A stretch of 52,402 nt of DNA from positions 1,049,749 through 1,102,150 of the forward strand of contig NZ_GL622296.1 in the NCBI RefSeq assembly GCF_000185385.1, in the 5' to 3' direction. This document shows positions 1 through 52,402 of the stretch, one piece after another; position 1 is the first letter of the stretch; each line of letters opens with the position of its first letter. A model generated the notes under the pieces. That model saw nothing but the letters and a program-made list of their open reading frames with translations, searched no databases and was not told the DNA's origin. The translations under genes and the position numbers were made by a program. The DNA is from Lachnoanaerobaculum saburreum DSM 3986 (GTDB lineage Bacteria; Bacillota; Clostridia; Lachnospirales; Lachnospiraceae).

Positions 1-67
1 AAAACATGATAGAGATATCAATGCAGCAAAAAATATATTGGAAGAAGGATTAAGACAAGTAGTATAA
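1..67 (+). CDS. tnpB: TnpB C-terminus (IS200/IS605-type element), partial
   Basis: Only the last 21 codons are in the window; the gene runs in from the left. Reading from base 2 gives a peptide containing HDRDINAAKNIL followed by EEGL and a TAA stop. The H.RD.NAA.NIL pattern is the conserved last RuvC motif of TnpB, the RNA-guided nuclease of IS200/IS605 and IS1341 elements, with the catalytic Asp in RDIN. Whether the rest of the protein is intact cannot be seen. The element's right end and guide RNA lie directly downstream. Confidence 0.85.
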   Translation, partial: KHDRDINAAKNILEEGLRQVV

Positions 68-173
68 TAAAAATGATAGGGCAGGGACTGCCCGAATTAA
101 CGCCTGTGGAGATAGTAGGTTGCGAGGTCAGCGAAGCAGGAAGCCCATAGGCTTTAGACTATGGGTAGTTCAC
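60..173 (+). ncRNA. IS200/IS605 right end / TnpB guide RNA (omegaRNA/reRNA)
   Basis: Directly after the tnpB stop is a structured stretch: a GGGCAG-type hairpin at 78-95, a G-rich middle, then a terminal stem CCCATA/TATGGG (144-149 with 160-165, loop GGCTTTAGAC) followed by TAGTTCAC. Similar 3' ends (AGGAAGCCC...GGGTAGTTCAC) are usual for right ends of IS605-family elements, where the transcript overlaps the tnpB 3' end. In that family the guide begins just past the element boundary, so the guide would start near base 174. The exact boundary is inferred. Confidence 0.6.
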
Positions 174-191
174 GAAAGTGAGTGAGCGGAT

Positions 192-1130
192 ATGAGATTC
201 ATATGTATTTTTTGTGTGGCACTTATAATGTCAGGATGTAGAAGTATTGTATATGAAAAAGAGGTGCAAAATTATGATGTGTTGGAGACAAGCGATATTT
301 CAACAGATAATTTTGAATGCACATTAAAGCCGGATGATTTTGATTTTCCGGTTCCGGAAATTTCATGTGAAATTATAAACAGTACAAAAGATAAGATTAA
401 TTTAATAACAACAGACAGCGAAAACCTTGAGAAATATTATAAAGAATTAAAAGAAGGCAATTGGCAGGTATTAAGATCGTCAACATCGGATTCTCCTGTT
501 TCTATTTATTTTAACGGAATTGACGGTCTTGTAATAACAGACAGTAAAATAGATGATGTGGGGAACCGGGAAGTTGTTATTGATTATTATAACGGAAAAA
601 AAGATAATTCATCTGAATATATCAAAAAATATGAAAATATTATAAGAGAGTATTTATCAGATGATGTAATATATGCTGTTTCTGAATATGATATTTATGA
701 GGCCACTAAAAAATTAGGTTTACGAGGTTTTTATGTTTATACAGATAAAATTCACCCTAAAAAGCTTATAATTGATAAATACGAAAATATTATATTAGTC
801 AATTATGATCAATTTGTAGTCTCTGATATAGATTCTGACGGGGAAGACGAATTAATCACACGCCTGGGATATGGTTTTGGTCGCTATATCATAACATTGT
901 CCGCTTTTAAGTATAATTCGAAAGAAATGGTGATTTTATGCAAAACACAATATGAACAGACAGGTTCACTTGATATGTTTATAAGGCAGAACAATGGTAA
1001 TGTGGAAGTGATTGCAGGGCAACAGAAAAACGGAGAAATTGTTGTATCGGAGTCTTATGGAAATTTGGAAATTAATAACGGTGTTTTGAGACCAAGGAAA
1101 AAAGATATTCCATTTAAGGTACTGAAATAA
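192..1130 (+). CDS. Putative lipoprotein, unknown function
   Basis: 312 residues starting with a short hydrophobic stretch (MRFICIFCVALIMSGC) ending in a lipobox-like MSGC, so probably exported and lipid-anchored through Cys16. The rest is acidic and Asn/Asp/Tyr-rich, with a DSDGEDELI segment at about residues 215-223 that resembles the calcium-binding loops of FG-GAP/VCBS repeats. I do not recognise the family. The signal peptide is short and has one basic residue. The start lies about 18 bases beyond the right end of the insertion element and an in-frame stop lies at 183-185, so the original start and promoter may have been lost to the insertion. Several AAGATACTGAAATAAAA-like repeats sit at its 3' end. 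Confidence 0.6.
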   Translation: MRFICIFCVALIMSGCRSIVYEKEVQNYDVLETSDISTDNFECTLKPDDFDFPVPEISCEIINSTKDKINLITTDSENLEKYYKELKEGNWQVLRSSTSDSPVSIYFNGIDGLVITDSKIDDVGNREVVIDYYNGKKDNSSEYIKKYENIIREYLSDDVIYAVSEYDIYEATKKLGLRGFYVYTDKIHPKKLIIDKYENIILVNYDQFVVSDIDSDGEDELITRLGYGFGRYIITLSAFKYNSKEMVILCKTQYEQTGSLDMFIRQNNGNVEVIAGQQKNGEIVVSESYGNLEINNGVLRPRKKDIPFKVLK

Positions 1131-1252
1131 AAGATACTGAAATAAAAATGATATTTTGCCAAAGTAAGAGTAATAACGGTTAAAATATTTGTTATGTACT
1201 AAAAATCATTGTTTTATAACAGTACGGATTTATAATAGACCAGGAGGGTTTT

Positions 1253-2227
1253 ATGGAAAAGAAGGGCTGGGTAAAGGATAAAGGAAAATGGTATTACTAT
1301 GATACGAACGGTTCTATGAAAAAGGGCTGGGTAAAGGATAAGGAAAAGTGGTATTACTTGCTTGATAATGGTGAGATGGTTGCAAACAGATGGTTGCAGG
1401 ATCCTAAAAGTTTTAAATGGTATTTTTTTAGAAGTAATGGAGAGATGCTTGTTTCAGATTGGGCACAGGACAGTGTGGGGAAATGGTATTATCTTAGAAG
1501 TAATGGAGAGATGGCTGTATCGCAGATGAGAAAGGGAAGGGACGGAAATAACTACTATCTGGGTTCTGATGGTGCTATGGCTACAAGGGGTGAAATAAAG
1601 TGGGACGGAAATTGGTATTATGTAAAAAGAAGCGGAGTCTGCGGAATAATTAAAAACATAGTGACAAAAAGAAACTTACTTGATTTGGGTTGGAGGGAAA
1701 AGCTTCTTACTGATAATATGTTGCTTAAACTAAATGCAGCTCTGTCGGAGTATGGTATTACAGATAAAAACAGTCTGAGACATTTTCTTGCACAATGCTG
1801 TGTGGAGAGCGGATGCGGAGAGATATTACTTGAAAGGCACAGTTCTAAATTCCCTTCACCTCAGGAGTATTTTCGCAACAGAGATTTTAAAGAGTACAAT
1901 AATGTGCCGGGAAGTCCTGCGATGGAGGGTGACGGTGCAAAATACCGTGGAGCAGGTTATATACAGATAACATGGAAGGATGCCTACTATAAATTTGCAA
2001 AATATGTAGGTGATGATGAAATATTAAACAGGGGATGTGAATATGTAGCCGCAAACTATGCATGGGAGTCTGCCGGATGGTTTTGGAGTGTATTTAAAAA
2101 GCTGAACTCCCTGATAGAAAATGAACCGGATATAACAGTGGATAGAGTTACAAAGATAGTTAATGGAGGATATACGGCACTGGAGAAAAGAATAGAAGCT
2201 TATAACAGATCCTGTGATGTAATTTGA
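1253..2227 (+). CDS. GH19 chitinase/lysozyme-like lysin with cell-wall-binding repeats
   Basis: Residues 1-130 hold six repeats of about 20 residues with the GW..D.GKWYY...NGEM pattern of choline/glucan-binding (CW_binding) repeats. The first two are near-identical also at DNA level (1262-1300 and 1322-1360), which suggests recent duplication. Residues 155-324 match the GH19 chitinase / phage endolysin fold: FLAQCCVESGCGE with the likely catalytic Glu, YRGAGYIQITWKDAY, YAWESAGWFW and VTKIVNGG. It would cleave glycan strands of peptidoglycan or chitin-like polymers. A good AGGAGG lies 5 bases before the ATG. There is no signal peptide, as in holin-dependent phage endolysins, yet no phage genes flank it. 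It could be a domesticated lysin or use a non-classical export route. Confidence 0.8.
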   Translation: MEKKGWVKDKGKWYYYDTNGSMKKGWVKDKEKWYYLLDNGEMVANRWLQDPKSFKWYFFRSNGEMLVSDWAQDSVGKWYYLRSNGEMAVSQMRKGRDGNNYYLGSDGAMATRGEIKWDGNWYYVKRSGVCGIIKNIVTKRNLLDLGWREKLLTDNMLLKLNAALSEYGITDKNSLRHFLAQCCVESGCGEILLERHSSKFPSPQEYFRNRDFKEYNNVPGSPAMEGDGAKYRGAGYIQITWKDAYYKFAKYVGDDEILNRGCEYVAANYAWESAGWFWSVFKKLNSLIENEPDITVDRVTKIVNGGYTALEKRIEAYNRSCDVI

Positions 2228-2246
2228 TATACACCACTTTACAACT

Positions 2247-2762
2247 TTATAAATAATGTGCATGCTTAAAAACCGCCTCTTTTAAGGCATTTTTTACCGA
2301 TGATAATTTTATTCCGGTTTCGATATTTTGCATGAAAATGGCAAAAAATACCTGTTGACGTATGCCTTCATTTAATACAAAACGGAAATCCTGCACGCTT
2401 TTATCCCTGTAATTATAAAATCTTTTATCTTGATATGGCAATAGCCTCATCACACAATAGGCAACATTAATCAGATTAACCATCATCTCAATACCTTTGT
2501 AGCTCCGCACCATATAGTTGCATAGTGACCGGAAAGTTTTCTGTTCATAGTAGCTGATTTCTATATTCCGGCGGAATGAGTACAGAAATAATGGGATATA
2601 TTTCATTCTGGCACTTCCGGTATGATTTAAAGGCGATGACTCCTGCCATGCACAGAAAATCTGCAGTTTTTCAGGAGATATCGTGCTGAAAAGCAGGCGT
2701 TTGGTTCCACCGGTTAAGGCATTTGACGAAATGCTATATTTTCTGTATAATACTCTTCGTCT
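2247..2762 (-). pseudogene. C-terminal fragment of a DDE (IS4-like) transposase
   Basis: On the minus strand an open frame of 172 codons begins after a stop at 2763-2765 and has no transposase start. It contains GGTKRLLFSTISPEKLQ, FCAWQESSPLNHTGS, YYEQKTFRSLCNYMVRS and KGIEMMVNLINVAYCVM, which I recognise as the C-terminal part of DDE transposases common in Lachnospiraceae (the YYEQKTFWSLC...YMVRS.KGIE pattern). The N-terminal part with the first two acidic residues is absent. It is convergent with the lysin gene and probably inactive. The IS family assignment is from memory of the motif and could be wrong at family level. Confidence 0.7.
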
Positions 2763-2784
2763 TTATATGACAGTGATTTTAAGG

Positions 2785-2807
2785 GGGTGGCATAAGCTGC
2801 CCTTTTC
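2785..2807 (+). terminator. Short hairpin with T-run upstream of the TAXI-GltS gene
   Basis: GGGTGGC/GCTGCCC (7 pairs, two of them G-T) with an ATAA loop, followed by TTTT. It sits about 30 bases upstream of the next ribosome-binding site, so it could be an attenuator or the remnant end of the neighbouring insertion sequence. Confidence 0.35.
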
Positions 2808-2836
2808 TTTATGTTTTATGAAAAGGAGGGATATTT

Positions 2837-5026
2837 ATTAAAAGGATAGGAAAATTAGGAATAATATTTGTACTGTTGTTTACAATACTGGTTGCAACAG
2901 GGTGTTCAAAGGAAGTGGAAAACAACAATATTCATCTGGCAACAGGTGGAACAGGCGGAACATACTTTGCCTATGGCAATGCACTGAAGAATGTAGCAAA
3001 GCAGGAAAGCGATATGGATATAAGCATCCAGATTAGTGCAGGTTCGGCAGCCAATATCAGACTTATTGAAAATAATATAGTAGATATGGCAATTGTACAA
3101 AATGATACACTTACAGATGCCGTTGGCGGTAAGGGAGAGTTTGAAGGCAATCCGGTAAAGAAGACCAAGGCGGTGGCAGGACTTTATACTGAGAACTATC
3201 AGATAGTAGTTAATAAAAAACTACAGATAAAGTCTGTTGAGGATCTTAAAGGGCTTAGAGTGTCGGTAGGTGAAGAGGGTTCAGGTGTATTAAAAAATGC
3301 AAAAAATATATTGAAAGCTTATGGACTTACTGTCAATGATATCGATGTAAGATATCTGTCATTTGACGATGCCGCAACAGCTTTAAAAAACGGTGAGATA
3401 GACGCATTCTTTGTAACAGCGGCTACACCGACAAAGGCTGTTTCAGAGCTTGCAGATGCCAATGTGCCTATTGATATACTCTCACTGGATGACAGAGCTG
3501 TGAGATTCTTGGAAAACAGCTATGACGGATACAGTGTAACAACAATAAAAGCCGGAACTTATAAGGGTATCAACAAGGATATTACAACTGTAGGTGTAAT
3601 GGCGGTACTTGTAGCAAATGAAAATGTCAGTGCAAGTCATATTGATACAATCTTAAATTTATTAAAGAAACATCATGAAAGTTTTAGTAAGATTTCAGGT
3701 AATACCTTAAATATGTTTGATGAAAACACATTGGACAGTATTGATGCACCTTTCCACAAAGCGGCGGCCAAGTGGTACGGTGACAACGGTATAACAGGGG
3801 TAAAGCCTGAAATTAAGGCTGAGACTTCTGCGGGAAAGACTTTAAATCTTGATATGTATCAGACAGTGGCGGTAGCCGTACTTGCACTTTTTATAGGTGT
3901 AATGCTGAAAGAAAAAATAAAATTCTTAACAACATTTTGTATTCCGGCTCCGGTGGTGGGCGGAATGATATTTGCCATAATATTCTGTATACTGTATGCG
4001 TTCGGTATTTTGGAGATAAATTTTGATGAGACATTAAGGAATGTCTGTATGGTAATGTTCTTTACCTCTGTAGGCTTTCAGGCAAATATGAAAGTGCTTA
4101 AGAGCGGTGGAAAGGGGACATTTATTTTCCTGATTTTAGTACTTTTGCTTATAATATTACAGAATACTCTGGCGGTAGGACTTTCAAAAGCAATCGGTAT
4201 AAATCCGCTTATAGGTATGTGTACAGGTTCAATACCTATGATTGGCGGACATGGTACGGCAGGAGCATTCGGACCTTTGCTTGAGGATATGAATGTAGAC
4301 GGTGCGACCACACTTGCTACAGCGGCGGCTACATTCGGACTTGTGGCAGGTTCACTGATGGGAGGACCGCTTGCAAACAGTCTGATAAAAAAGAAGAATC
4401 TTACAGATACCGCAGTATATGAGGATGACAGTATGCTTGTAGAAGAGGAGATAAAACATAGGAGAGAGGTTTCTATGTATGCTCCGGCGGTATATCAGCT
4501 TACACTTGCAATGGGTATAGGAACGGTTATATCCTTTGTGCTTTCAAAATCAGGCATGACCTTCCCTGTATATATCGGTTCTATGATAGTGGCAGCCATA
4601 ATGAGAAATATAAGTGAGTATACTGATAAGTTCAGGATACATATGGGTGAGATAAATGACCTTGGAAGTATATGTTTGTCATTATTCCTTGGTGTAGCAA
4701 TGATTACGCTTAAACTTTGGCAGTTGGCGGCACTTGCATTGCCGCTGTTTATCTTATTGGCAGGACAGACGGTACTTATGTTTGTGTTTGCAAGATTTGT
4801 GGTTTTTAAGTTTATGGGCAGTGACTATGATGCTGCGGTGCTTGCAGCGGGAACATGCGGTTTCGGTATGGGTGCAACTCCGAATGCAATGGCAAATATG
4901 CAGGCGGTGACAGAGAAGTACTTGCCTTCAGTAAAGGCATTTCTACTTGTACCGATAGTCGGAAGTATGTTTGCAGACTTTTTAAACAGTCTTACAATTA
5001 CATTCTTTATAAATTTCTTAGGCTAA
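2837..5026 (+). CDS. TAXI solute receptor fused to GltS-type Na+/glutamate symporter
   Basis: The N-terminal third is a TAXI-family TRAP solute receptor: an LVATGC lipobox, then HLATGGTGGTYFAYGNAL and later SAGSAANIRLI, VDMAIVQNDTL, LKGLRVSVGEEGSG. From about residue 340 the protein becomes a polytopic permease of the GltS family, with APVVGGMIF, GSIPMIGGHGTAGAFGP, GLVAGSLMGGP and GFGMGATPNAMANM. The product would be a lipid-anchored receptor tethered to its own sodium symporter, probably for glutamate or a related acid. No ATG/GTG/TTG fits: an AAGGAGGG at 2823-2830 sits 6 bases before an ATT (2837) that begins a full lipoprotein signal peptide. TTG 2876 would cut that peptide in half. The ATG at 2818 is in another frame and gives only 7 residues. 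I chose ATT; a lost start codon is the alternative. Confidence 0.8.
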   Translation: MKRIGKLGIIFVLLFTILVATGCSKEVENNNIHLATGGTGGTYFAYGNALKNVAKQESDMDISIQISAGSAANIRLIENNIVDMAIVQNDTLTDAVGGKGEFEGNPVKKTKAVAGLYTENYQIVVNKKLQIKSVEDLKGLRVSVGEEGSGVLKNAKNILKAYGLTVNDIDVRYLSFDDAATALKNGEIDAFFVTAATPTKAVSELADANVPIDILSLDDRAVRFLENSYDGYSVTTIKAGTYKGINKDITTVGVMAVLVANENVSASHIDTILNLLKKHHESFSKISGNTLNMFDENTLDSIDAPFHKAAAKWYGDNGITGVKPEIKAETSAGKTLNLDMYQTVAVAVLALFIGVMLKEKIKFLTTFCIPAPVVGGMIFAIIFCILYAFGILEINFDETLRNVCMVMFFTSVGFQANMKVLKSGGKGTFIFLILVLLLIILQNTLAVGLSKAIGINPLIGMCTGSIPMIGGHGTAGAFGPLLEDMNVDGATTLATAAATFGLVAGSLMGGPLANSLIKKKNLTDTAVYEDDSMLVEEEIKHRREVSMYAPAVYQLTLAMGIGTVISFVLSKSGMTFPVYIGSMIVAAIMRNISEYTDKFRIHMGEINDLGSICLSLFLGVAMITLKLWQLAALALPLFILLAGQTVLMFVFARFVVFKFMGSDYDAAVLAAGTCGFGMGATPNAMANMQAVTEKYLPSVKAFLLVPIVGSMFADFLNSLTITFFINFLG

Positions 5027-5030
5027 AAAG

Positions 5031-5062
5031 AGGCTCTCCGATGGGGAGCCTTTATTATTTTA
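5031..5062 (+). terminator. Rho-independent terminator after the TAXI-GltS gene
   Basis: AGGCTCTCC/GGGGAGCCT (9 pairs, one G-T) with a GAT loop, followed by TTTATTATTTTA. Confidence 0.85.
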
Positions 5063-5085
5063 GTATAAATTAGTTAAGATTTCAG

Positions 5086-5125
5086 TTGAATTTTTTGTGT
5101 TAAACTATTATAGTTGATTTAACAC
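5086..5125 (+). promoter_or_regulatory. Promoter with overlapping inverted-repeat operator for the lnpA-nahK operon
   Basis: TTGAAT (5086-5091) and TATAGT (5109-5114) are 17 bases apart. A perfect inverted repeat GTGTTAAA (5097-5104) / TTTAACAC (5118-5125) with a 13-base spacer brackets the -10 box. This arrangement is typical of a repressor operator. No regulator gene lies next to it, so the binding protein is unknown. Confidence 0.6.
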
Positions 5126-5164
5126 TGTGGTAAAAATCTATTTAAAACTTAAGGGGGTTAAATA

Positions 5165-7315
5165 TTGAAAGGGAGAGTAACAATACCTACGGATGTAGAC
5201 ATAATTGAAGAGACAAAGAAGATCATGAAGCTTTGGGGAGCTGATGCCGTCAGAGACTGTGACGGTACAGATATGCCGAAAGAAATAGAAGAGCTTGATG
5301 CGAAAATTTATGCCACATACTATACAACCAGAAAAGATAACGAATGGGCGAAGAAAAATCCTGATGAAGTTCAGCAGATGTATGTGATGACCGACTTTCA
5401 TATGGCGGATGACAGCGTTCTCAGAATTAATCTGATGGAAGGTTTACATAAGGACTTGCTGAAAGTAAATGACCATGATGATATAAAGAGATGGTGGGAG
5501 GTTATGGACAGGACTCTTGGCAGGTCGCTTGGGAGTAAGGAATGGCATTATGAAGACGGTGAAGTGGTAATCAAATCAAAGAAATATCATGAATATACAG
5601 TAAGCTTTTTGGCATATATCATATGGGATCCTGTACATATGTACAATGCAATAACCAATGGTTGGAAAGATTTTGAAAAACAGATAACTTTTGATGTACG
5701 TCAACCCAAGACCCGTGAATATTCAATGAAACGACTGAGAAAGTTCTTGGAAAATCATCCGAAAGTGGATGTAATCAGATTTACAACATTTTTTCATCAG
5801 TTCACACTGATATTTGATGAGCTTGCAAGACAAAAGTATGTGGATTGGTATGGATATTCCGCATCTGTAAGCCCATATATATTGGAGCAATTTGAAAAAG
5901 AAGCAGGATACAGATTCAGGCCTGAATATATAATAGATCAAGGTTATATGAATAATACCTACAGAGTGCCAAGTAAGGAATACTTTGATTTTATAGACTT
6001 CCAAAGAAGAGAAGTGACAAAGCTTGCAAAAGAGATGGCGGATATAGTACATGAGTACGGTAAGGAAGCCATGATGTTTTTGGGCGATCATTGGATCGGC
6101 ATTGAGCCTTATATGGATGATTTTAAAAGTATCGGCTTGGATGCCGTGGTCGGAAGTGTCGGCAACGGTCAGACGCTTAGACTCATCAGTGATATTAAGG
6201 GAGTAAAGTATACAGAGGGCAGACTTTTGCCTTACTTTTTCCCTGATACTTTCCATCCGGGCGGTGACCCTGTAAAAGAGGCTATGAAAAACTGGATAAC
6301 GGCCAGAAGGGCAATACTTAGAGCACCTGTGGACAGGATTGGCTATGGAGGCTATTTGAAGTTGACTTTGGATTTTCCGGATTTTATTGATTATACAAAG
6401 TCGGTATGTGAGGAGTTTAGAGAATTATATAAAAATATCAAAGGATGCAAGGCATACTCTATTAAAAAAGTTGCAATTTTAAGCAGTTGGGGAAGATATA
6501 AGGCATGGGGCAATCATATGGTACATCATGCCATATATCACAAGGAAAATGAAGCATATGCAGGTGTAATAGAGTCGCTAAGCGGTGCGCCTTTTGATGT
6601 AAGTTTTATAAGCTTTGACGATATAATAGAAAATAATGATATACTCAAAAATTTTGATGTGATTATAAATATAGGTGATGCTCAAACAGGACAATGTGGT
6701 GGAAGATACTGGAAGGATGAGCTGATTTTATCCACAATCAGAGAATTTATCTGTAATGGAGGGGGCTTTATAGGAATCGGAGAACCGAGCGGATATCCTT
6801 ATCAGGGAAGGATTTTACAGCTTGCCGCTCAACTTGGTGTAGAGCTTGAAAACGGATTTACACTGGGCAGGGGTAAGTACAATACTGAGGTAAAATCACA
6901 TTTTATAACAGAGGGTATAGACGGTGATATAGATTTTGGAGACAGAGAACATCAGATTTATGCACTTGAAGGAACCGATATTTTGGCAAAGAAGGGTAAG
7001 TTTGTAGAGCTTTCCGCAAAAGAATGTGAAAGCGGCAGATGTGTATATATAAGCGGTCTGCCATACAGTCTTAAAAATACCGGATTGTTATACAGAGCAA
7101 TACTTTGGGCTTCACATGGTGAAGAGGATATTTACAAGTGGTTTAGCAGTAATGAAAATGTAGAAGTAAATGCTTACCTTGAGAATAATAAGTTCTGTGC
7201 GGTAAACAATACATATAGTGAACAGGAGAGTGTTATATATAGGGGAGATAAAAGCAGCTTTCATATTAAATTGGCTCCAAATGAGATAAAATGGTTTGAG
7301 ATAGAGGAAAAATAA
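5165..7315 (+). CDS. lnpA: 1,3-beta-galactosyl-N-acetylhexosamine phosphorylase (GH112)
   Basis: 716 residues, the usual size for GH112 phosphorylases, with the family's N-terminal GRVTIPTD, LWGADAVRDCDGT, IYATYYTTRKDNEW and a later WEVMDRT. The enzyme splits galacto-N-biose or lacto-N-biose with phosphate, giving galactose-1-phosphate and an N-acetylhexosamine, in the cytoplasm. Related GH112 enzymes act on galactosyl-rhamnose; the adjacent N-acetylhexosamine kinase argues for the N-biose type, so this substrate call is inference from context. The start is a TTG eight bases after an AAGGGGG ribosome site; an ATG start would lose the conserved N-terminal strand. No dedicated N-biose ABC importer, galT or galE is next to it, unlike in bifidobacteria. 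Confidence 0.85.
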   Translation: MKGRVTIPTDVDIIEETKKIMKLWGADAVRDCDGTDMPKEIEELDAKIYATYYTTRKDNEWAKKNPDEVQQMYVMTDFHMADDSVLRINLMEGLHKDLLKVNDHDDIKRWWEVMDRTLGRSLGSKEWHYEDGEVVIKSKKYHEYTVSFLAYIIWDPVHMYNAITNGWKDFEKQITFDVRQPKTREYSMKRLRKFLENHPKVDVIRFTTFFHQFTLIFDELARQKYVDWYGYSASVSPYILEQFEKEAGYRFRPEYIIDQGYMNNTYRVPSKEYFDFIDFQRREVTKLAKEMADIVHEYGKEAMMFLGDHWIGIEPYMDDFKSIGLDAVVGSVGNGQTLRLISDIKGVKYTEGRLLPYFFPDTFHPGGDPVKEAMKNWITARRAILRAPVDRIGYGGYLKLTLDFPDFIDYTKSVCEEFRELYKNIKGCKAYSIKKVAILSSWGRYKAWGNHMVHHAIYHKENEAYAGVIESLSGAPFDVSFISFDDIIENNDILKNFDVIINIGDAQTGQCGGRYWKDELILSTIREFICNGGGFIGIGEPSGYPYQGRILQLAAQLGVELENGFTLGRGKYNTEVKSHFITEGIDGDIDFGDREHQIYALEGTDILAKKGKFVELSAKECESGRCVYISGLPYSLKNTGLLYRAILWASHGEEDIYKWFSSNENVEVNAYLENNKFCAVNNTYSEQESVIYRGDKSSFHIKLAPNEIKWFEIEEK

Positions 7316-7317
7316 TT

Positions 7318-8400
7318 ATGGCTTTAGCAGAAGTTCTTAAGCAGTACAGCAGTATCGGTAACTTAAAAGGAGATTGTGAATATGGTAACGGTCATATAAA
7401 TGATACCTATCTGCTTGAATATGACAACAACAGAGAGGTTATTTTGCAAAGGATAAACAGGTCAATCTTTAAAGAACCGGAAAAACTTATGGAAAATATA
7501 TATCTTGTGACTTCGTTTTTAAAAGATAAGATAATAAAAAGAGGTGGAGATTATACCCGTGAGACTCTAAATCTTATAGATACAAATGACGGAAATTACT
7601 TTTATAAGGATAGTGACGGTGATATTTGGAGAGCTTATGACTTTATAAAGGATACGGTATGTTATGAGAAAGTGGAGTCGGCAAATGAGTTTTATGAGTC
7701 GGGTTTTGCCTTCGGTAACTTTCAAAATATGTTATCCGACTTTCCGGTTGAGAAACTGAGTGAGGTTATAAAGGATTTTCATAATACACAAAAAAGATAT
7801 GAAACTTTTATAAACGGGGTATGTGAAGACCCGCTTGGCAGAGCATGCGATGTACAAAAAGAGATAGAATTTTTCAAAGAGAGAGAAGAGTATACTCGGA
7901 TATTTAATAAAGCTATAGAAAACAAAGAAATCTCTCTGCGAGTGACACATAATGATACCAAACTCAACAATATCCTGTTTGATAAGCATACCAAAAAGGC
8001 GCTATGTGTAATAGATTTGGATACTATAATGCCCGGAGTTGCTGATTTTGACTTTGGAGATGCCATCAGGTTCGGGGCAAATAAAGGACTTGAAGATGAG
8101 CGGGATTTATCAAAGGTAGGCCTTGATATTGAACTTTTTAAGGCTTTTAGTGAGGGGTTTTTGAAGGCCTGCGGCAACAGCTTAAATAAAAGAGAGATAG
8201 AACTTTTGCCTATGGCGGCTGTTGTGATGACTTATGAATGCGGTATCAGATTTTTGGGAGACTATATAGCGGGAGATAAGTATTTTAAGATTTCAAGGGA
8301 GAATCATAACCTTGACAGGGCAAGGACTCAAATGAAGTTGATTTCAGATATGGAGTCAAATATGGATAAGATGAAAAAGGTTGTAGAAAAATATATTTAG
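7318..8400 (+). CDS. nahK: N-acetylhexosamine 1-kinase (aminoglycoside-phosphotransferase fold)
   Basis: 360 residues of the APH/choline-kinase fold: an N-terminal GHINDTYLL nucleotide loop, VILQRIN with the likely ATP-contact Lys replaced in a Q-R context, catalytic loop VTHNDTKLNNILFD at about residue 210, and VIDLDTIMPG, the DFG-like metal site. NahK enzymes phosphorylate GlcNAc or GalNAc at C1 with ATP, which completes the use of N-biose disaccharides released by the phosphorylase two bases upstream. The tight spacing indicates a single transcript. A generic phosphotransferase is the only real alternative. Confidence 0.8.
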   Translation: MALAEVLKQYSSIGNLKGDCEYGNGHINDTYLLEYDNNREVILQRINRSIFKEPEKLMENIYLVTSFLKDKIIKRGGDYTRETLNLIDTNDGNYFYKDSDGDIWRAYDFIKDTVCYEKVESANEFYESGFAFGNFQNMLSDFPVEKLSEVIKDFHNTQKRYETFINGVCEDPLGRACDVQKEIEFFKEREEYTRIFNKAIENKEISLRVTHNDTKLNNILFDKHTKKALCVIDLDTIMPGVADFDFGDAIRFGANKGLEDERDLSKVGLDIELFKAFSEGFLKACGNSLNKREIELLPMAAVVMTYECGIRFLGDYIAGDKYFKISRENHNLDRARTQMKLISDMESNMDKMKKVVEKYI

Positions 8401-8436
8401 TAATTCTAATAAATCTATAGCGAAACGGGATTAAAG

Positions 8437-8946
8437 ATGTCGGATAAAAAAATTTATTTATGCGGTTTTATGGCAAGCGGAAAGACCACTGTAGGAAAGG
8501 CATTGTCAAAAAAATTAAATATTGATTATGTTGATACCGATGAGCTTCTGGTAGAGACTTACGGCCTTGGCATTCCTGCCATATTTGAAAAATACGGTGA
8601 AGATTATTTTAGAGACCTTGAATATGATATTGCTAAAAAGACTGCTGATATGAAAGGCGGAGTGGTATCAACCGGTGGAGGAATGCTTACTTTTGACAGA
8701 AATGGTGAGGTTCTACAAAAGAGCGGTATTATCATATGTCTTGTAAGAGATTTTGACAGCATATATCGGGAGATAAAGTCGGATAAAAACAGACCTCTTG
8801 CACAGACAAAGACAAAGGATGAGTTGAGGGAGATGTATGAGAGCAGAATCTTGAAGTATCAAAAGTATGCAGACTATATTGTAGGTAATGACGGCAGTGT
8901 AGATGACTGTGTAAAAAAAATAATGTCCATTATTGACGAGAGTTAA
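8437..8946 (+). CDS. aroK: Shikimate kinase
   Basis: 169 residues with the P-loop GFMASGKTTVGKAL, the shikimate-binding DTDELL Asp pair, the FRDLE segment with the substrate-binding Arg, STGGGM Gly-rich loop, and NRPLA/Y-x3-R lid region near residue 125. It phosphorylates shikimate to shikimate-3-phosphate in aromatic amino acid synthesis. It stands alone without other aro genes, 36 bases after nahK, and may be read through from that operon. A related gluconate kinase is unlikely because the GGG and DTDE motifs fit AroK. Confidence 0.88.
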   Translation: MSDKKIYLCGFMASGKTTVGKALSKKLNIDYVDTDELLVETYGLGIPAIFEKYGEDYFRDLEYDIAKKTADMKGGVVSTGGGMLTFDRNGEVLQKSGIIICLVRDFDSIYREIKSDKNRPLAQTKTKDELREMYESRILKYQKYADYIVGNDGSVDDCVKKIMSIIDES

Positions 8947-9007
8947 AATCCAGTATATACTATTACGAAAGTATGTTCGAATACTTTAAACAGTGATGGA
9001 GATTTTA

Positions 9008-11827
9008 ATGGAAACTAAATATATAAAGATAAGAGGTGCCAATGAGCACAATTTAAAAAATATATCAGTGGATATACCAAGAGGAGAATTGGTGGTTTTG
9101 ACAGGGCTTTCCGGATCGGGAAAGTCCTCTTTGGCGTTCGATACCATATATGCCGAGGGACAAAGAAGATATATGGAGTCAATGTCCTCATATGCGAGGA
9201 TGTTTTTAGGTCAGATGGAAAAACCGGATGTGGAGAGCATAGAGGGACTTTCACCTGCGATTTCAATAGACCAAAAGTCCACAAACAGAAACCCGAGGTC
9301 TACTGTAGGAACAGTTACTGAGATATATGATTATCTTAGACTGCTATATGCAAGGATTGGAATACCGCATTGCCCAAGTTGCGGCAAGGAGATATACAAA
9401 CAGAGTATTGACCAGATGGTGGACAGAGTACTTACTCTGCCTGAAAAGACAAAGTTTATGATACTTGCACCGGTAGTAAGGGGCAAAAAGGGCAGACATG
9501 AAAAGGTGCTTGAAAGTGCGAAAAAATCAGGCTATGTTCGTGCATTGATTGACGGAAATATGTATGAACTGAGTGAGGAGATTAACTTAGAAAAAAACAT
9601 CAAACACAGTATTGATATTGTAATAGACAGACTTTCAGTAAAGGAGAATATAGAAAAGAGACTTACGGATTCGCTTGAGGCTGCATTAAACCTTGGCGGA
9701 GGCTATGCCACCGTTGATGTAATAGGCGCGGAACCTATTAAGTTTTCACAGAATTTTGCATGTCCTGACTGTGGAATCTCTATTGATGAGGTGGAGCCAA
9801 GGACTTTTTCATTTAACAATCCTTTCGGAGCCTGTCCTGACTGTGCAGGCCTTGGTTATACTATGGAATTTGATGAAGACCTTATGATTCCCGACAAGTC
9901 GCTTTCTATCAATCAAGGAGCGATAGTAGTACTTGGATGGCAAAGCAGCAATGACAAGAAAAGCTTCAGTAATGCGATGCTTAGGGCTTTGGCAGAGAAG
10001 TTTAAGTTCAGTCTTGATACACCTTTTGAAGATTATCCTAAAGAGATACATGATATTCTGATTTACGGTACTAGTGAGCAGGTGGATGTAGCCTATACAG
10101 GTCAAAGAGGAAGCGGAGTATATCCGGTAATCTTTGAAGGACTGATAAAGAATATGGAAAAGCGTTACAGGGAGACATATTCTCAGAGTGCAAAGGAAGA
10201 GTATGAACAGTATATGAGAATTGCTCCATGTAAAAGCTGTGGCGGTAAGAGACTAAAAAAGGAAGCGCTTGCAGTGACTGTGGGAGATAAGAATATATAT
10301 GATGCTACAGATGAGTCCATAACGGAGTTTAGAAGCTTTATAGACGGTTTAAAACTTACAAAGATGCAGGAAGCTATAGGCTCGCTTATTTTAAAGGAGA
10401 TCAGAGCAAGAGTTACCTTTCTTATAGATGTCGGACTTGATTACTTAAGTCTTACAAGAGCAACCGGTACTCTTAGCGGCGGTGAAGCACAAAGAATAAG
10501 ACTTGCTACCCAGATAGGTTCAGGGCTTGTAGGAGTGGCGTATATACTGGATGAGCCGAGTATAGGACTCCATCAAAGGGATAATGATAAGCTGCTTGCC
10601 ACTTTGAAACATCTGAGAGATTTGGGAAATTCGGTACTGGTGGTGGAGCATGATGAGGACACTATGATGGAAGCTGACTATATCGTAGATATCGGACCGG
10701 GAGCGGGCAGTCATGGCGGTGAGGTCGTTGCAACAGGCAGTGCCAAAGAGATTATGGCAAATCCTAATTCCGTTACAGGTAAGTATCTTTCAGGTGAGAT
10801 AAAGATACCTGTGCCGAAGAGCAGAAGAACTCCTACAGGCTGGCTTAGAGTAAAGGGAGCGGCACAAAATAACCTTAAGAATATAAATGTAAAGATACCT
10901 ACAGGAGTGATGACCTGTGTTACAGGTGTATCGGGCTCGGGTAAGTCATCACTTGTAAATGAGATAGTTTATAAGGCACTGGCAAAGAAACTGAACCGTG
11001 CCCATACAATTCCCGGTAAATATAAGTCCATAGAGGGGGTGGAACAGCTTGACAAGGTCATTGCTATTGACCAGTCACCGATAGGCAGAACTCCAAGATC
11101 AAATCCTGCCACATATACAGGTGTTTTTGATATGATCAGAGACCTGTTTGCAGCTACTCAGGATGCAAAGATGAGAGGTTATAAAAAGGGAAGATTCAGC
11201 TTTAATGTAAAGGGCGGAAGATGTGAGAGCTGTTCAGGTGACGGTATTATAAAGATTGAGATGCACTTTTTGCCTGATGTATATGTACCATGTGAGGTGT
11301 GTGGAGGAAAGAGATATAACAGAGAGACTTTGGAAGTAAAGTATAAGGGAAAGTCTATATATGATGTACTTGATATGACTGTTGAGGAGGCTTTAACCTT
11401 CTTTGAGAATGTGCCTACCATATCAAGAAAGATACAGACTTTATATGATGTAGGACTTTCATATATCAAGCTTGGACAGCCGTCTACAGAGCTGAGCGGT
11501 GGAGAAGCACAAAGAATAAAGCTTGCAACCGAACTTTCAAAGAGAGCTACAGGAAAGACCATTTATATCTTGGATGAGCCTACTACAGGTCTCCATTTTG
11601 CAGATGTACATAAGCTTGTGGAGATACTTAGAAGACTCTCAGACAGCGGAAATACAGTACTTGTAATAGAGCATAATCTGGATGTTATAAAATGTGCAGA
11701 CTACATAATAGATATAGGACCTGAAGGCGGTGCCGGCGGCGGTGAAGTGGTAGCCACAGGTACACCTGAGGAGATAGCAAATATAGAAAAATCATATACA
11801 GGTAAGTATGTAAAAAAATATCTGTAG
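9008..11827 (+). CDS. uvrA: UvrABC excinuclease subunit A
   Basis: 939 residues with the duplicated ABC ATPase layout of UvrA: first Walker [15 protein letters not shown], UvrB-binding and zinc segment with CPSCGKEI, then CPDCGIS and CPDCAGLGY, signature [16 protein letters not shown], second Walker [14 protein letters not shown], zinc finger CESCSGDG...[10 protein letters not shown] and second signature [15 protein letters not shown]. It scans DNA for bulky lesions as a dimer and loads UvrB. I start it at the ATG preceded by TGGAG at 6-7 bases, giving the conserved [17 protein letters not shown]; in-frame GTG and ATG 12-15 bases earlier are possible but less well spaced. uvrB is not nearby. 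Confidence 0.95.
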
Positions 11828-11831
11828 CAAC

Positions 11832-11870
11832 AACTTAAAACACAGCCGTGAGCCGGCTGTGTTTTAAGTT
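11832..11870. terminator. Bidirectional terminator between uvrA and the nitroreductase gene
   Basis: A perfect 17-base inverted repeat (AACTTAAAACACAGCCG and its complement, loop TGAGC) whose A/T ends supply a T-run on either strand. It lies between two convergent genes. Confidence 0.9.
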
Positions 11871-11883
11871 ATATAATACGAAT

Positions 11884-12750
11884 TCAGATATCCAAAGCCG
11901 CCACCAATGTATAATCACTTGGATTTTTAAAATCATCTTTAATATTTGAAACATCAAGACTCCAGTTTCCGATTCCTGAATATTTTGATGACAGTATTAT
12001 ATAGAAGTTAAACATTGCAGCACCAAGGCCTAATAAATTGTCATTCTTTATAACTATTTCATCAAACCTGTTAAATAAATATATGTGGGTTCCGTTTATT
12101 ACAAAACGATAATTTTGATGGTTTAAAAAGCTTGGTGAAAGACTGGCGGCATATACAGCATCAGCAATAACCGGATCCGAGCATTCATCATCAAAATTAT
12201 AGGGGGTGTTAAAGTCGCTATCAAAAGCCAATGCTGTAGCTGCAATCTTTGGAGCTATATGTCCTGCTCTATTGCTTACACCTACATTTGAAGGTGAATG
12301 AATATCAAGTTTTGTAGTTTCCCTTTCTTTCTTACCGTATCCGAAAGCAATTACGCCGGCAACAGTCAGGTCGGATTCGATAAGCAAAACCTTCTTTATC
12401 ATATCACTGTTATCACTTGTTAAAAAACAGGAGGACAGCCCCATCTCTTCAAGCTTTAAAATAAGATTTTCTGCCATAAAACCTGCATTTACAAGATAAT
12501 TATCTTTCTCTTCAGATAGAATAACAAGATAAGCCGGAGCATTAAAGGCATTTCCACGATATCCGGCAACACCGAAAAGTCTGTTTGCAGTATCATCATC
12601 ATTTGCAATAAGTATCTGTGCATTGACATCAAAAAGCTTCGGTACAGAGTTAAAAAAGCTGATTAACTCATCTGTTTTGTTTTGTTCAACTTTTTTCTTA
12701 TAAAAATCTCTGATAGAGTTTCTGCTTTCAATAAGTTCTAAATAATTCAT
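11884..12750 (-). CDS. Nitroreductase-family flavoprotein
   Basis: 288 residues. The first 12 read LELIESRNSIRDF, the conserved R-x-S-x-R FMN-phosphate site of nitroreductases. NAPAYLVIL, AGFMAENLILKLEEMGLSSC and VAGVIAFGYGKKER follow, all usual family blocks. It looks like a tandem two-half nitroreductase of the kind annotated as putative TM nitroreductase; the second half has DAVYAASLSPSFLNHQNYRFV, an echo of the first-half active-site pattern. It probably reduces quinones or nitro compounds with NAD(P)H, substrate unknown. It reads toward uvrA, with the shared terminator between them, and has an AGGGA ribosome site. Confidence 0.8.
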   Translation of the reverse strand: MNYLELIESRNSIRDFYKKKVEQNKTDELISFFNSVPKLFDVNAQILIANDDDTANRLFGVAGYRGNAFNAPAYLVILSEEKDNYLVNAGFMAENLILKLEEMGLSSCFLTSDNSDMIKKVLLIESDLTVAGVIAFGYGKKERETTKLDIHSPSNVGVSNRAGHIAPKIAATALAFDSDFNTPYNFDDECSDPVIADAVYAASLSPSFLNHQNYRFVINGTHIYLFNRFDEIVIKNDNLLGLGAAMFNFYIILSSKYSGIGNWSLDVSNIKDDFKNPSDYTLVAALDI

Positions 12751-12975
12751 ACATTTATCCCTCCATAGTACAAATTTCTAAAAATAAACTATATATATTA
12801 TATGAAATAAAACCGGATTGGTCAAACTCTTATATATTCATATTTACAAAATATAGTTTTATCTGTACAGAAATTTTGTTTCCCAACTTCTTAACCAAGT
12901 GTACAATAAAATAGAAATACTACTGAAAAATATATATAGGTATATAATTGAATGAAAATATTTACAGTAAAAATA

Positions 12976-13003
12976 TTGATTAAACAAAAGAACATGTTAT
13001 AAT
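12976..13003 (+). promoter_or_regulatory. Promoter upstream of dps
   Basis: TTGATT and TATAAT separated by 16 bases, giving a predicted transcript start near 13010 and a leader of about 125 bases. Confidence 0.7.
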
Positions 13004-13009
13004 ACAAAT

Positions 13010-13105
13010 GTCTCTTGGTGAGGCTGTCAGTTCCAAATACTGCAACAGTTTGTGTTGACTTTTGGAAGTTGGGGTCGATAGAAGAGCTTGCATAGTGGAT
13101 TTTGA
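13010..13105 (+). promoter_or_regulatory. Structured 5' leader of dps, class unknown
   Basis: The leader can fold into a long arm: TTCCAAA (13031-13037) pairs with TTTGGAA, and inside it CAACA pairs with TGTTG around a GTTTG loop. CTCTT near 13011 can pair with AAGAG near 13081 to close the whole domain. It opens with TTGGTGAGGCTGTC, which recalls the GGTGAGGCT word of M-box leaders, but the rest does not clearly fit that class. No terminator precedes the ribosome site, so any control would be at translation or RNA stability. Confidence 0.4.
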
Positions 13106-13135
13106 TTTGTAAGGTTTTACAGAAAGGAAGATTTT

Positions 13136-13579
13136 ATGAAACAGGAATTACTGGCAAAGATGAATGCTTATTTAGCCAATCAGGAGATCATGTATATTAA
13201 GTTACATAATATGCATTGGAATTTGAAGGGAAACGGATTTTTTACCCTTCATGCAAAATTAGAGGAATATTATGATCAGACAGCCGATATTATTGATGAG
13301 GTAGCTGAGAGAATACTTGCAATGGGTGAGTTGCCTGTTGCAAACCTTAAGGAAGCATTGGAGATTACTAAGGTTAAGGAGCTTCCGGACGGTGCTATTG
13401 ATATAGCTGAAGCAGTTCGTATCCTTACTATTGATGTTGAGTACTGGATACATGACTCAAAGGAGATTGTAGAGCTGGCTGATAAAGAAGGCGATGTGGT
13501 TACCGCAGATATCTTCACAGGCTATTTGAAAGAATATGAAAAGACCCTGTGGATGTTAAAAGCATTCGCACAAAATTAA
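13136..13579 (+). CDS. dps: Dps-family ferritin-like protein
   Basis: 147 residues, the usual length. The LHNMHWNLKGNGFFTLHAKL and EEYYDQTADIIDEVAERI segments carry the His/Asp/Glu residues that build the inter-subunit ferroxidase site of Dps 12-mers. It stores iron and shields DNA from peroxide. The N-terminal tail is very short and lacks the lysine-rich DNA-binding extension of E. coli Dps, so the iron role may dominate. It is monocistronic, with its own promoter, structured leader and terminator. Confidence 0.9.
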   Translation: MKQELLAKMNAYLANQEIMYIKLHNMHWNLKGNGFFTLHAKLEEYYDQTADIIDEVAERILAMGELPVANLKEALEITKVKELPDGAIDIAEAVRILTIDVEYWIHDSKEIVELADKEGDVVTADIFTGYLKEYEKTLWMLKAFAQN

Positions 13580-13600
13580 ACACTGATTAAATGCTCAAAG

Positions 13601-13629
13601 CACAGCCGTTAAAGCGGCTGTGTTTTTTT
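13601..13629 (+). terminator. Rho-independent terminator after dps
   Basis: CACAGCCG/CGGCTGTG (8 pairs) with loop TTAAAG and a T7 run. Confidence 0.92.
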
Positions 13630-13703
13630 AGCATAATGAAGAATTTTCAACATTGATAGGAATATATCATATTATTCGGTTTAAATAAATTTATTTGTAT
13701 GAA

Positions 13704-13731
13704 TTGCATTTGCCACATATTGTGTTATAAT
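13704..13731 (+). promoter_or_regulatory. Promoter upstream of the GntP permease
   Basis: TTGCAT and TATAAT with a 16-base spacer, about 90 bases before the gene's start. Confidence 0.6.
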
Positions 13732-13825
13732 AAGTTTACAATATTATTAAGTGGAATATGGCATAAATATTAAAAGAAATGTACAAAGAGTTTATGCCGA
13801 TATGTCTTGAGAAGGAGGTTTTGTT

Positions 13826-15217
13826 ATGACAGGTTTACCACTTATATTCGTGTTTATTTTAGCAGTTATCATTATGATAGTTGCCATCTCAAAGCTGGGT
13901 ATACATCCGTTTATATCCATTATGTGTATCTCACTTATTTTGGGGCTGGTGGCAGGTATTCCGTTGGTGGACAAGACTCTGGAAGACGGAACAAAGATAC
14001 AAGGTCTGGCAAGTGTTATCGGAGCGGGATTTGCAGGTACATTCTCAAGTATCGGTATAGTTATTATACTTGGTGCATTGATTGGAACAATCTTGGAAAA
14101 GACCGGTGCGGCATTTAAACTGGCGGATATGGTTATCAAACTTGTGGGGAAAAGCAACCCTGTTCTGGCAGTGGAACTTATGGGTTGGATAGTTTCAATT
14201 CCGGTATTCTGTGATTCGGGATTTGTTATTTTGAATCCTATCAGAAAAGCATTGGTAAAGAGGACGGCAGAGTCGTCTGTAGCTATGACTGTAGGGCTTT
14301 CAGCAGGACTGTATATATCACATGTGTTTATACCTCCTACACCCGGACCTATTGCGGCGGCTTCAACACTTGGAATAGGAGATAATCTGTTGCTTGTTAT
14401 GGGAATGGGTGCGGTATGTTCAGTATTTCCGCTGATTGCAGGATTTTTCTATGCCAAGTATATCGGTAAGAAAGTAAAAGCGGATGATGAAGCCGATTCA
14501 GATGAGATTACAAAGACATACGAAGAAATTGTTGCAGAGTATGGTAAGTTGCCCGGCGGATTGATGTCTTTGGCACCTATTATAGTGCCTGTACTGCTGA
14601 TGGCTGTTGCATCCATAGTTTCAATGATGAAGATTAGCGGCACCGGAGCGGATATTTTAAAATTTATAGGAACACCTATTATCGCACTTGCAGTAGGTAC
14701 TGTTTTTGGTGTACTTCAACTATATTGCACAGGTAAGATGAATGAATTCTATAATATAACCAATGAGACATTAAAAACTGTCGGTCCGATACTGTTTGTA
14801 ACGGCAGCAGGCGGTGTGTTGGGAAAGGTTATAGCTTCATCCGATATGGTAAACTTTATAAAAGATCATGCAGAGGTTTTAAGTACAATGGGTATGTTGT
14901 TCCCGTTTTTACTTTCTGCAATTTTAAAGAGTGCACAGGGCTCATCTACAGTAGCACTTACAACCACAGCCGGAATTGTTGCACCGCTGCTTCCGGCACT
15001 TGGATTTGCAAGTCCTATGAGTGCTACACTTGTAACAATGGCTATAGGTGCAGGTGCTATGACAGTTTCACATGCCAATGACTCATACTTCTGGGTTGTT
15101 ACAAACTTCGGTGCCATGTCACCTGAAAAAGGGTACAAGACACAGACTATGTGTACACTGTTTTTAGGTATAGCGGGAATCATTGAGATAATGATTCTGA
15201 GTCTTTTCCTACATTGA
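13826..15217 (+). CDS. GntP-family gluconate/organic acid permease
   Basis: 463 residues with about 12 hydrophobic segments. Family blocks seen: LGIHPFISIM near the N-terminus, GIVIILGALIGTILEKTGAA, SIPVFCDSGFVILNPI, SHVFIPPTPGPIAAA, LKSAQGSSTVALTTTAGIV and SHANDSYFWVV. GntP proteins are proton symporters for gluconate, 2-keto-3-deoxygluconate or glycerate; the substrate cannot be told from the sequence. No sugar-acid kinase or dehydratase lies alongside. A GGAGG precedes the ATG, and a long-loop hairpin terminator follows. Confidence 0.88.
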   Translation: MTGLPLIFVFILAVIIMIVAISKLGIHPFISIMCISLILGLVAGIPLVDKTLEDGTKIQGLASVIGAGFAGTFSSIGIVIILGALIGTILEKTGAAFKLADMVIKLVGKSNPVLAVELMGWIVSIPVFCDSGFVILNPIRKALVKRTAESSVAMTVGLSAGLYISHVFIPPTPGPIAAASTLGIGDNLLLVMGMGAVCSVFPLIAGFFYAKYIGKKVKADDEADSDEITKTYEEIVAEYGKLPGGLMSLAPIIVPVLLMAVASIVSMMKISGTGADILKFIGTPIIALAVGTVFGVLQLYCTGKMNEFYNITNETLKTVGPILFVTAAGGVLGKVIASSDMVNFIKDHAEVLSTMGMLFPFLLSAILKSAQGSSTVALTTTAGIVAPLLPALGFASPMSATLVTMAIGAGAMTVSHANDSYFWVVTNFGAMSPEKGYKTQTMCTLFLGIAGIIEIMILSLFLH

Positions 15218-15251
15218 TATAAATTGATATAAATTAACAGACAAAATATTT

Positions 15252-15304
15252 AAGGCACAGATTTTATAAATTTAATTTTTTGTAAGGTCTGTGCCTTATT
15301 TTAA
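15252..15304 (+). terminator. Terminator after the GntP gene
   Basis: AAGGCACAGA/TCTGTGCCTT (10 pairs) around an AT-rich 26-base loop, followed by ATTTTAATT. Confidence 0.75.
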
Positions 15305-15401
15305 TTGCTGACAGTATTTTGTATATATGGTATATTTATAGTATTAAATAATAATTTAGAAGATAAGTTTTATAGACTTTTGTATAGACTAAGGAAAGAA
15401 A

Positions 15402-16910
15402 ATGGAATTGCTGGAACAGTGTAAAGAGTGGAATGATAATGAAGAATATAAAAAGGTAGTGGATGCACTTGAGATTCTGCCTGAGAATGCAAGAACTCCT
15501 GAGATGGACTCAGAGCTTGCAAGGGCATACAATAATCTGGGTGAGCCGGGTGATTATAAGATGTTTGGACAGGCACTGAGATTATTGTTGCCATATGAGG
15601 AGTATTTTAGAGGTAATCACAGGTATTACTTCAGAGTGGCATATTCATACTTTTACCTTGATGAGCATGGACTTGCTTTGCATTACTTTAAGCAGGCACT
15701 GGATGCCAGACCCGGAGATGAAGACACAATTGATATGATGAATGAATGTGTGAACCGGCTGACAGATGGAGTTGTAGAGGTATCCATGTCACAGAAACTG
15801 GATTTCTTTTGGGAAGATACACAAGAAGAGATAAGAAAATATGATAAAAACAGCAAGGACTACCATGAAAAGGTGGCCGATATAACAGCTGACGGTATAA
15901 GGGATATATTTCAAAAGATAAATGTAAATATTTTATCGGACGGCAGGATACTTGAACTTGAAGCAGGTGATGATAAGTCAAATGTATTTATGCTTGAGTA
16001 TATTAAGGACACCGTTCCTGATACTCTAAGAAAACTGTTTGATATAAAAGTCGGAATATCACCAAAAGAAAATATCAAAGATATAATGATATATGAGGAT
16101 GAGGAATATGATATAAGTGAACTTAGATTCTTTGTCAGTGATGACAGGCAGATAATTATATATGCTGATGAGTTTGATATTCCGTTAGAGGTTATTGAAC
16201 AGCTTTTTATAGATATCTTTGGTGAGATAGATTTGATGGCAAATGATTTTGAGTTTGATATTGCGGATGAAGATGATTTTAATGCTCCGACTGAGGATAC
16301 ATGTAAGATAGTACTTGACTATAATGAAAAGGAAGATTTCTTAAAAGAATGTGTGGATTATAACGGTCTTAGAGACAGGGCGAAAAGTAAGGGATTCAGA
16401 CTTGGAACAAGTGCCAAAGAGTATCTGAAGATGTATTCCGGTTATCAACTACAGTCTATAGAGGAAGATATCAGAGAGGATATATATATAGGCACTACAT
16501 GTTTGCCTTCTCTTATAAGTGAATATATATCAAGCGGACCGTTTGATATAATGCCTATAATGGATGAACTGTATAGAAATGGCGTTATGGCCGGTTTTTT
16601 TTGTTTCAGTATAGAAGGAGGGGAGCTGACAAATTCTTCATTAGAGTATGAGTTTGAAATTATGAATATTAGAAATCAGCTTATGGAATATATTTTAAAT
16701 GAGCTTGATAAACTTGGTAAGACTAAAGATATAGCCTTCTTAGAGGGTGCTACAGGTAAGATATGCGGATATCTTGATTTTTTGATATTTGGAAGCTTTA
16801 TGGATATTATGAATGCGGCATGTGAGTTCTTTGAAGAGAAAAATATAAAGCTTGCAGGTTATAAGACATTTAGAAAAATATCAAAATTAGTGACATTTAA
16901 GGAGGAATAA
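15402..16910 (+). CDS. TPR-containing protein of unknown function
   Basis: 502 residues, cytoplasmic, strongly acidic. Residues 1-125 form helical TPR-like repeats (ARAYNNLGEPGDYKMFGQAL; VAYSYFYLDEHGLALHYF). The rest is a mixed alpha/beta region I do not recognise, with conserved-looking acidic strands. Its stop overlaps the next gene's ATG by one base (TAATG), so the two are translationally coupled and probably act together. Pairs of this sort occur in Lachnospiraceae and Streptococcus without known role. Confidence 0.6.
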   Translation: MELLEQCKEWNDNEEYKKVVDALEILPENARTPEMDSELARAYNNLGEPGDYKMFGQALRLLLPYEEYFRGNHRYYFRVAYSYFYLDEHGLALHYFKQALDARPGDEDTIDMMNECVNRLTDGVVEVSMSQKLDFFWEDTQEEIRKYDKNSKDYHEKVADITADGIRDIFQKINVNILSDGRILELEAGDDKSNVFMLEYIKDTVPDTLRKLFDIKVGISPKENIKDIMIYEDEEYDISELRFFVSDDRQIIIYADEFDIPLEVIEQLFIDIFGEIDLMANDFEFDIADEDDFNAPTEDTCKIVLDYNEKEDFLKECVDYNGLRDRAKSKGFRLGTSAKEYLKMYSGYQLQSIEEDIREDIYIGTTCLPSLISEYISSGPFDIMPIMDELYRNGVMAGFFCFSIEGGELTNSSLEYEFEIMNIRNQLMEYILNELDKLGKTKDIAFLEGATGKICGYLDFLIFGSFMDIMNAACEFFEEKNIKLAGYKTFRKISKLVTFKEE

Positions 16911-18205
16911 TGTTTAACTTATTTAAGAAAAAGCAAAATGAGGTGGAACTGCCAAAAGTTGCACCGATGGAATTGTGGGAAGAACGTTCATATATGCATG
17001 TGCTGTCTGACAGTGTAGATACTGAAGACATTACAGATGCCAAAGAGAGAATAAAAGCGATAGATGAAGTTAACCTTATAGAATTCAATCAAAAAGACGA
17101 TAAGTCAGGCAATATTATACTTGAATATAAAGGAGAAGAGTATGGTATAGGCTTTTATTTTGGGGATTTTGTATTTGACAGTTTGTACTCATTGCAAAAG
17201 CAAAAGATTCATGATGAAGACTTTAAAAAAATTGAGAAAAAGACCAAATCATTTATTATATATATGAAGTTCAATAAAAATTACTTTGACTCATATCATC
17301 TGCAATTAAAACTGATAACCGCATTTTTCCCTGATACATTGGCAGTAATAGATGAAAGTGCAGAGAAACTTTTAAGCGGAAGATGGGTGAAGTTGGCGGC
17401 CGATTCAAGAGTTGCTCCAAGTGCAGACAGTATATTTACCGTACAGGCGGTATATGATGATAAGACTAAAAAAGTTTGGTTTCATACACATGGAATATGC
17501 AGGACAGGGTTCTCAGAGTTTGAACTTTTAGATATCAGTCAGGACAATGCAAATGATCTGTATTACCTGATAAATACTGTAGCCAACAGAGTTTTGTATC
17601 AAAATGAAGCTATTGATGACTATATGTTTTTAGGTGAGTTTGTAGACGGAAATATGATTGTAGCCACCACTCTTCCTTGGAATGAAGCTGTCTGCAAATA
17701 TCCTAAGGATATACTTGGCGGAGCGGCCGATAGAGAATGCAGTCACAACACAAACAGCAGAGTGATTTTCTTATACTTGACTGAAGATGATGCCAATAAT
17801 AAGAGATATACAAAGCCGTCTGAAGTAGAGGAGAGACTTATAAACAATCCGCTTTATTATTATTCAAATGAGCAGACGGAGAATATGAAGTTCATGGCAA
17901 GGGATAGGTTTGGGCTGTTAAAAGAGGCTGTTTCAAATAATCATGATTATACAGCTTTAATAAAAATAGGTCTTCCTACAACTGACGAGGAAGGAAATAT
18001 AGACTATGAAAATCTTGAACATATATGGTTTGAGTTAAAGGAATTTAACGAAGACGGGTTTAGAGCCGTACTGACACAGAACCCATATAGAGTACCGTCT
18101 ATGAAAGAGGGAGATGAGGGTGAATATACTATATGTGATGTAACGGATTGGATAGTATATACTGATGATATGAGGATTGAACCGAATACAGCTTATTTAT
18201 TATAA
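16910..18205 (+). CDS. DUF4026-like protein
   Basis: 431 residues, soluble, beginning MFNLFKKK. The TLAVIDESAEKLLSGRWVK and VHTHG-like WFHTHGICRTGFSEFELLDI segments and the closing TVCDVTDWIVYTDD-type strand resemble proteins I recall as DUF4026/DUF2314-type, often paired with TPR proteins. The family call is tentative and no function is known. It is preceded by AAGGAGG inside the upstream gene and followed at 44 bases by the YhcH gene, so the four genes up to brnQ may share a transcript. Confidence 0.5.
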   Translation: MFNLFKKKQNEVELPKVAPMELWEERSYMHVLSDSVDTEDITDAKERIKAIDEVNLIEFNQKDDKSGNIILEYKGEEYGIGFYFGDFVFDSLYSLQKQKIHDEDFKKIEKKTKSFIIYMKFNKNYFDSYHLQLKLITAFFPDTLAVIDESAEKLLSGRWVKLAADSRVAPSADSIFTVQAVYDDKTKKVWFHTHGICRTGFSEFELLDISQDNANDLYYLINTVANRVLYQNEAIDDYMFLGEFVDGNMIVATTLPWNEAVCKYPKDILGGAADRECSHNTNSRVIFLYLTEDDANNKRYTKPSEVEERLINNPLYYYSNEQTENMKFMARDRFGLLKEAVSNNHDYTALIKIGLPTTDEEGNIDYENLEHIWFELKEFNEDGFRAVLTQNPYRVPSMKEGDEGEYTICDVTDWIVYTDDMRIEPNTAYLL

Positions 18206-18248
18206 GGGGATTATTTACTATAAAGAGCTTATTTATAAAGGAGAGAAT

Positions 18249-18701
18249 ATGTTTTTTACAAATATCAAGTTAGCTAAGAAGTACAATTATTTGGATGAGA
18301 AATTTTTGAAAGCCTATGACTGGTTGGAAAGTCATGATTTGAAGTCATTGCCTGTAGGAAAGTATGAGATAGCAGGCAGTGATGTGGTTGCAAATGTACA
18401 GGAATATACCACATTGAAGGTGGAAGAAAAAAAGTTTGAGGCACATGATAAATTCTTTGATATTCAATACATGGTAGAAGGTGTGGAATTTTTTGGTATC
18501 TGTGACAGAGAGGGGCTTAAGGTAAAAGAGACAAAACCTGAAAATGATGTGCTTTTCTTTAAAACACCGGATATCTACGGCCATGTGATATTACATCCGG
18601 GTGAGTTTATAGTGGTGGCACCGGAGGATGCGCATATGCCCGGATGTTGTGTGGATAAACCTGAATATGCAAAAAAGGCAGTTGTAAAAGTAAGAGTATG
18701 A
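18249..18701 (+). CDS. YhcH/YjgK/YiaL family cupin-like protein
   Basis: 150 residues. The pattern EAHDKFFDIQYMVEGVEFFGIC, LHPGEFIVVAPEDAHMPGC and a closing KAVVKVRV is that of the YhcH/YjgK/YiaL (DUF386, EbgC-like) beta-barrel family, with His/Glu metal ligands in HDKFFD and EDAHMPG. Members sit in sialic acid, rhamnose or lactose-type pathways and probably act on sugar anomers or acyl-modified sugars. Start chosen at the ATG 5-6 bases after AAGGAG; an upstream in-frame ATG overlaps the previous gene. Its stop overlaps brnQ as ATGA. Confidence 0.8.
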   Translation: MFFTNIKLAKKYNYLDEKFLKAYDWLESHDLKSLPVGKYEIAGSDVVANVQEYTTLKVEEKKFEAHDKFFDIQYMVEGVEFFGICDREGLKVKETKPENDVLFFKTPDIYGHVILHPGEFIVVAPEDAHMPGCCVDKPEYAKKAVVKVRV

Positions 18702-20014
18702 TAAAAAAGGGTTTCTTAATAGGACTGTTACTTTTCGGTATTTTTTTCGGAGCAGGGAATTTGATTTTCCCTGCTGAACTTGGATTTAGGGCAGGAAAAT
18801 ATTTTTCTTATGCTATGTCAGGTTTTGTATTATCAGGAGTCGGAATAGCTATAATCACACTGATAGCGGGTACTATGGTAAGAGGCGGGTATAAGAGAGA
18901 ACTTAGTATAAAGGTGGATACAAACTTTGCAATAGGATATCTTACAGTACTTTATCTTGCTATCGGTCCTTTCTTTGCAATACCCAGGACTGCAAGTACT
19001 TCATTTTCTATAGGCATTGCTCCGGTTACCGGAAATGGGAGAATGCCTTTATTTGTATTCAGTATAATATATTTTCTTTTTGCATATCTTATAGCTATAA
19101 ATCCTTCAAAACTTATGGACAGAGTGGGCAAGGTGCTTACTCCTATATTTGCGCTGCTTATAGTCATACTTATAATTGTAGGAAATCTTAATTTTCATGC
19201 TGTAAACGAGGGTGAGATGACGGGAAGTCTTGTAGCTTTAAAGACGGGATTTTTTGACGGATACAATACTTTGGATGCACTTGCTTCCGTAAGTTTTTGT
19301 TTGATTGCAACTTCCGGTATAAAGAACTTCGGATTTTCCTCAAAAAAAGAGTATAAAGGAATAATGGCGATTGTAGGCATTGTAACAACTATATTTTTTA
19401 GCGGTTTATATATCGGACTCGGTGCTTTGGGAAATAAGTTTGATATTTCAAAGGAAGTTTTATCAGATCCTAATACCAATATAGGTACATATATATTGTC
19501 TATGAGTTCTTATAAACTTTTTGGAAGATTTGGACAGATCTTTCTTGGAACAATGACCATCCTTACCTGTTTTACCACTACTGTAGGCCTTATTGCAGTA
19601 ACTTCAGAGTTTTTTACCGACATATTTAAAATGTTCGGCTACAGAACTTATGTAAATATTTTTACACTGACAGGCTTTGCTATGTCAAACTTCGGACTTA
19701 ATACTATTATCAAGATTTCTGTTCCGATACTTAAAATTTTATACCCTGTTACAATAGTTATTGTATTGACAGTTATATTGAATAAATTTATAAGTCTGTC
19801 CAAGACAGGTATGAAGTTTACAATTATTTTGACAGCTGTAATCTCTGCAATAGATGTAATAGGAAATATATCAGATATAAAATTGATAAAAATATTTATG
19901 TCACTGTTTATAGGCGGAAGAGCGGGATTTGTCTGGATAAATATTGTTGTTTTTGGAATATTGCTTTCACTTGTTTTAAAAGACAAAGTAAGGGGAGAAG
20001 GTTTTGAGATTTAA
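18698..20014 (+). CDS. brnQ: Branched-chain amino acid:cation symporter (LIVCS family)
   Basis: 438 residues with about 12 membrane helices. It begins with GLLLFGIFFGAGNLIFPAEL and continues with FFAIPRTASTSFSIG and TLDALASVSFCLIATSGI, the signature blocks of BrnQ. It imports leucine, isoleucine and valine with sodium or protons. It begins on the last bases of the YhcH gene, so coupling is likely. Its final codons lie in a palindrome shared with the convergent downstream gene. Confidence 0.9.
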   Translation: MIKKGFLIGLLLFGIFFGAGNLIFPAELGFRAGKYFSYAMSGFVLSGVGIAIITLIAGTMVRGGYKRELSIKVDTNFAIGYLTVLYLAIGPFFAIPRTASTSFSIGIAPVTGNGRMPLFVFSIIYFLFAYLIAINPSKLMDRVGKVLTPIFALLIVILIIVGNLNFHAVNEGEMTGSLVALKTGFFDGYNTLDALASVSFCLIATSGIKNFGFSSKKEYKGIMAIVGIVTTIFFSGLYIGLGALGNKFDISKEVLSDPNTNIGTYILSMSSYKLFGRFGQIFLGTMTILTCFTTTVGLIAVTSEFFTDIFKMFGYRTYVNIFTLTGFAMSNFGLNTIIKISVPILKILYPVTIVIVLTVILNKFISLSKTGMKFTIILTAVISAIDVIGNISDIKLIKIFMSLFIGGRAGFVWINIVVFGILLSLVLKDKVRGEGFEI

Positions 20015-20028
20015 AATCTCAAAACCTT
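19998..20028. terminator. Palindrome spanning both stop codons, likely bidirectional terminator
   Basis: AAGGTTTTGAGATTT and its exact complement flank a single central A. The palindrome contains the stop codons of brnQ and of the convergent metallohydrolase gene, whose coding regions overlap by 4 bases. No separate spacer terminator exists. Confidence 0.6.
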
Positions 20029-20841
20029 AAGGGATGTAGCTTCATGTGATGCAAGGCTGTAGGCACAGTTTTTGTCCATTGACTCCATTCTGACCCATTC
20101 AAGTGCATGCATAGAGGCTTCTTTGTCTACACTTACGGCAGGCGGTGTAAGCTCTTTCCAAGCCTGTTCGCCATAGCCTGCATCTGCATAAAGTAAAGTG
20201 AACTTATTATTATCAGATGTTATCTTTACTCCGAACATACCGGCAGAATGTCCATACAGTTTAATAAGTTTGATAGAGCCGTCTTTCAGTAAGTCAAGAG
20301 ATTTTTCAAAGGGGCCTTCTTTACCGTTCCAATCAAATATAGAAATATTTGCATTCTTCCACCAGTTTCTTGAATATCTGAGAGGATTTTTTATTGCCGC
20401 CTTTGCCTCATCTCTTGAAACCAAAATCTTGGTATCAGGTAAGAGATCTGCAACTCCGCTTACATTTTCAAAATCAAGATGAGTAAGAAGCACACAGTCA
20501 ATGTCTCTTGGAGAAAGATTGAGAGCTTCAAGTCTTGAAATCAGTGAAGAGTCCTTTTGCAGATGAAAATGTGTGGAAGCAAATGTAAGAGGCGCCTTGA
20601 CGGCACTTAGCTGTTTATTAAAGCTTAGCGGGGAATCCGACTCAAGTTCCTTTTTGATACCGGTGTCTACCAGTATATTTTTCTTTCCTGTTTGGATAAG
20701 GAATGATAATACAGGAACGCTTATTCTATCAATATCCTTTAAAAATAATCCGTATGTTTGCGGATTGAATTTATTATTGCCGCTATATGCAAGAGACGGT
20801 GCCACCTTAACCTCTCCTGTTTGTAATATATATATTTTCAT
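20011..20841 (-). CDS. Metallo-beta-lactamase-fold protein with altered metal motif
   Basis: 276 residues with the layout of the lactonase-like MBL branch: NILVDTGIKKEL after the first strands, DIDCVLLTHLDFENVSG at about residue 120, LYGHSAGMFG, LLYADAGYG and a C-terminal SHE. The usual metal motif H-x-H-x-D-H reads H-L-D-F-E-N here, so three ligand positions are changed to Asp, Glu and Asn, whereas the later His (GHSAG) and Asp (YADAG) remain. It may bind another metal or be non-catalytic; homoserine-lactone hydrolysis should not be assumed. It lies alone on the minus strand. Confidence 0.75.
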   Translation of the reverse strand: MKIYILQTGEVKVAPSLAYSGNNKFNPQTYGLFLKDIDRISVPVLSFLIQTGKKNILVDTGIKKELESDSPLSFNKQLSAVKAPLTFASTHFHLQKDSSLISRLEALNLSPRDIDCVLLTHLDFENVSGVADLLPDTKILVSRDEAKAAIKNPLRYSRNWWKNANISIFDWNGKEGPFEKSLDLLKDGSIKLIKLYGHSAGMFGVKITSDNNKFTLLYADAGYGEQAWKELTPPAVSVDKEASMHALEWVRMESMDKNCAYSLASHEATSLKVLRF

Positions 20842-20929
20842 AAATAACCATACCTTACTGTATTTTAGTTGTTTTAAACCATATTATACAAAATATAATA
20901 CACTTGGTCAAACTTAATATAATCTTTCG

Positions 20930-20958
20930 TTGCGAAGAATTATGCCGTTTCGTATAAT
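20930..20958 (+). promoter_or_regulatory. Promoter of the barnase-barstar-recJ group
   Basis: TTGCGA and TATAAT separated by 17 bases, about 20 bases before the ribosome-binding site of the barnase gene. Confidence 0.65.
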
Positions 20959-20980
20959 GATAAGAATGTGAGGTGAAAAG

Positions 20981-21697
20981 ATGACAAATAAAGAAAACGG
21001 GAGTCTGTTAAAGAAGCTGCTTTGGTGGATTCCTATAATTATTTTGGGATTAATGTTTGCTTTGGGTGCTTGCACAAGGCGGGAAAATAAAATTATTCCT
21101 GATAAAAATACCGGTCAGGCAGAAAGCACTCAGAGCAAGAGTATTGCTAAGGAAAGCGGTACAAAACAAAGTGTAGAGATAAAAGAGACACAAGGTCAAA
21201 AAAAGCATAAACAAAAAAATAATAAATCAAAAAAACGTAAGAATAAAAAGCAAATACAGGAGTCGGTAAGTGAATCATCTGATGAAACAAGCAGTCAGGA
21301 AATTGAAAGCACAAAAGATTCCACTGTAGAGACCGGTGAAAACGGAAGTATAAATGTAGAAGAAAACGGTAACTATACTTCCAAGGATGATGTTGCATTG
21401 TATATTCATACTTACGGTAAACTGCCGCTGAACTATATTACAAAGGCTAAAGCACAGGAAATGGGATGGGATCCGGAAAAGGGAAACCTTTCAGATGTAC
21501 TTCCCGGAATGAGTATAGGCGGCAGTGCTTTCGGAAATTATGAGGGAAATTTGCCGAGGGCAACCGGAAGAAGATATTTTGAATGTGATATTGATTATGA
21601 AGGCGGATATAGAGGTGCTAAAAGACTGATATATTCAAATGACGGTCTGGTTTTTTATACGGAAGATCATTACAAGACATTTGAACAATTGTATTAG
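20981..21697 (+). CDS. Secreted barnase-type ribonuclease with lysine-rich linker
   Basis: 238 residues: an N-terminal membrane/lipoprotein segment (WIPIIILGLMFALGAC, lipobox-like), a linker at about residues 35-125 rich in Lys, Ser, Glu and Gln, and a C-terminal barnase domain. The catalytic set of barnase is recognisable: Glu in RRYFECDIDYEG, Arg in GYRGAKRLIYS and His in TEDHYKTF. It would cleave RNA outside the cell or in a target. The downstream gene encodes its inhibitor. The lipobox suggests surface anchoring, in contrast to the freely secreted Bacillus enzyme. Confidence 0.85.
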   Translation: MTNKENGSLLKKLLWWIPIIILGLMFALGACTRRENKIIPDKNTGQAESTQSKSIAKESGTKQSVEIKETQGQKKHKQKNNKSKKRKNKKQIQESVSESSDETSSQEIESTKDSTVETGENGSINVEENGNYTSKDDVALYIHTYGKLPLNYITKAKAQEMGWDPEKGNLSDVLPGMSIGGSAFGNYEGNLPRATGRRYFECDIDYEGGYRGAKRLIYSNDGLVFYTEDHYKTFEQLY

Positions 21698-21707
21698 GGA
21701 AAAATAA

Positions 21708-21986
21708 ATGAATAATATTACTTTAAAATTGGATAAGTTTAATACAAAAAAAGAATTACACGGTTATTTAAAAAAGAAATTGAAGTTTCCGGATTACTAT
21801 GGAGAAAATCTGGATGCTTTGTTTGACTGTTTGACTGACATAAGTACCGACACAGCTGTTGATATAAGATATGATGCGGAAAATGAATTTCAAAAAACAG
21901 TGCTTAAAGTGTTTAGCGATGCAGTGTCACAAAATACACATCTGGCTATAATAAAAACAAAGGTAAATAAAAAGAAGCCTGAGTAA
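21708..21986 (+). CDS. Barstar-family ribonuclease inhibitor
   Basis: 92 residues, the classic barstar length. The inhibitory helix region YYGENLDALFDCLTD keeps the two Asp residues that plug the barnase active site (barstar Asp35 and Asp39), with Phe where Bacillus barstar has Trp38. It protects the cytoplasm from unexported ribonuclease. It starts 10 bases after the nuclease gene and ends 21 bases before recJ. Confidence 0.88.
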   Translation: MNNITLKLDKFNTKKELHGYLKKKLKFPDYYGENLDALFDCLTDISTDTAVDIRYDAENEFQKTVLKVFSDAVSQNTHLAIIKTKVNKKKPE

Positions 21987-22007
21987 TATATTTAGAATGG
22001 AGATTAG

Positions 22008-23744
22008 ATGGAGTCAAAGTGGATGCTATATACAAAACGGGCTGATTTTGAAAGAATATCAGCCCGTTTTCATATTTCACCTGTATTAGCAAGAATAATG
22101 GTAAATAGAGATATAAAGGAAGAAGACTTTTCTCTATATCTTAACAATGATTTGAATTTGATGCATGATGCAAAAGACTTGTACGGTGTGGAAGATGCCT
22201 ATAAGGAAATCATGAGTGAGGTAAAAAAGGGGAAAAAGATAAGAGTTGTGGGAGATTATGATATAGACGGAGTCTGTTCATCATATATCTTAATGAAGTC
22301 TTTAAAGCACTTCGGTGCAAATGTGGATGTAAGGATACCGGATAGGATAAAGGACGGCTATGGCATCAATGACAATATTATAAATGAAGCGGCAAATGAT
22401 AAAGTCTCTATGATTATCACATGTGACAACGGTATTGCTGCTCATAAACAGATGGAACTTGCAAATAATTTCGGAATAAAAGTTATTATCACAGACCATC
22501 ATGAGGTGTATCAGGAAGACGGAAAAGATTATCTGCCGGTAGCCGATGTGGTAATCAATCCGAAGAGGAGTGATTGTACATATCCTTTCAAAACCATCTG
22601 TGGTGCATTGGTAGCTTATAAACTTGTGGAATATATTTATAAAAGACTTTATGACGGAAAACTGTATGAAGACAGCGAACTTGGCGACCTTTTGGAAGTG
22701 GCGGCTATTGCAACTATAGGTGATGTTATGCCGCTTGTAGATGAGAACAGAATAATTGTAAAAAACGGTCTGAAAAGTTTGATGAATACAAAAAACCCGG
22801 GGCTTAAAGCACTTATAAAGGCTACCGGCATGGAAGGAAAAAAAATCAGTGCTTACAGCGTCGGTTTTGTAATCGGGCCTTGCCTGAATGCAGGTGGCAG
22901 ACTTGAAAATGCTCTTGTGGCGTTAAATATGTTTATGTCAAAAAACAGTGATGAGGCAAATGAATATGCTTCTCATCTAAAAGAGCTTAATGATGAGAGA
23001 AAGGATCTCACAGCCGGAAATGTAAAAATCGCCATAGAGTCGGCAAAAAGTGAGTATATCAATGATGATATATTGGTAATATATCTTAAAAATTGTCATG
23101 AGTCAATTGCGGGAATCATAGCGGGAAGGGTTAGAGAAGCACTTGGAAAACCTACTATTATACTTACAGATGCCTTTGGTGAAGAAGGTATGATAAAAGG
23201 CTCAGGAAGGTCAATAGAAAGCTACAACATGTTTGAGGCACTGTATGAAGTCAAGGATATATTTGAAAAATTCGGCGGACATCATATGGCGGCGGGTATG
23301 AGTCTGAAAAAGGACAGATTGGATGAGTTTAGAAAAAAATTAAATAAAAACTCAAAGCTTACAAAAGAGGACTTCATACAGAAGATATGGATTGATATTG
23401 CACTACCGTTTTCATATCTCAGTATTGATTTTGTAAGAGAACTTGAAAAGCTGGAGCCATACGGAAATAAGAATGATAAGCCGAAGTTTGCAAGGAAGGA
23501 TATAAAGATCCTGTCAAAGAATATACTCGGAAAGAGCAAAAATGTTGTAAAGATGGTACTTGAAGATGTGGACGGCACAAGAATGGACGGAATATACTTT
23601 GGAGACGGTGAAGCCTTCTTTGAAGAACTTAAAGGTAAGAAGGAAATAGATATTATATATTATCCTGATATCAATGAATATGGCGGCAGGGAAAGCCTGC
23701 AAGTAATTATAACCGGTTATAAGATAAAAATATATAGCAAATAG
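22008..23744 (+). CDS. recJ: Single-stranded-DNA-specific exonuclease RecJ
   Basis: 578 residues with DHH-family motifs in order: VVGDYDIDGVCSSYIL, ITCDNGIA, IITDHHEVY, a later ATIGDVMPL, and the DHHA1 segment FEKFGGHHMAAGMSL, then an OB-like C-terminus. These carry the Asp/His ligands for two Mn ions. RecJ degrades ssDNA 5' to 3' in recombination and mismatch repair. It appears co-transcribed with the barnase/barstar pair, an unusual partner. Confidence 0.93.
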   Translation: MESKWMLYTKRADFERISARFHISPVLARIMVNRDIKEEDFSLYLNNDLNLMHDAKDLYGVEDAYKEIMSEVKKGKKIRVVGDYDIDGVCSSYILMKSLKHFGANVDVRIPDRIKDGYGINDNIINEAANDKVSMIITCDNGIAAHKQMELANNFGIKVIITDHHEVYQEDGKDYLPVADVVINPKRSDCTYPFKTICGALVAYKLVEYIYKRLYDGKLYEDSELGDLLEVAAIATIGDVMPLVDENRIIVKNGLKSLMNTKNPGLKALIKATGMEGKKISAYSVGFVIGPCLNAGGRLENALVALNMFMSKNSDEANEYASHLKELNDERKDLTAGNVKIAIESAKSEYINDDILVIYLKNCHESIAGIIAGRVREALGKPTIILTDAFGEEGMIKGSGRSIESYNMFEALYEVKDIFEKFGGHHMAAGMSLKKDRLDEFRKKLNKNSKLTKEDFIQKIWIDIALPFSYLSIDFVRELEKLEPYGNKNDKPKFARKDIKILSKNILGKSKNVVKMVLEDVDGTRMDGIYFGDGEAFFEELKGKKEIDIIYYPDINEYGGRESLQVIITGYKIKIYSK

Positions 23745-23803
23745 AGTTTATTTATTGTATACTTTCAGAAGCGATAAAACAGTTGTAGGTAGGAGAGTTA
23801 GAT

Positions 23804-25051
23804 ATGGTTAATGAAGTGATGAAATTTTTAAAGGAGCTTGACCCGGAGGTCGGAACGGCGGTAGAGAAGGAAGCAAACAGGCAGAGAAGAAATCTTGAGC
23901 TTATTGCTTCTGAAAATATCGTATCTGAAGCTGTGATGATGGCAATGGGAACGGTGCTTACAAATAAATATGCTGAAGGGTATCCGGGAAAGAGATACTA
24001 TGGCGGCTGTGAAGATGTGGATATAGTGGAGAGTATTGCAATTGAAAGAGCAAAGAAACTCTTCGGTTGTGACTATGCCAATGTTCAGCCGCATTCAGGT
24101 GCACAGGCAAATATGGCGGTATTTTTGGCAATGCTTGAGGCAGGAGATACCGTACTTGGAATGAATCTCAATCATGGCGGACATTTGACACATGGTTCAG
24201 CTGTAAACTTTTCAGGAAAGTACTTCAATATAGTACCTTACGGTGTAAATGATGAAGGTTTTATAGACTATGATGAGCTTGAAAGATTAGCTATAGAGCA
24301 TAAACCTAAGATGATTATTGCAGGTGCAAGTGCATATGCCAGAGTGATTGATTTTAAGAGATTTAGAGAGGTTGCAGATAAGGTTGGTGCATATCTTATG
24401 GTGGATATGGCTCATATTGCAGGACTGGTAGCTACAGGACTTCATCCGTCACCTATAGGAATAGCCGATGTTGTAACCACTACAACACATAAAACACTTA
24501 GAGGTCCCAGAGGCGGACTTATCCTTGCAAATAAAGAAGCGGCTGAGAAGTTTAACTTCAACAAGGCGGTTTTTCCGGGAATACAGGGCGGACCGCTTGA
24601 ACATGTAATAGCATCAAAGGCGGTTTGTTTTGGTGAGGCTCTAAAGCCTGAGTTTAAAAAGTATCAGGAGCAGGTGGTAAAGAATGCCAAGGCTTTAGCT
24701 GATGCACTTATAGCTGAAGGCTTCAATATTCTTACAGGCGGTACAGATAATCATCTGATGCTTCTTGACCTTAGAGGAACCGGGATTACAGGAAAAGAGC
24801 TTCAAAACAAATGTGATGAAGTGTATATAACTTTGAATAAGAACACAGTTCCAAATGACCCTCAGAGTCCGTTTACTACAAGCGGTGTCAGAATAGGAAC
24901 TCCGGCGGTTACAAGTCGTGGACTTGTAGAAGAGGATATGAAGACCGTAGCAAGACTTATTAAGATGACAGCATATGACTTTGATACAAAGGCTGATGAG
25001 ATAAGAACTGAAGTTACAAGACTTATGGATAAGTATCCTATTTACAAATAA
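23804..25051 (+). CDS. glyA: Serine hydroxymethyltransferase
   Basis: 415 residues, full length. It shows [62 protein letters not shown] and the PLP-lysine block [15 protein letters not shown]. It converts serine and tetrahydrofolate to glycine and methylene-tetrahydrofolate. A GGTAGGAGAG ribosome site precedes the ATG. Followed at about 85 bases by apt. Confidence 0.96.
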
Positions 25052-25137
25052 AGACACATTTGTGGCATTATAAATATGAAATTATATTATTTTAGAAAGG
25101 GTGACCCAAGAGATTTTGGGTTGCTTTGGTGTGTGAA

Positions 25138-25662
25138 ATGAAGGAATTAAAGGAATATGTAAGAAGTATACCTGACTTTCCGGAGCCGGGAATTATATTC
25201 AGAGATGTGACCACTATATTGCAGGATCCTGACGGACTTTGTCTAAGCATTGACGAGCTGAGAGAGAAGTTACAGGGAATTGACTATGATATGATAGTAG
25301 GTCCGGAGTCAAGAGGCTTTATCTTCGGTGTACCGGTAGCCTACGCCGAGCATAAGGCATTTATCCCTGTCAGAAAAAAAGGAAAACTTCCATGTGAGAC
25401 TGTAAGCATAGACTATGACCTTGAGTATGGCAAGGAAACTATTGAAATTCACAAGGATGCCATAAAACCCGGAGACAAAGTGGTTATAGTTGATGATTTA
25501 ATAGCTACAGGCGGCACAACGGAGGCTATTGCAAAGCTTGTGGAGGGTCTTGGCGGCAGGATAGTAAAGATTGTATTTGTAATGGAGCTTGAAGGGCTTA
25601 AAGGAAGAAAAAAGCTTTTAAAGTATGATGTAGACAGTCTCATAAAATATGAAGGAAATTGA
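25138..25662 (+). CDS. apt: Adenine phosphoribosyltransferase
   Basis: 174 residues with IPDFPEPGIIFRDVTTIL, IVGPESRGFIFGVPVAYA and the PRPP loop VVIVDDLIATGGTTEA. It salvages adenine to AMP. The ATG used gives an N-terminus that lines up with Bacillus Apt. However, the best Shine-Dalgarno (AAAGG, 25096-25100) lies 37 bases upstream, with a hairpin ACCCAA/TTGGGT between. In-frame TTG (25126) or GTG (25129) starts just after the hairpin would have normal spacing if the hairpin is bridged. Confidence 0.93.
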   Translation: MKELKEYVRSIPDFPEPGIIFRDVTTILQDPDGLCLSIDELREKLQGIDYDMIVGPESRGFIFGVPVAYAEHKAFIPVRKKGKLPCETVSIDYDLEYGKETIEIHKDAIKPGDKVVIVDDLIATGGTTEAIAKLVEGLGGRIVKIVFVMELEGLKGRKKLLKYDVDSLIKYEGN

Positions 25663-25681
25663 TGAACAGGTAGATAGTTTG

Positions 25682-25716
25682 GCATAATCTTTGTCTTACA
25701 AGGATTATGCTTTTTT
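25682..25716 (+). terminator. Rho-independent terminator after apt
   Basis: GCATAATC/GATTATGC extended inward by TTT/AAG, then a T6 run. Confidence 0.9.
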
Positions 25717-25794
25717 ATTGTAAAAAATAAACTTAATATAAATATATATTTTGATGTAAAATTAGCAAGTAATTTAATATAAAATATATTTTCT

Positions 25795-25823
25795 TGACAA
25801 AAATACCTAATGAAATTATAATT
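25795..25823 (+). promoter_or_regulatory. Consensus promoter and long leader of the ABC importer operon
   Basis: TTGACA and TATAAT with a 17-base spacer, both perfect. The transcript would begin near 25830, leaving about 150 bases of leader before the receptor gene. That leader contains a possible 15-codon ORF (ATG at 25851) without a good ribosome site and no structure I can classify. Nothing else is seen between apt's terminator and this gene. Confidence 0.8.
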
Positions 25824-25978
25824 GAATAAAAGTTTCAGTGAGCGTGATCTATGAAAAATATTTTTACAGGTGAAGTTGTCTTGATTGTTTGGAGGTGAAA
25901 ATTTATAAAGCTTTGCTTTTACTATAAATATGACATTTTATTACGCACTGAATAATGACAGAAACAGAGGAGGGTAAG

Positions 25979-27379
25979 ATGAAAAAAAGAGGTTTGGCAT
26001 TGGCAATTGTATCAGCTATGTTGGTTGCAACATTGGGTGCTTGTGGTTCGGGTACCGCAAAGACTACAGGTGACACTGCGACCGCTCAGTCACAGGAGAC
26101 AGGCTCCAAACAGGCGGCAAATACTGAAAAGAGTGAGGTAGATAATATTATTGCGGAGGCTCAAGGGATGAGCCTTGAGGAGCTTGCAAAAAAGGCTATA
26201 GAAGAATCAAACGGTAAGACTTTCTATGGGGTTGGAAACTCAAGCCGTGGAAAGACTGCACTGCCGCTTTTTATTTCATATTTGAAGACTATTGATCCGA
26301 ATTACAATATGGAGTTTGAGTGGCAGCAGCCAAAGAACAATAAAATATTTGAACAGCTTAGTGCAGATTCGCTTAAGCCAAGCGGTACATTTGCAATGAC
26401 TCTTATTCAGGACGGTAATCAGATCCAGACAAAGATGGTAGATACCAATATACTGAAGACCTTTATACCGAAGGATTGGGCGGAGGCTAAAGGTATAAGC
26501 GCAGACAGTTATAAGGGATTTTTACCGCTTCAGACTTTGAATAAAGTATTTATGTTCAACAACACAGGCGATGCAAAATATAATAACTGCTGGGATTTCG
26601 TATATGAGGGTTCACATCCGCTGTTTATGGATATTGATTCTGAACTTGTAGGAAAGAACTTCTTATATATGCTGACAAAACAGGAGTACTCCGATAAGTT
26701 AAAAGAAGCATATGATAAGTTGGATGATACCAAGAAAGCATATTTTGATCCTGTTATTAAAGGTGTAGAGTCTGATGCAAAGGATCTTGGTCTGTCTGAA
26801 AACGGCAAGTATGCTCTGGCATGGATTAAGCTCTGGGTTGAAAACTATACAGAGGAGACAGATGACGGTCCTATTTGCAATACGCTTGTAGATACATCTG
26901 CAAAGGATCAGTCAGGATTACTGGTTTATTCAAAACTTCGTTCTGTAGAAGAATCGGCTAATGTTTCAGTAAACAATATAACAGTTGCGGCATATCAGGA
27001 CGATTATACAGGAATTGGCGGCTATGGATATGATCACTATCTGTTCCTTACAAAGAACAGCCCGCTTCCATGGACGGCATGTGCATTTATAGCATACATG
27101 ACTTGTACAGAAGACGGTTTCAGTGCTTGGGGAAAGGACATGGGCGGATATTCTTCAAATCCTAAAGTAATGGAAGCAACAGAGGCAAAGTATCAGCATC
27201 AAAAAGGCGGATACAATGAAGCAGGTGAGGATCAGTTCCCGGCTAAAGATGACAGAGGCTATGACTGGTGGACAAAGGAGGGTGAACTTGTATTAGAGGA
27301 TCCACAGTATTGTGCAGATGTTTCATTTACTGTAGGTAGCTGGATTGAAATGCTTAGTAAAGCTTCTGATAAGAACTAA
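25979..27379 (+). CDS. ABC importer substrate-binding lipoprotein
   Basis: 466 residues with a clear lipoprotein signal (MKKRGLALAIVSAML then LGACGSG, Cys at about 23), a Thr/Gln/Ser-rich linker and a two-lobed solute-binding domain (TFYGVGNSSRGKTALPLF; SPLPWTACAFIAYM). It belongs broadly to the iron/polyamine/thiamine-type binding proteins; the ligand cannot be told. Start set at the ATG 6 bases after GAGGAGGG; an upstream in-frame ATG would spoil the signal peptide. It is first in an operon with the permease and ATPase. Confidence 0.8.
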   Translation: MKKRGLALAIVSAMLVATLGACGSGTAKTTGDTATAQSQETGSKQAANTEKSEVDNIIAEAQGMSLEELAKKAIEESNGKTFYGVGNSSRGKTALPLFISYLKTIDPNYNMEFEWQQPKNNKIFEQLSADSLKPSGTFAMTLIQDGNQIQTKMVDTNILKTFIPKDWAEAKGISADSYKGFLPLQTLNKVFMFNNTGDAKYNNCWDFVYEGSHPLFMDIDSELVGKNFLYMLTKQEYSDKLKEAYDKLDDTKKAYFDPVIKGVESDAKDLGLSENGKYALAWIKLWVENYTEETDDGPICNTLVDTSAKDQSGLLVYSKLRSVEESANVSVNNITVAAYQDDYTGIGGYGYDHYLFLTKNSPLPWTACAFIAYMTCTEDGFSAWGKDMGGYSSNPKVMEATEAKYQHQKGGYNEAGEDQFPAKDDRGYDWWTKEGELVLEDPQYCADVSFTVGSWIEMLSKASDKN

Positions 27380-27385
27380 GAGCTC

Positions 27386-27411
27386 GGGTGCTGCATATGC
27401 AGCACCCTTTT
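27386..27411 (+). terminator. Perfect hairpin with T-run between receptor and permease genes
   Basis: GGGTGCTGCAT/ATGCAGCACCC, an uninterrupted 22-base palindrome followed by TTTT, 6 bases after the receptor stop. The permease ribosome site AAGGAG follows at once. It probably ends most transcripts or guards the mRNA 3' end, so the receptor is made in excess over the membrane parts. Confidence 0.8.
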
Positions 27412-27423
27412 AAGGAGAATATT

Positions 27424-29220
27424 ATGGGAATCCTAAAAAATAGAATCAGGACATTTTTTGGCAAACCACAGAATATTATTTTACTTATTTTTGGAATAAT
27501 GTTGACATTTTCGACTGTTGCTCCGGTTGTGGCAATAGTAAAGGATACACTGGTGATACATCCGGGAACCATTGACCAGCATTTGACGGGAAAAGCTTCA
27601 GGCTACAGTGTTGTAAACTATATAGATTTATTTACAAGCAAACTGGCAATGTCCAATCTGTGGAAGCCACTTATAAACACATTGTTTTTGGCAATATTTA
27701 CCTGCATTATATCCATCTTATATGGCGGTTTTTTTGCATTTTTGGTTACCAGAACCAATATGAAGTTTAAAAAATATTTGAGTTCAATATTTATCTTTCC
27801 ATATATTATGCCGCAGTGGACCTTGGCGGTTGTATGGCAAAATATGTTCAATTCAAATGCAGTACTTGGAACTGCCGACGGACTTATAGCTTCACTTACA
27901 GGTGTGACTTTTCCGAAGTGGTGGTGTCAGGGATTGTTTCCGAGTGCTGTAGTACTTGGACTTCACTATGCACCGTTTGCCTACATTATGATTGGAGGCA
28001 TCTTCAAAAATATGGATGCAAATCTTGAAGAGGCGGCTACAATACTTGATACTCCAAAGTGGAAAATTATGACAATGATTACATTACCTATGATAACTCC
28101 TGCGATACTGAATACAATTTTGCTTGTATTCGGTTCTGCAATGGGCTCATATCCTGTGCCACATTATCTTGGACTTACCACATTGTCAACAAAGTATATT
28201 TCTTTAAACAGTAAGTATACAGGTGAAGCAAGTATACTTGCAATCATTATGATGGTATTTGGAATAATGATTTTGGCTCTGAATCAGCTCTCACTTAAGA
28301 GTCGAAAGAACTACACAACAGTTACAGGAAAGTCAGGACAGCTTTCAAAGATAAATATAGGTAAGGCGGGAAAGTATATAGTCGGAACAGTTTATATTGT
28401 AATGACATTCTTAACAAGTATTTGGCCGATAATGCTCTTTGCACTTGAGACTTTCTTACCGAATCCGGGAGATTACAGCTTTTTGTATACACGTGATTTT
28501 AGAAACCTGACAACAAAGTGGTGGCTTACAAGTGAGAATTTGACTGAAAACGGTCTGTATGGACAGCAGGGTATACTACACAATCCCACTATATGGCATG
28601 CATTTTGGGGTACATTATTACTTGCTTTCGCCTGTGCGGCCATTGCAGGAACTGTCGGTACATTGATTGGATATGCAGTAGCAAAAAACAGACGTTCAAG
28701 GTGGGCTGCTTATGTCAACAATATGGCGTTTTTACCTTATTTGATGCCGTCTATAGCAGTGGGTGCGGCATTCTTTATACTGTTTTCAAATGAGCATATA
28801 AATCTTTTTAATACCTACTACCTTCTTATTATAGCCGGTGTCATAAAGTATATACCGTTTGCAAGCAGAGCTTCACTTAATTCCATGTTACAAATCAGCA
28901 ATGAGCTTGAGGAGGCGGCAATAATTCAAAATGCAAGTTGGATAAAGAGAATGGTTAAGATAATAATTCCGATTCAGAAATCTTCCATAATAAGCGGTTT
29001 CAGTTTACCGTTTATGACTTGTTTGAGAGAGTTGTCACTATTTCTATTACTTTGTACCCAAGGATTTATACTTTCAACAACACTTGATTACTTTGATGAG
29101 ATGGGACTGTATGCATTTTCAAGTGCTATAAACCTTATTTTGATTGTAACTATACTTATATTTAATACATTGGCGGACAAGCTTACAGGTTCAAGCCTTG
29201 ACAATGGAATAGGAGGTTGA
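27424..29220 (+). CDS. ABC importer permease with two fused transmembrane domains
   Basis: 598 residues with about 12 membrane helices in two halves. Each half ends in the EAA-type ATPase docking loop: NLEEAATILDTPKWKIMTMITLPM in the first (here split: EEAATILDTPKWK and ITLPM) and LEEAAIIQNASWIKRM before IIPIQK in the second. This double layout is that of FbpB/ThiP-type permeases. It forms the full channel alone. Start chosen at the ATG 7 bases after AAGGAG; the earlier in-frame ATGs lie in the hairpin. Its stop is 1 base before the ATPase ATG. Confidence 0.85.
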   Translation: MGILKNRIRTFFGKPQNIILLIFGIMLTFSTVAPVVAIVKDTLVIHPGTIDQHLTGKASGYSVVNYIDLFTSKLAMSNLWKPLINTLFLAIFTCIISILYGGFFAFLVTRTNMKFKKYLSSIFIFPYIMPQWTLAVVWQNMFNSNAVLGTADGLIASLTGVTFPKWWCQGLFPSAVVLGLHYAPFAYIMIGGIFKNMDANLEEAATILDTPKWKIMTMITLPMITPAILNTILLVFGSAMGSYPVPHYLGLTTLSTKYISLNSKYTGEASILAIIMMVFGIMILALNQLSLKSRKNYTTVTGKSGQLSKINIGKAGKYIVGTVYIVMTFLTSIWPIMLFALETFLPNPGDYSFLYTRDFRNLTTKWWLTSENLTENGLYGQQGILHNPTIWHAFWGTLLLAFACAAIAGTVGTLIGYAVAKNRRSRWAAYVNNMAFLPYLMPSIAVGAAFFILFSNEHINLFNTYYLLIIAGVIKYIPFASRASLNSMLQISNELEEAAIIQNASWIKRMVKIIIPIQKSSIISGFSLPFMTCLRELSLFLLLCTQGFILSTTLDYFDEMGLYAFSSAINLILIVTILIFNTLADKLTGSSLDNGIGG

Positions 29221-29221
29221 T

Positions 29222-30880
29222 ATGCCGGCAATTACATTAACAAATATTACAAAAAGATGGAAAAACTATTTTGGTGTTGACAATTTAAGCCTTGAAATAC
29301 CTGATAACTCATTTATAACATTACTTGGACCGTCCGGTTGCGGTAAGACAACTATTCTTCGTATGATTGCAGGACTTGAAACTCCTACAGAGGGAAGAAT
29401 AACTATAGGTGATAATGTTGTTTTTGACAGTGATAAAGGAATTAATGTACCGCCGAATAAGAGAAAGGTAGGCTTCTTGTTCCAAAACTATGCACTTTGG
29501 CCAAATATGACAGTGTATCAAAATATAATGTTCGGTTTGAAAAACATCAAAGAAGAACTTCCTGTAGTAGACGTGGAAGCAAAAAGATGTTCAGATATTA
29601 TAAGAGCATTGCAAAACGGTAAGAGAATAAAGACCGAGGTGACGGATTGTTATGATAAAAACGGTAAGCTTGATAGTAACAGAGCGTATGTGAAGCTTAT
29701 AGATGCATTTGAGTTATCAATATTCAGTGCAAAAACAGTATTTGAGTTAAAAATTCATGAAAGTGACAATCCTGATGAGGCTGCAAAAAAGCATAGAGAT
29801 GAATATGAGAAAAAACTTGCAGCGATTATAGATAATCACAAGGCAAAGGGAGAAGAGTTAAATAAAGATTTTGAGGTTGTAAAGGCCGGAAATGTTGTGA
29901 CGGAAGTTCGTAAGCTTACAGATGAGGAAATGGATTCAAGACTTAGACATGTAGCCGGAATAGTAAAGATTGGTATGTTTATGGACAGGTATCCTGCGGA
30001 GCTTTCAGGAGGTCAACAGCAAAGGGTGGCAATAGCAAGAACTTTGGCACCAAGACCTCAGGTATTGTTTATGGATGAACCGCTTTCAAACTTGGATGCA
30101 AAGCTGAGGCTTGAGATGCGTTATGAATTGCAAAGACTTCATGTGGAAACAGGTAGTACTTTCGTTTATGTTACACATGACCAGATGGAGGCAATGACAC
30201 TTGCAACGAAGATATGTCTGGTACAAAACGGTGTATTACAGCAGTACGCTCCACCACTTGAAATTTATAGAAGACCTGACAATCTCTTTGTGGCGGACTT
30301 TGTCGGAAATCCTTCCATAAATTTTGTAGAAGCTAAGGGAAATCAGAATGCTGACGGAAGTATTGGTTTAAAGATATTTGACAACATAAATGTAGACTTT
30401 ATTCCAAATGAGGATATTAAGATTTCAGATTGGCATCAAGGCAGAGACTATGATCTGGAAAAAAAGAAAGAACAAAAAGCAGAGCTTATGAAGGACAAAC
30501 ATTATGTAGAGAAGTCCAACAAAGATGAGGTATTTAAATATCATATTGCAAAAATTGTAGAAGAGGACAGCAGTATAAAAAGTGAGCAGGTTGTGACAGA
30601 TGAAGATTTTGTACTTGCTATAAGGCCTGAAGCCATAGGCATAACAGGTGAAGAAGGTCTGCATACTACAATTTACGGTGCAATGCCTACAGGTATGGAG
30701 AGTACTTTAAAACTGAGGCTTGGAGATTATTTGCTTACAAGTGTAATATTCGGAAATACCGCTTACAGGATCGGTGAAGATATGAATATAAACTTTACAG
30801 GAGATGATATATTACTCTTTGATCGTAAGTCCGGAATGAGAGTCGCAACAGGTCAAATAAGGCTGAAATTGGTTAAATAA
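29222..30880 (+). CDS. ABC importer ATPase with a large insertion before the signature motif
   Basis: 552 residues, far longer than the usual 350-370. Walker A GPSGCGKTTILRM (about 36-48) and Q-loop FLFQNYALWPNMTVYQN (about 85-100) are normal. A charged insertion of roughly 125 residues (about 110-235, containing KNGKLDSNRAYVKLIDAFEL and EEAAKKHRDEYEKKL-like coiled stretches) then separates them from the signature LSGGQQQRVAIART (about 260), Walker B VLFMDEPLSNLD and H-loop VTHDQ. The C-terminal TOBE region is also enlarged by a lysine-rich loop near 405-445. Catalytic motifs are intact, so it should hydrolyse ATP; the insertion lies in the helical subdomain that touches the permease. Confidence 0.85.
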   Translation: MPAITLTNITKRWKNYFGVDNLSLEIPDNSFITLLGPSGCGKTTILRMIAGLETPTEGRITIGDNVVFDSDKGINVPPNKRKVGFLFQNYALWPNMTVYQNIMFGLKNIKEELPVVDVEAKRCSDIIRALQNGKRIKTEVTDCYDKNGKLDSNRAYVKLIDAFELSIFSAKTVFELKIHESDNPDEAAKKHRDEYEKKLAAIIDNHKAKGEELNKDFEVVKAGNVVTEVRKLTDEEMDSRLRHVAGIVKIGMFMDRYPAELSGGQQQRVAIARTLAPRPQVLFMDEPLSNLDAKLRLEMRYELQRLHVETGSTFVYVTHDQMEAMTLATKICLVQNGVLQQYAPPLEIYRRPDNLFVADFVGNPSINFVEAKGNQNADGSIGLKIFDNINVDFIPNEDIKISDWHQGRDYDLEKKKEQKAELMKDKHYVEKSNKDEVFKYHIAKIVEEDSSIKSEQVVTDEDFVLAIRPEAIGITGEEGLHTTIYGAMPTGMESTLKLRLGDYLLTSVIFGNTAYRIGEDMNINFTGDDILLFDRKSGMRVATGQIRLKLVK

Positions 30881-30885
30881 GGGTA

Positions 30886-30914
30886 TTGACAAATAAAGGT
30901 AAGTTAAATATAAT
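30886..30914 (+). promoter_or_regulatory. Consensus promoter of rplM-rpsI
   Basis: TTGACA and TATAAT, both perfect, 17 bases apart. Confidence 0.88.
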
Positions 30915-30920
30915 CATTAA

Positions 30921-31008
30921 TTGTGACATTAGAGATTGATGCTTATTCCAATGCCCCGGAGAGCATTTATCCATATAAAGCGAAGTTAAAAGATTAATGG
31001 AGGTCAGT
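30921..31008 (+). promoter_or_regulatory. Probable L13 autoregulatory leader
   Basis: The roughly 90-base leader of rplM contains GATGCTTATTCC and CCCCGGAGAGCATTTATCC, which can pair through ATGCT/AGCAT around a CCCCGGAG core. Firmicutes rplM genes have a known structured L13 leader bound by the ribosomal protein; position and size fit, but I matched it by context rather than by model. Confidence 0.45.
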
Positions 31009-31010
31009 CA

Positions 31011-31445
31011 ATGAAAACTTTTATGGCTAATCCGGATAAGATCGACAGAAAATGGTATGTTGTCGATGCAAAGGGAGCTACATTGGGACGACTTGCTTCA
31101 GAAGTTGCAAGTGTATTAAGAGGAAAGAATAAACCTGAGTTTACACCACATGCTGATTGTGGAGATTATGTTATTGTAATCAATGCGGCACAGGTAAAGG
31201 TTACAGGTAAAAAGTTAGATCAGAAGATTTATTACAACCATTCAGAGTATGTCGGTGGTATGAGAGAGACAACACTTCGTGAACTTCTTGCAAAGAAGCC
31301 TGAGAGAGTTGTAGAGCTTGCCGTCAAAGGTATGCTTCCAAAAGGACCACTTGGTAGAGATATGTACAGAAAACTTCATGTCTATGCAGGCGAAAGTCAT
31401 GGACATCAGGCACAGAAACCGGTAGTAATGGAAATTAAAGGCTAA
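31011..31445 (+). CDS. rplM: 50S ribosomal protein L13
   Basis: 144 residues, full length, with [28 protein letters not shown]-type [10 protein letters not shown] and the [19 protein letters not shown] block. Binds early in 50S assembly. AATGGAGG precedes the ATG. Operon with rpsI, 23 bases downstream. Confidence 0.97.
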
Positions 31446-31468
31446 TAATCTTTAAGAAGGAGAATGGT

Positions 31469-31861
31469 ATGACTAACGATAAGTTTTACGGAACAGGTAG
31501 AAGAAAAAGTTCTATCGCCAGGGTATATCTTGTACCGGGAACAGGCAAGATAACAATAAATAAAAGAGATATTGATGAGTATTTCGGTCTTGAGACATTG
31601 AAGGTTGTTGTTCGTCAGCCTTTAGTGGCTACAGACAATGTAAATAAGTTTGATGTACTTGTAAATGTTTGCGGCGGAGGGTTCACAGGTCAGGCAGGCG
31701 CTATCAGACATGGTATATCAAGAGCGCTTCTTCATGCAGATGAGGAGTATAGACCGACTTTAAAGAAAGCAGGATTCCTTACAAGAGATCCGAGAATGAA
31801 AGAGCGTAAGAAATACGGTCTTAAGTCAGCAAGAAGAGCACCACAGTTCAGCAAGCGATAA
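31469..31861 (+). CDS. rpsI: 30S ribosomal protein S9
   Basis: 130 residues with [38 protein letters not shown] and the basic C-terminal tail [12 protein letters not shown] whose last Arg reaches the P-site tRNA. This is the last core gene before the defence island. Confidence 0.97.
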
Positions 31862-31881
31862 TCTACAAATTAAAAGTGCTA

Positions 31882-31918
31882 AAAAAGCTCGGAAATACGC
31901 TATTTTCTGGGCTTTTTC
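31882..31918 (+). terminator. Terminator after rpsI
   Basis: AAAAAGCTCGGAAA pairs with TTTTCTGGGCTTTTT (14 pairs, two G-T); the 3' arm ends in the T-run. Confidence 0.75.
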
Positions 31919-32067
31919 TATAGCCGAAATTCTGTCCGGACTGTTCGGTTTTGATGGAATTTGAACGGAAATTTATGGGTTTATAGTGGTCAAATTACTT
32001 GTGGACAATAGGGGCAAATGAAGTCCGATTTTGCCATCGACGTACAAACAAATACTTGACTGATTTA

Positions 32068-32122
32068 CATAGAGCCTTGGTTCATTCTTTGAAAACGAGA
32101 ATGGGTTGAGGCTCTATTTTTT
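32068..32122 (+). repeat. Long imperfect hairpin, possible insertion-sequence end or terminator
   Basis: ATAGAGCC (32069-32076) and GGCTCTAT (32110-32117) close a long arm in which TTGGTTCATTCT faces AGAATGGGTTGA, followed by T6. The 31.92-32.07 kb stretch before it holds no gene that I can see. Confidence 0.5.
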
Positions 32123-32135
32123 CGCCAAAATCCGG

Positions 32136-32420
32136 CGAGACAAATTTGAGAATGAAGAATATTTAAAAAGATACATAAAACTTGAGAATGGTATTCCGTC
32201 CCACGACACATTATGTCGTGTTTTTGGCATGCTACAACCGGAGATATTACAACAGATTTATAAGAAATGGCAAGAGTAGTAACAATTGATGCCATGGGAA
32301 CGTAAACGGCAGTAGTAGAAACTATACGTAGAAAAAGGGGAGAGTATGCATTGGCATTTAGATGTAACATTTGAAGAAGATGCAAATAAAACAATAGATA
32401 AAAGAGCAGCAGAAAATTAA
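32136..32420 (+). pseudogene. Decayed ISAs1-family transposase fragment
   Basis: Pieces in shifting frames read RDKFENEEYLKRYIKLENG, IPSHDTLCRVFGMLQPE, then VVTIDAMGT and RRKRGEYALAFRCN, ending in a stop. The GIPSHDT.CRVF, V.IDAM and G.Y.LA.K.N order is that of ISAs1-type transposases (the first Asp of the DDE triad is in TIDAM). Stops and frameshifts make it non-functional. It marks the left edge of the defence island. Confidence 0.75.
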
Positions 32421-32584
32421 ATATTATCAGGAAATGGTGTATAAGCATATTAAAAAATGATATTTTTGCCAAAGGGGGAGTATAACATTTCAGGCGTTTG
32501 TCCTGTTGATCTTAACTCAAATATTATATCTTAACTTAAAAAGAGTTATAATACAGAAAAAAAGTTAAGATTAAAGGTGATGAC

Positions 32585-33544
32585 ATGGAATATCTCAATA
32601 AAGTTCTTGGAGTCAAGGTGGCCTGTGAGGATGTGGACTTTAAGCACTTACCCAATTTTATAGCCACAAGGTATCGCTTACAGATGGTGTCTATGAATGA
32701 ACAGAAGATGATTTTTCTTTATCCTAAGACGGAACTGGAGCAGATTGAAGTACTGAAAAAGCATATTGCCCGGATACAGAAAAATAATAATTTGCCTGTT
32801 GTGCTGGTGTTAAAAGAACTTAGCCATCGCCAGAAAGAATATTTGATTCGTGAAAAGATTCCATTTATTGTAGATGGAAGGCAAATTTATTTGCCCTTTA
32901 TGGCAGTGTATTTGCAGGAACGGTGCAGCGCGGAAAAAATGCCACGGGAAGAAATACTTCCATCGGTGCAGATGCTTCTACTGCATTTCATTTATGGAGG
33001 CGCACAGGAACTATCTGCAAGTCAAGCTGCGAAGGACTTGGAACTGACCCCTACTTCTATATCAAGGGCATCGAGACAACTTGAAGAAATGGGATTGCTG
33101 CATATTAAGAAAGTAGGTGTGCAGAGGATTATGCGATCTGAGGATTCTCCGAAAATACTGTTCCAAAAAGCAGGAGATAAGTTACTGAACCCAATAAAAC
33201 GAACGGTTTATATTCCGAAAGAATTCGTGAGAACGGACTTGCCGGAAAGCGGATATTCGGCATTGGCGGAGTATTCCATGTTGAACGCACCGAATGTCAG
33301 ATGTTACGCGGCAGAAAGAATTTCTCAATGGAAAGATGTTATGACCAATAGCTTGCAGAATTCGCAGGTGCAAGTGGCCGTAGATATGTGGAGATACAAT
33401 CCCCGAAAATTGTCTATGCGAAATACTGTAGACGAGCTTTCGTTGGCATTGGCATTGAGAGAAGATGCAGATGAACGAGTGGAGGATGCAGTGGAAGAAA
33501 TGCTGAATGGACTGTGGAGGAAAATAGATGGTTACAGGAATTGA
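32585..33544 (+). CDS. Winged-helix regulator, AbiEi/MarR-like
   Basis: 319 residues. The middle part has a winged-helix reader head: SASQAAKDLELTPTSISRAS then RQLEEMGLLHIKKVG, flanked by an N-terminal alpha/beta region (residues 1-120) and a C-terminal domain (200-310) with TDLPESGYSALAEYSMLNAP. Its 3' end overlaps the start of a nucleotidyltransferase gene by 17 bases, the arrangement of AbiE-type toxin-antitoxin pairs, in which the first protein is the regulator/antitoxin. Whether it is truly AbiEi or a MarR-like relative is uncertain. TTAACTTAAAAAG...TATAAT-like sequence lies just upstream. Confidence 0.6.
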   Translation: MEYLNKVLGVKVACEDVDFKHLPNFIATRYRLQMVSMNEQKMIFLYPKTELEQIEVLKKHIARIQKNNNLPVVLVLKELSHRQKEYLIREKIPFIVDGRQIYLPFMAVYLQERCSAEKMPREEILPSVQMLLLHFIYGGAQELSASQAAKDLELTPTSISRASRQLEEMGLLHIKKVGVQRIMRSEDSPKILFQKAGDKLLNPIKRTVYIPKEFVRTDLPESGYSALAEYSMLNAPNVRCYAAERISQWKDVMTNSLQNSQVQVAVDMWRYNPRKLSMRNTVDELSLALALREDADERVEDAVEEMLNGLWRKIDGYRN

Positions 33545-34286
33545 CAGCTTTAAGGAATGGTTCAAGGGCAGTGAAGAACAATATGCCATCATTGGAGGAA
33601 CGGAGTGTGACATTCTGATGACGGAAGAAGGACTGGACTTCCGAGCAACAAAGGACATTGACCTTGTTCTGATTATAGAAGCAGTTGACGCGAATTTCGT
33701 AAAGAAATTCTGGGAATATGTAAACCAGGCTGGATATGAACATTGAAATAAAAGTTCGGGTGTGTCGCAGTTTTATCGTTTTAGTTATCCAATCTCGAAT
33801 CAGTATCCTGCGATGATTGAACTTTTCACGCGAAAGCTGGATTCCATTCAACTTCTGAAAGATGCAGTGCTAACACCGTTACCGATGGACGAAGATATTT
33901 CAAGTCTGTCTGCTATTCTTTTGGACGATGATTACTACGAATTTTTGAAGCAAGGGACAGTCACTGTTGGTGGAGTGACTGTCTTGGATGCGGCATATTT
34001 GATTCCATTTAAGGCAAAAGCGTGGATGGATTTGACAGATCGTAAGTTCGCAGGAGAACATGTTGATAGCAAAAATATCAAGAAACATAAGAATGATGTT
34101 TTCCGTCTGACGGAGTTGATTGATACCACCGCCAAGATAGTGGCTCCCTAAGGAGTTTATGCCGATATTCAAGAGTTTGTCCAGCGTATGAAAAATGAAA
34201 ACGTGGATATTAAACAGTTGGGATTGGTTGGCAGAACAAAGGAGAAGATTCTGGAAGAATTGAAAGCAATGTATGAGACACTTTAA
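33528..34286 (+). pseudogene. AbiEii-like nucleotidyltransferase interrupted by two in-frame stops
   Basis: One frame of 253 codons reads through a TGA at 33744 and a TAA at 34149. Before the first stop lies the nucleotidyltransferase signature AIIGGTECDILM and RATKDIDLVLI (the GG and D-x-D pair). After it, SQFYRFSYPISNQYPAMIEL, AAYLIPFKAKAWMDL and finally YADIQEFVQRM continue one protein without frameshift. It resembles the toxin half of AbiE-like systems. The first stop sits where a Gly codon would fit and the second where Glu or Gln would fit. Fragments could be made separately from internal starts, but the fold would be split. Confidence 0.7.
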
Positions 34287-34337
34287 TAGATATTTAAACA
34301 GACAAGGGCATTGATCTGACGAATGGGGGTATGCTTC

Positions 34338-34899
34338 ATGCCGTTGCAGATTATCAGAAACGATATTACAAAAATGAGCGTTGATGCAATCCTCAATGCT
34401 GCCAACACTTCTCTTTTGGGCGGCGGCGGTGTGGACGGCTGCATTCACTGTGCCGCCGGACCGGAACTTCCGGAATCCTGCTATCGGCGGTGCGATTCAT
34501 CACATTGGAAATGTTCATAAGTATGTAAGACCGGAGGATGTACCGGAACATATAATGTTCGTAATCACTACGGACGTAATGGAAAATGCCGGCCGCCGGT
34601 ACAACAGCGAAAAAGTGAAGCAGATGATTGAGCGGCAGAAAGCAAAATATGGTTGGGAGTTTTTGTTTCTTGGTGACAATATTGACGCGGTAGAGACCGC
34701 AAGCACAAGTAAATGTTTTTTTGAGAATCCGGGGAATGATTCACTCCGATTTTTTCTTTGGCAGGAACTTATGTTAAAGCATCCGGAACGGATGCACAGC
34801 CCGATGCAGCAGGCAGCGTTCTATGGAGATTGGGAAGTTTCCACAACAAGCAGGGCTTTTGTGTCAAGAAAATCGCTCAATATTTGGCATAACTTTTGA
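34338..34899 (+). pseudogene. Chimeric remnant: macro domain start joined to VWA-domain end
   Basis: The first about 45 codons from the ATG after GGGGG read [19 protein letters not shown] then [15 protein letters not shown] and AAGPEL, the start of an ADP-ribose-binding macro domain. At about 34475 this breaks off and another frame (open from 34381) gives [35 protein letters not shown] and KYGWEFLFLGDNIDAVETA, which is the last part of a VWA-domain protein common in Lachnospiraceae. Neither half is complete. The following segment up to the stop (PERMHSPMQQAAFYGDWEVS) is not recognised. Confidence 0.65.
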
Positions 34900-34987
34900 T
34901 TGATTTTGTTCGTTTCTTGGAGTAGAATATAAATGAGAAATTTTAACTTGCTGCGAGTGACTTTAGACATCGAAAAAGAGGTTCCGT

Positions 34988-35215
34988 ATGGATTTCATGA
35001 CGATTAAGCAGGCTTCTGAAAAATGGGGCATCTGCACAAGGAGAGTACAGACATTATGCACGGAAGGGCGAATTGATGGTGTCGAGCGTTTAGGCCATCA
35101 GTGGGTCATTCCTATTAACGCCGAAAAGCCGAAGGATGCCAGAATCAAAAGCGGCAGATACATTAAAACAAAATCCGGGAATGGAGAGGACGAAGATGGA
35201 AAGAAAATCGTATAG
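34988..35215 (+). CDS. Small helix-turn-helix protein heading the BREX operon
   Basis: 75 residues. Residues 1-50 form a MerR/excisionase-like DNA-reading domain: TIKQASEKWGICTRRVQTLC then GRIDGVERLGHQWVIP, followed by a basic tail. Its end overlaps brxA by 20 bases, so both are made from one mRNA. It is likely the operon's local regulator. A weak promoter candidate (TTGTTC 34906, TATAAA 34928, 16-base spacer) lies upstream. Firmicutes BREX loci often carry such a leading HTH gene; its role here is inferred from position. Confidence 0.7.
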   Translation: MDFMTIKQASEKWGICTRRVQTLCTEGRIDGVERLGHQWVIPINAEKPKDARIKSGRYIKTKSGNGEDEDGKKIV

Positions 35216-35804
35216 TGCCGGAGCAGTGAAATTTTCGTTCTGGTTCATGGAATTTCGGAAAACCGTGCAGCTTTTGAGTGAGGGTGAGAGCTTTGTAGAC
35301 ATTAAAAAGTTGAATGAAGAGACAAATATTTATGGCGCACCGACAAAACTGCGAGCGCAGCAGATTTATTCTACTGTAACAGCCCGTATCAAGACGTTAG
35401 ATGAAAGCTTTTACCCAATCTTTTTGAGCAGTGATCTTGCTACACAAAAATTATTTGTGCTGACTGCGGCTCTTTTGCATGACACGCTGTTCTTTGATTT
35501 TGTGTATGAAGTAGTGCGGGAAAAAATGATTCTTGGTTCCGATGAGCTGACGGATGCAGATATCCGGATATTTTTCAAAAATAAGCAGGAACAGAGTGAG
35601 AAAGTGGCTTCTCTTCAAGACTATACGCTGCGCCGTCTCGGTTCCTGCTATAAAACACAGCTTTATGAAGCAGGACTTTTAGAAAGCAACCGGGCAAACA
35701 GCACAAGAAAAATACTGAAGCCAATTCTTGATATTGCATTTGAACATTGGCTTTATGACAATGATCTTGGCATCATGGTAAAAACACTGACGGGGGTAAG
35801 ATGA
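35196..35804 (+). CDS. brxA: BREX protein BrxA (DUF1819)
   Basis: 202 residues, the normal size, all-helical. YSAGAVKFSFWFMEFRKTVQ at the start and LTAALLHDTLFFDFVYEVVR in the middle match the DUF1819 inner-membrane-like/NusB-like fold family that opens type 1 BREX operons. BrxA is a small DNA-binding accessory needed in some BREX systems. Start taken at the ATG 5 bases after GGAGAGGA; an earlier in-frame ATG lies inside the HTH gene. It ends one base before brxB. Confidence 0.88.
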   Translation: MERKSYSAGAVKFSFWFMEFRKTVQLLSEGESFVDIKKLNEETNIYGAPTKLRAQQIYSTVTARIKTLDESFYPIFLSSDLATQKLFVLTAALLHDTLFFDFVYEVVREKMILGSDELTDADIRIFFKNKQEQSEKVASLQDYTLRRLGSCYKTQLYEAGLLESNRANSTRKILKPILDIAFEHWLYDNDLGIMVKTLTGVR

Positions 35805-35805
35805 A

Positions 35806-36426
35806 ATGGACAAGGTGAATTTCTCCGCAGGAGAAAGAGAAGGTGGCCTGGGCCATCTAAGCCAAAGACTGGATGAGATGGAGCTTGCAATCCATAAGCC
35901 GTCTTTCCGAAAAGGAACAGGCCGCGCAAATGAGGTCAACTATTGGGTGTTTGATTATCCACCGGAAAAGGAACTGGAAGTTAGGGAGCGCGTAGAGTAT
36001 CTGAAAAATAAGAACGACCGGGGCGATGATGATTTTGAGCTTGTGGTCTTTGACCTGTATGATATCATCATTGACTTTTTGGAAAAGAAGAACTTCATGG
36101 AAAAGTGCTATGACTTTGAAAAAAAGCGAGGAATCGAGCGTATCGTCAAGGCAGTGACCAACTCCATGAAGGTAAATGACGATGACAGCCTGATCGTGCA
36201 ATATATCAAAGAACATACGCCGGAGAATGCAGTCGTGTTCCTAACCGGTATCGGCAAGTGCTATCCGATTTTGCGCTCCCACAAGGTGCTTAACAACTTG
36301 CACCAGGCATTTGTGCGCTGCCCGATCGTGATGTTCTTTCCGGGAACCTATAATGAACAGGAGCTGATTCTGTTCAATGAGATTAAAGACGATAACTATT
36401 ACCGGGCATTCCGACTGGTAAAGTAA
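35806..36426 (+). CDS. brxB: BREX protein BrxB (DUF1788)
   Basis: 206 residues with NYWVFDYPPEKELEVRERVE, VVVFDLYDIIIDFL-like, AVVFLTGIGKCYPILRSHKVLNNL and VMFFPGTYNEQEL, the diagnostic DUF1788 blocks. It is essential in studied type 1 BREX systems, biochemical role unsettled, and is thought to bridge BrxC and PglZ. Tight spacing on both sides. Confidence 0.9.
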   Translation: MDKVNFSAGEREGGLGHLSQRLDEMELAIHKPSFRKGTGRANEVNYWVFDYPPEKELEVRERVEYLKNKNDRGDDDFELVVFDLYDIIIDFLEKKNFMEKCYDFEKKRGIERIVKAVTNSMKVNDDDSLIVQYIKEHTPENAVVFLTGIGKCYPILRSHKVLNNLHQAFVRCPIVMFFPGTYNEQELILFNEIKDDNYYRAFRLVK

Positions 36427-36444
36427 TGGATGGAGGAAACTGTT

Positions 36445-39400
36445 ATGCAGATCAAGGACATGTTCCGAAAGAAAATTGACCGTGAAATACAGGGTGTTAT
36501 CATTGTCGGTCAGGGTGAAGAAACGAATGTGGCGCAGGAGCTGGAAGAGTATGTTGTGACCCGTGAGCTTCAGCGTCATTTTGCAGATTTCTTTGCAGCA
36601 TATAAAAAAGGTATTCAGGGAACCACACCGAAAATGGGCGTCTGGATTTCCGGCTTCTTTGGAAGTGGTAAATCTCATTTCCTGAAAATTCTGTCCTATC
36701 TGCTTCAGAATAAACAGGTCGGAGACAAACATGCCATTGACTACTTCATTGAGGATCAGAAGATTACCAATCAGATGGTGCTGGCAGATATGCAGTTGGC
36801 AGCAAACACCCCATCGGACATAATTCTTTTCAACATTGATTCCAAAAGCGATTCCAATGGCAAGGAAAACAAAGATGCCATTGTGAACGTGTTCCTGAAG
36901 GTATTCAATGAGATGCAGGGCTTCTGCGGTTCCATGCCGCACCTTGCCGACCTGGAGCGCAGGCTTTCCGAGGAAGGTCGTTTTGAAGAGTTTAAGGAAA
37001 AGTTTGAAGAAGAGCATGGCGATCCGTGGGAAAGCTCTCGTCAGGACTTCGATTTCATTCAGGATTCCGTTGTCGATGTTCTTTCTGACATGGATTTCAT
37101 GAGCGAATCAGCTGCCCGTAACTGGTGTGAGAAAGCAACTGAGGGCTACCAGATCAGCATTGAGGATTTTGCCAAGCGTGTGAAATCCTATATTGATAAA
37201 AAAGGTAACAACCACCATGTTGTTTTCCTTGTGGATGAGATCGGTCAGTACATTGGTGATGATTCCAAGCTGATGCTGAACCTTCAGACAGTGACGGAAG
37301 AACTGGGCAAGGAATGCATGGGTAAGGCTTGGGTAATCGTAACGAGCCAGCAGGATATCGACTCCATTACCAAAGTGAAGGGTAACGACTTCTCCAAGAT
37401 TCAGGGACGTTTCGATACCCGTCTTTCTTTGTCCTCTGCCAATGTGGACGCTGTTATCAAAAAGCGTATTCTGGATAAGACTGAGACCGCAGCACAGAGC
37501 CTGCGTCTGCTCTATGACCAGAAAGCAACCATCATCAAAAATCTGATTGTCTTCAACGACGGTGTGGAGAAAAAACTGTACGCCAATGCGGAAGATTTTG
37601 CAGAGGTTTACCCGTTTGTTCCCTACCAGTTTAATTTGCTTGCCAGCGTGCTGACCAGCATTCGTACCCACGGTGCATCCGGTAAGCACCTGTCCGAGGG
37701 TGAGCGTTCCATGCTGGCGCTGTTCAAAGAGTCTGCCATGCAGCTGATGGACGATGAGATGGGGGCAATCGTGCCGTTCTATCGGTTCTATGATGCTTTG
37801 GAGAACTTCCTCGACCACAGCCACAGCAGCGTGATCATTCGTGCTTATGACAACAGCTACATCAACCCGGAAAAGAAGGAAAAAGATGTCTTTGCGATCA
37901 ATGTGTTGAAGACCCTTTTCCTGATTAAATATGTTCTGGAGATCGAAGCCAGCGTGGACAACATCGTCAGCCTGATGATTACCAGCATTGACGATGATCG
38001 CATCTCTTTGAAAGCACAGGTGGAAGATGCACTGAAAGTGCTGATGCGCCAGATGCTGATCCAGAAGAATGGCTCCATCTATGTATTCCTGACCGATGAG
38101 GAACAGGAAATCAACAACGAAATCGAAAAAGAAAATGTGGAGATGCCGGAGGTCATCACGAAGATTGCGGAGATGATCTATGAGGACATTTTCTCCAGCA
38201 AGAAGTATCATTACCCCAGCTTTGGTGGACGATATGCGTTCTCCTTCAATCAGACAGTGGATGACCGCCCCTATAAGGCAAACCAGAATTACGATATCGG
38301 CCTCCGTGTGTTGACCCCGTGGTATGAGGGCGGCACCGATGATGGTACGCTGTGCCTGCTCTCCGGCCAGGGCAAGGAAGTCCTTGTGGTTCTGCCGAAT
38401 GATGATGCGTTCCTGACGGAAATGCGGGCATACTTGAAAATTGAGCGGTTCCTGCGCAAGAATACTTCTGTGCAGCTTGCCAAGTATGAGACCATTAAGG
38501 AAGCAAAGCGCGTGGAGATGCGGGAACGCAACGGTAACGCCAAGCTTTACCTGACGGAAGCTCTGAAAGAGGCTACCATCTATGTCAATGGCGATGTGCT
38601 GCACACTTCCGGTAAGGAAGTGACCAGCCGTATCAACGAGGCTATCGGCCGACTGGTGCAGACGGTTTACCACAAGCTGTCCTACATTGACGCAGCGATG
38701 GGCGAAGCAGACATCCGGAAGATGTTCAAGACCAGCAACCAGCTGTCGCTGGCACTGGGAGATACCGGAGAATCCAATGTCCACGCATTGGATGATGTGC
38801 TGCAATTTGTGGCAAGCAATTCCCGGATGCACATGAAAACTTCTATGAAAACCATCAAGGATCGCTTTATGAAAGCACCCTATGGCTTTGTGGAAGATGA
38901 CATCCATTGGTTGGTGGCACGGCTCTTTAAGCGTGGAGATCTGTCCTTTGCGGTCAGCGGTGAGAGCGTCAATCTGAACAACCGTTCCGAAGAAGAAATC
39001 ATCGGATACATCACAAAGAAGCAGTTTGTGGATAAACTGCTGACGGAAGTGCGCGTCCGTGTGCCGGAAAACCAGAAAAAGGCCGTTCGCACCGTGATGA
39101 AAGAGCTGTTCAAGATGACGCCGCCTGCCGATGACGAAGATACCATCATGAAGAACTTCCAGCACTATTGTGAGAATCGGATCACCGAGATCGAGCGGCT
39201 GGAACCGAAATATGAGAATTATGCCTATCCCGGAAAAGAACTTCTGGAAAAGGGCAAGAAGCGGATTTTCGCCCTGGTGCAGATTCAGGCACCGCTGGAA
39301 TTCTTTAAGACCGTATTTGACGAGCAGGACGATCTGATGGATTTTGGCGAGGACTATGAGCCTATCCTCAATTTTTTTGACAGTGAACAGCTGCCCATCT

Positions 39401-40098
39401 TCACCCGTGCGTTGGATATGCTGAATATCTACGAAGACAGTAAGACCTACATCGTGGATGCGGAACTGGAAGATGTGGTGGCCAAAATGCGCACCATCGT
39501 CCGGATGGCGAAGCCCTACAAGGAAATTCCGAAGCTACCGGAACTGCGCGAAAAGTTTATGAACTGCTATATGCGTATTCTGGAAGAGCAGGCAGAGCCG
39601 GTCAAGGATTCCATAGGTCAGGATCGGAACCGTGTCTTTGAAGTGCTGAACACCAAGCCTTATAAGGATACAAAGTTCAACCGCTATCTGGAGCTGTTTA
39701 AGGAGATTATGGACGGTGCAGAGAACTGCAACAATGTCTCTACGCTGCGTAGTTTTGCAGATAAGGCGGAGGCCTTGAAACTGCGACTGCTCAATGAGAT
39801 GACGGCAGAAGATAACCGCCTTGCAAAAGAAGCAGCGGCAAAGGCCGAAGCAGAGCAGAGGCGCCAGGAAGAAGAGGCGAAAAAACGCGGCGAGACCGTG
39901 AAACCGGCAGAAAAGGTCGCGGAACCGCAGCCGGTATATAAGGTGCGCACCACGAAGAATGTTTCCATCAAAACGGTTGCCAAGACTGCATCGTGGCGAC
40001 TGGAGAGCAAGGATGATGTTGATAAATACCTTGCTGCATTGCGTGAAAACCTGCTGAAAGAGATGGACGAAGATACAATCGTCAACATTGAACTATAA
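36445..40098 (+). CDS. brxC: BREX ATPase BrxC (PglY-like)
   Basis: 1217 residues. Walker A at about 70-78 (ISGFFGSGKSHFLKIL), then VVFLVDEIGQYIGDD as Walker B with the acidic pair, and VIVTSQQDIDSI as sensor region. The remainder is long helical sequence with an Ala/Glu/Lys-rich coiled coil near 1120-1160. BrxC/PglY proteins form large ATPase assemblies central to BREX exclusion and host methylation. I start at the ATG with GGAGG at 8 bases, giving MQIKDMFRKKIDREIQGVI, rather than 15 bases earlier. From here the GC content rises well above the host background. Confidence 0.92.
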   Translation: MQIKDMFRKKIDREIQGVIIVGQGEETNVAQELEEYVVTRELQRHFADFFAAYKKGIQGTTPKMGVWISGFFGSGKSHFLKILSYLLQNKQVGDKHAIDYFIEDQKITNQMVLADMQLAANTPSDIILFNIDSKSDSNGKENKDAIVNVFLKVFNEMQGFCGSMPHLADLERRLSEEGRFEEFKEKFEEEHGDPWESSRQDFDFIQDSVVDVLSDMDFMSESAARNWCEKATEGYQISIEDFAKRVKSYIDKKGNNHHVVFLVDEIGQYIGDDSKLMLNLQTVTEELGKECMGKAWVIVTSQQDIDSITKVKGNDFSKIQGRFDTRLSLSSANVDAVIKKRILDKTETAAQSLRLLYDQKATIIKNLIVFNDGVEKKLYANAEDFAEVYPFVPYQFNLLASVLTSIRTHGASGKHLSEGERSMLALFKESAMQLMDDEMGAIVPFYRFYDALENFLDHSHSSVIIRAYDNSYINPEKKEKDVFAINVLKTLFLIKYVLEIEASVDNIVSLMITSIDDDRISLKAQVEDALKVLMRQMLIQKNGSIYVFLTDEEQEINNEIEKENVEMPEVITKIAEMIYEDIFSSKKYHYPSFGGRYAFSFNQTVDDRPYKANQNYDIGLRVLTPWYEGGTDDGTLCLLSGQGKEVLVVLPNDDAFLTEMRAYLKIERFLRKNTSVQLAKYETIKEAKRVEMRERNGNAKLYLTEALKEATIYVNGDVLHTSGKEVTSRINEAIGRLVQTVYHKLSYIDAAMGEADIRKMFKTSNQLSLALGDTGESNVHALDDVLQFVASNSRMHMKTSMKTIKDRFMKAPYGFVEDDIHWLVARLFKRGDLSFAVSGESVNLNNRSEEEIIGYITKKQFVDKLLTEVRVRVPENQKKAVRTVMKELFKMTPPADDEDTIMKNFQHYCENRITEIERLEPKYENYAYPGKELLEKGKKRIFALVQIQAPLEFFKTVFDEQDDLMDFGEDYEPILNFFDSEQLPIFTRALDMLNIYEDSKTYIVDAELEDVVAKMRTIVRMAKPYKEIPKLPELREKFMNCYMRILEEQAEPVKDSIGQDRNRVFEVLNTKPYKDTKFNRYLELFKEIMDGAENCNNVSTLRSFADKAEALKLRLLNEMTAEDNRLAKEAAAKAEAEQRRQEEEAKKRGETVKPAEKVAEPQPVYKVRTTKNVSIKTVAKTASWRLESKDDVDKYLAALRENLLKEMDEDTIVNIEL

Positions 40099-40118
40099 AT
40101 GACAGGAGGATTGGCTCC

Positions 40119-43100
40119 ATGAACAAGACAGCCATAAAAAATTTTGCGATCTGGGCGCGGAATAAGTTGATTGCAGATGTTAGCTATGATGCCCGACTGA
40201 TCGGTATTATGGAGGACGGCATTGCAAAGCCGCTGCCGCAGAGCTTCGGCGACACCCAGTTCTTCGATATCGGCACTGCAAAACCGTATTCGATTTCCGG
40301 CGAGGCCGTGCGTAAGCGTGACAAGCTGATAGAGGTTATTCAGCAGAAGGAAAAGGATACCGACTACAAAACCGCATATCAGTATGTGATCAAGGAGGTT
40401 GCCTATACATGGTTTAACCGCTTGATCGCGATCCGTTTCATGGAGGTCAACGACTATCTGCCTTCCCATATCCGAGTGCTATCTTCCGAGAGTGGTAAGC
40501 TGGAGCCGGATTTGGTTACAACACCGTTTGACGCAGAGCTGCCCTTCACTGCGGAGGAAGAGGCTCAGATTTTTAAGTGGAAACAGGACAACAAGCTGGA
40601 TGAGGTGTTCCGCATCCTGTTCCTGAAACAGTGCAACGCACTGAACGAAATTCTGCCTGCTCTGTTTGAAAAGACGAAGAACTACACCGAGCTGTTGCTC
40701 AGCCTGTCCGTCATTGACCAAGATGGTGTAGTCTATCACCTGATCCACGATATCCCGGAGGATGACTTCAACATCGAGCGCGGTGGTCAGGTAGAGATCA
40801 TCGGCTGGCTGTACCAGTATTACAATACCGAGCCGAAGGCCGCTGCATTTGCCAAGAACGGCAAGATCACCAAAGAGGAAATCCCTGCTGTAACCCAGCT
40901 GTTCACCCCAGACTGGATCGTCCGCTACATGGTGGAGAACAACCTGGGCCGTCTGTGGGTGGAAGGACACCCGGACTGCGGCCTGAAAGAAAACTGGAAA
41001 TACTATCTGGAAGAGGCACAGCAGGAGCCGGAAGTGCAGGTGAAACTTTCGGAAATTTGTAAAGAATATTCCGCCCTGAACCCGGAGGATATAAAGCTCA
41101 TCGACCCCTGCATGGGTTCTGGCCATATCCTCGTATACGCCTTTGATGTGCTGATGCAGATTTACGAGAGTGCCAGTTACAGCCAGCGTGATGCTGCAAA
41201 GAGCATTCTGGAACATAATATTTACGGTTTGGACATTGATGACCGCGCCTATCAGCTGGCGTACTTTGCTGTGATGATGAAAGCCAGACAGTACAACCGC
41301 CGTATCTTAAACGGCGAGAACACCTGTCATGTCTATGCCATTCAGGAGAGCAACAGCATCAACCGTTTGCACCTGAAATATTTCGGTGCAGGGATGGACG
41401 ATATCGAGAAGAACGCCGCTAAGATGCAGATGGAAGGCCTGCTGGACACCCTGACGGATGCCAAGGAATACGGCTCAATCCTGAATGTGGAGAACTATAA
41501 CTGGGAATTGCTGCGCCAATTTGTGGCAGCAGAAGATACCGCAGGGCAGATCAGCATGGACAGCGTAGGCGTGGAAGAAACCGCCGAACAGCTGAATCGG
41601 CTTATTGATATTGGCGAGACGATGGCGCGGAAGTATTGGGTGACTTGTACGAATCCGCCGTATGCCGGAACCAGTAACCTGAGCGCAAAGGTCAACAATT
41701 TTGTAAAGAAAAATTATCCGGACAGCAAAGCTGATTTGTTCGCTGTGTTTATTGAGCGTTGCCACCAGATGACCTTAGTCAATGGTTTTCAGGCAATGAT
41801 TACCCAGCATAGCTGGATGTTCCTTTCCAGCTTTGAGAAGCTGCGTGAAAAGATGATGCTGAGCGAGACCGTCAATATGGCGCATCTGGGCGCAAGAGCC
41901 TTTGAAGAAATCGGCGGTGAGGTGGTGCAGACCACCGCGTTTGTGCGCTGTGCAAACCATGTGGAGGGATATAAGGGCACCTATTGCCGCCTGATTGAGC
42001 CGACCTCCCAGCATGGAAAAGAGGAGATGTTCCTTGCAGGGCAAAACCGCTATACCGCAAATCAGGATGATTTTGCGAAGATTCCGGGTAGTCCACTAGC
42101 CTATTGGGTTGCACAAGCTGTTTTTAAATTGATGGCAGAAGAAAAGTTAGAGGGGAAGTTCTTATCTGCTGGAAGATTCAAATCCTGTAATGATGAACTT
42201 TATTTAAGGCTTTGGTGGGAGCCGATATGTAAATCAACACATTGGCATCCCTATTGTAAAGGAGGAGATGGAAGGAAATATGTGGGCAATGAAGTGAGGC
42301 TTATTAACTGGACAGAAGAAAGCCAAAGATATTATAAAGATAATGGTGGCGTTGGAAATAAAGAGTTTTGGGAAAAAGAAGGTATTACATGGGCGACGAT
42401 AACTACGTCTAAGCCGTCGTTCCGAAGAAAGCCATCGAACTATTTTTGGAGTTCATCTGCTCCAACGATTTTTCATATTCAAGGAGCGGAGTTAACAGGA
42501 TATTTAGCGTATTTGAACTCAAAGCCTGTTGAGTATATTCTGGGGGTATTAAATCCCACGGCGAGTCTCACTGTGGCTGATGTTTTGAAATTACCATACA
42601 AAGAAAACTGGAACACATCAACAAATCAAAACCTCGGAAATGAGAATGAAAGAATTTGTCGCCAAGATTGGGATTCTTTTGAAACAAGCTGGGACTTTAA
42701 GGTACACCCCCTTGTGAACATGAGCAAAGGTTTATGGGATGCTACGGCTACGGCCGCTGCTATGGATTACTTTTATGGCTACAAGCCAGAAGTGAGCTGC
42801 CCGCTGGAAATTTGCTATTTATTGTGGCAGGGACAGTGCAAGGAGCGTTTTGAAAAGTTGAAAGCCAACGAAGAAGAGCTGAATCGCATTTTTATTGACA
42901 TTTACGGCTTGCAAGACGAGCTGAACCCGGAAGTGGAAGAGAAAGATGTGACCGTGCGCAAGGCTGACTTGCAGCGGGACATCAAGAGCCTGCTAAGCTT
43001 CTCGGTGGGCTGTATGTTTGGCCGTTACTCGCTGGATGTGGAAGGACTGGCCTATGCAGGCGGCGAGTGGGATAGCAGCAAATATCAGAGCTTTATCCCA

Positions 43101-43748
43101 GATGCCGACAATGTTATCCCTATCACCGATGAAGAATATCTGGACGATGATATCGTATCGCGCCTGTGTGCATGGCTGAAAGCGGTTTACGGCGCCGATA
43201 CACTGGAAGCAAACCTCGATTATATCGCAAAAGCCCTCGCCAATAAGGGCAGCACCAGCCGAGAGATCATCCGTAATTACTTCCTGAACGATTTCTTCAA
43301 GGATCACTGCCAGACCTATTCTGTTACCGGTTCCGGCAAGCGTCCGATCTACTGGCTGTTTGACAGCGGCAAGCAGAACGGCTTTAAGGCACTGGTTTAC
43401 CTGCACCGCTATACGCCGGATACCATCGGCAACCTGCGTATCGACTACCTGCACAAGATGCAGCGCGTATATGAATCCGAGATCAACCGGATGCAGGATA
43501 TGATGGATCACAGCGAGAATGCCCGTGAGGTGGCAGCAGCCGGGAAGCGTAAGGATAAACTCGCCAAGCAGCTGAAGGAATGTCGGGAATACGATGAGAA
43601 GATCAGCCATCTGGCACTTTCTCGCATCGAGCTTGACCTCGATGACGGCGTAAAGGTCAACTACCGCAAGCTCCAGACTGCGCAGGACGGCAAGTTCTAT
43701 GAGGTTCTGGCAGACAGCAAGAATATTATGGTGAAAGAGAAGAAATAA
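40119..43748 (+). CDS. pglX: BREX adenine-specific DNA methyltransferase PglX
   Basis: 1209 residues, normal for PglX. SAM-binding motif I is DPCMGSGHILVYAFD (about 329) and the catalytic motif is TCTNPPYAGTSN (about 512), typical of N6-adenine methylases. It marks host DNA at a non-palindromic site and takes part in phage exclusion. The segment of about residues 660-867 (42.1-42.72 kb) is clearly AT-rich with different codons, against GC-rich sequence on both sides; it falls in the presumed target-recognition region. AGGAGG lies 10 bases before the ATG. Confidence 0.92.
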   Translation: MNKTAIKNFAIWARNKLIADVSYDARLIGIMEDGIAKPLPQSFGDTQFFDIGTAKPYSISGEAVRKRDKLIEVIQQKEKDTDYKTAYQYVIKEVAYTWFNRLIAIRFMEVNDYLPSHIRVLSSESGKLEPDLVTTPFDAELPFTAEEEAQIFKWKQDNKLDEVFRILFLKQCNALNEILPALFEKTKNYTELLLSLSVIDQDGVVYHLIHDIPEDDFNIERGGQVEIIGWLYQYYNTEPKAAAFAKNGKITKEEIPAVTQLFTPDWIVRYMVENNLGRLWVEGHPDCGLKENWKYYLEEAQQEPEVQVKLSEICKEYSALNPEDIKLIDPCMGSGHILVYAFDVLMQIYESASYSQRDAAKSILEHNIYGLDIDDRAYQLAYFAVMMKARQYNRRILNGENTCHVYAIQESNSINRLHLKYFGAGMDDIEKNAAKMQMEGLLDTLTDAKEYGSILNVENYNWELLRQFVAAEDTAGQISMDSVGVEETAEQLNRLIDIGETMARKYWVTCTNPPYAGTSNLSAKVNNFVKKNYPDSKADLFAVFIERCHQMTLVNGFQAMITQHSWMFLSSFEKLREKMMLSETVNMAHLGARAFEEIGGEVVQTTAFVRCANHVEGYKGTYCRLIEPTSQHGKEEMFLAGQNRYTANQDDFAKIPGSPLAYWVAQAVFKLMAEEKLEGKFLSAGRFKSCNDELYLRLWWEPICKSTHWHPYCKGGDGRKYVGNEVRLINWTEESQRYYKDNGGVGNKEFWEKEGITWATITTSKPSFRRKPSNYFWSSSAPTIFHIQGAELTGYLAYLNSKPVEYILGVLNPTASLTVADVLKLPYKENWNTSTNQNLGNENERICRQDWDSFETSWDFKVHPLVNMSKGLWDATATAAAMDYFYGYKPEVSCPLEICYLLWQGQCKERFEKLKANEEELNRIFIDIYGLQDELNPEVEEKDVTVRKADLQRDIKSLLSFSVGCMFGRYSLDVEGLAYAGGEWDSSKYQSFIPDADNVIPITDEEYLDDDIVSRLCAWLKAVYGADTLEANLDYIAKALANKGSTSREIIRNYFLNDFFKDHCQTYSVTGSGKRPIYWLFDSGKQNGFKALVYLHRYTPDTIGNLRIDYLHKMQRVYESEINRMQDMMDHSENAREVAAAGKRKDKLAKQLKECREYDEKISHLALSRIELDLDDGVKVNYRKLQTAQDGKFYEVLADSKNIMVKEKK

Positions 43749-43769
43749 GAGGAACAGGAGGCGTTTGCA

Positions 43770-44252
43770 ATGATTTTGTACCATGGAAGCAATGTTATCG
43801 TAAAACAACCGAAATTTATCCGGCAAAATCGCTATCTGGACTTCGGTTTTGGATTTTATACCACCACCAACCGCGATCAGGCAGTGAACTTTGCTCAAAA
43901 GGTCACTGACCGCCGCAAAACAGGAGCTGCTACGCTGAATATTTATTCCGTAGAGGAAGCTGTGGCTTTCAAGGAGTGCAGTTTGTTGCGCTTTGACAGC
44001 CCAGATGAAGCATGGCTGGATTTTGTAGCTGAGAACCGTCAGGGAACCTATCAGGGAAAGCAGCATGACCTGATTTATGGTGCTGTGGCAAATGATGATG
44101 TGTACCGCACCATTACCCTGTATACGACCGGAGTGTTGGATAAGGAACAAACACTGGCGGCACTCAGGATTCGGAAATTGTTCAACCAGCTGGTGTTTGC
44201 AACTGAGAAGTCTCTGCAATACTTGTATTTTGAAGGGAGGGAGCTTGTATGA
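43770..44252 (+). CDS. DUF3990-like protein, ADP-ribosyltransferase fold
   Basis: 160 residues. ILYHGSN at the start (His5), then LDFGFGFYTTTNRDQAVNFA (Tyr30) and a C-terminal FNQLVFATEKSLQYLYF. His in the first strand and the FG.GFY.T strand are the first two landmarks of the ADP-ribosyltransferase fold (H-Y-x class); the third catalytic position is not clear here. DUF3990 proteins are uncharacterised. It lies between pglX and pglZ in the same direction with an AGGAGG site and overlaps the next gene by 4 bases (ATGA). It may be an effector or toxin held in check by its neighbours; this is inference from fold and layout. Confidence 0.72.
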   Translation: MILYHGSNVIVKQPKFIRQNRYLDFGFGFYTTTNRDQAVNFAQKVTDRRKTGAATLNIYSVEEAVAFKECSLLRFDSPDEAWLDFVAENRQGTYQGKQHDLIYGAVANDDVYRTITLYTTGVLDKEQTLAALRIRKLFNQLVFATEKSLQYLYFEGRELV

Positions 44253-44488
44253 ACGAAGATCAGTTCAGCGCAATGCTTGCAATCATTGTGCCGCCCATCA
44301 TCGAACAGATTACAAAAAACAGCAATGTGGATGATGAAAAAGCGATTTCCCGCTTTTATCAGTCCAAGCTCTATCAGGAACTTTCGGATGAAAAATCAAA
44401 ATTGTGGCACTACAGCCCGATGACGCTGTATACCATGTATCAAGATGAACTTCTAACAGGCTCCTATGATTACCCGGAGGAGGCGTGA
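44249..44488 (+). CDS. Small protein of the DUF3990/DUF3791 module
   Basis: 79 residues, helical and acidic, with IIVPPIIEQI near the start and FYQSKLYQELSDEKSKLWHY in the middle, ending DYPEEA. I recall similar small proteins beside DUF3990 and DUF3791 genes in clostridia but know no function. It is translationally coupled to the gene before it and followed after 3 bases by the DUF3791-like gene, so the three are a unit. It could be an antitoxin or a partner subunit. Confidence 0.65.
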   Translation: MNEDQFSAMLAIIVPPIIEQITKNSNVDDEKAISRFYQSKLYQELSDEKSKLWHYSPMTLYTMYQDELLTGSYDYPEEA

Positions 44489-44491
44489 GAG

Positions 44492-44713
44492 ATGAGCAAA
44501 GAATCCAATTTTTTGATTTATTGCATGGAGCGGTACCGTCATTTCAAAGGGCTTTCCGGTGCGGATGTGGCAAAGACCTTTGAAGAGTATGGCATCTATG
44601 GGTATATCATAAAGTATTTTGAATCACTGCACACAATGGGGGATCATTGCATCGTGCAGGATATTGACGATTATATTAGTAGCATCACAGGCAACAAACG
44701 GATCAAGGCGTAA
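44492..44713 (+). CDS. DUF3791-like small protein
   Basis: 73 residues. FLIYCMERYRHFKGLSGADV then FEEYGIYGYIIKYFESLHTM and IVQDIDDYI fit the DUF3791 family pattern (short helical proteins of about 65-75 residues). Function unknown. Frequent pairing of this family with DUF3990 proteins suggests a toxin-antitoxin or effector-inhibitor relation. A gap of 54 bases follows before pglZ, the largest in the operon, consistent with a module inserted between pglX and pglZ. Confidence 0.7.
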   Translation: MSKESNFLIYCMERYRHFKGLSGADVAKTFEEYGIYGYIIKYFESLHTMGDHCIVQDIDDYISSITGNKRIKA

Positions 44714-44767
44714 CTGCCTGTATGATATTCTCCAAAGGGCGGAATCTATCAAGTAAAGGAAATTGAT

Positions 44768-47290
44768 ATGGCAGAATTGAACCTGAAACAAATTATAGAC
44801 CGCCTGAATGCGGAATTTACCGGGGAGACCCGGAAACTGGTTTTCTGGTACGATGACAAGGCAGAATTTGCCGAGGATATGGAGACAGTGGAGCTTCAGA
44901 ATGCGAAGATCTACCATCTCCAGCCGGATAACCAGTTCTATACAAAGTATTTTCTGGAGCGTGTGGATAAGACCACGAATTATCTGATCTATGCACCGTT
45001 TCTGAAGCCGGATGTAAGGGACAACCATCTGGAAGACACTTGTGCTTATTCCAGACGGTTCTTTGCCGACCGAGCCTCCTTGCTGTCTGTTGACCTGGGT
45101 ATCGAGGAAAAGTACAAGCCGGTTATTGAGAAGCACATCAAGTTTTTCGCCAACAAAGAGCGCACTCAGCGGTTCTATGATTTGGAAATCGAAAACTTCA
45201 ATGAAGAAAATATCCTTGTCGGTCTGCTAAGTGCAGTCTGCAAGGCGCGTACCTGCTCTTTTGAGGAAGTCGTGCGCATCGTGTTGACGGATGGCGAGCT
45301 GGTGGACAATGCTTTCTTGCAGGAGTTTGAAAAATACGACCTGCTGTCTGCATTCTGGCAGCTCTGTGAGCAGCATTTCGGATACACCGATACAAAACCG
45401 AGTTTGGAACGGCTTTTGGTAACATTGTTCGTTACTTATACTGGGCGATATGTGCAGGCAGAGCTTCCGGCAGCATGGAAGAGCTTTGTCTCCTACAAGT
45501 CAGGCAATATTATCGCATTCCTTGATAGCCTGATGAACAGCGTTCTGTACAGGGACAAATACGACGCTCTGTCGGCACACGTTGCCAAAGGGCTGAATGT
45601 TTTTTCGGCATTTGCAGGAATGCGAGTGGACGATTTGATGGAGTGCGATACTTTCCTTGCTGTGGATCAGGTTCTGGTAAAGTGGCTCATTGGCAGACTT
45701 GTTTCGGAAGATATCGGTGCAATCGTAAACGGATTTACCATTCCGGAACTCTGTGAAAAACGGGCTAAAATGCACTTTGGAAGAAAGACCGGGAAGACAT
45801 ATCAGTTGCTTTCCAGTGCGTACAGCATGGTGAAGGAAGCGGATTACCATGCCGCAGATGGCTTAAAGCCAATTATCGACCGATATCTTGCTGCGGATTA
45901 CAATATGGATCAGCAGTATCGGAAATTCTACTATTATTATGACCAGCTGGAGAGTACGGAAAGTTTTGAGTCGCTTCGGGAACTGGTGGAAAATATCTAC
46001 ACGAACGAATATCTGGCATGTCTGCTCCCTGCTTGGAATGCCGGAATCCAGACAGACGGCGCATTTTCTGCAATTCCGTTGCAGCGGGAGTTTTACAATA
46101 CAAACCTGCGATATACAAAAGAACGCACAGTGGTCATCATTTCGGATGCCATGCGTTACGAAGTTGGACAGGAATTGTTTGCCCGAATGCAGGATGACCC
46201 GAAATGCACGGCAAAACTTTCTGTACAGCTGAGTGTCCTGCCGTCTTATACAAGGCTCGGCATGGCAGCAGTTTTACCGCATAAGACACTGGAGATGACG
46301 GATGATTTTCAGGTGCTGGCAGATGGTATTCTTTGCGATAACCTGGCAGGTCGGCAGCAGGTGCTGCAAAACTATAACCCGGATAGTGTCTGTGTGCAGT
46401 TTGATGATATCAAAAACCTGAAAGTGGCAGAGCTGCGAGATGTGCTGACAAGACGTCAGATTATCTATGTATATCATAATCAGATTGACGCGCGCGGAGA
46501 CAAGGCAAACACCGAGGACGAGGTGTTTAATGCGTGCGAGGAAGCCGTTCAGGAAATCATGGATTTGATCCATCGAGTCTCCGTCAGCGGCAACACCTAT
46601 CATTTTATCGTCACTGCCGATCATGGCTTTATTTACAATCGTGATAAACTGACAGAAAGTGACAAAATTTCCGGGAAAAGCGCAGAAAAAGCATTTGTCA
46701 ATCGCAGATTTATTGTGTCCAAGGCGGCACTGGAAGATGACGGCATCGACCATATGAGCATGGGACGTGTTCTGGGAAACGAGGACAGCAAGGTGGTGTC
46801 CTATCCAGTCAGCAGCAATGTCTTTAAGGTGGCCGGAGGCGGTGCTAACTATGTGCATGGCGGTTCCTCACCGCAGGAAATGCTGGTGCCGGTGCTGGAG
46901 TTTAAGATGGAGCGCGGTCACATGGAAACAAAGAATGCAGAGATTGCTCTGGTCAGCATTGTCCATAAGATTACGAACCTGATCACGTCCATGGACTTTA
47001 TTCAGCCGGACGCCGTTAGCGATACTGTAAAAGCTGCAAAATACCGCATTTTCTTTATCTCGGAGGACAATGAGAAAATCTCGAACGAAAACAGTTATGT
47101 GGCGGATAGCCGGGAAGAAAATGCGCAGAAGCGTATCTTCCGGATGCGGTTCACATTCAAGAATAAGAAATACGACAAGGACAAGCAGTATTACCTTGTG
47201 GTTTACGACGAAGAAAGCGGTCTGGAGCAGTGGAGGCAGCCTGTCATCATGGACATTGCCTTTGCAGATGACTTTGGATTCGGATTCTGA
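44768..47290 (+). CDS. pglZ: BREX alkaline-phosphatase-like protein PglZ
   Basis: 840 residues. The alkaline phosphatase superfamily core is in the second half: RTVVIISDAMRYEVGQELF (metal Asp about 461), LPSYTRLGMAAVLPH with the nucleophile region, and VTADHGFIYNRDKL (about 616). The N-terminal RKLVFWYDDKAEFAEDME block is also typical. PglZ is a hallmark of all BREX types and is a metal-dependent phosphoesterase/nuclease in recent work. AAAGGAA precedes the ATG. Confidence 0.93.
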   Translation: MAELNLKQIIDRLNAEFTGETRKLVFWYDDKAEFAEDMETVELQNAKIYHLQPDNQFYTKYFLERVDKTTNYLIYAPFLKPDVRDNHLEDTCAYSRRFFADRASLLSVDLGIEEKYKPVIEKHIKFFANKERTQRFYDLEIENFNEENILVGLLSAVCKARTCSFEEVVRIVLTDGELVDNAFLQEFEKYDLLSAFWQLCEQHFGYTDTKPSLERLLVTLFVTYTGRYVQAELPAAWKSFVSYKSGNIIAFLDSLMNSVLYRDKYDALSAHVAKGLNVFSAFAGMRVDDLMECDTFLAVDQVLVKWLIGRLVSEDIGAIVNGFTIPELCEKRAKMHFGRKTGKTYQLLSSAYSMVKEADYHAADGLKPIIDRYLAADYNMDQQYRKFYYYYDQLESTESFESLRELVENIYTNEYLACLLPAWNAGIQTDGAFSAIPLQREFYNTNLRYTKERTVVIISDAMRYEVGQELFARMQDDPKCTAKLSVQLSVLPSYTRLGMAAVLPHKTLEMTDDFQVLADGILCDNLAGRQQVLQNYNPDSVCVQFDDIKNLKVAELRDVLTRRQIIYVYHNQIDARGDKANTEDEVFNACEEAVQEIMDLIHRVSVSGNTYHFIVTADHGFIYNRDKLTESDKISGKSAEKAFVNRRFIVSKAALEDDGIDHMSMGRVLGNEDSKVVSYPVSSNVFKVAGGGANYVHGGSSPQEMLVPVLEFKMERGHMETKNAEIALVSIVHKITNLITSMDFIQPDAVSDTVKAAKYRIFFISEDNEKISNENSYVADSREENAQKRIFRMRFTFKNKKYDKDKQYYLVVYDEESGLEQWRQPVIMDIAFADDFGFGF

Positions 47291-47313
47291 TATAGAGGAG
47301 GCAGGAATTCCGT

Positions 47314-48585
47314 ATGGAAATGATGGATATGGCGGCAGACGATACCCGTGAAGAACTGCGTCAGAAGCTGCGCAGCAACTTTGACGGTCGGATCGTCCGC
47401 AAAGACCTGACAAAGAAAATAAAAGAAGGAGCGAATGTTCCGGTCTATGTGCTGGAGTTCCTGCTGGGTCAGTATTGTAGTTCAGACGATGAGACAATCA
47501 TTGAGCAGGGCGTTCAGAATGTGAAACGCATTCTGGCAGACAATTTTGTCCGCCCGGATGAGGCTCAGAAAATTCTCTCCCAGCTGCGCAAGAACGGGAG
47601 CCATACCATTATTGATATGGTGACCGTGCATCTGGACATCAAAAAGGATTGCTTTTTTGCAGAGTTCTCTAACCTTGGTCTCACCAATGTGCCGATTACG
47701 GATGATTATCCGGAAAAATATGACCGGCTGCTTTGCGGCGGTATCTGGTGCATCGTGCAGCTGGAATATGAATCCGAGGGAGACAGCAGCTTTGGAATCA
47801 CGGATATAGATGGACAGCCGATTTCTTCTAAACAGAAAAAGCAGAAGGATATCTCTCCCATCAGCATCCATAAGCTGACTCCGATTCAGATGCCCCATAT
47901 CGACATTGAAGAAGTTCGAGAGGGACGCAAGGCATTCACACAGGAAGAGTGGATGGATGTTATGTTGCGTTCCTGCGGATATGAGCCGGAACAGTTGAAC
48001 AATCGGGAAAAATGGCTGCTGCTTGCGCGTATGCTGCCGTTGGTGGAGAACAACTTCAATCTCTGTGAGTTGGGGCCGCGCAGCACAGGCAAGTCCCATA
48101 TCTATAAAGAAATCAGCCCGAACAGTATCCTGGTATCCGGGGGTCAGACGACCGTTGCAAATCTGTTTTACAATATGGGACGCAAAACCGTAGGGTTGGT
48201 AGGCTTATGGGACTGCGTTGCCTTTGATGAGGTTGCCGGAATCAAGTTTAAGGACAAAGACGGCATTCAAATTATGAAAGACTATATGGCTTCCGGCTCC
48301 TTTGCCCGCGGCAAAGAGGAAAAGGCAGCATCGGCTTCTATGGTCTTTGTAGGAAACATCAATCAGAGCGTGGATGTGTTGCTTAAGACTTCCTCTCTGT
48401 TTGACCCGTTCCCGCCGGAGATGGGAACGGACACCGCCTTTCTTGACCGTCTGCATTGCTACATTCCAGGCTGGGAGATTCCGAAGTTCCGTCCGGAGCA
48501 TTTTACCAATGATTACGGCTTTATCACGGATTATCTGGCAGATTTTATACACCTATTTTTTTATATTTTTTATACTGTTAAATAG
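47314..48585 (+). pseudogene. brxL: BREX Lon-like protein BrxL, truncated after the AAA+ domain
   Basis: The first about 411 codons are good BrxL: LRSNFDGRIVRKDLTKKIKE at the start, Walker A ELGPRSTGKSHIYKE (about 253), Walker B WDCVAFDEVAGI (about 302), sensor VFVGNIN and FLDRLHCYIPGWEIPK. After DYGFITDYLADF the frame runs into AT-rich DNA and ends within 12 codons (IHLFFYIFYTVK). Whole BrxL proteins are near 650-700 residues and finish with a Lon-type domain carrying the Ser-Lys dyad, here absent. The breakpoint near 48547 matches the abrupt change in base composition. BrxL works as a ring-shaped DNA-binding ATPase, so the stub may or may not assemble. Confidence 0.88.
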
Positions 48586-48649
48586 CCTTTAATATACTTA
48601 TATTTTATTTTTAGGCTGTATTTTTTATTATTTAGTTATCATTTTATTA

Positions 48650-49153
48650 TCAATCTTCAGTATACTTATTTAGCAGGCTTTCAAGGTCAGACCTGCTCAT
48701 ATTTATAAGCCTTGCAGTCTCTATATCGTCCTTACCGTCTAGGTATTTTAATCTTAGGGCTTTTTGTAACTGCTCCTTTGGGCAGTCCTGCCATATTTTA
48801 AAATGGCTATACTTTGATAGCTCTATGAAAGACGGGATATTGTTTTGTATATAATTTTCTACTCTCTCGCGTGGCCATTCCGTGCGACTCATACATAAAT
48901 CTAAAAGAACCTTTTGCCGTTCCTTAACTTGTTCTAACTTTGCCAATTTGTCCGATATGTCCGTATGCTCTCCGTCATTGGCCTTTACAGTGTCGGACCT
49001 TATAGAATGCAGATCATAAAGAGTATTTGCATTCTCTGCATCATAAGAAGCCTTTAAATTGTCATAGTCTTTTTTAACTTCTAAATACTCGCCCAGTATA
49101 CGCCTTTTAAGCTTTACAGCCGGATACTCATAGGTCGGCCATTTTTTCCGCAT
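48650..49153 (-). CDS. Phage/plasmid-type protein with C-terminal HTH
   Basis: 167 residues. A helical N-terminal half (YLEVKKDYDNLKASYDAENA) leads to a short reader-head-like end (LRLKYLDGKDDIETARLINM then SRSDLESLLNKY), reminiscent of sigma-like or ArpU/DUF1492-type phage proteins in which a coiled coil precedes an HTH. I cannot name the family. AGGAGG lies 6 bases before the ATG. Its 5' side faces the candidate small RNA at 49217, which is antisense to any longer leader. Confidence 0.5.
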   Translation of the reverse strand: MRKKWPTYEYPAVKLKRRILGEYLEVKKDYDNLKASYDAENANTLYDLHSIRSDTVKANDGEHTDISDKLAKLEQVKERQKVLLDLCMSRTEWPRERVENYIQNNIPSFIELSKYSHFKIWQDCPKEQLQKALRLKYLDGKDDIETARLINMSRSDLESLLNKYTED

Positions 49154-49179
49154 GTGTAACCTCCTAAAATAATAATGCT

Positions 49180-49208
49180 TTGATTATATTATAATTTCCT
49201 GCTATAGT
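49180..49208 (+). promoter_or_regulatory. Promoter of the candidate small RNA
   Basis: TTGATT (49180-49185) and TATAGT (49203-49208) with a 17-base spacer, pointing to a transcript start at about 49215-49217. Confidence 0.6.
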
Positions 49209-49216
49209 ATACCTAT

Positions 49217-49284
49217 AGGGCGTACGATTTCCCCTTGAAAGCTTTTAAGCCGGTAGGAAGTCGCCACGCCCTTATTTTTTTTGT
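49217..49284 (+). ncRNA. Candidate small structured RNA ending in its own terminator
   Basis: Nested stems: AGGGCGT with ACGCCCT (7 pairs), CGATTTCC with GGAAGTCG (8 pairs, one G-T), and an inner hairpin CTTGAA/TTTAAG around AGCT, followed by TTATTTTTTTTG. With the promoter immediately upstream this is a complete unit of about 65 bases. No ORF is inside. It reads away from, and antisense to the leader of, the minus-strand gene ending at 49153, as plasmid copy-control RNAs do with their rep genes. The role is inference. Confidence 0.6.
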
Positions 49285-49900
49285 AACGTCCTTAGACTTT
49301 CCGACAAAAAAGTATAAAAGTAGTAGTTTGTAGTAAATCCCCGTTGTTCGTTTCCTTGCTTCGTTCTTGCTTCATTTGTGATATTTCCTCTGCTCGTCCT
49401 CTGCTAATTAAAATAAACTTAGGTTTTATTAGGTTTTGTATTTACACCGTTACAAGAAAAAAAGTTGAGTTTTGCTAATTTTTTTAATAATAGGATTTGA
49501 ATATCAAGTTTTTTCAGATTTTCAACCTTTTTAAACATTTAAGTGAACGGCTTGCGTAAATTTCCGCAACCTGTATTAGATTTAGATTGCGGCAGACTGC
49601 GGCGGATGTATATAATACCTTTAATTTTAACGGTATATAGCCCATTTATCGTTTTTATTGCTTTGACGTATATTTCTTAGGGTAGGAATTAAAAGCCGTT
49701 ACAAAGGAAAATAAGGCGGTTTACAGCTGTTTTATACATCGGCTCAAAATAGAGCTAAACTCTGCCAGGCCTAAGGAATGATTAGGGCAGGTATAAAATA
49801 AGGGTGTAAGGATGTGTTACGCACTTTATGCGTAAGGATTGTTTACGCATTCCTTGAACCTGCTCAAATTAGAGCAAGTTCCGATCTGCTGCATAAATGG
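49285..49900. other. Gene-free stretch with iteron-like repeats
   Basis: No ORF with a credible ribosome site is present. TTACGCA occurs at 49817 and 49843 and inverted at 49829 and 49553; the 49817/49829 pair forms a hairpin. GCTC-N6-GAGC hairpins occur near 49742 and 49862. AGGTTTTATT repeats lie near 49430. Such clusters are common at replication origins or partition sites of plasmids and phages. No replication initiator gene is visible in the window. Confidence 0.4.
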
Positions 49901-49903
49901 TAC

Positions 49904-49941
49904 TAAAAAAAAAGAAGTACCCCACTTAATGGAATACTTCT
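49904..49941 (-). terminator. Terminator of the minus-strand small-gene cluster
   Basis: AGAAGTA/TACTTCT stem; on the minus strand the stem is followed by a run of nine T. Confidence 0.75.
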
Positions 49942-49991
49942 CTTTGCTTGTCGAAGGCGTATATTGTTTTTATATGCAGGCCACCCGGTAA

Positions 49992-50277
49992 TCAGTTATC
50001 AAACCAGTTAGAGGCATCCGCCTTTTTGGCTTTGGCTAAATATTCTTTAAGGCCTGTTATGGCTTGTCCTAAGCGTTGTAACTCATCACCTAAATATATT
50101 ATAGTGGTCTTTTGCTATATCATAATAGCCTTTGCAATATTCTTTATAAACTTTATCATCAAAAAAATCTCTAGTGAAGCCATAGCTGTATAAACTGTTA
50201 ACCTTTTTATACTCTTCTTCTATGCCTACAAAACAGTTATCTAATGCCAGTGTGTCAAGTTCTGCGGTTCTATTCAT
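49992..50277 (-). pseudogene. Small element protein split by a one-base frameshift
   Basis: From the ATG at 50277 the frame reads through YCKGYYDIAKDHYNI and then stops at 50086. Dropping one base of the AAA run at about 50092-50094 (TTT on the coding strand) continues it as LGDELQRLGQAITGLKEYLA and KAKKADASNWFDN to a stop at 49992. The second part has no start codon of its own, so a single protein of about 94 residues disturbed by a single-base insertion is the best reading. Function unknown; the end is a coiled coil. Sequencing error or slippage-dependent expression are alternatives. Confidence 0.55.
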
Positions 50278-50450
50278 TTCTTGCCTCTTTTCTTTCTGTT
50301 TCTTCCCTTGCTCATCATTGAATGTTGAAAAAGTATTTCGTTTTGCTTTACTCCGTATAATATCGCTTCTTCTTTACAGCCATATTCGTGTGTACTATTT
50401 CTAAAACTTAAATTCTTGCCACCTCTTTTTATGTTCTGCATTGTATCCAT
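50274..50450 (-). CDS. Small basic protein, unknown
   Basis: 58 residues, ending in a strongly basic tail (SKGRNRKKRGKK). Starts at the ATG overlapping the previous gene's stop (ATG/TAA sharing bases) with AAAGGAG upstream. Its stop overlaps the next ATG. No family recognised. Confidence 0.5.
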   Translation of the reverse strand: MDTMQNIKRGGKNLSFRNSTHEYGCKEEAILYGVKQNEILFQHSMMSKGRNRKKRGKK

Positions 50451-50578
50451 TATTCTAAATTCTCCTTTGTTTCTCTGCCTGAATAATTTATTGCGAACGC
50501 ATATATAAACTTCAATCCTCTAACGTCCATCTGTCGAATCCAATTTTCTATTAATTTGATTAATGTTTTTTTACTCAT
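50450..50578 (-). CDS. Very small protein, unknown
   Basis: 42 residues, MSKKTLIKLIENWIRQMD followed by a short amphipathic stretch and a final KENLE. AAGGAGG lies about 12 bases before the ATG inside the previous gene. Its last codons plus the following ribosome site (AAGGAGAATTTAGAATAATG) nearly repeat those of the gene upstream, a small local duplication. Confidence 0.5.
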   Translation of the reverse strand: MSKKTLIKLIENWIRQMDVRGLKFIYAFAINYSGRETKENLE

Positions 50579-50579
50579 A

Positions 50580-50735
50580 TTATTCTAAATCCTCCTTATA
50601 CTTAGCATTTACATATTCAATGATTATGTTATTGAGTGATTTCAAAAACCTGTAATCATCATATTGTAACGGCTCAAGGTTTAACCCTATAAGTTCCTTT
50701 ATTTGGTCGGCCTTTATCTCATTAGCGTTTATCAT
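50580..50735 (-). CDS. Very small protein, unknown
   Basis: 51 residues, helical (NEIKADQIKELIGLNLEPLQ near the start). Starts in an ATGA overlap with the gene before it; GAGGAG lies upstream. Unknown function; part of the overlapping cluster. Confidence 0.5.
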   Translation of the reverse strand: MINANEIKADQIKELIGLNLEPLQYDDYRFLKSLNNIIIEYVNAKYKEDLE

Positions 50736-50851
50736 CCTTTTTTCTCCTCTTTTTCCTTATCCAGTATCAAAGCAACTATAAAATATAACCAATGTGTTTC
50801 AAGCTTATATAATCGCTCTATTATCAGCTCATAGGCCTGTTCTCTTGTCAT
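50732..50851 (-). CDS. Very small protein sharing its N-terminus with the next upstream gene
   Basis: 39 residues beginning MTREQAYELIIERLYKLE and ending in a charged tail. The first seven residues and 19 bases of DNA (AGGCCTGTTCTCTTGTCAT on the plus strand) are identical to those of the gene starting at 51045. It overlaps that gene's stop by 4 bases. Confidence 0.5.
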   Translation of the reverse strand: MTREQAYELIIERLYKLETHWLYFIVALILDKEKEEKKG

Positions 50852-51045
50852 GCTCCGGATCCTCTCATTTCCCTTAGTATCTTATCTTTATGTTCAAATG
50901 CATATTTGATAATGCTTTCTTGTTCGAACATCAGTTCTAAAACCTTATCGGCTATGAAAAACACATAATCATCCTCAAGCTTATCTATATTGTTCTTTAC
51001 GGTGGTTATTGCTCGCCACCTCTTATAGGCCTGTTCTCTTGTCAT
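50848..51045 (-). CDS. Small element protein, unknown
   Basis: 65 residues, MTREQAYKRWRAITTVKNNI followed by an acidic helix and a basic end. Shares its opening with the downstream 39-residue gene, pointing to a partial tandem duplication. GAAAGG precedes the ATG. Unknown function. Confidence 0.55.
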   Translation of the reverse strand: MTREQAYKRWRAITTVKNNIDKLEDDYVFFIADKVLELMFEQESIIKYAFEHKDKILREMRGSGA

Positions 51046-51060
51046 AATGTAATACCTTTC

Positions 51061-51504
51061 TTATATTGCTATGTTTAATAATGCCCCATAATTCTCTTTA
51101 TATGCATAACCACCGATAACCCCTAACAAATCGGCTTTAACGCTTAACCCTTTATCTATAACCTTTGCTAATTCATTGCTTAGCCCCTTAGGGATATAGC
51201 CTATAAAAGCTTTTTTCTGTAACGGCTTAATATGGACTATGATTTTTATAGCGTTACAATCAATAATATTAGCCTGCTCCCTCTCAAGTGTTATATACAG
51301 GTCCTCACGCTTAAACTTTGCTATGAACTGTAAAATCTCTTGTCTATTCCCAAAGCTTACGCCGGTAGCTCTTACGGTCATACTGTTTTTAATCCTGCTC
51401 CATGCCTTTTTGAATGCAGCAGATAATGAATAACCTAACTTTTTTAATTCATTAGCCATTATACAAACCGCTTTCCTTATATTTGTTATCTGCTGCCCTT
51501 TCAT
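51061..51504 (-). CDS. Stand-alone HIRAN-domain protein
   Basis: 147 residues. Residues 1-45 are a basic helical stretch (KLGYSLSAAFKKAWSRIK). The rest fits HIRAN: VRATGVSFGNRQEILQFIAK, LEREQANIIDCNAIKIIVHI, AFIGYIPKGLSNELAKVIDK. HIRAN domains recognise DNA ends or damaged DNA, usually as part of helicases; here it stands alone, as found on phages and plasmids. It is the first gene after the minus-strand promoter, with AAAGGAG 13 bases before the ATG. Confidence 0.75.
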   Translation of the reverse strand: MKGQQITNIRKAVCIMANELKKLGYSLSAAFKKAWSRIKNSMTVRATGVSFGNRQEILQFIAKFKREDLYITLEREQANIIDCNAIKIIVHIKPLQKKAFIGYIPKGLSNELAKVIDKGLSVKADLLGVIGGYAYKENYGALLNIAI

Positions 51505-51536
51505 TTTTTTAATACTCCTTTCTTTAATGTAAGAGT

Positions 51537-51657
51537 ATTATAACCCTTTTTAGGTTATTTGTCAACCTTTTTGTATTATAAAATATATTATTTATATCTA
51601 TTTTCTTCTTAGATATAACCTTTATATATTGAATAATAACCTTTTTTGTATTATAAT
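51537..51657. promoter_or_regulatory. Divergent promoters with repeated ATAACC operators
   Basis: Minus strand: TTGACA (51565-51560) and TATAAT (51542-51537), 17-base spacer, driving the HIRAN cluster. Plus strand: TTGAAT (51629-51634) and TATAAT (51652-51657), 17-base spacer, driving the XRE gene. ATAACC occurs at 51540, 51615 and 51636, and inverted (GGTTAT) at 51553; the 51540/51553 pair forms an operator-like inverted repeat inside the minus promoter. AACCTTTTTGTATTATAA also occurs twice. This is the layout of a lysogeny switch. Confidence 0.75.
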
Positions 51658-51690
51658 GTTCTTATTTTAAAGATTGGAGCGTTACAAAGA

Positions 51691-51948
51691 ATGATATATC
51701 AATCAAGAGAACAACTTATAATAGAGTTCAAAAAATTACTTCTTGAAAACCAAACTAACCAGAGGGAAGTCGCTCAAAGACTGAACATCACACCGCAAGC
51801 ATTAACTAAAATTCTTAATAAGCAAAATTTTAGCTTTGATGATATGCAAAAACTGTTATCAGCTGTAGGCTGTAAACTATTAGTTGACTTCTTGCCGGTA
51901 GATGAAAATGCAGCAGATGAAAAAATAGAGCGCGATAACCTTTTATAG
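51691..51948 (+). CDS. XRE-family HTH repressor-like protein
   Basis: 85 residues. The HTH is NQREVAQRLNITPQALTKIL followed by NFSFDDMQKLLSAVG, a regular XRE/Cro-C1 reader head; a short acidic tail follows. Start at the ATG preceded by TTGGAG at 11 bases. Divergent to the HIRAN cluster with shared operators, so it is the likely repressor of that cluster. Confidence 0.8.
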   Translation: MIYQSREQLIIEFKKLLLENQTNQREVAQRLNITPQALTKILNKQNFSFDDMQKLLSAVGCKLLVDFLPVDENAADEKIERDNLL

Positions 51949-51959
51949 GCGGTTACAGG

Positions 51960-51991
51960 GGGATGCGGTAAAATGCCGCTCCCTTTTTTAT
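51960..51991. terminator. Terminator after the XRE gene
   Basis: GGGA-T-GCGG / CCGC-TCCC with loop TAAAATG, then T6. It also lies at the stop of the convergent gene on the minus strand. Confidence 0.8.
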
Positions 51992-52209
51992 TGCTGTTCT
52001 ATCTGCTCCTTAAGCATATCTATGTTTTCTATTACTCTGCTTATATAGTCCTCAAGCATAAAGTAATAGGCCTTTGCCGACTTAAAGCCCTCGCCCTTAA
52101 TATCATTTAAGAAATAGCGTTGTATCGGTGTATCACTTATCAACTCGTACAATATATTTAAATTGTCATCAATACATTTTAATCTATCTTTTACATCTTC
52201 TATGTTCAT
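51988..52209 (-). CDS. Small coiled-coil protein, unknown
   Basis: 73 residues, MNIEDVKDRLKCIDDNLNIL then YISRVIENIDMLKEQIEQQ, helical and acidic. AAAGGAA lies upstream of the ATG. No family recognised. It is convergent with the XRE gene. Confidence 0.5.
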   Translation of the reverse strand: MNIEDVKDRLKCIDDNLNILYELISDTPIQRYFLNDIKGEGFKSAKAYYFMLEDYISRVIENIDMLKEQIEQQ

Positions 52210-52402
52210 TTTTTAATTCCTTTCTCTTATCTGCCGTTACAAAGAAAAAATAGCCCGCTCTACTCTTCTACAAATTCCACGGCTTTTTATAGGGCAATAA
52301 TTCACATTTTTGCGATAGTTCCGAAAGTTCTAATTTTTTGCAACTCACTTATATATATATATTTATATACTCTTTTTTATTATTTATTTTTTATAATATA
52401 AA
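52210..52402. other. AT-rich end of window, no gene seen
   Basis: Contains one CCGTTACAAAG copy (52234) and, from about 52350, nearly pure A/T including a TATATATATATA run, compatible with a promoter region or DNA-unwinding element. Confidence 0.4.

Follow-up and report, generated by a model that had tools for sequence, protein, structure and literature searches.

Within a type 1 BREX operon of Lachnoanaerobaculum saburreum DSM 3986, three small genes (genes 1, 2 and 3, together the trio) lie on the + strand between pglX and pglZ, raising the question of what they encode and how closely they are tied to BREX. The stretch of DNA analyzed here, referred to as the window, comprises 52,402 nucleotides of contig NZ_GL622296.1. 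The original prediction, made from the sequence of this window, regarded the trio as an effector/inhibitor pair linked to BREX, for example as a fail-safe that fires when the operon or its methylation is disturbed. The evidence considered below points instead to a self-contained module of the toxin–antitoxin (TA) type, in which gene 1 would encode an NAD+-using ADP-ribosyltransferase (ART) toxin and genes 2 and 3 its inhibitors, a reading to which we assign a probability of about 0.72.

Organization of the BREX operon and its three-gene insert

The features of the locus are listed in Table 1. The three coupled, same-direction genes between pglX and pglZ were confirmed as open reading frames, with a 4-base overlap between genes 1 and 2 and a 3-base gap between genes 2 and 3. 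They have the layout by which TA systems are recognized, namely adjacent, co-directional and coupled small genes that are conserved as a unit. Because only 21 bases separate the pglX stop codon (position 43748) from the start of gene 1, the trio most likely shares the transcript of the BREX genes.

Table 1. Trio and BREX genes in the window (positions counted from its first nucleotide).
Feature	Position	Strand	Description
brxA	35136..35804	+	Pfam BrxA, E 7.5e-57
brxB	35806..36426	+	Pfam BrxB, E 2e-43
brxC	36430..40098	+	three Pfam BREX_BrxC domains
pglX (brxX) methyltransferase	40119..43748	+	PADLOC PglX, 1430.7 bits
gene 1	43770..44252	+	160 aa, DUF3990, predicted ADP-ribosyltransferase-fold toxin; conserved H5, Y30, Q140
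gene 2	44249..44488	+	79 aa, acidic, pI 4.3, predicted antitoxin subunit
gene 3	44492..44713	+	73 aa, DUF3791, predicted second antitoxin subunit
pglZ	44768..47290	+	Pfam PglZ, E 1.6e-53
brxL, 5' part only, interrupted	47314..48585	+	residues 1-413 of 706, ending at 48552

The remainder of brxL (residues 406-706) is found about 9.2 kb further on, on the same strand and beyond the window (G000:C1:1107503-1108405), and an intact working BREX is doubtful here because brxL is split by this distance. The 8-residue overlap between the two parts suggests a short direct repeat in the underlying sequence. A third brxL fragment is located at C1:1773421, and just upstream of the BREX operon, at positions 34323-34517, lies what appears to be a broken macro domain (ADP-ribose binding), of which an N-terminal fragment is left.

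Gene 1 and its predicted partners

As originally predicted, the gene 1 product belongs to DUF3990, which it matches over nearly its whole length (E 7e-49; 165.9 bits against a curated cut-off of 32.2), and the gene 3 product to DUF3791 (E 2e-19). The description of DUF3990 as an uncharacterised family holds at the bench, as far as we found, but the family is already placed in Pfam's ART clan (PMC7955679, available in part) and the trio corresponds to the catalogued candidate PDC-M13. The ART fold proposed for gene 1 was borne out by structure prediction (pLDDT 92.3): the nearest structure is the ParT toxin, followed by RES and exotoxin-A-like toxins, MbcT is also a good match, and, judged by title, almost every one of the 50 structural matches has this fold. 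A PDB sequence search with the gene 1 alignment returned no ART match (six implausible-looking matches, best E 0.021), and in NCBIfam no family lay above cut-off for any of the three genes. Across 42 aligned gene 1 sequences, H5 is nearly invariant, and Y30 and Q140 are invariant; by motif and strand order, these residues are the presumed counterparts of the H-Y-E positions of PARPs.

The third of these positions bears on the chemistry, as it is glutamine in 42/42 aligned sequences where the ART H-Y-E motif has glutamate. This glutamine would suit a gene 1 product that acts as an NAD+ glycohydrolase depleting NAD+, rather than as a transferase, with the rest of the module unchanged; RES and MbcT, both among the good structural matches, are NAD+-degrading toxins. 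We regard this as a tentative alternative, rather less likely than not, since the top structural match, ParT, is a transferase by title, and NADAR genes beside three relatives (L036, L188 and L203) fit ADP-ribosyl transfer to a base.

NADAR enzymes strip ADP-ribose from guanine and serve as the antitoxin in DarTG1, according to the accessible portion of PMC11543638. Guanine-containing nucleic acid is accordingly one candidate target of the ART, since NADAR enzymes adjoin some of its relatives. Among 55 picked genomes, at least two of the 10 NADAR genes adjoin DUF3990 modules (the other eight were partly examined), and the window's own genome contains none at E 1e-5. The DUF3990 protein nearest to NADAR at L036 belongs to the PDC-M42 type, and by eye L203 is similar; because of this kinship, the NADAR lead may not carry over to the window module.

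The partners of gene 1 are less readily classified. For gene 2, no Pfam family exceeded the cut-off, and the Pfam scan assigned to genes 2 and 3 neither a helix–turn–helix (HTH) family nor a NADAR or macrodomain match. Both are recognized by PADLOC (gene 2 as PDC-M13B, E 1e-28; gene 3 as PDC-M13C, E 3e-34), and because all three trio proteins match PDC-M13 component models, the trio is an already catalogued phage-defence candidate. Homology between genes 2 and 3, which two intermediate sequences hinted at by matching the profiles of both, is not claimed: profile comparison gave a probability of only 3.5, and an iterated search merged the two families when fused proteins were included, with only a few members joining when they were left out.

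A functional bond between gene 1 and its partners is suggested first by linkage. DUF3990 occurs in 103 and DUF3791 in 77 of the 295 genomes of the order to which the window's genome belongs. Gene 2 was located at 65 places (genomes up to G299). At 34 of these, one of 150 listed DUF3990 places, from which weaker matches were excluded, is no more than 800 bases away, with gene 2 always downstream on the same strand; the other 31 have no listed DUF3990 nearby, in part owing to a broken gene 1 or to an unlisted match. With a widened profile, a gene 2-like domain was detected just downstream in 29 of 31 DUF3990 loci (L001-L031; weak in two), L025 being scored as lacking it only owing to a second gene 1 match.

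The second hint is decay. Among 21 loci found through gene 2 (the best 20 plus two new ones, minus G254 at a contig edge), 12 have a full-length gene 1, seven a broken one (in one case a doubtful 22-residue trace only) and two none, whereas gene 3 is full-length in all 21. The contrast of 9/21 losses with 0/21 gives a Fisher p of 0.0013, with some loci related (the window and G373 share a lineage, and a single genome supplies three loci). The lengths of gene 1 and gene 3 differ by a factor of about 2.2, gene 1 being the longer, and once length is corrected for, the chance that all nine losses fall in gene 1 is p ~0.04, because of which the decay is suggestive rather than proof. In the set found through gene 1, gene 1 is broken beside intact partners at five loci (L043, L045, L071, L072 and L074; L043 and L071 have their neighbourhood in common, and L074 and G389 are one locus), and L058 is the sole locus with a broken gene 3 and gene 1 present. 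This pattern of sequence decay leans suggestively towards a TA system.

Natural fusions provide the third. Gene 3-gene 1 fusions occur at three loci in two genomes (L187, L188 and L189; both Pfam domains confirmed at L187), a gene 2-gene 3 fusion at L148 and a gene 3-gene 2 fusion at L168/L198. On the Bacteroides plasmid pBF9343, typed as conjugative, a fused gene 2-gene 3 lies beside DUF3990, and a zeta toxin gene is near the module with one further gene between them. Relatives of gene 1 are carried on 70 plasmid records, 60 of which belong to Bacteroides, Phocaeicola, Parabacteroides, Butyricimonas or Segatella. At L213, another DUF3990 gene is followed by a protein ending in an Xre-type HTH domain, and at L217 DUF3990 is fused to such a domain. 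Taken with the decay of gene 1, the fusions and the plasmid arrangement uphold the predicted effector/inhibitor character of the module.

Some further fusions are recorded here as separate observations. Genome G288 contains two different DUF3791-DUF3990 fusion genes at separate loci (L187 and L188), one with a NADAR gene beside it. A fused gene 3-gene 2 of 135-137 aa has no ART match within the ~10 kb fetched at L191, L192, L193, L204 and L205, and at L191-L193 it stands beside apparent cobalamin genes (by eye); such a solitary fusion is perhaps a domesticated antitoxin.

In the TA reading favoured here, gene 1 would specify an NAD+-using ART-fold toxin, with the fold predicted, the H-Y-Q residues read from the alignment, and activity and toxicity as properties that we infer. 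The products of genes 2 and 3 would bind this toxin and keep it inactive, as suggested by their conserved linkage, the natural fusions and the selective loss of gene 1. Lodged as a cassette in the pglX-pglZ accessory slot of this genome, the module would presumably be held in balance until infection or loss of the operon upsets it, whereupon the freed ART could stop growth, and the outcome may be either abortive defence or retention of the BREX operon in the population.

An autonomous cassette and its link to BREX

A scan of genome contigs yielded 44 gene 1 relatives, which span several phyla and include Blautia and other Lachnospiraceae, other Clostridia, Bacilli, Gastranaerophilales, Margulisiibacteriota and Kiritimatiellae. 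The gene order 1-2-3 is kept in 43 of them (gene 1 being incomplete in several), and the remaining locus, L073, is cut by a contig end. BREX genes accompany only four (L032, L033, L034 and L038), the DNA examined at some loci amounting to a few kb, and these four form a single BREX lineage with the window: their BrxA, BrxB, BrxC, PglZ and the shared part of BrxL are 95-100% identical, counted where those genes fall within the fetched piece. When the DNA of the four BREX-borne copies and five other copies was aligned, similarity began with gene 1 and ceased after gene 3, the five other copies being unlike the BREX copies beyond these limits. Comparison of the window with three BREX-borne copies gave dN/dS values of 0.09, 0.16 and 0.19 for gene 1 and not one amino-acid change in gene 2. 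Judged from these sequence comparisons, the trio genes are under purifying selection, their conserved arrangement is not due to chance, and the trio is an autonomous cassette that moves as exactly three genes.

Two variations were observed in the surroundings of the trio. PglX is only 57-77% identical among L032, L033, L034, L038 and the window, as though this specificity gene had been exchanged. At L047-L054 and L056, an extra gene of 101-104 aa lies upstream and ends at the start of gene 1; it is absent before gene 1 of the window, and the one such protein scanned has no Pfam family.

The original prediction also held that core type 1 BREX has no gene between pglX and pglZ, a claim that needs correcting, since in this class the junction is frequently occupied. 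Of 29 readable BREX loci in the order, 20 carried an insert of more than 250 bases (33 PglZ loci were fetched; L118, L128, L130 and L131 were dropped with no PglX in the piece), and 10 of 20 further loci elsewhere in the class also held one, giving 30 of 49 in total, for a sample (33 + 20 pieces) in which partial PglZ genes at contig ends were mostly omitted. By Pfam, the inserts encode Schlafen AlbA_2, Fic, Abi_C, AAA_15/AAA_21 ATPases, YhcG, AbiEii, AbiH and MNT-HEPN proteins; for several others Pfam gave no family. This junction serves as a general accessory slot of BREX and, as it repeatedly receives abortive-infection and TA genes, is a simple place to seek backup layers of BREX.

DUF3990 modules occupy two of the 49 junctions, L119, which belongs to the window lineage, and L107. 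The order at L107 is DUF3791, DUF3990 and a gene 2-like gene with 4-base overlaps each, the three proteins also match PDC-M13 models, and PglZ is 33% identical to that of the window; on its sequence, L107 appears to be a second, independent recruitment of DUF3990 to the junction. None of the 20 BREX loci outside the order gave a trio match. The expected number of DUF3990 genes in the inserts is about 0.008 (from a rough ~0.18 listed per Mb, assuming genomes of 2.8 Mb and a total insert length of ~45 kb), the window lineage being present by ascertainment. Considering wider surroundings, DUF3990 lies within 20 kb of three of 27 PglZ places, the window included, where about 0.2 would be expected; the two non-window genes are 13 and 19 kb from the PglZ gene, and within 10 kb there is only the window's own DUF3990 (expected 0.11 for the 27 places). 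No closely related BREX allele with an empty junction was found, the next PglZ after the one at 97% being 71% identical. DUF3990 modules thus reach BREX somewhat above chance, BREX is a minor home for them, and the link between the trio and BREX is loose. What stands of the predicted BREX link, and of the junction survey proposed with it, is the one independent recruitment at L107; the other junction is of the window lineage, and the four BREX-bearing relatives likewise reduce to that lineage.

These counts bear on the fail-safe proposal, in which BREX proteins or PglX methylation would silence the ART and phage inhibitors of BREX would release it. The position of the trio inside the operon, directly behind pglX, is in its favour, as are the differently ordered module in the same slot of the distant BREX locus L107, the recurrence there of abortive-infection and TA genes (AbiE, MNT-HEPN, AbiH, Abi_C and Fic) and the retention of the trio, with an unchanged gene 2 protein, throughout the BREX lineage. 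Against this, the proposed genome survey for the trio on its own did find it standing alone: 40 of the 44 relatives have no BREX gene in the DNA examined (a few kb at some), and because genes 2 and 3 are present in 39 of these 40, BREX would hardly be required to keep the toxin silent. By eye, moreover, the proteins of BREX-borne copies do not differ markedly from those of stand-alone ones, and such a module fills only two of 49 readable junctions. We consider a BREX-specific fail-safe unlikely, and its methylation-linked form is a guess; none of the observations favours a trigger linked to disturbance of methylation or of the operon. Equally improbable is the fuller picture in which exchangeable suicide modules dock at the junction and the DUF3990 ART is a guard that stays silent while BREX is sound, is freed by a phage inhibitor and sacrifices one cell for the population, possibly by ADP-ribosylating guanine in nucleic acid.

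The opposite extreme is a selfish or addiction element for which the BREX operon is only a safe, expressed landing site and which confers no defence. Many stand-alone trios lie among housekeeping genes (by eye), a relative is carried by a conjugative plasmid with a zeta toxin gene close by, and gene 1 decays while its partners persist. A PADLOC scan of 64 trio-neighbour proteins, taken from 120 listed (56 were left out), likewise placed no model in more than three proteins among the matches listed (25 of 115 families), with PDC-S01 (ATPases) in three and a type I MTase, a specificity subunit, AbiEi and PDC-S72 in one each. This reading is nevertheless doubtful, as the two non-window DUF3990 genes within 20 kb of PglZ exceed expectation (with none within 10 kb). 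Cases in a type I R-M locus (L036) and on viral contigs may be chance placements. The type I R-M subunits among the neighbour matches belong to L036, where the trio lies directly upstream of hsdM and hsdS (L036:10001-15351); the same locus continues with another DUF3990 module (PDC-M42A/B), accompanied by a NADAR gene.

Comparison with known systems

The closest counterpart of the self-contained TA module proposed here is PDC-M13 (with PDC-M10 and PDC-M42 also comparable), from which nothing in the window sequence sets the trio apart. PDCs were identified through their embedding in known defence systems (PMC12988326, consulted as an excerpt), and PDC-M13 accounted for 3324 hits in a rumen survey of 6530 genomes and assembled genomes, as given in the part of PMC13356809 at hand. 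Among the papers searched, we found none on the fold, TA character or function of PDC-M13. The trio adds one more example, ordinary but well supported, to a candidate already catalogued, its toxin being of the ART type and its partners probable antitoxins; for a candidate so frequent and still unvalidated, the predicted ART toxin, its two partners and the decay pattern make the module directly testable.

ParST, RES-Xre and MbcTA, which are among the best structural matches, resemble the trio in pairing an ART-fold toxin with a presumed inhibitor. In ParST and RES-Xre this partner is of the Xre type, unlike genes 2 and 3, which have no HTH family match; the one DUF3990 gene with such a partner next to it, at L213, belongs to another branch. 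DarTG1 (DarT1-NADAR) shares the ART toxin, and NADAR also occurs beside some DUF3990 modules, but the NADAR and macrodomain antitoxins of DarTG1 and DarTG2 are not matched by genes 2 and 3, and the only macro-domain fragment here lies ~9 kb upstream.

As a non-core effector gene within a type 1 BREX operon, the trio may also be likened to BrxU, a type IV restriction enzyme whose gene sits between brxC and pglX (PMC8565348, in the section available). A 2026 survey of BREX describes nuclease backup effectors, and the string "ADP-ribosyl" does not occur in the available portion of its text (PMC12839542); among the matches listed in a literature search on BREX with ADP-ribosyltransferase, toxin-antitoxin and accessory genes, none concerned the trio by title. 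Outside BREX, the C-terminal toxin domain of Rhs5 from Serratia marcescens has DUF3990 in the toxin position, with a downstream gene predicted to confer immunity (PMC4524185, from partial text); it differs from the trio in being a secreted competition toxin.
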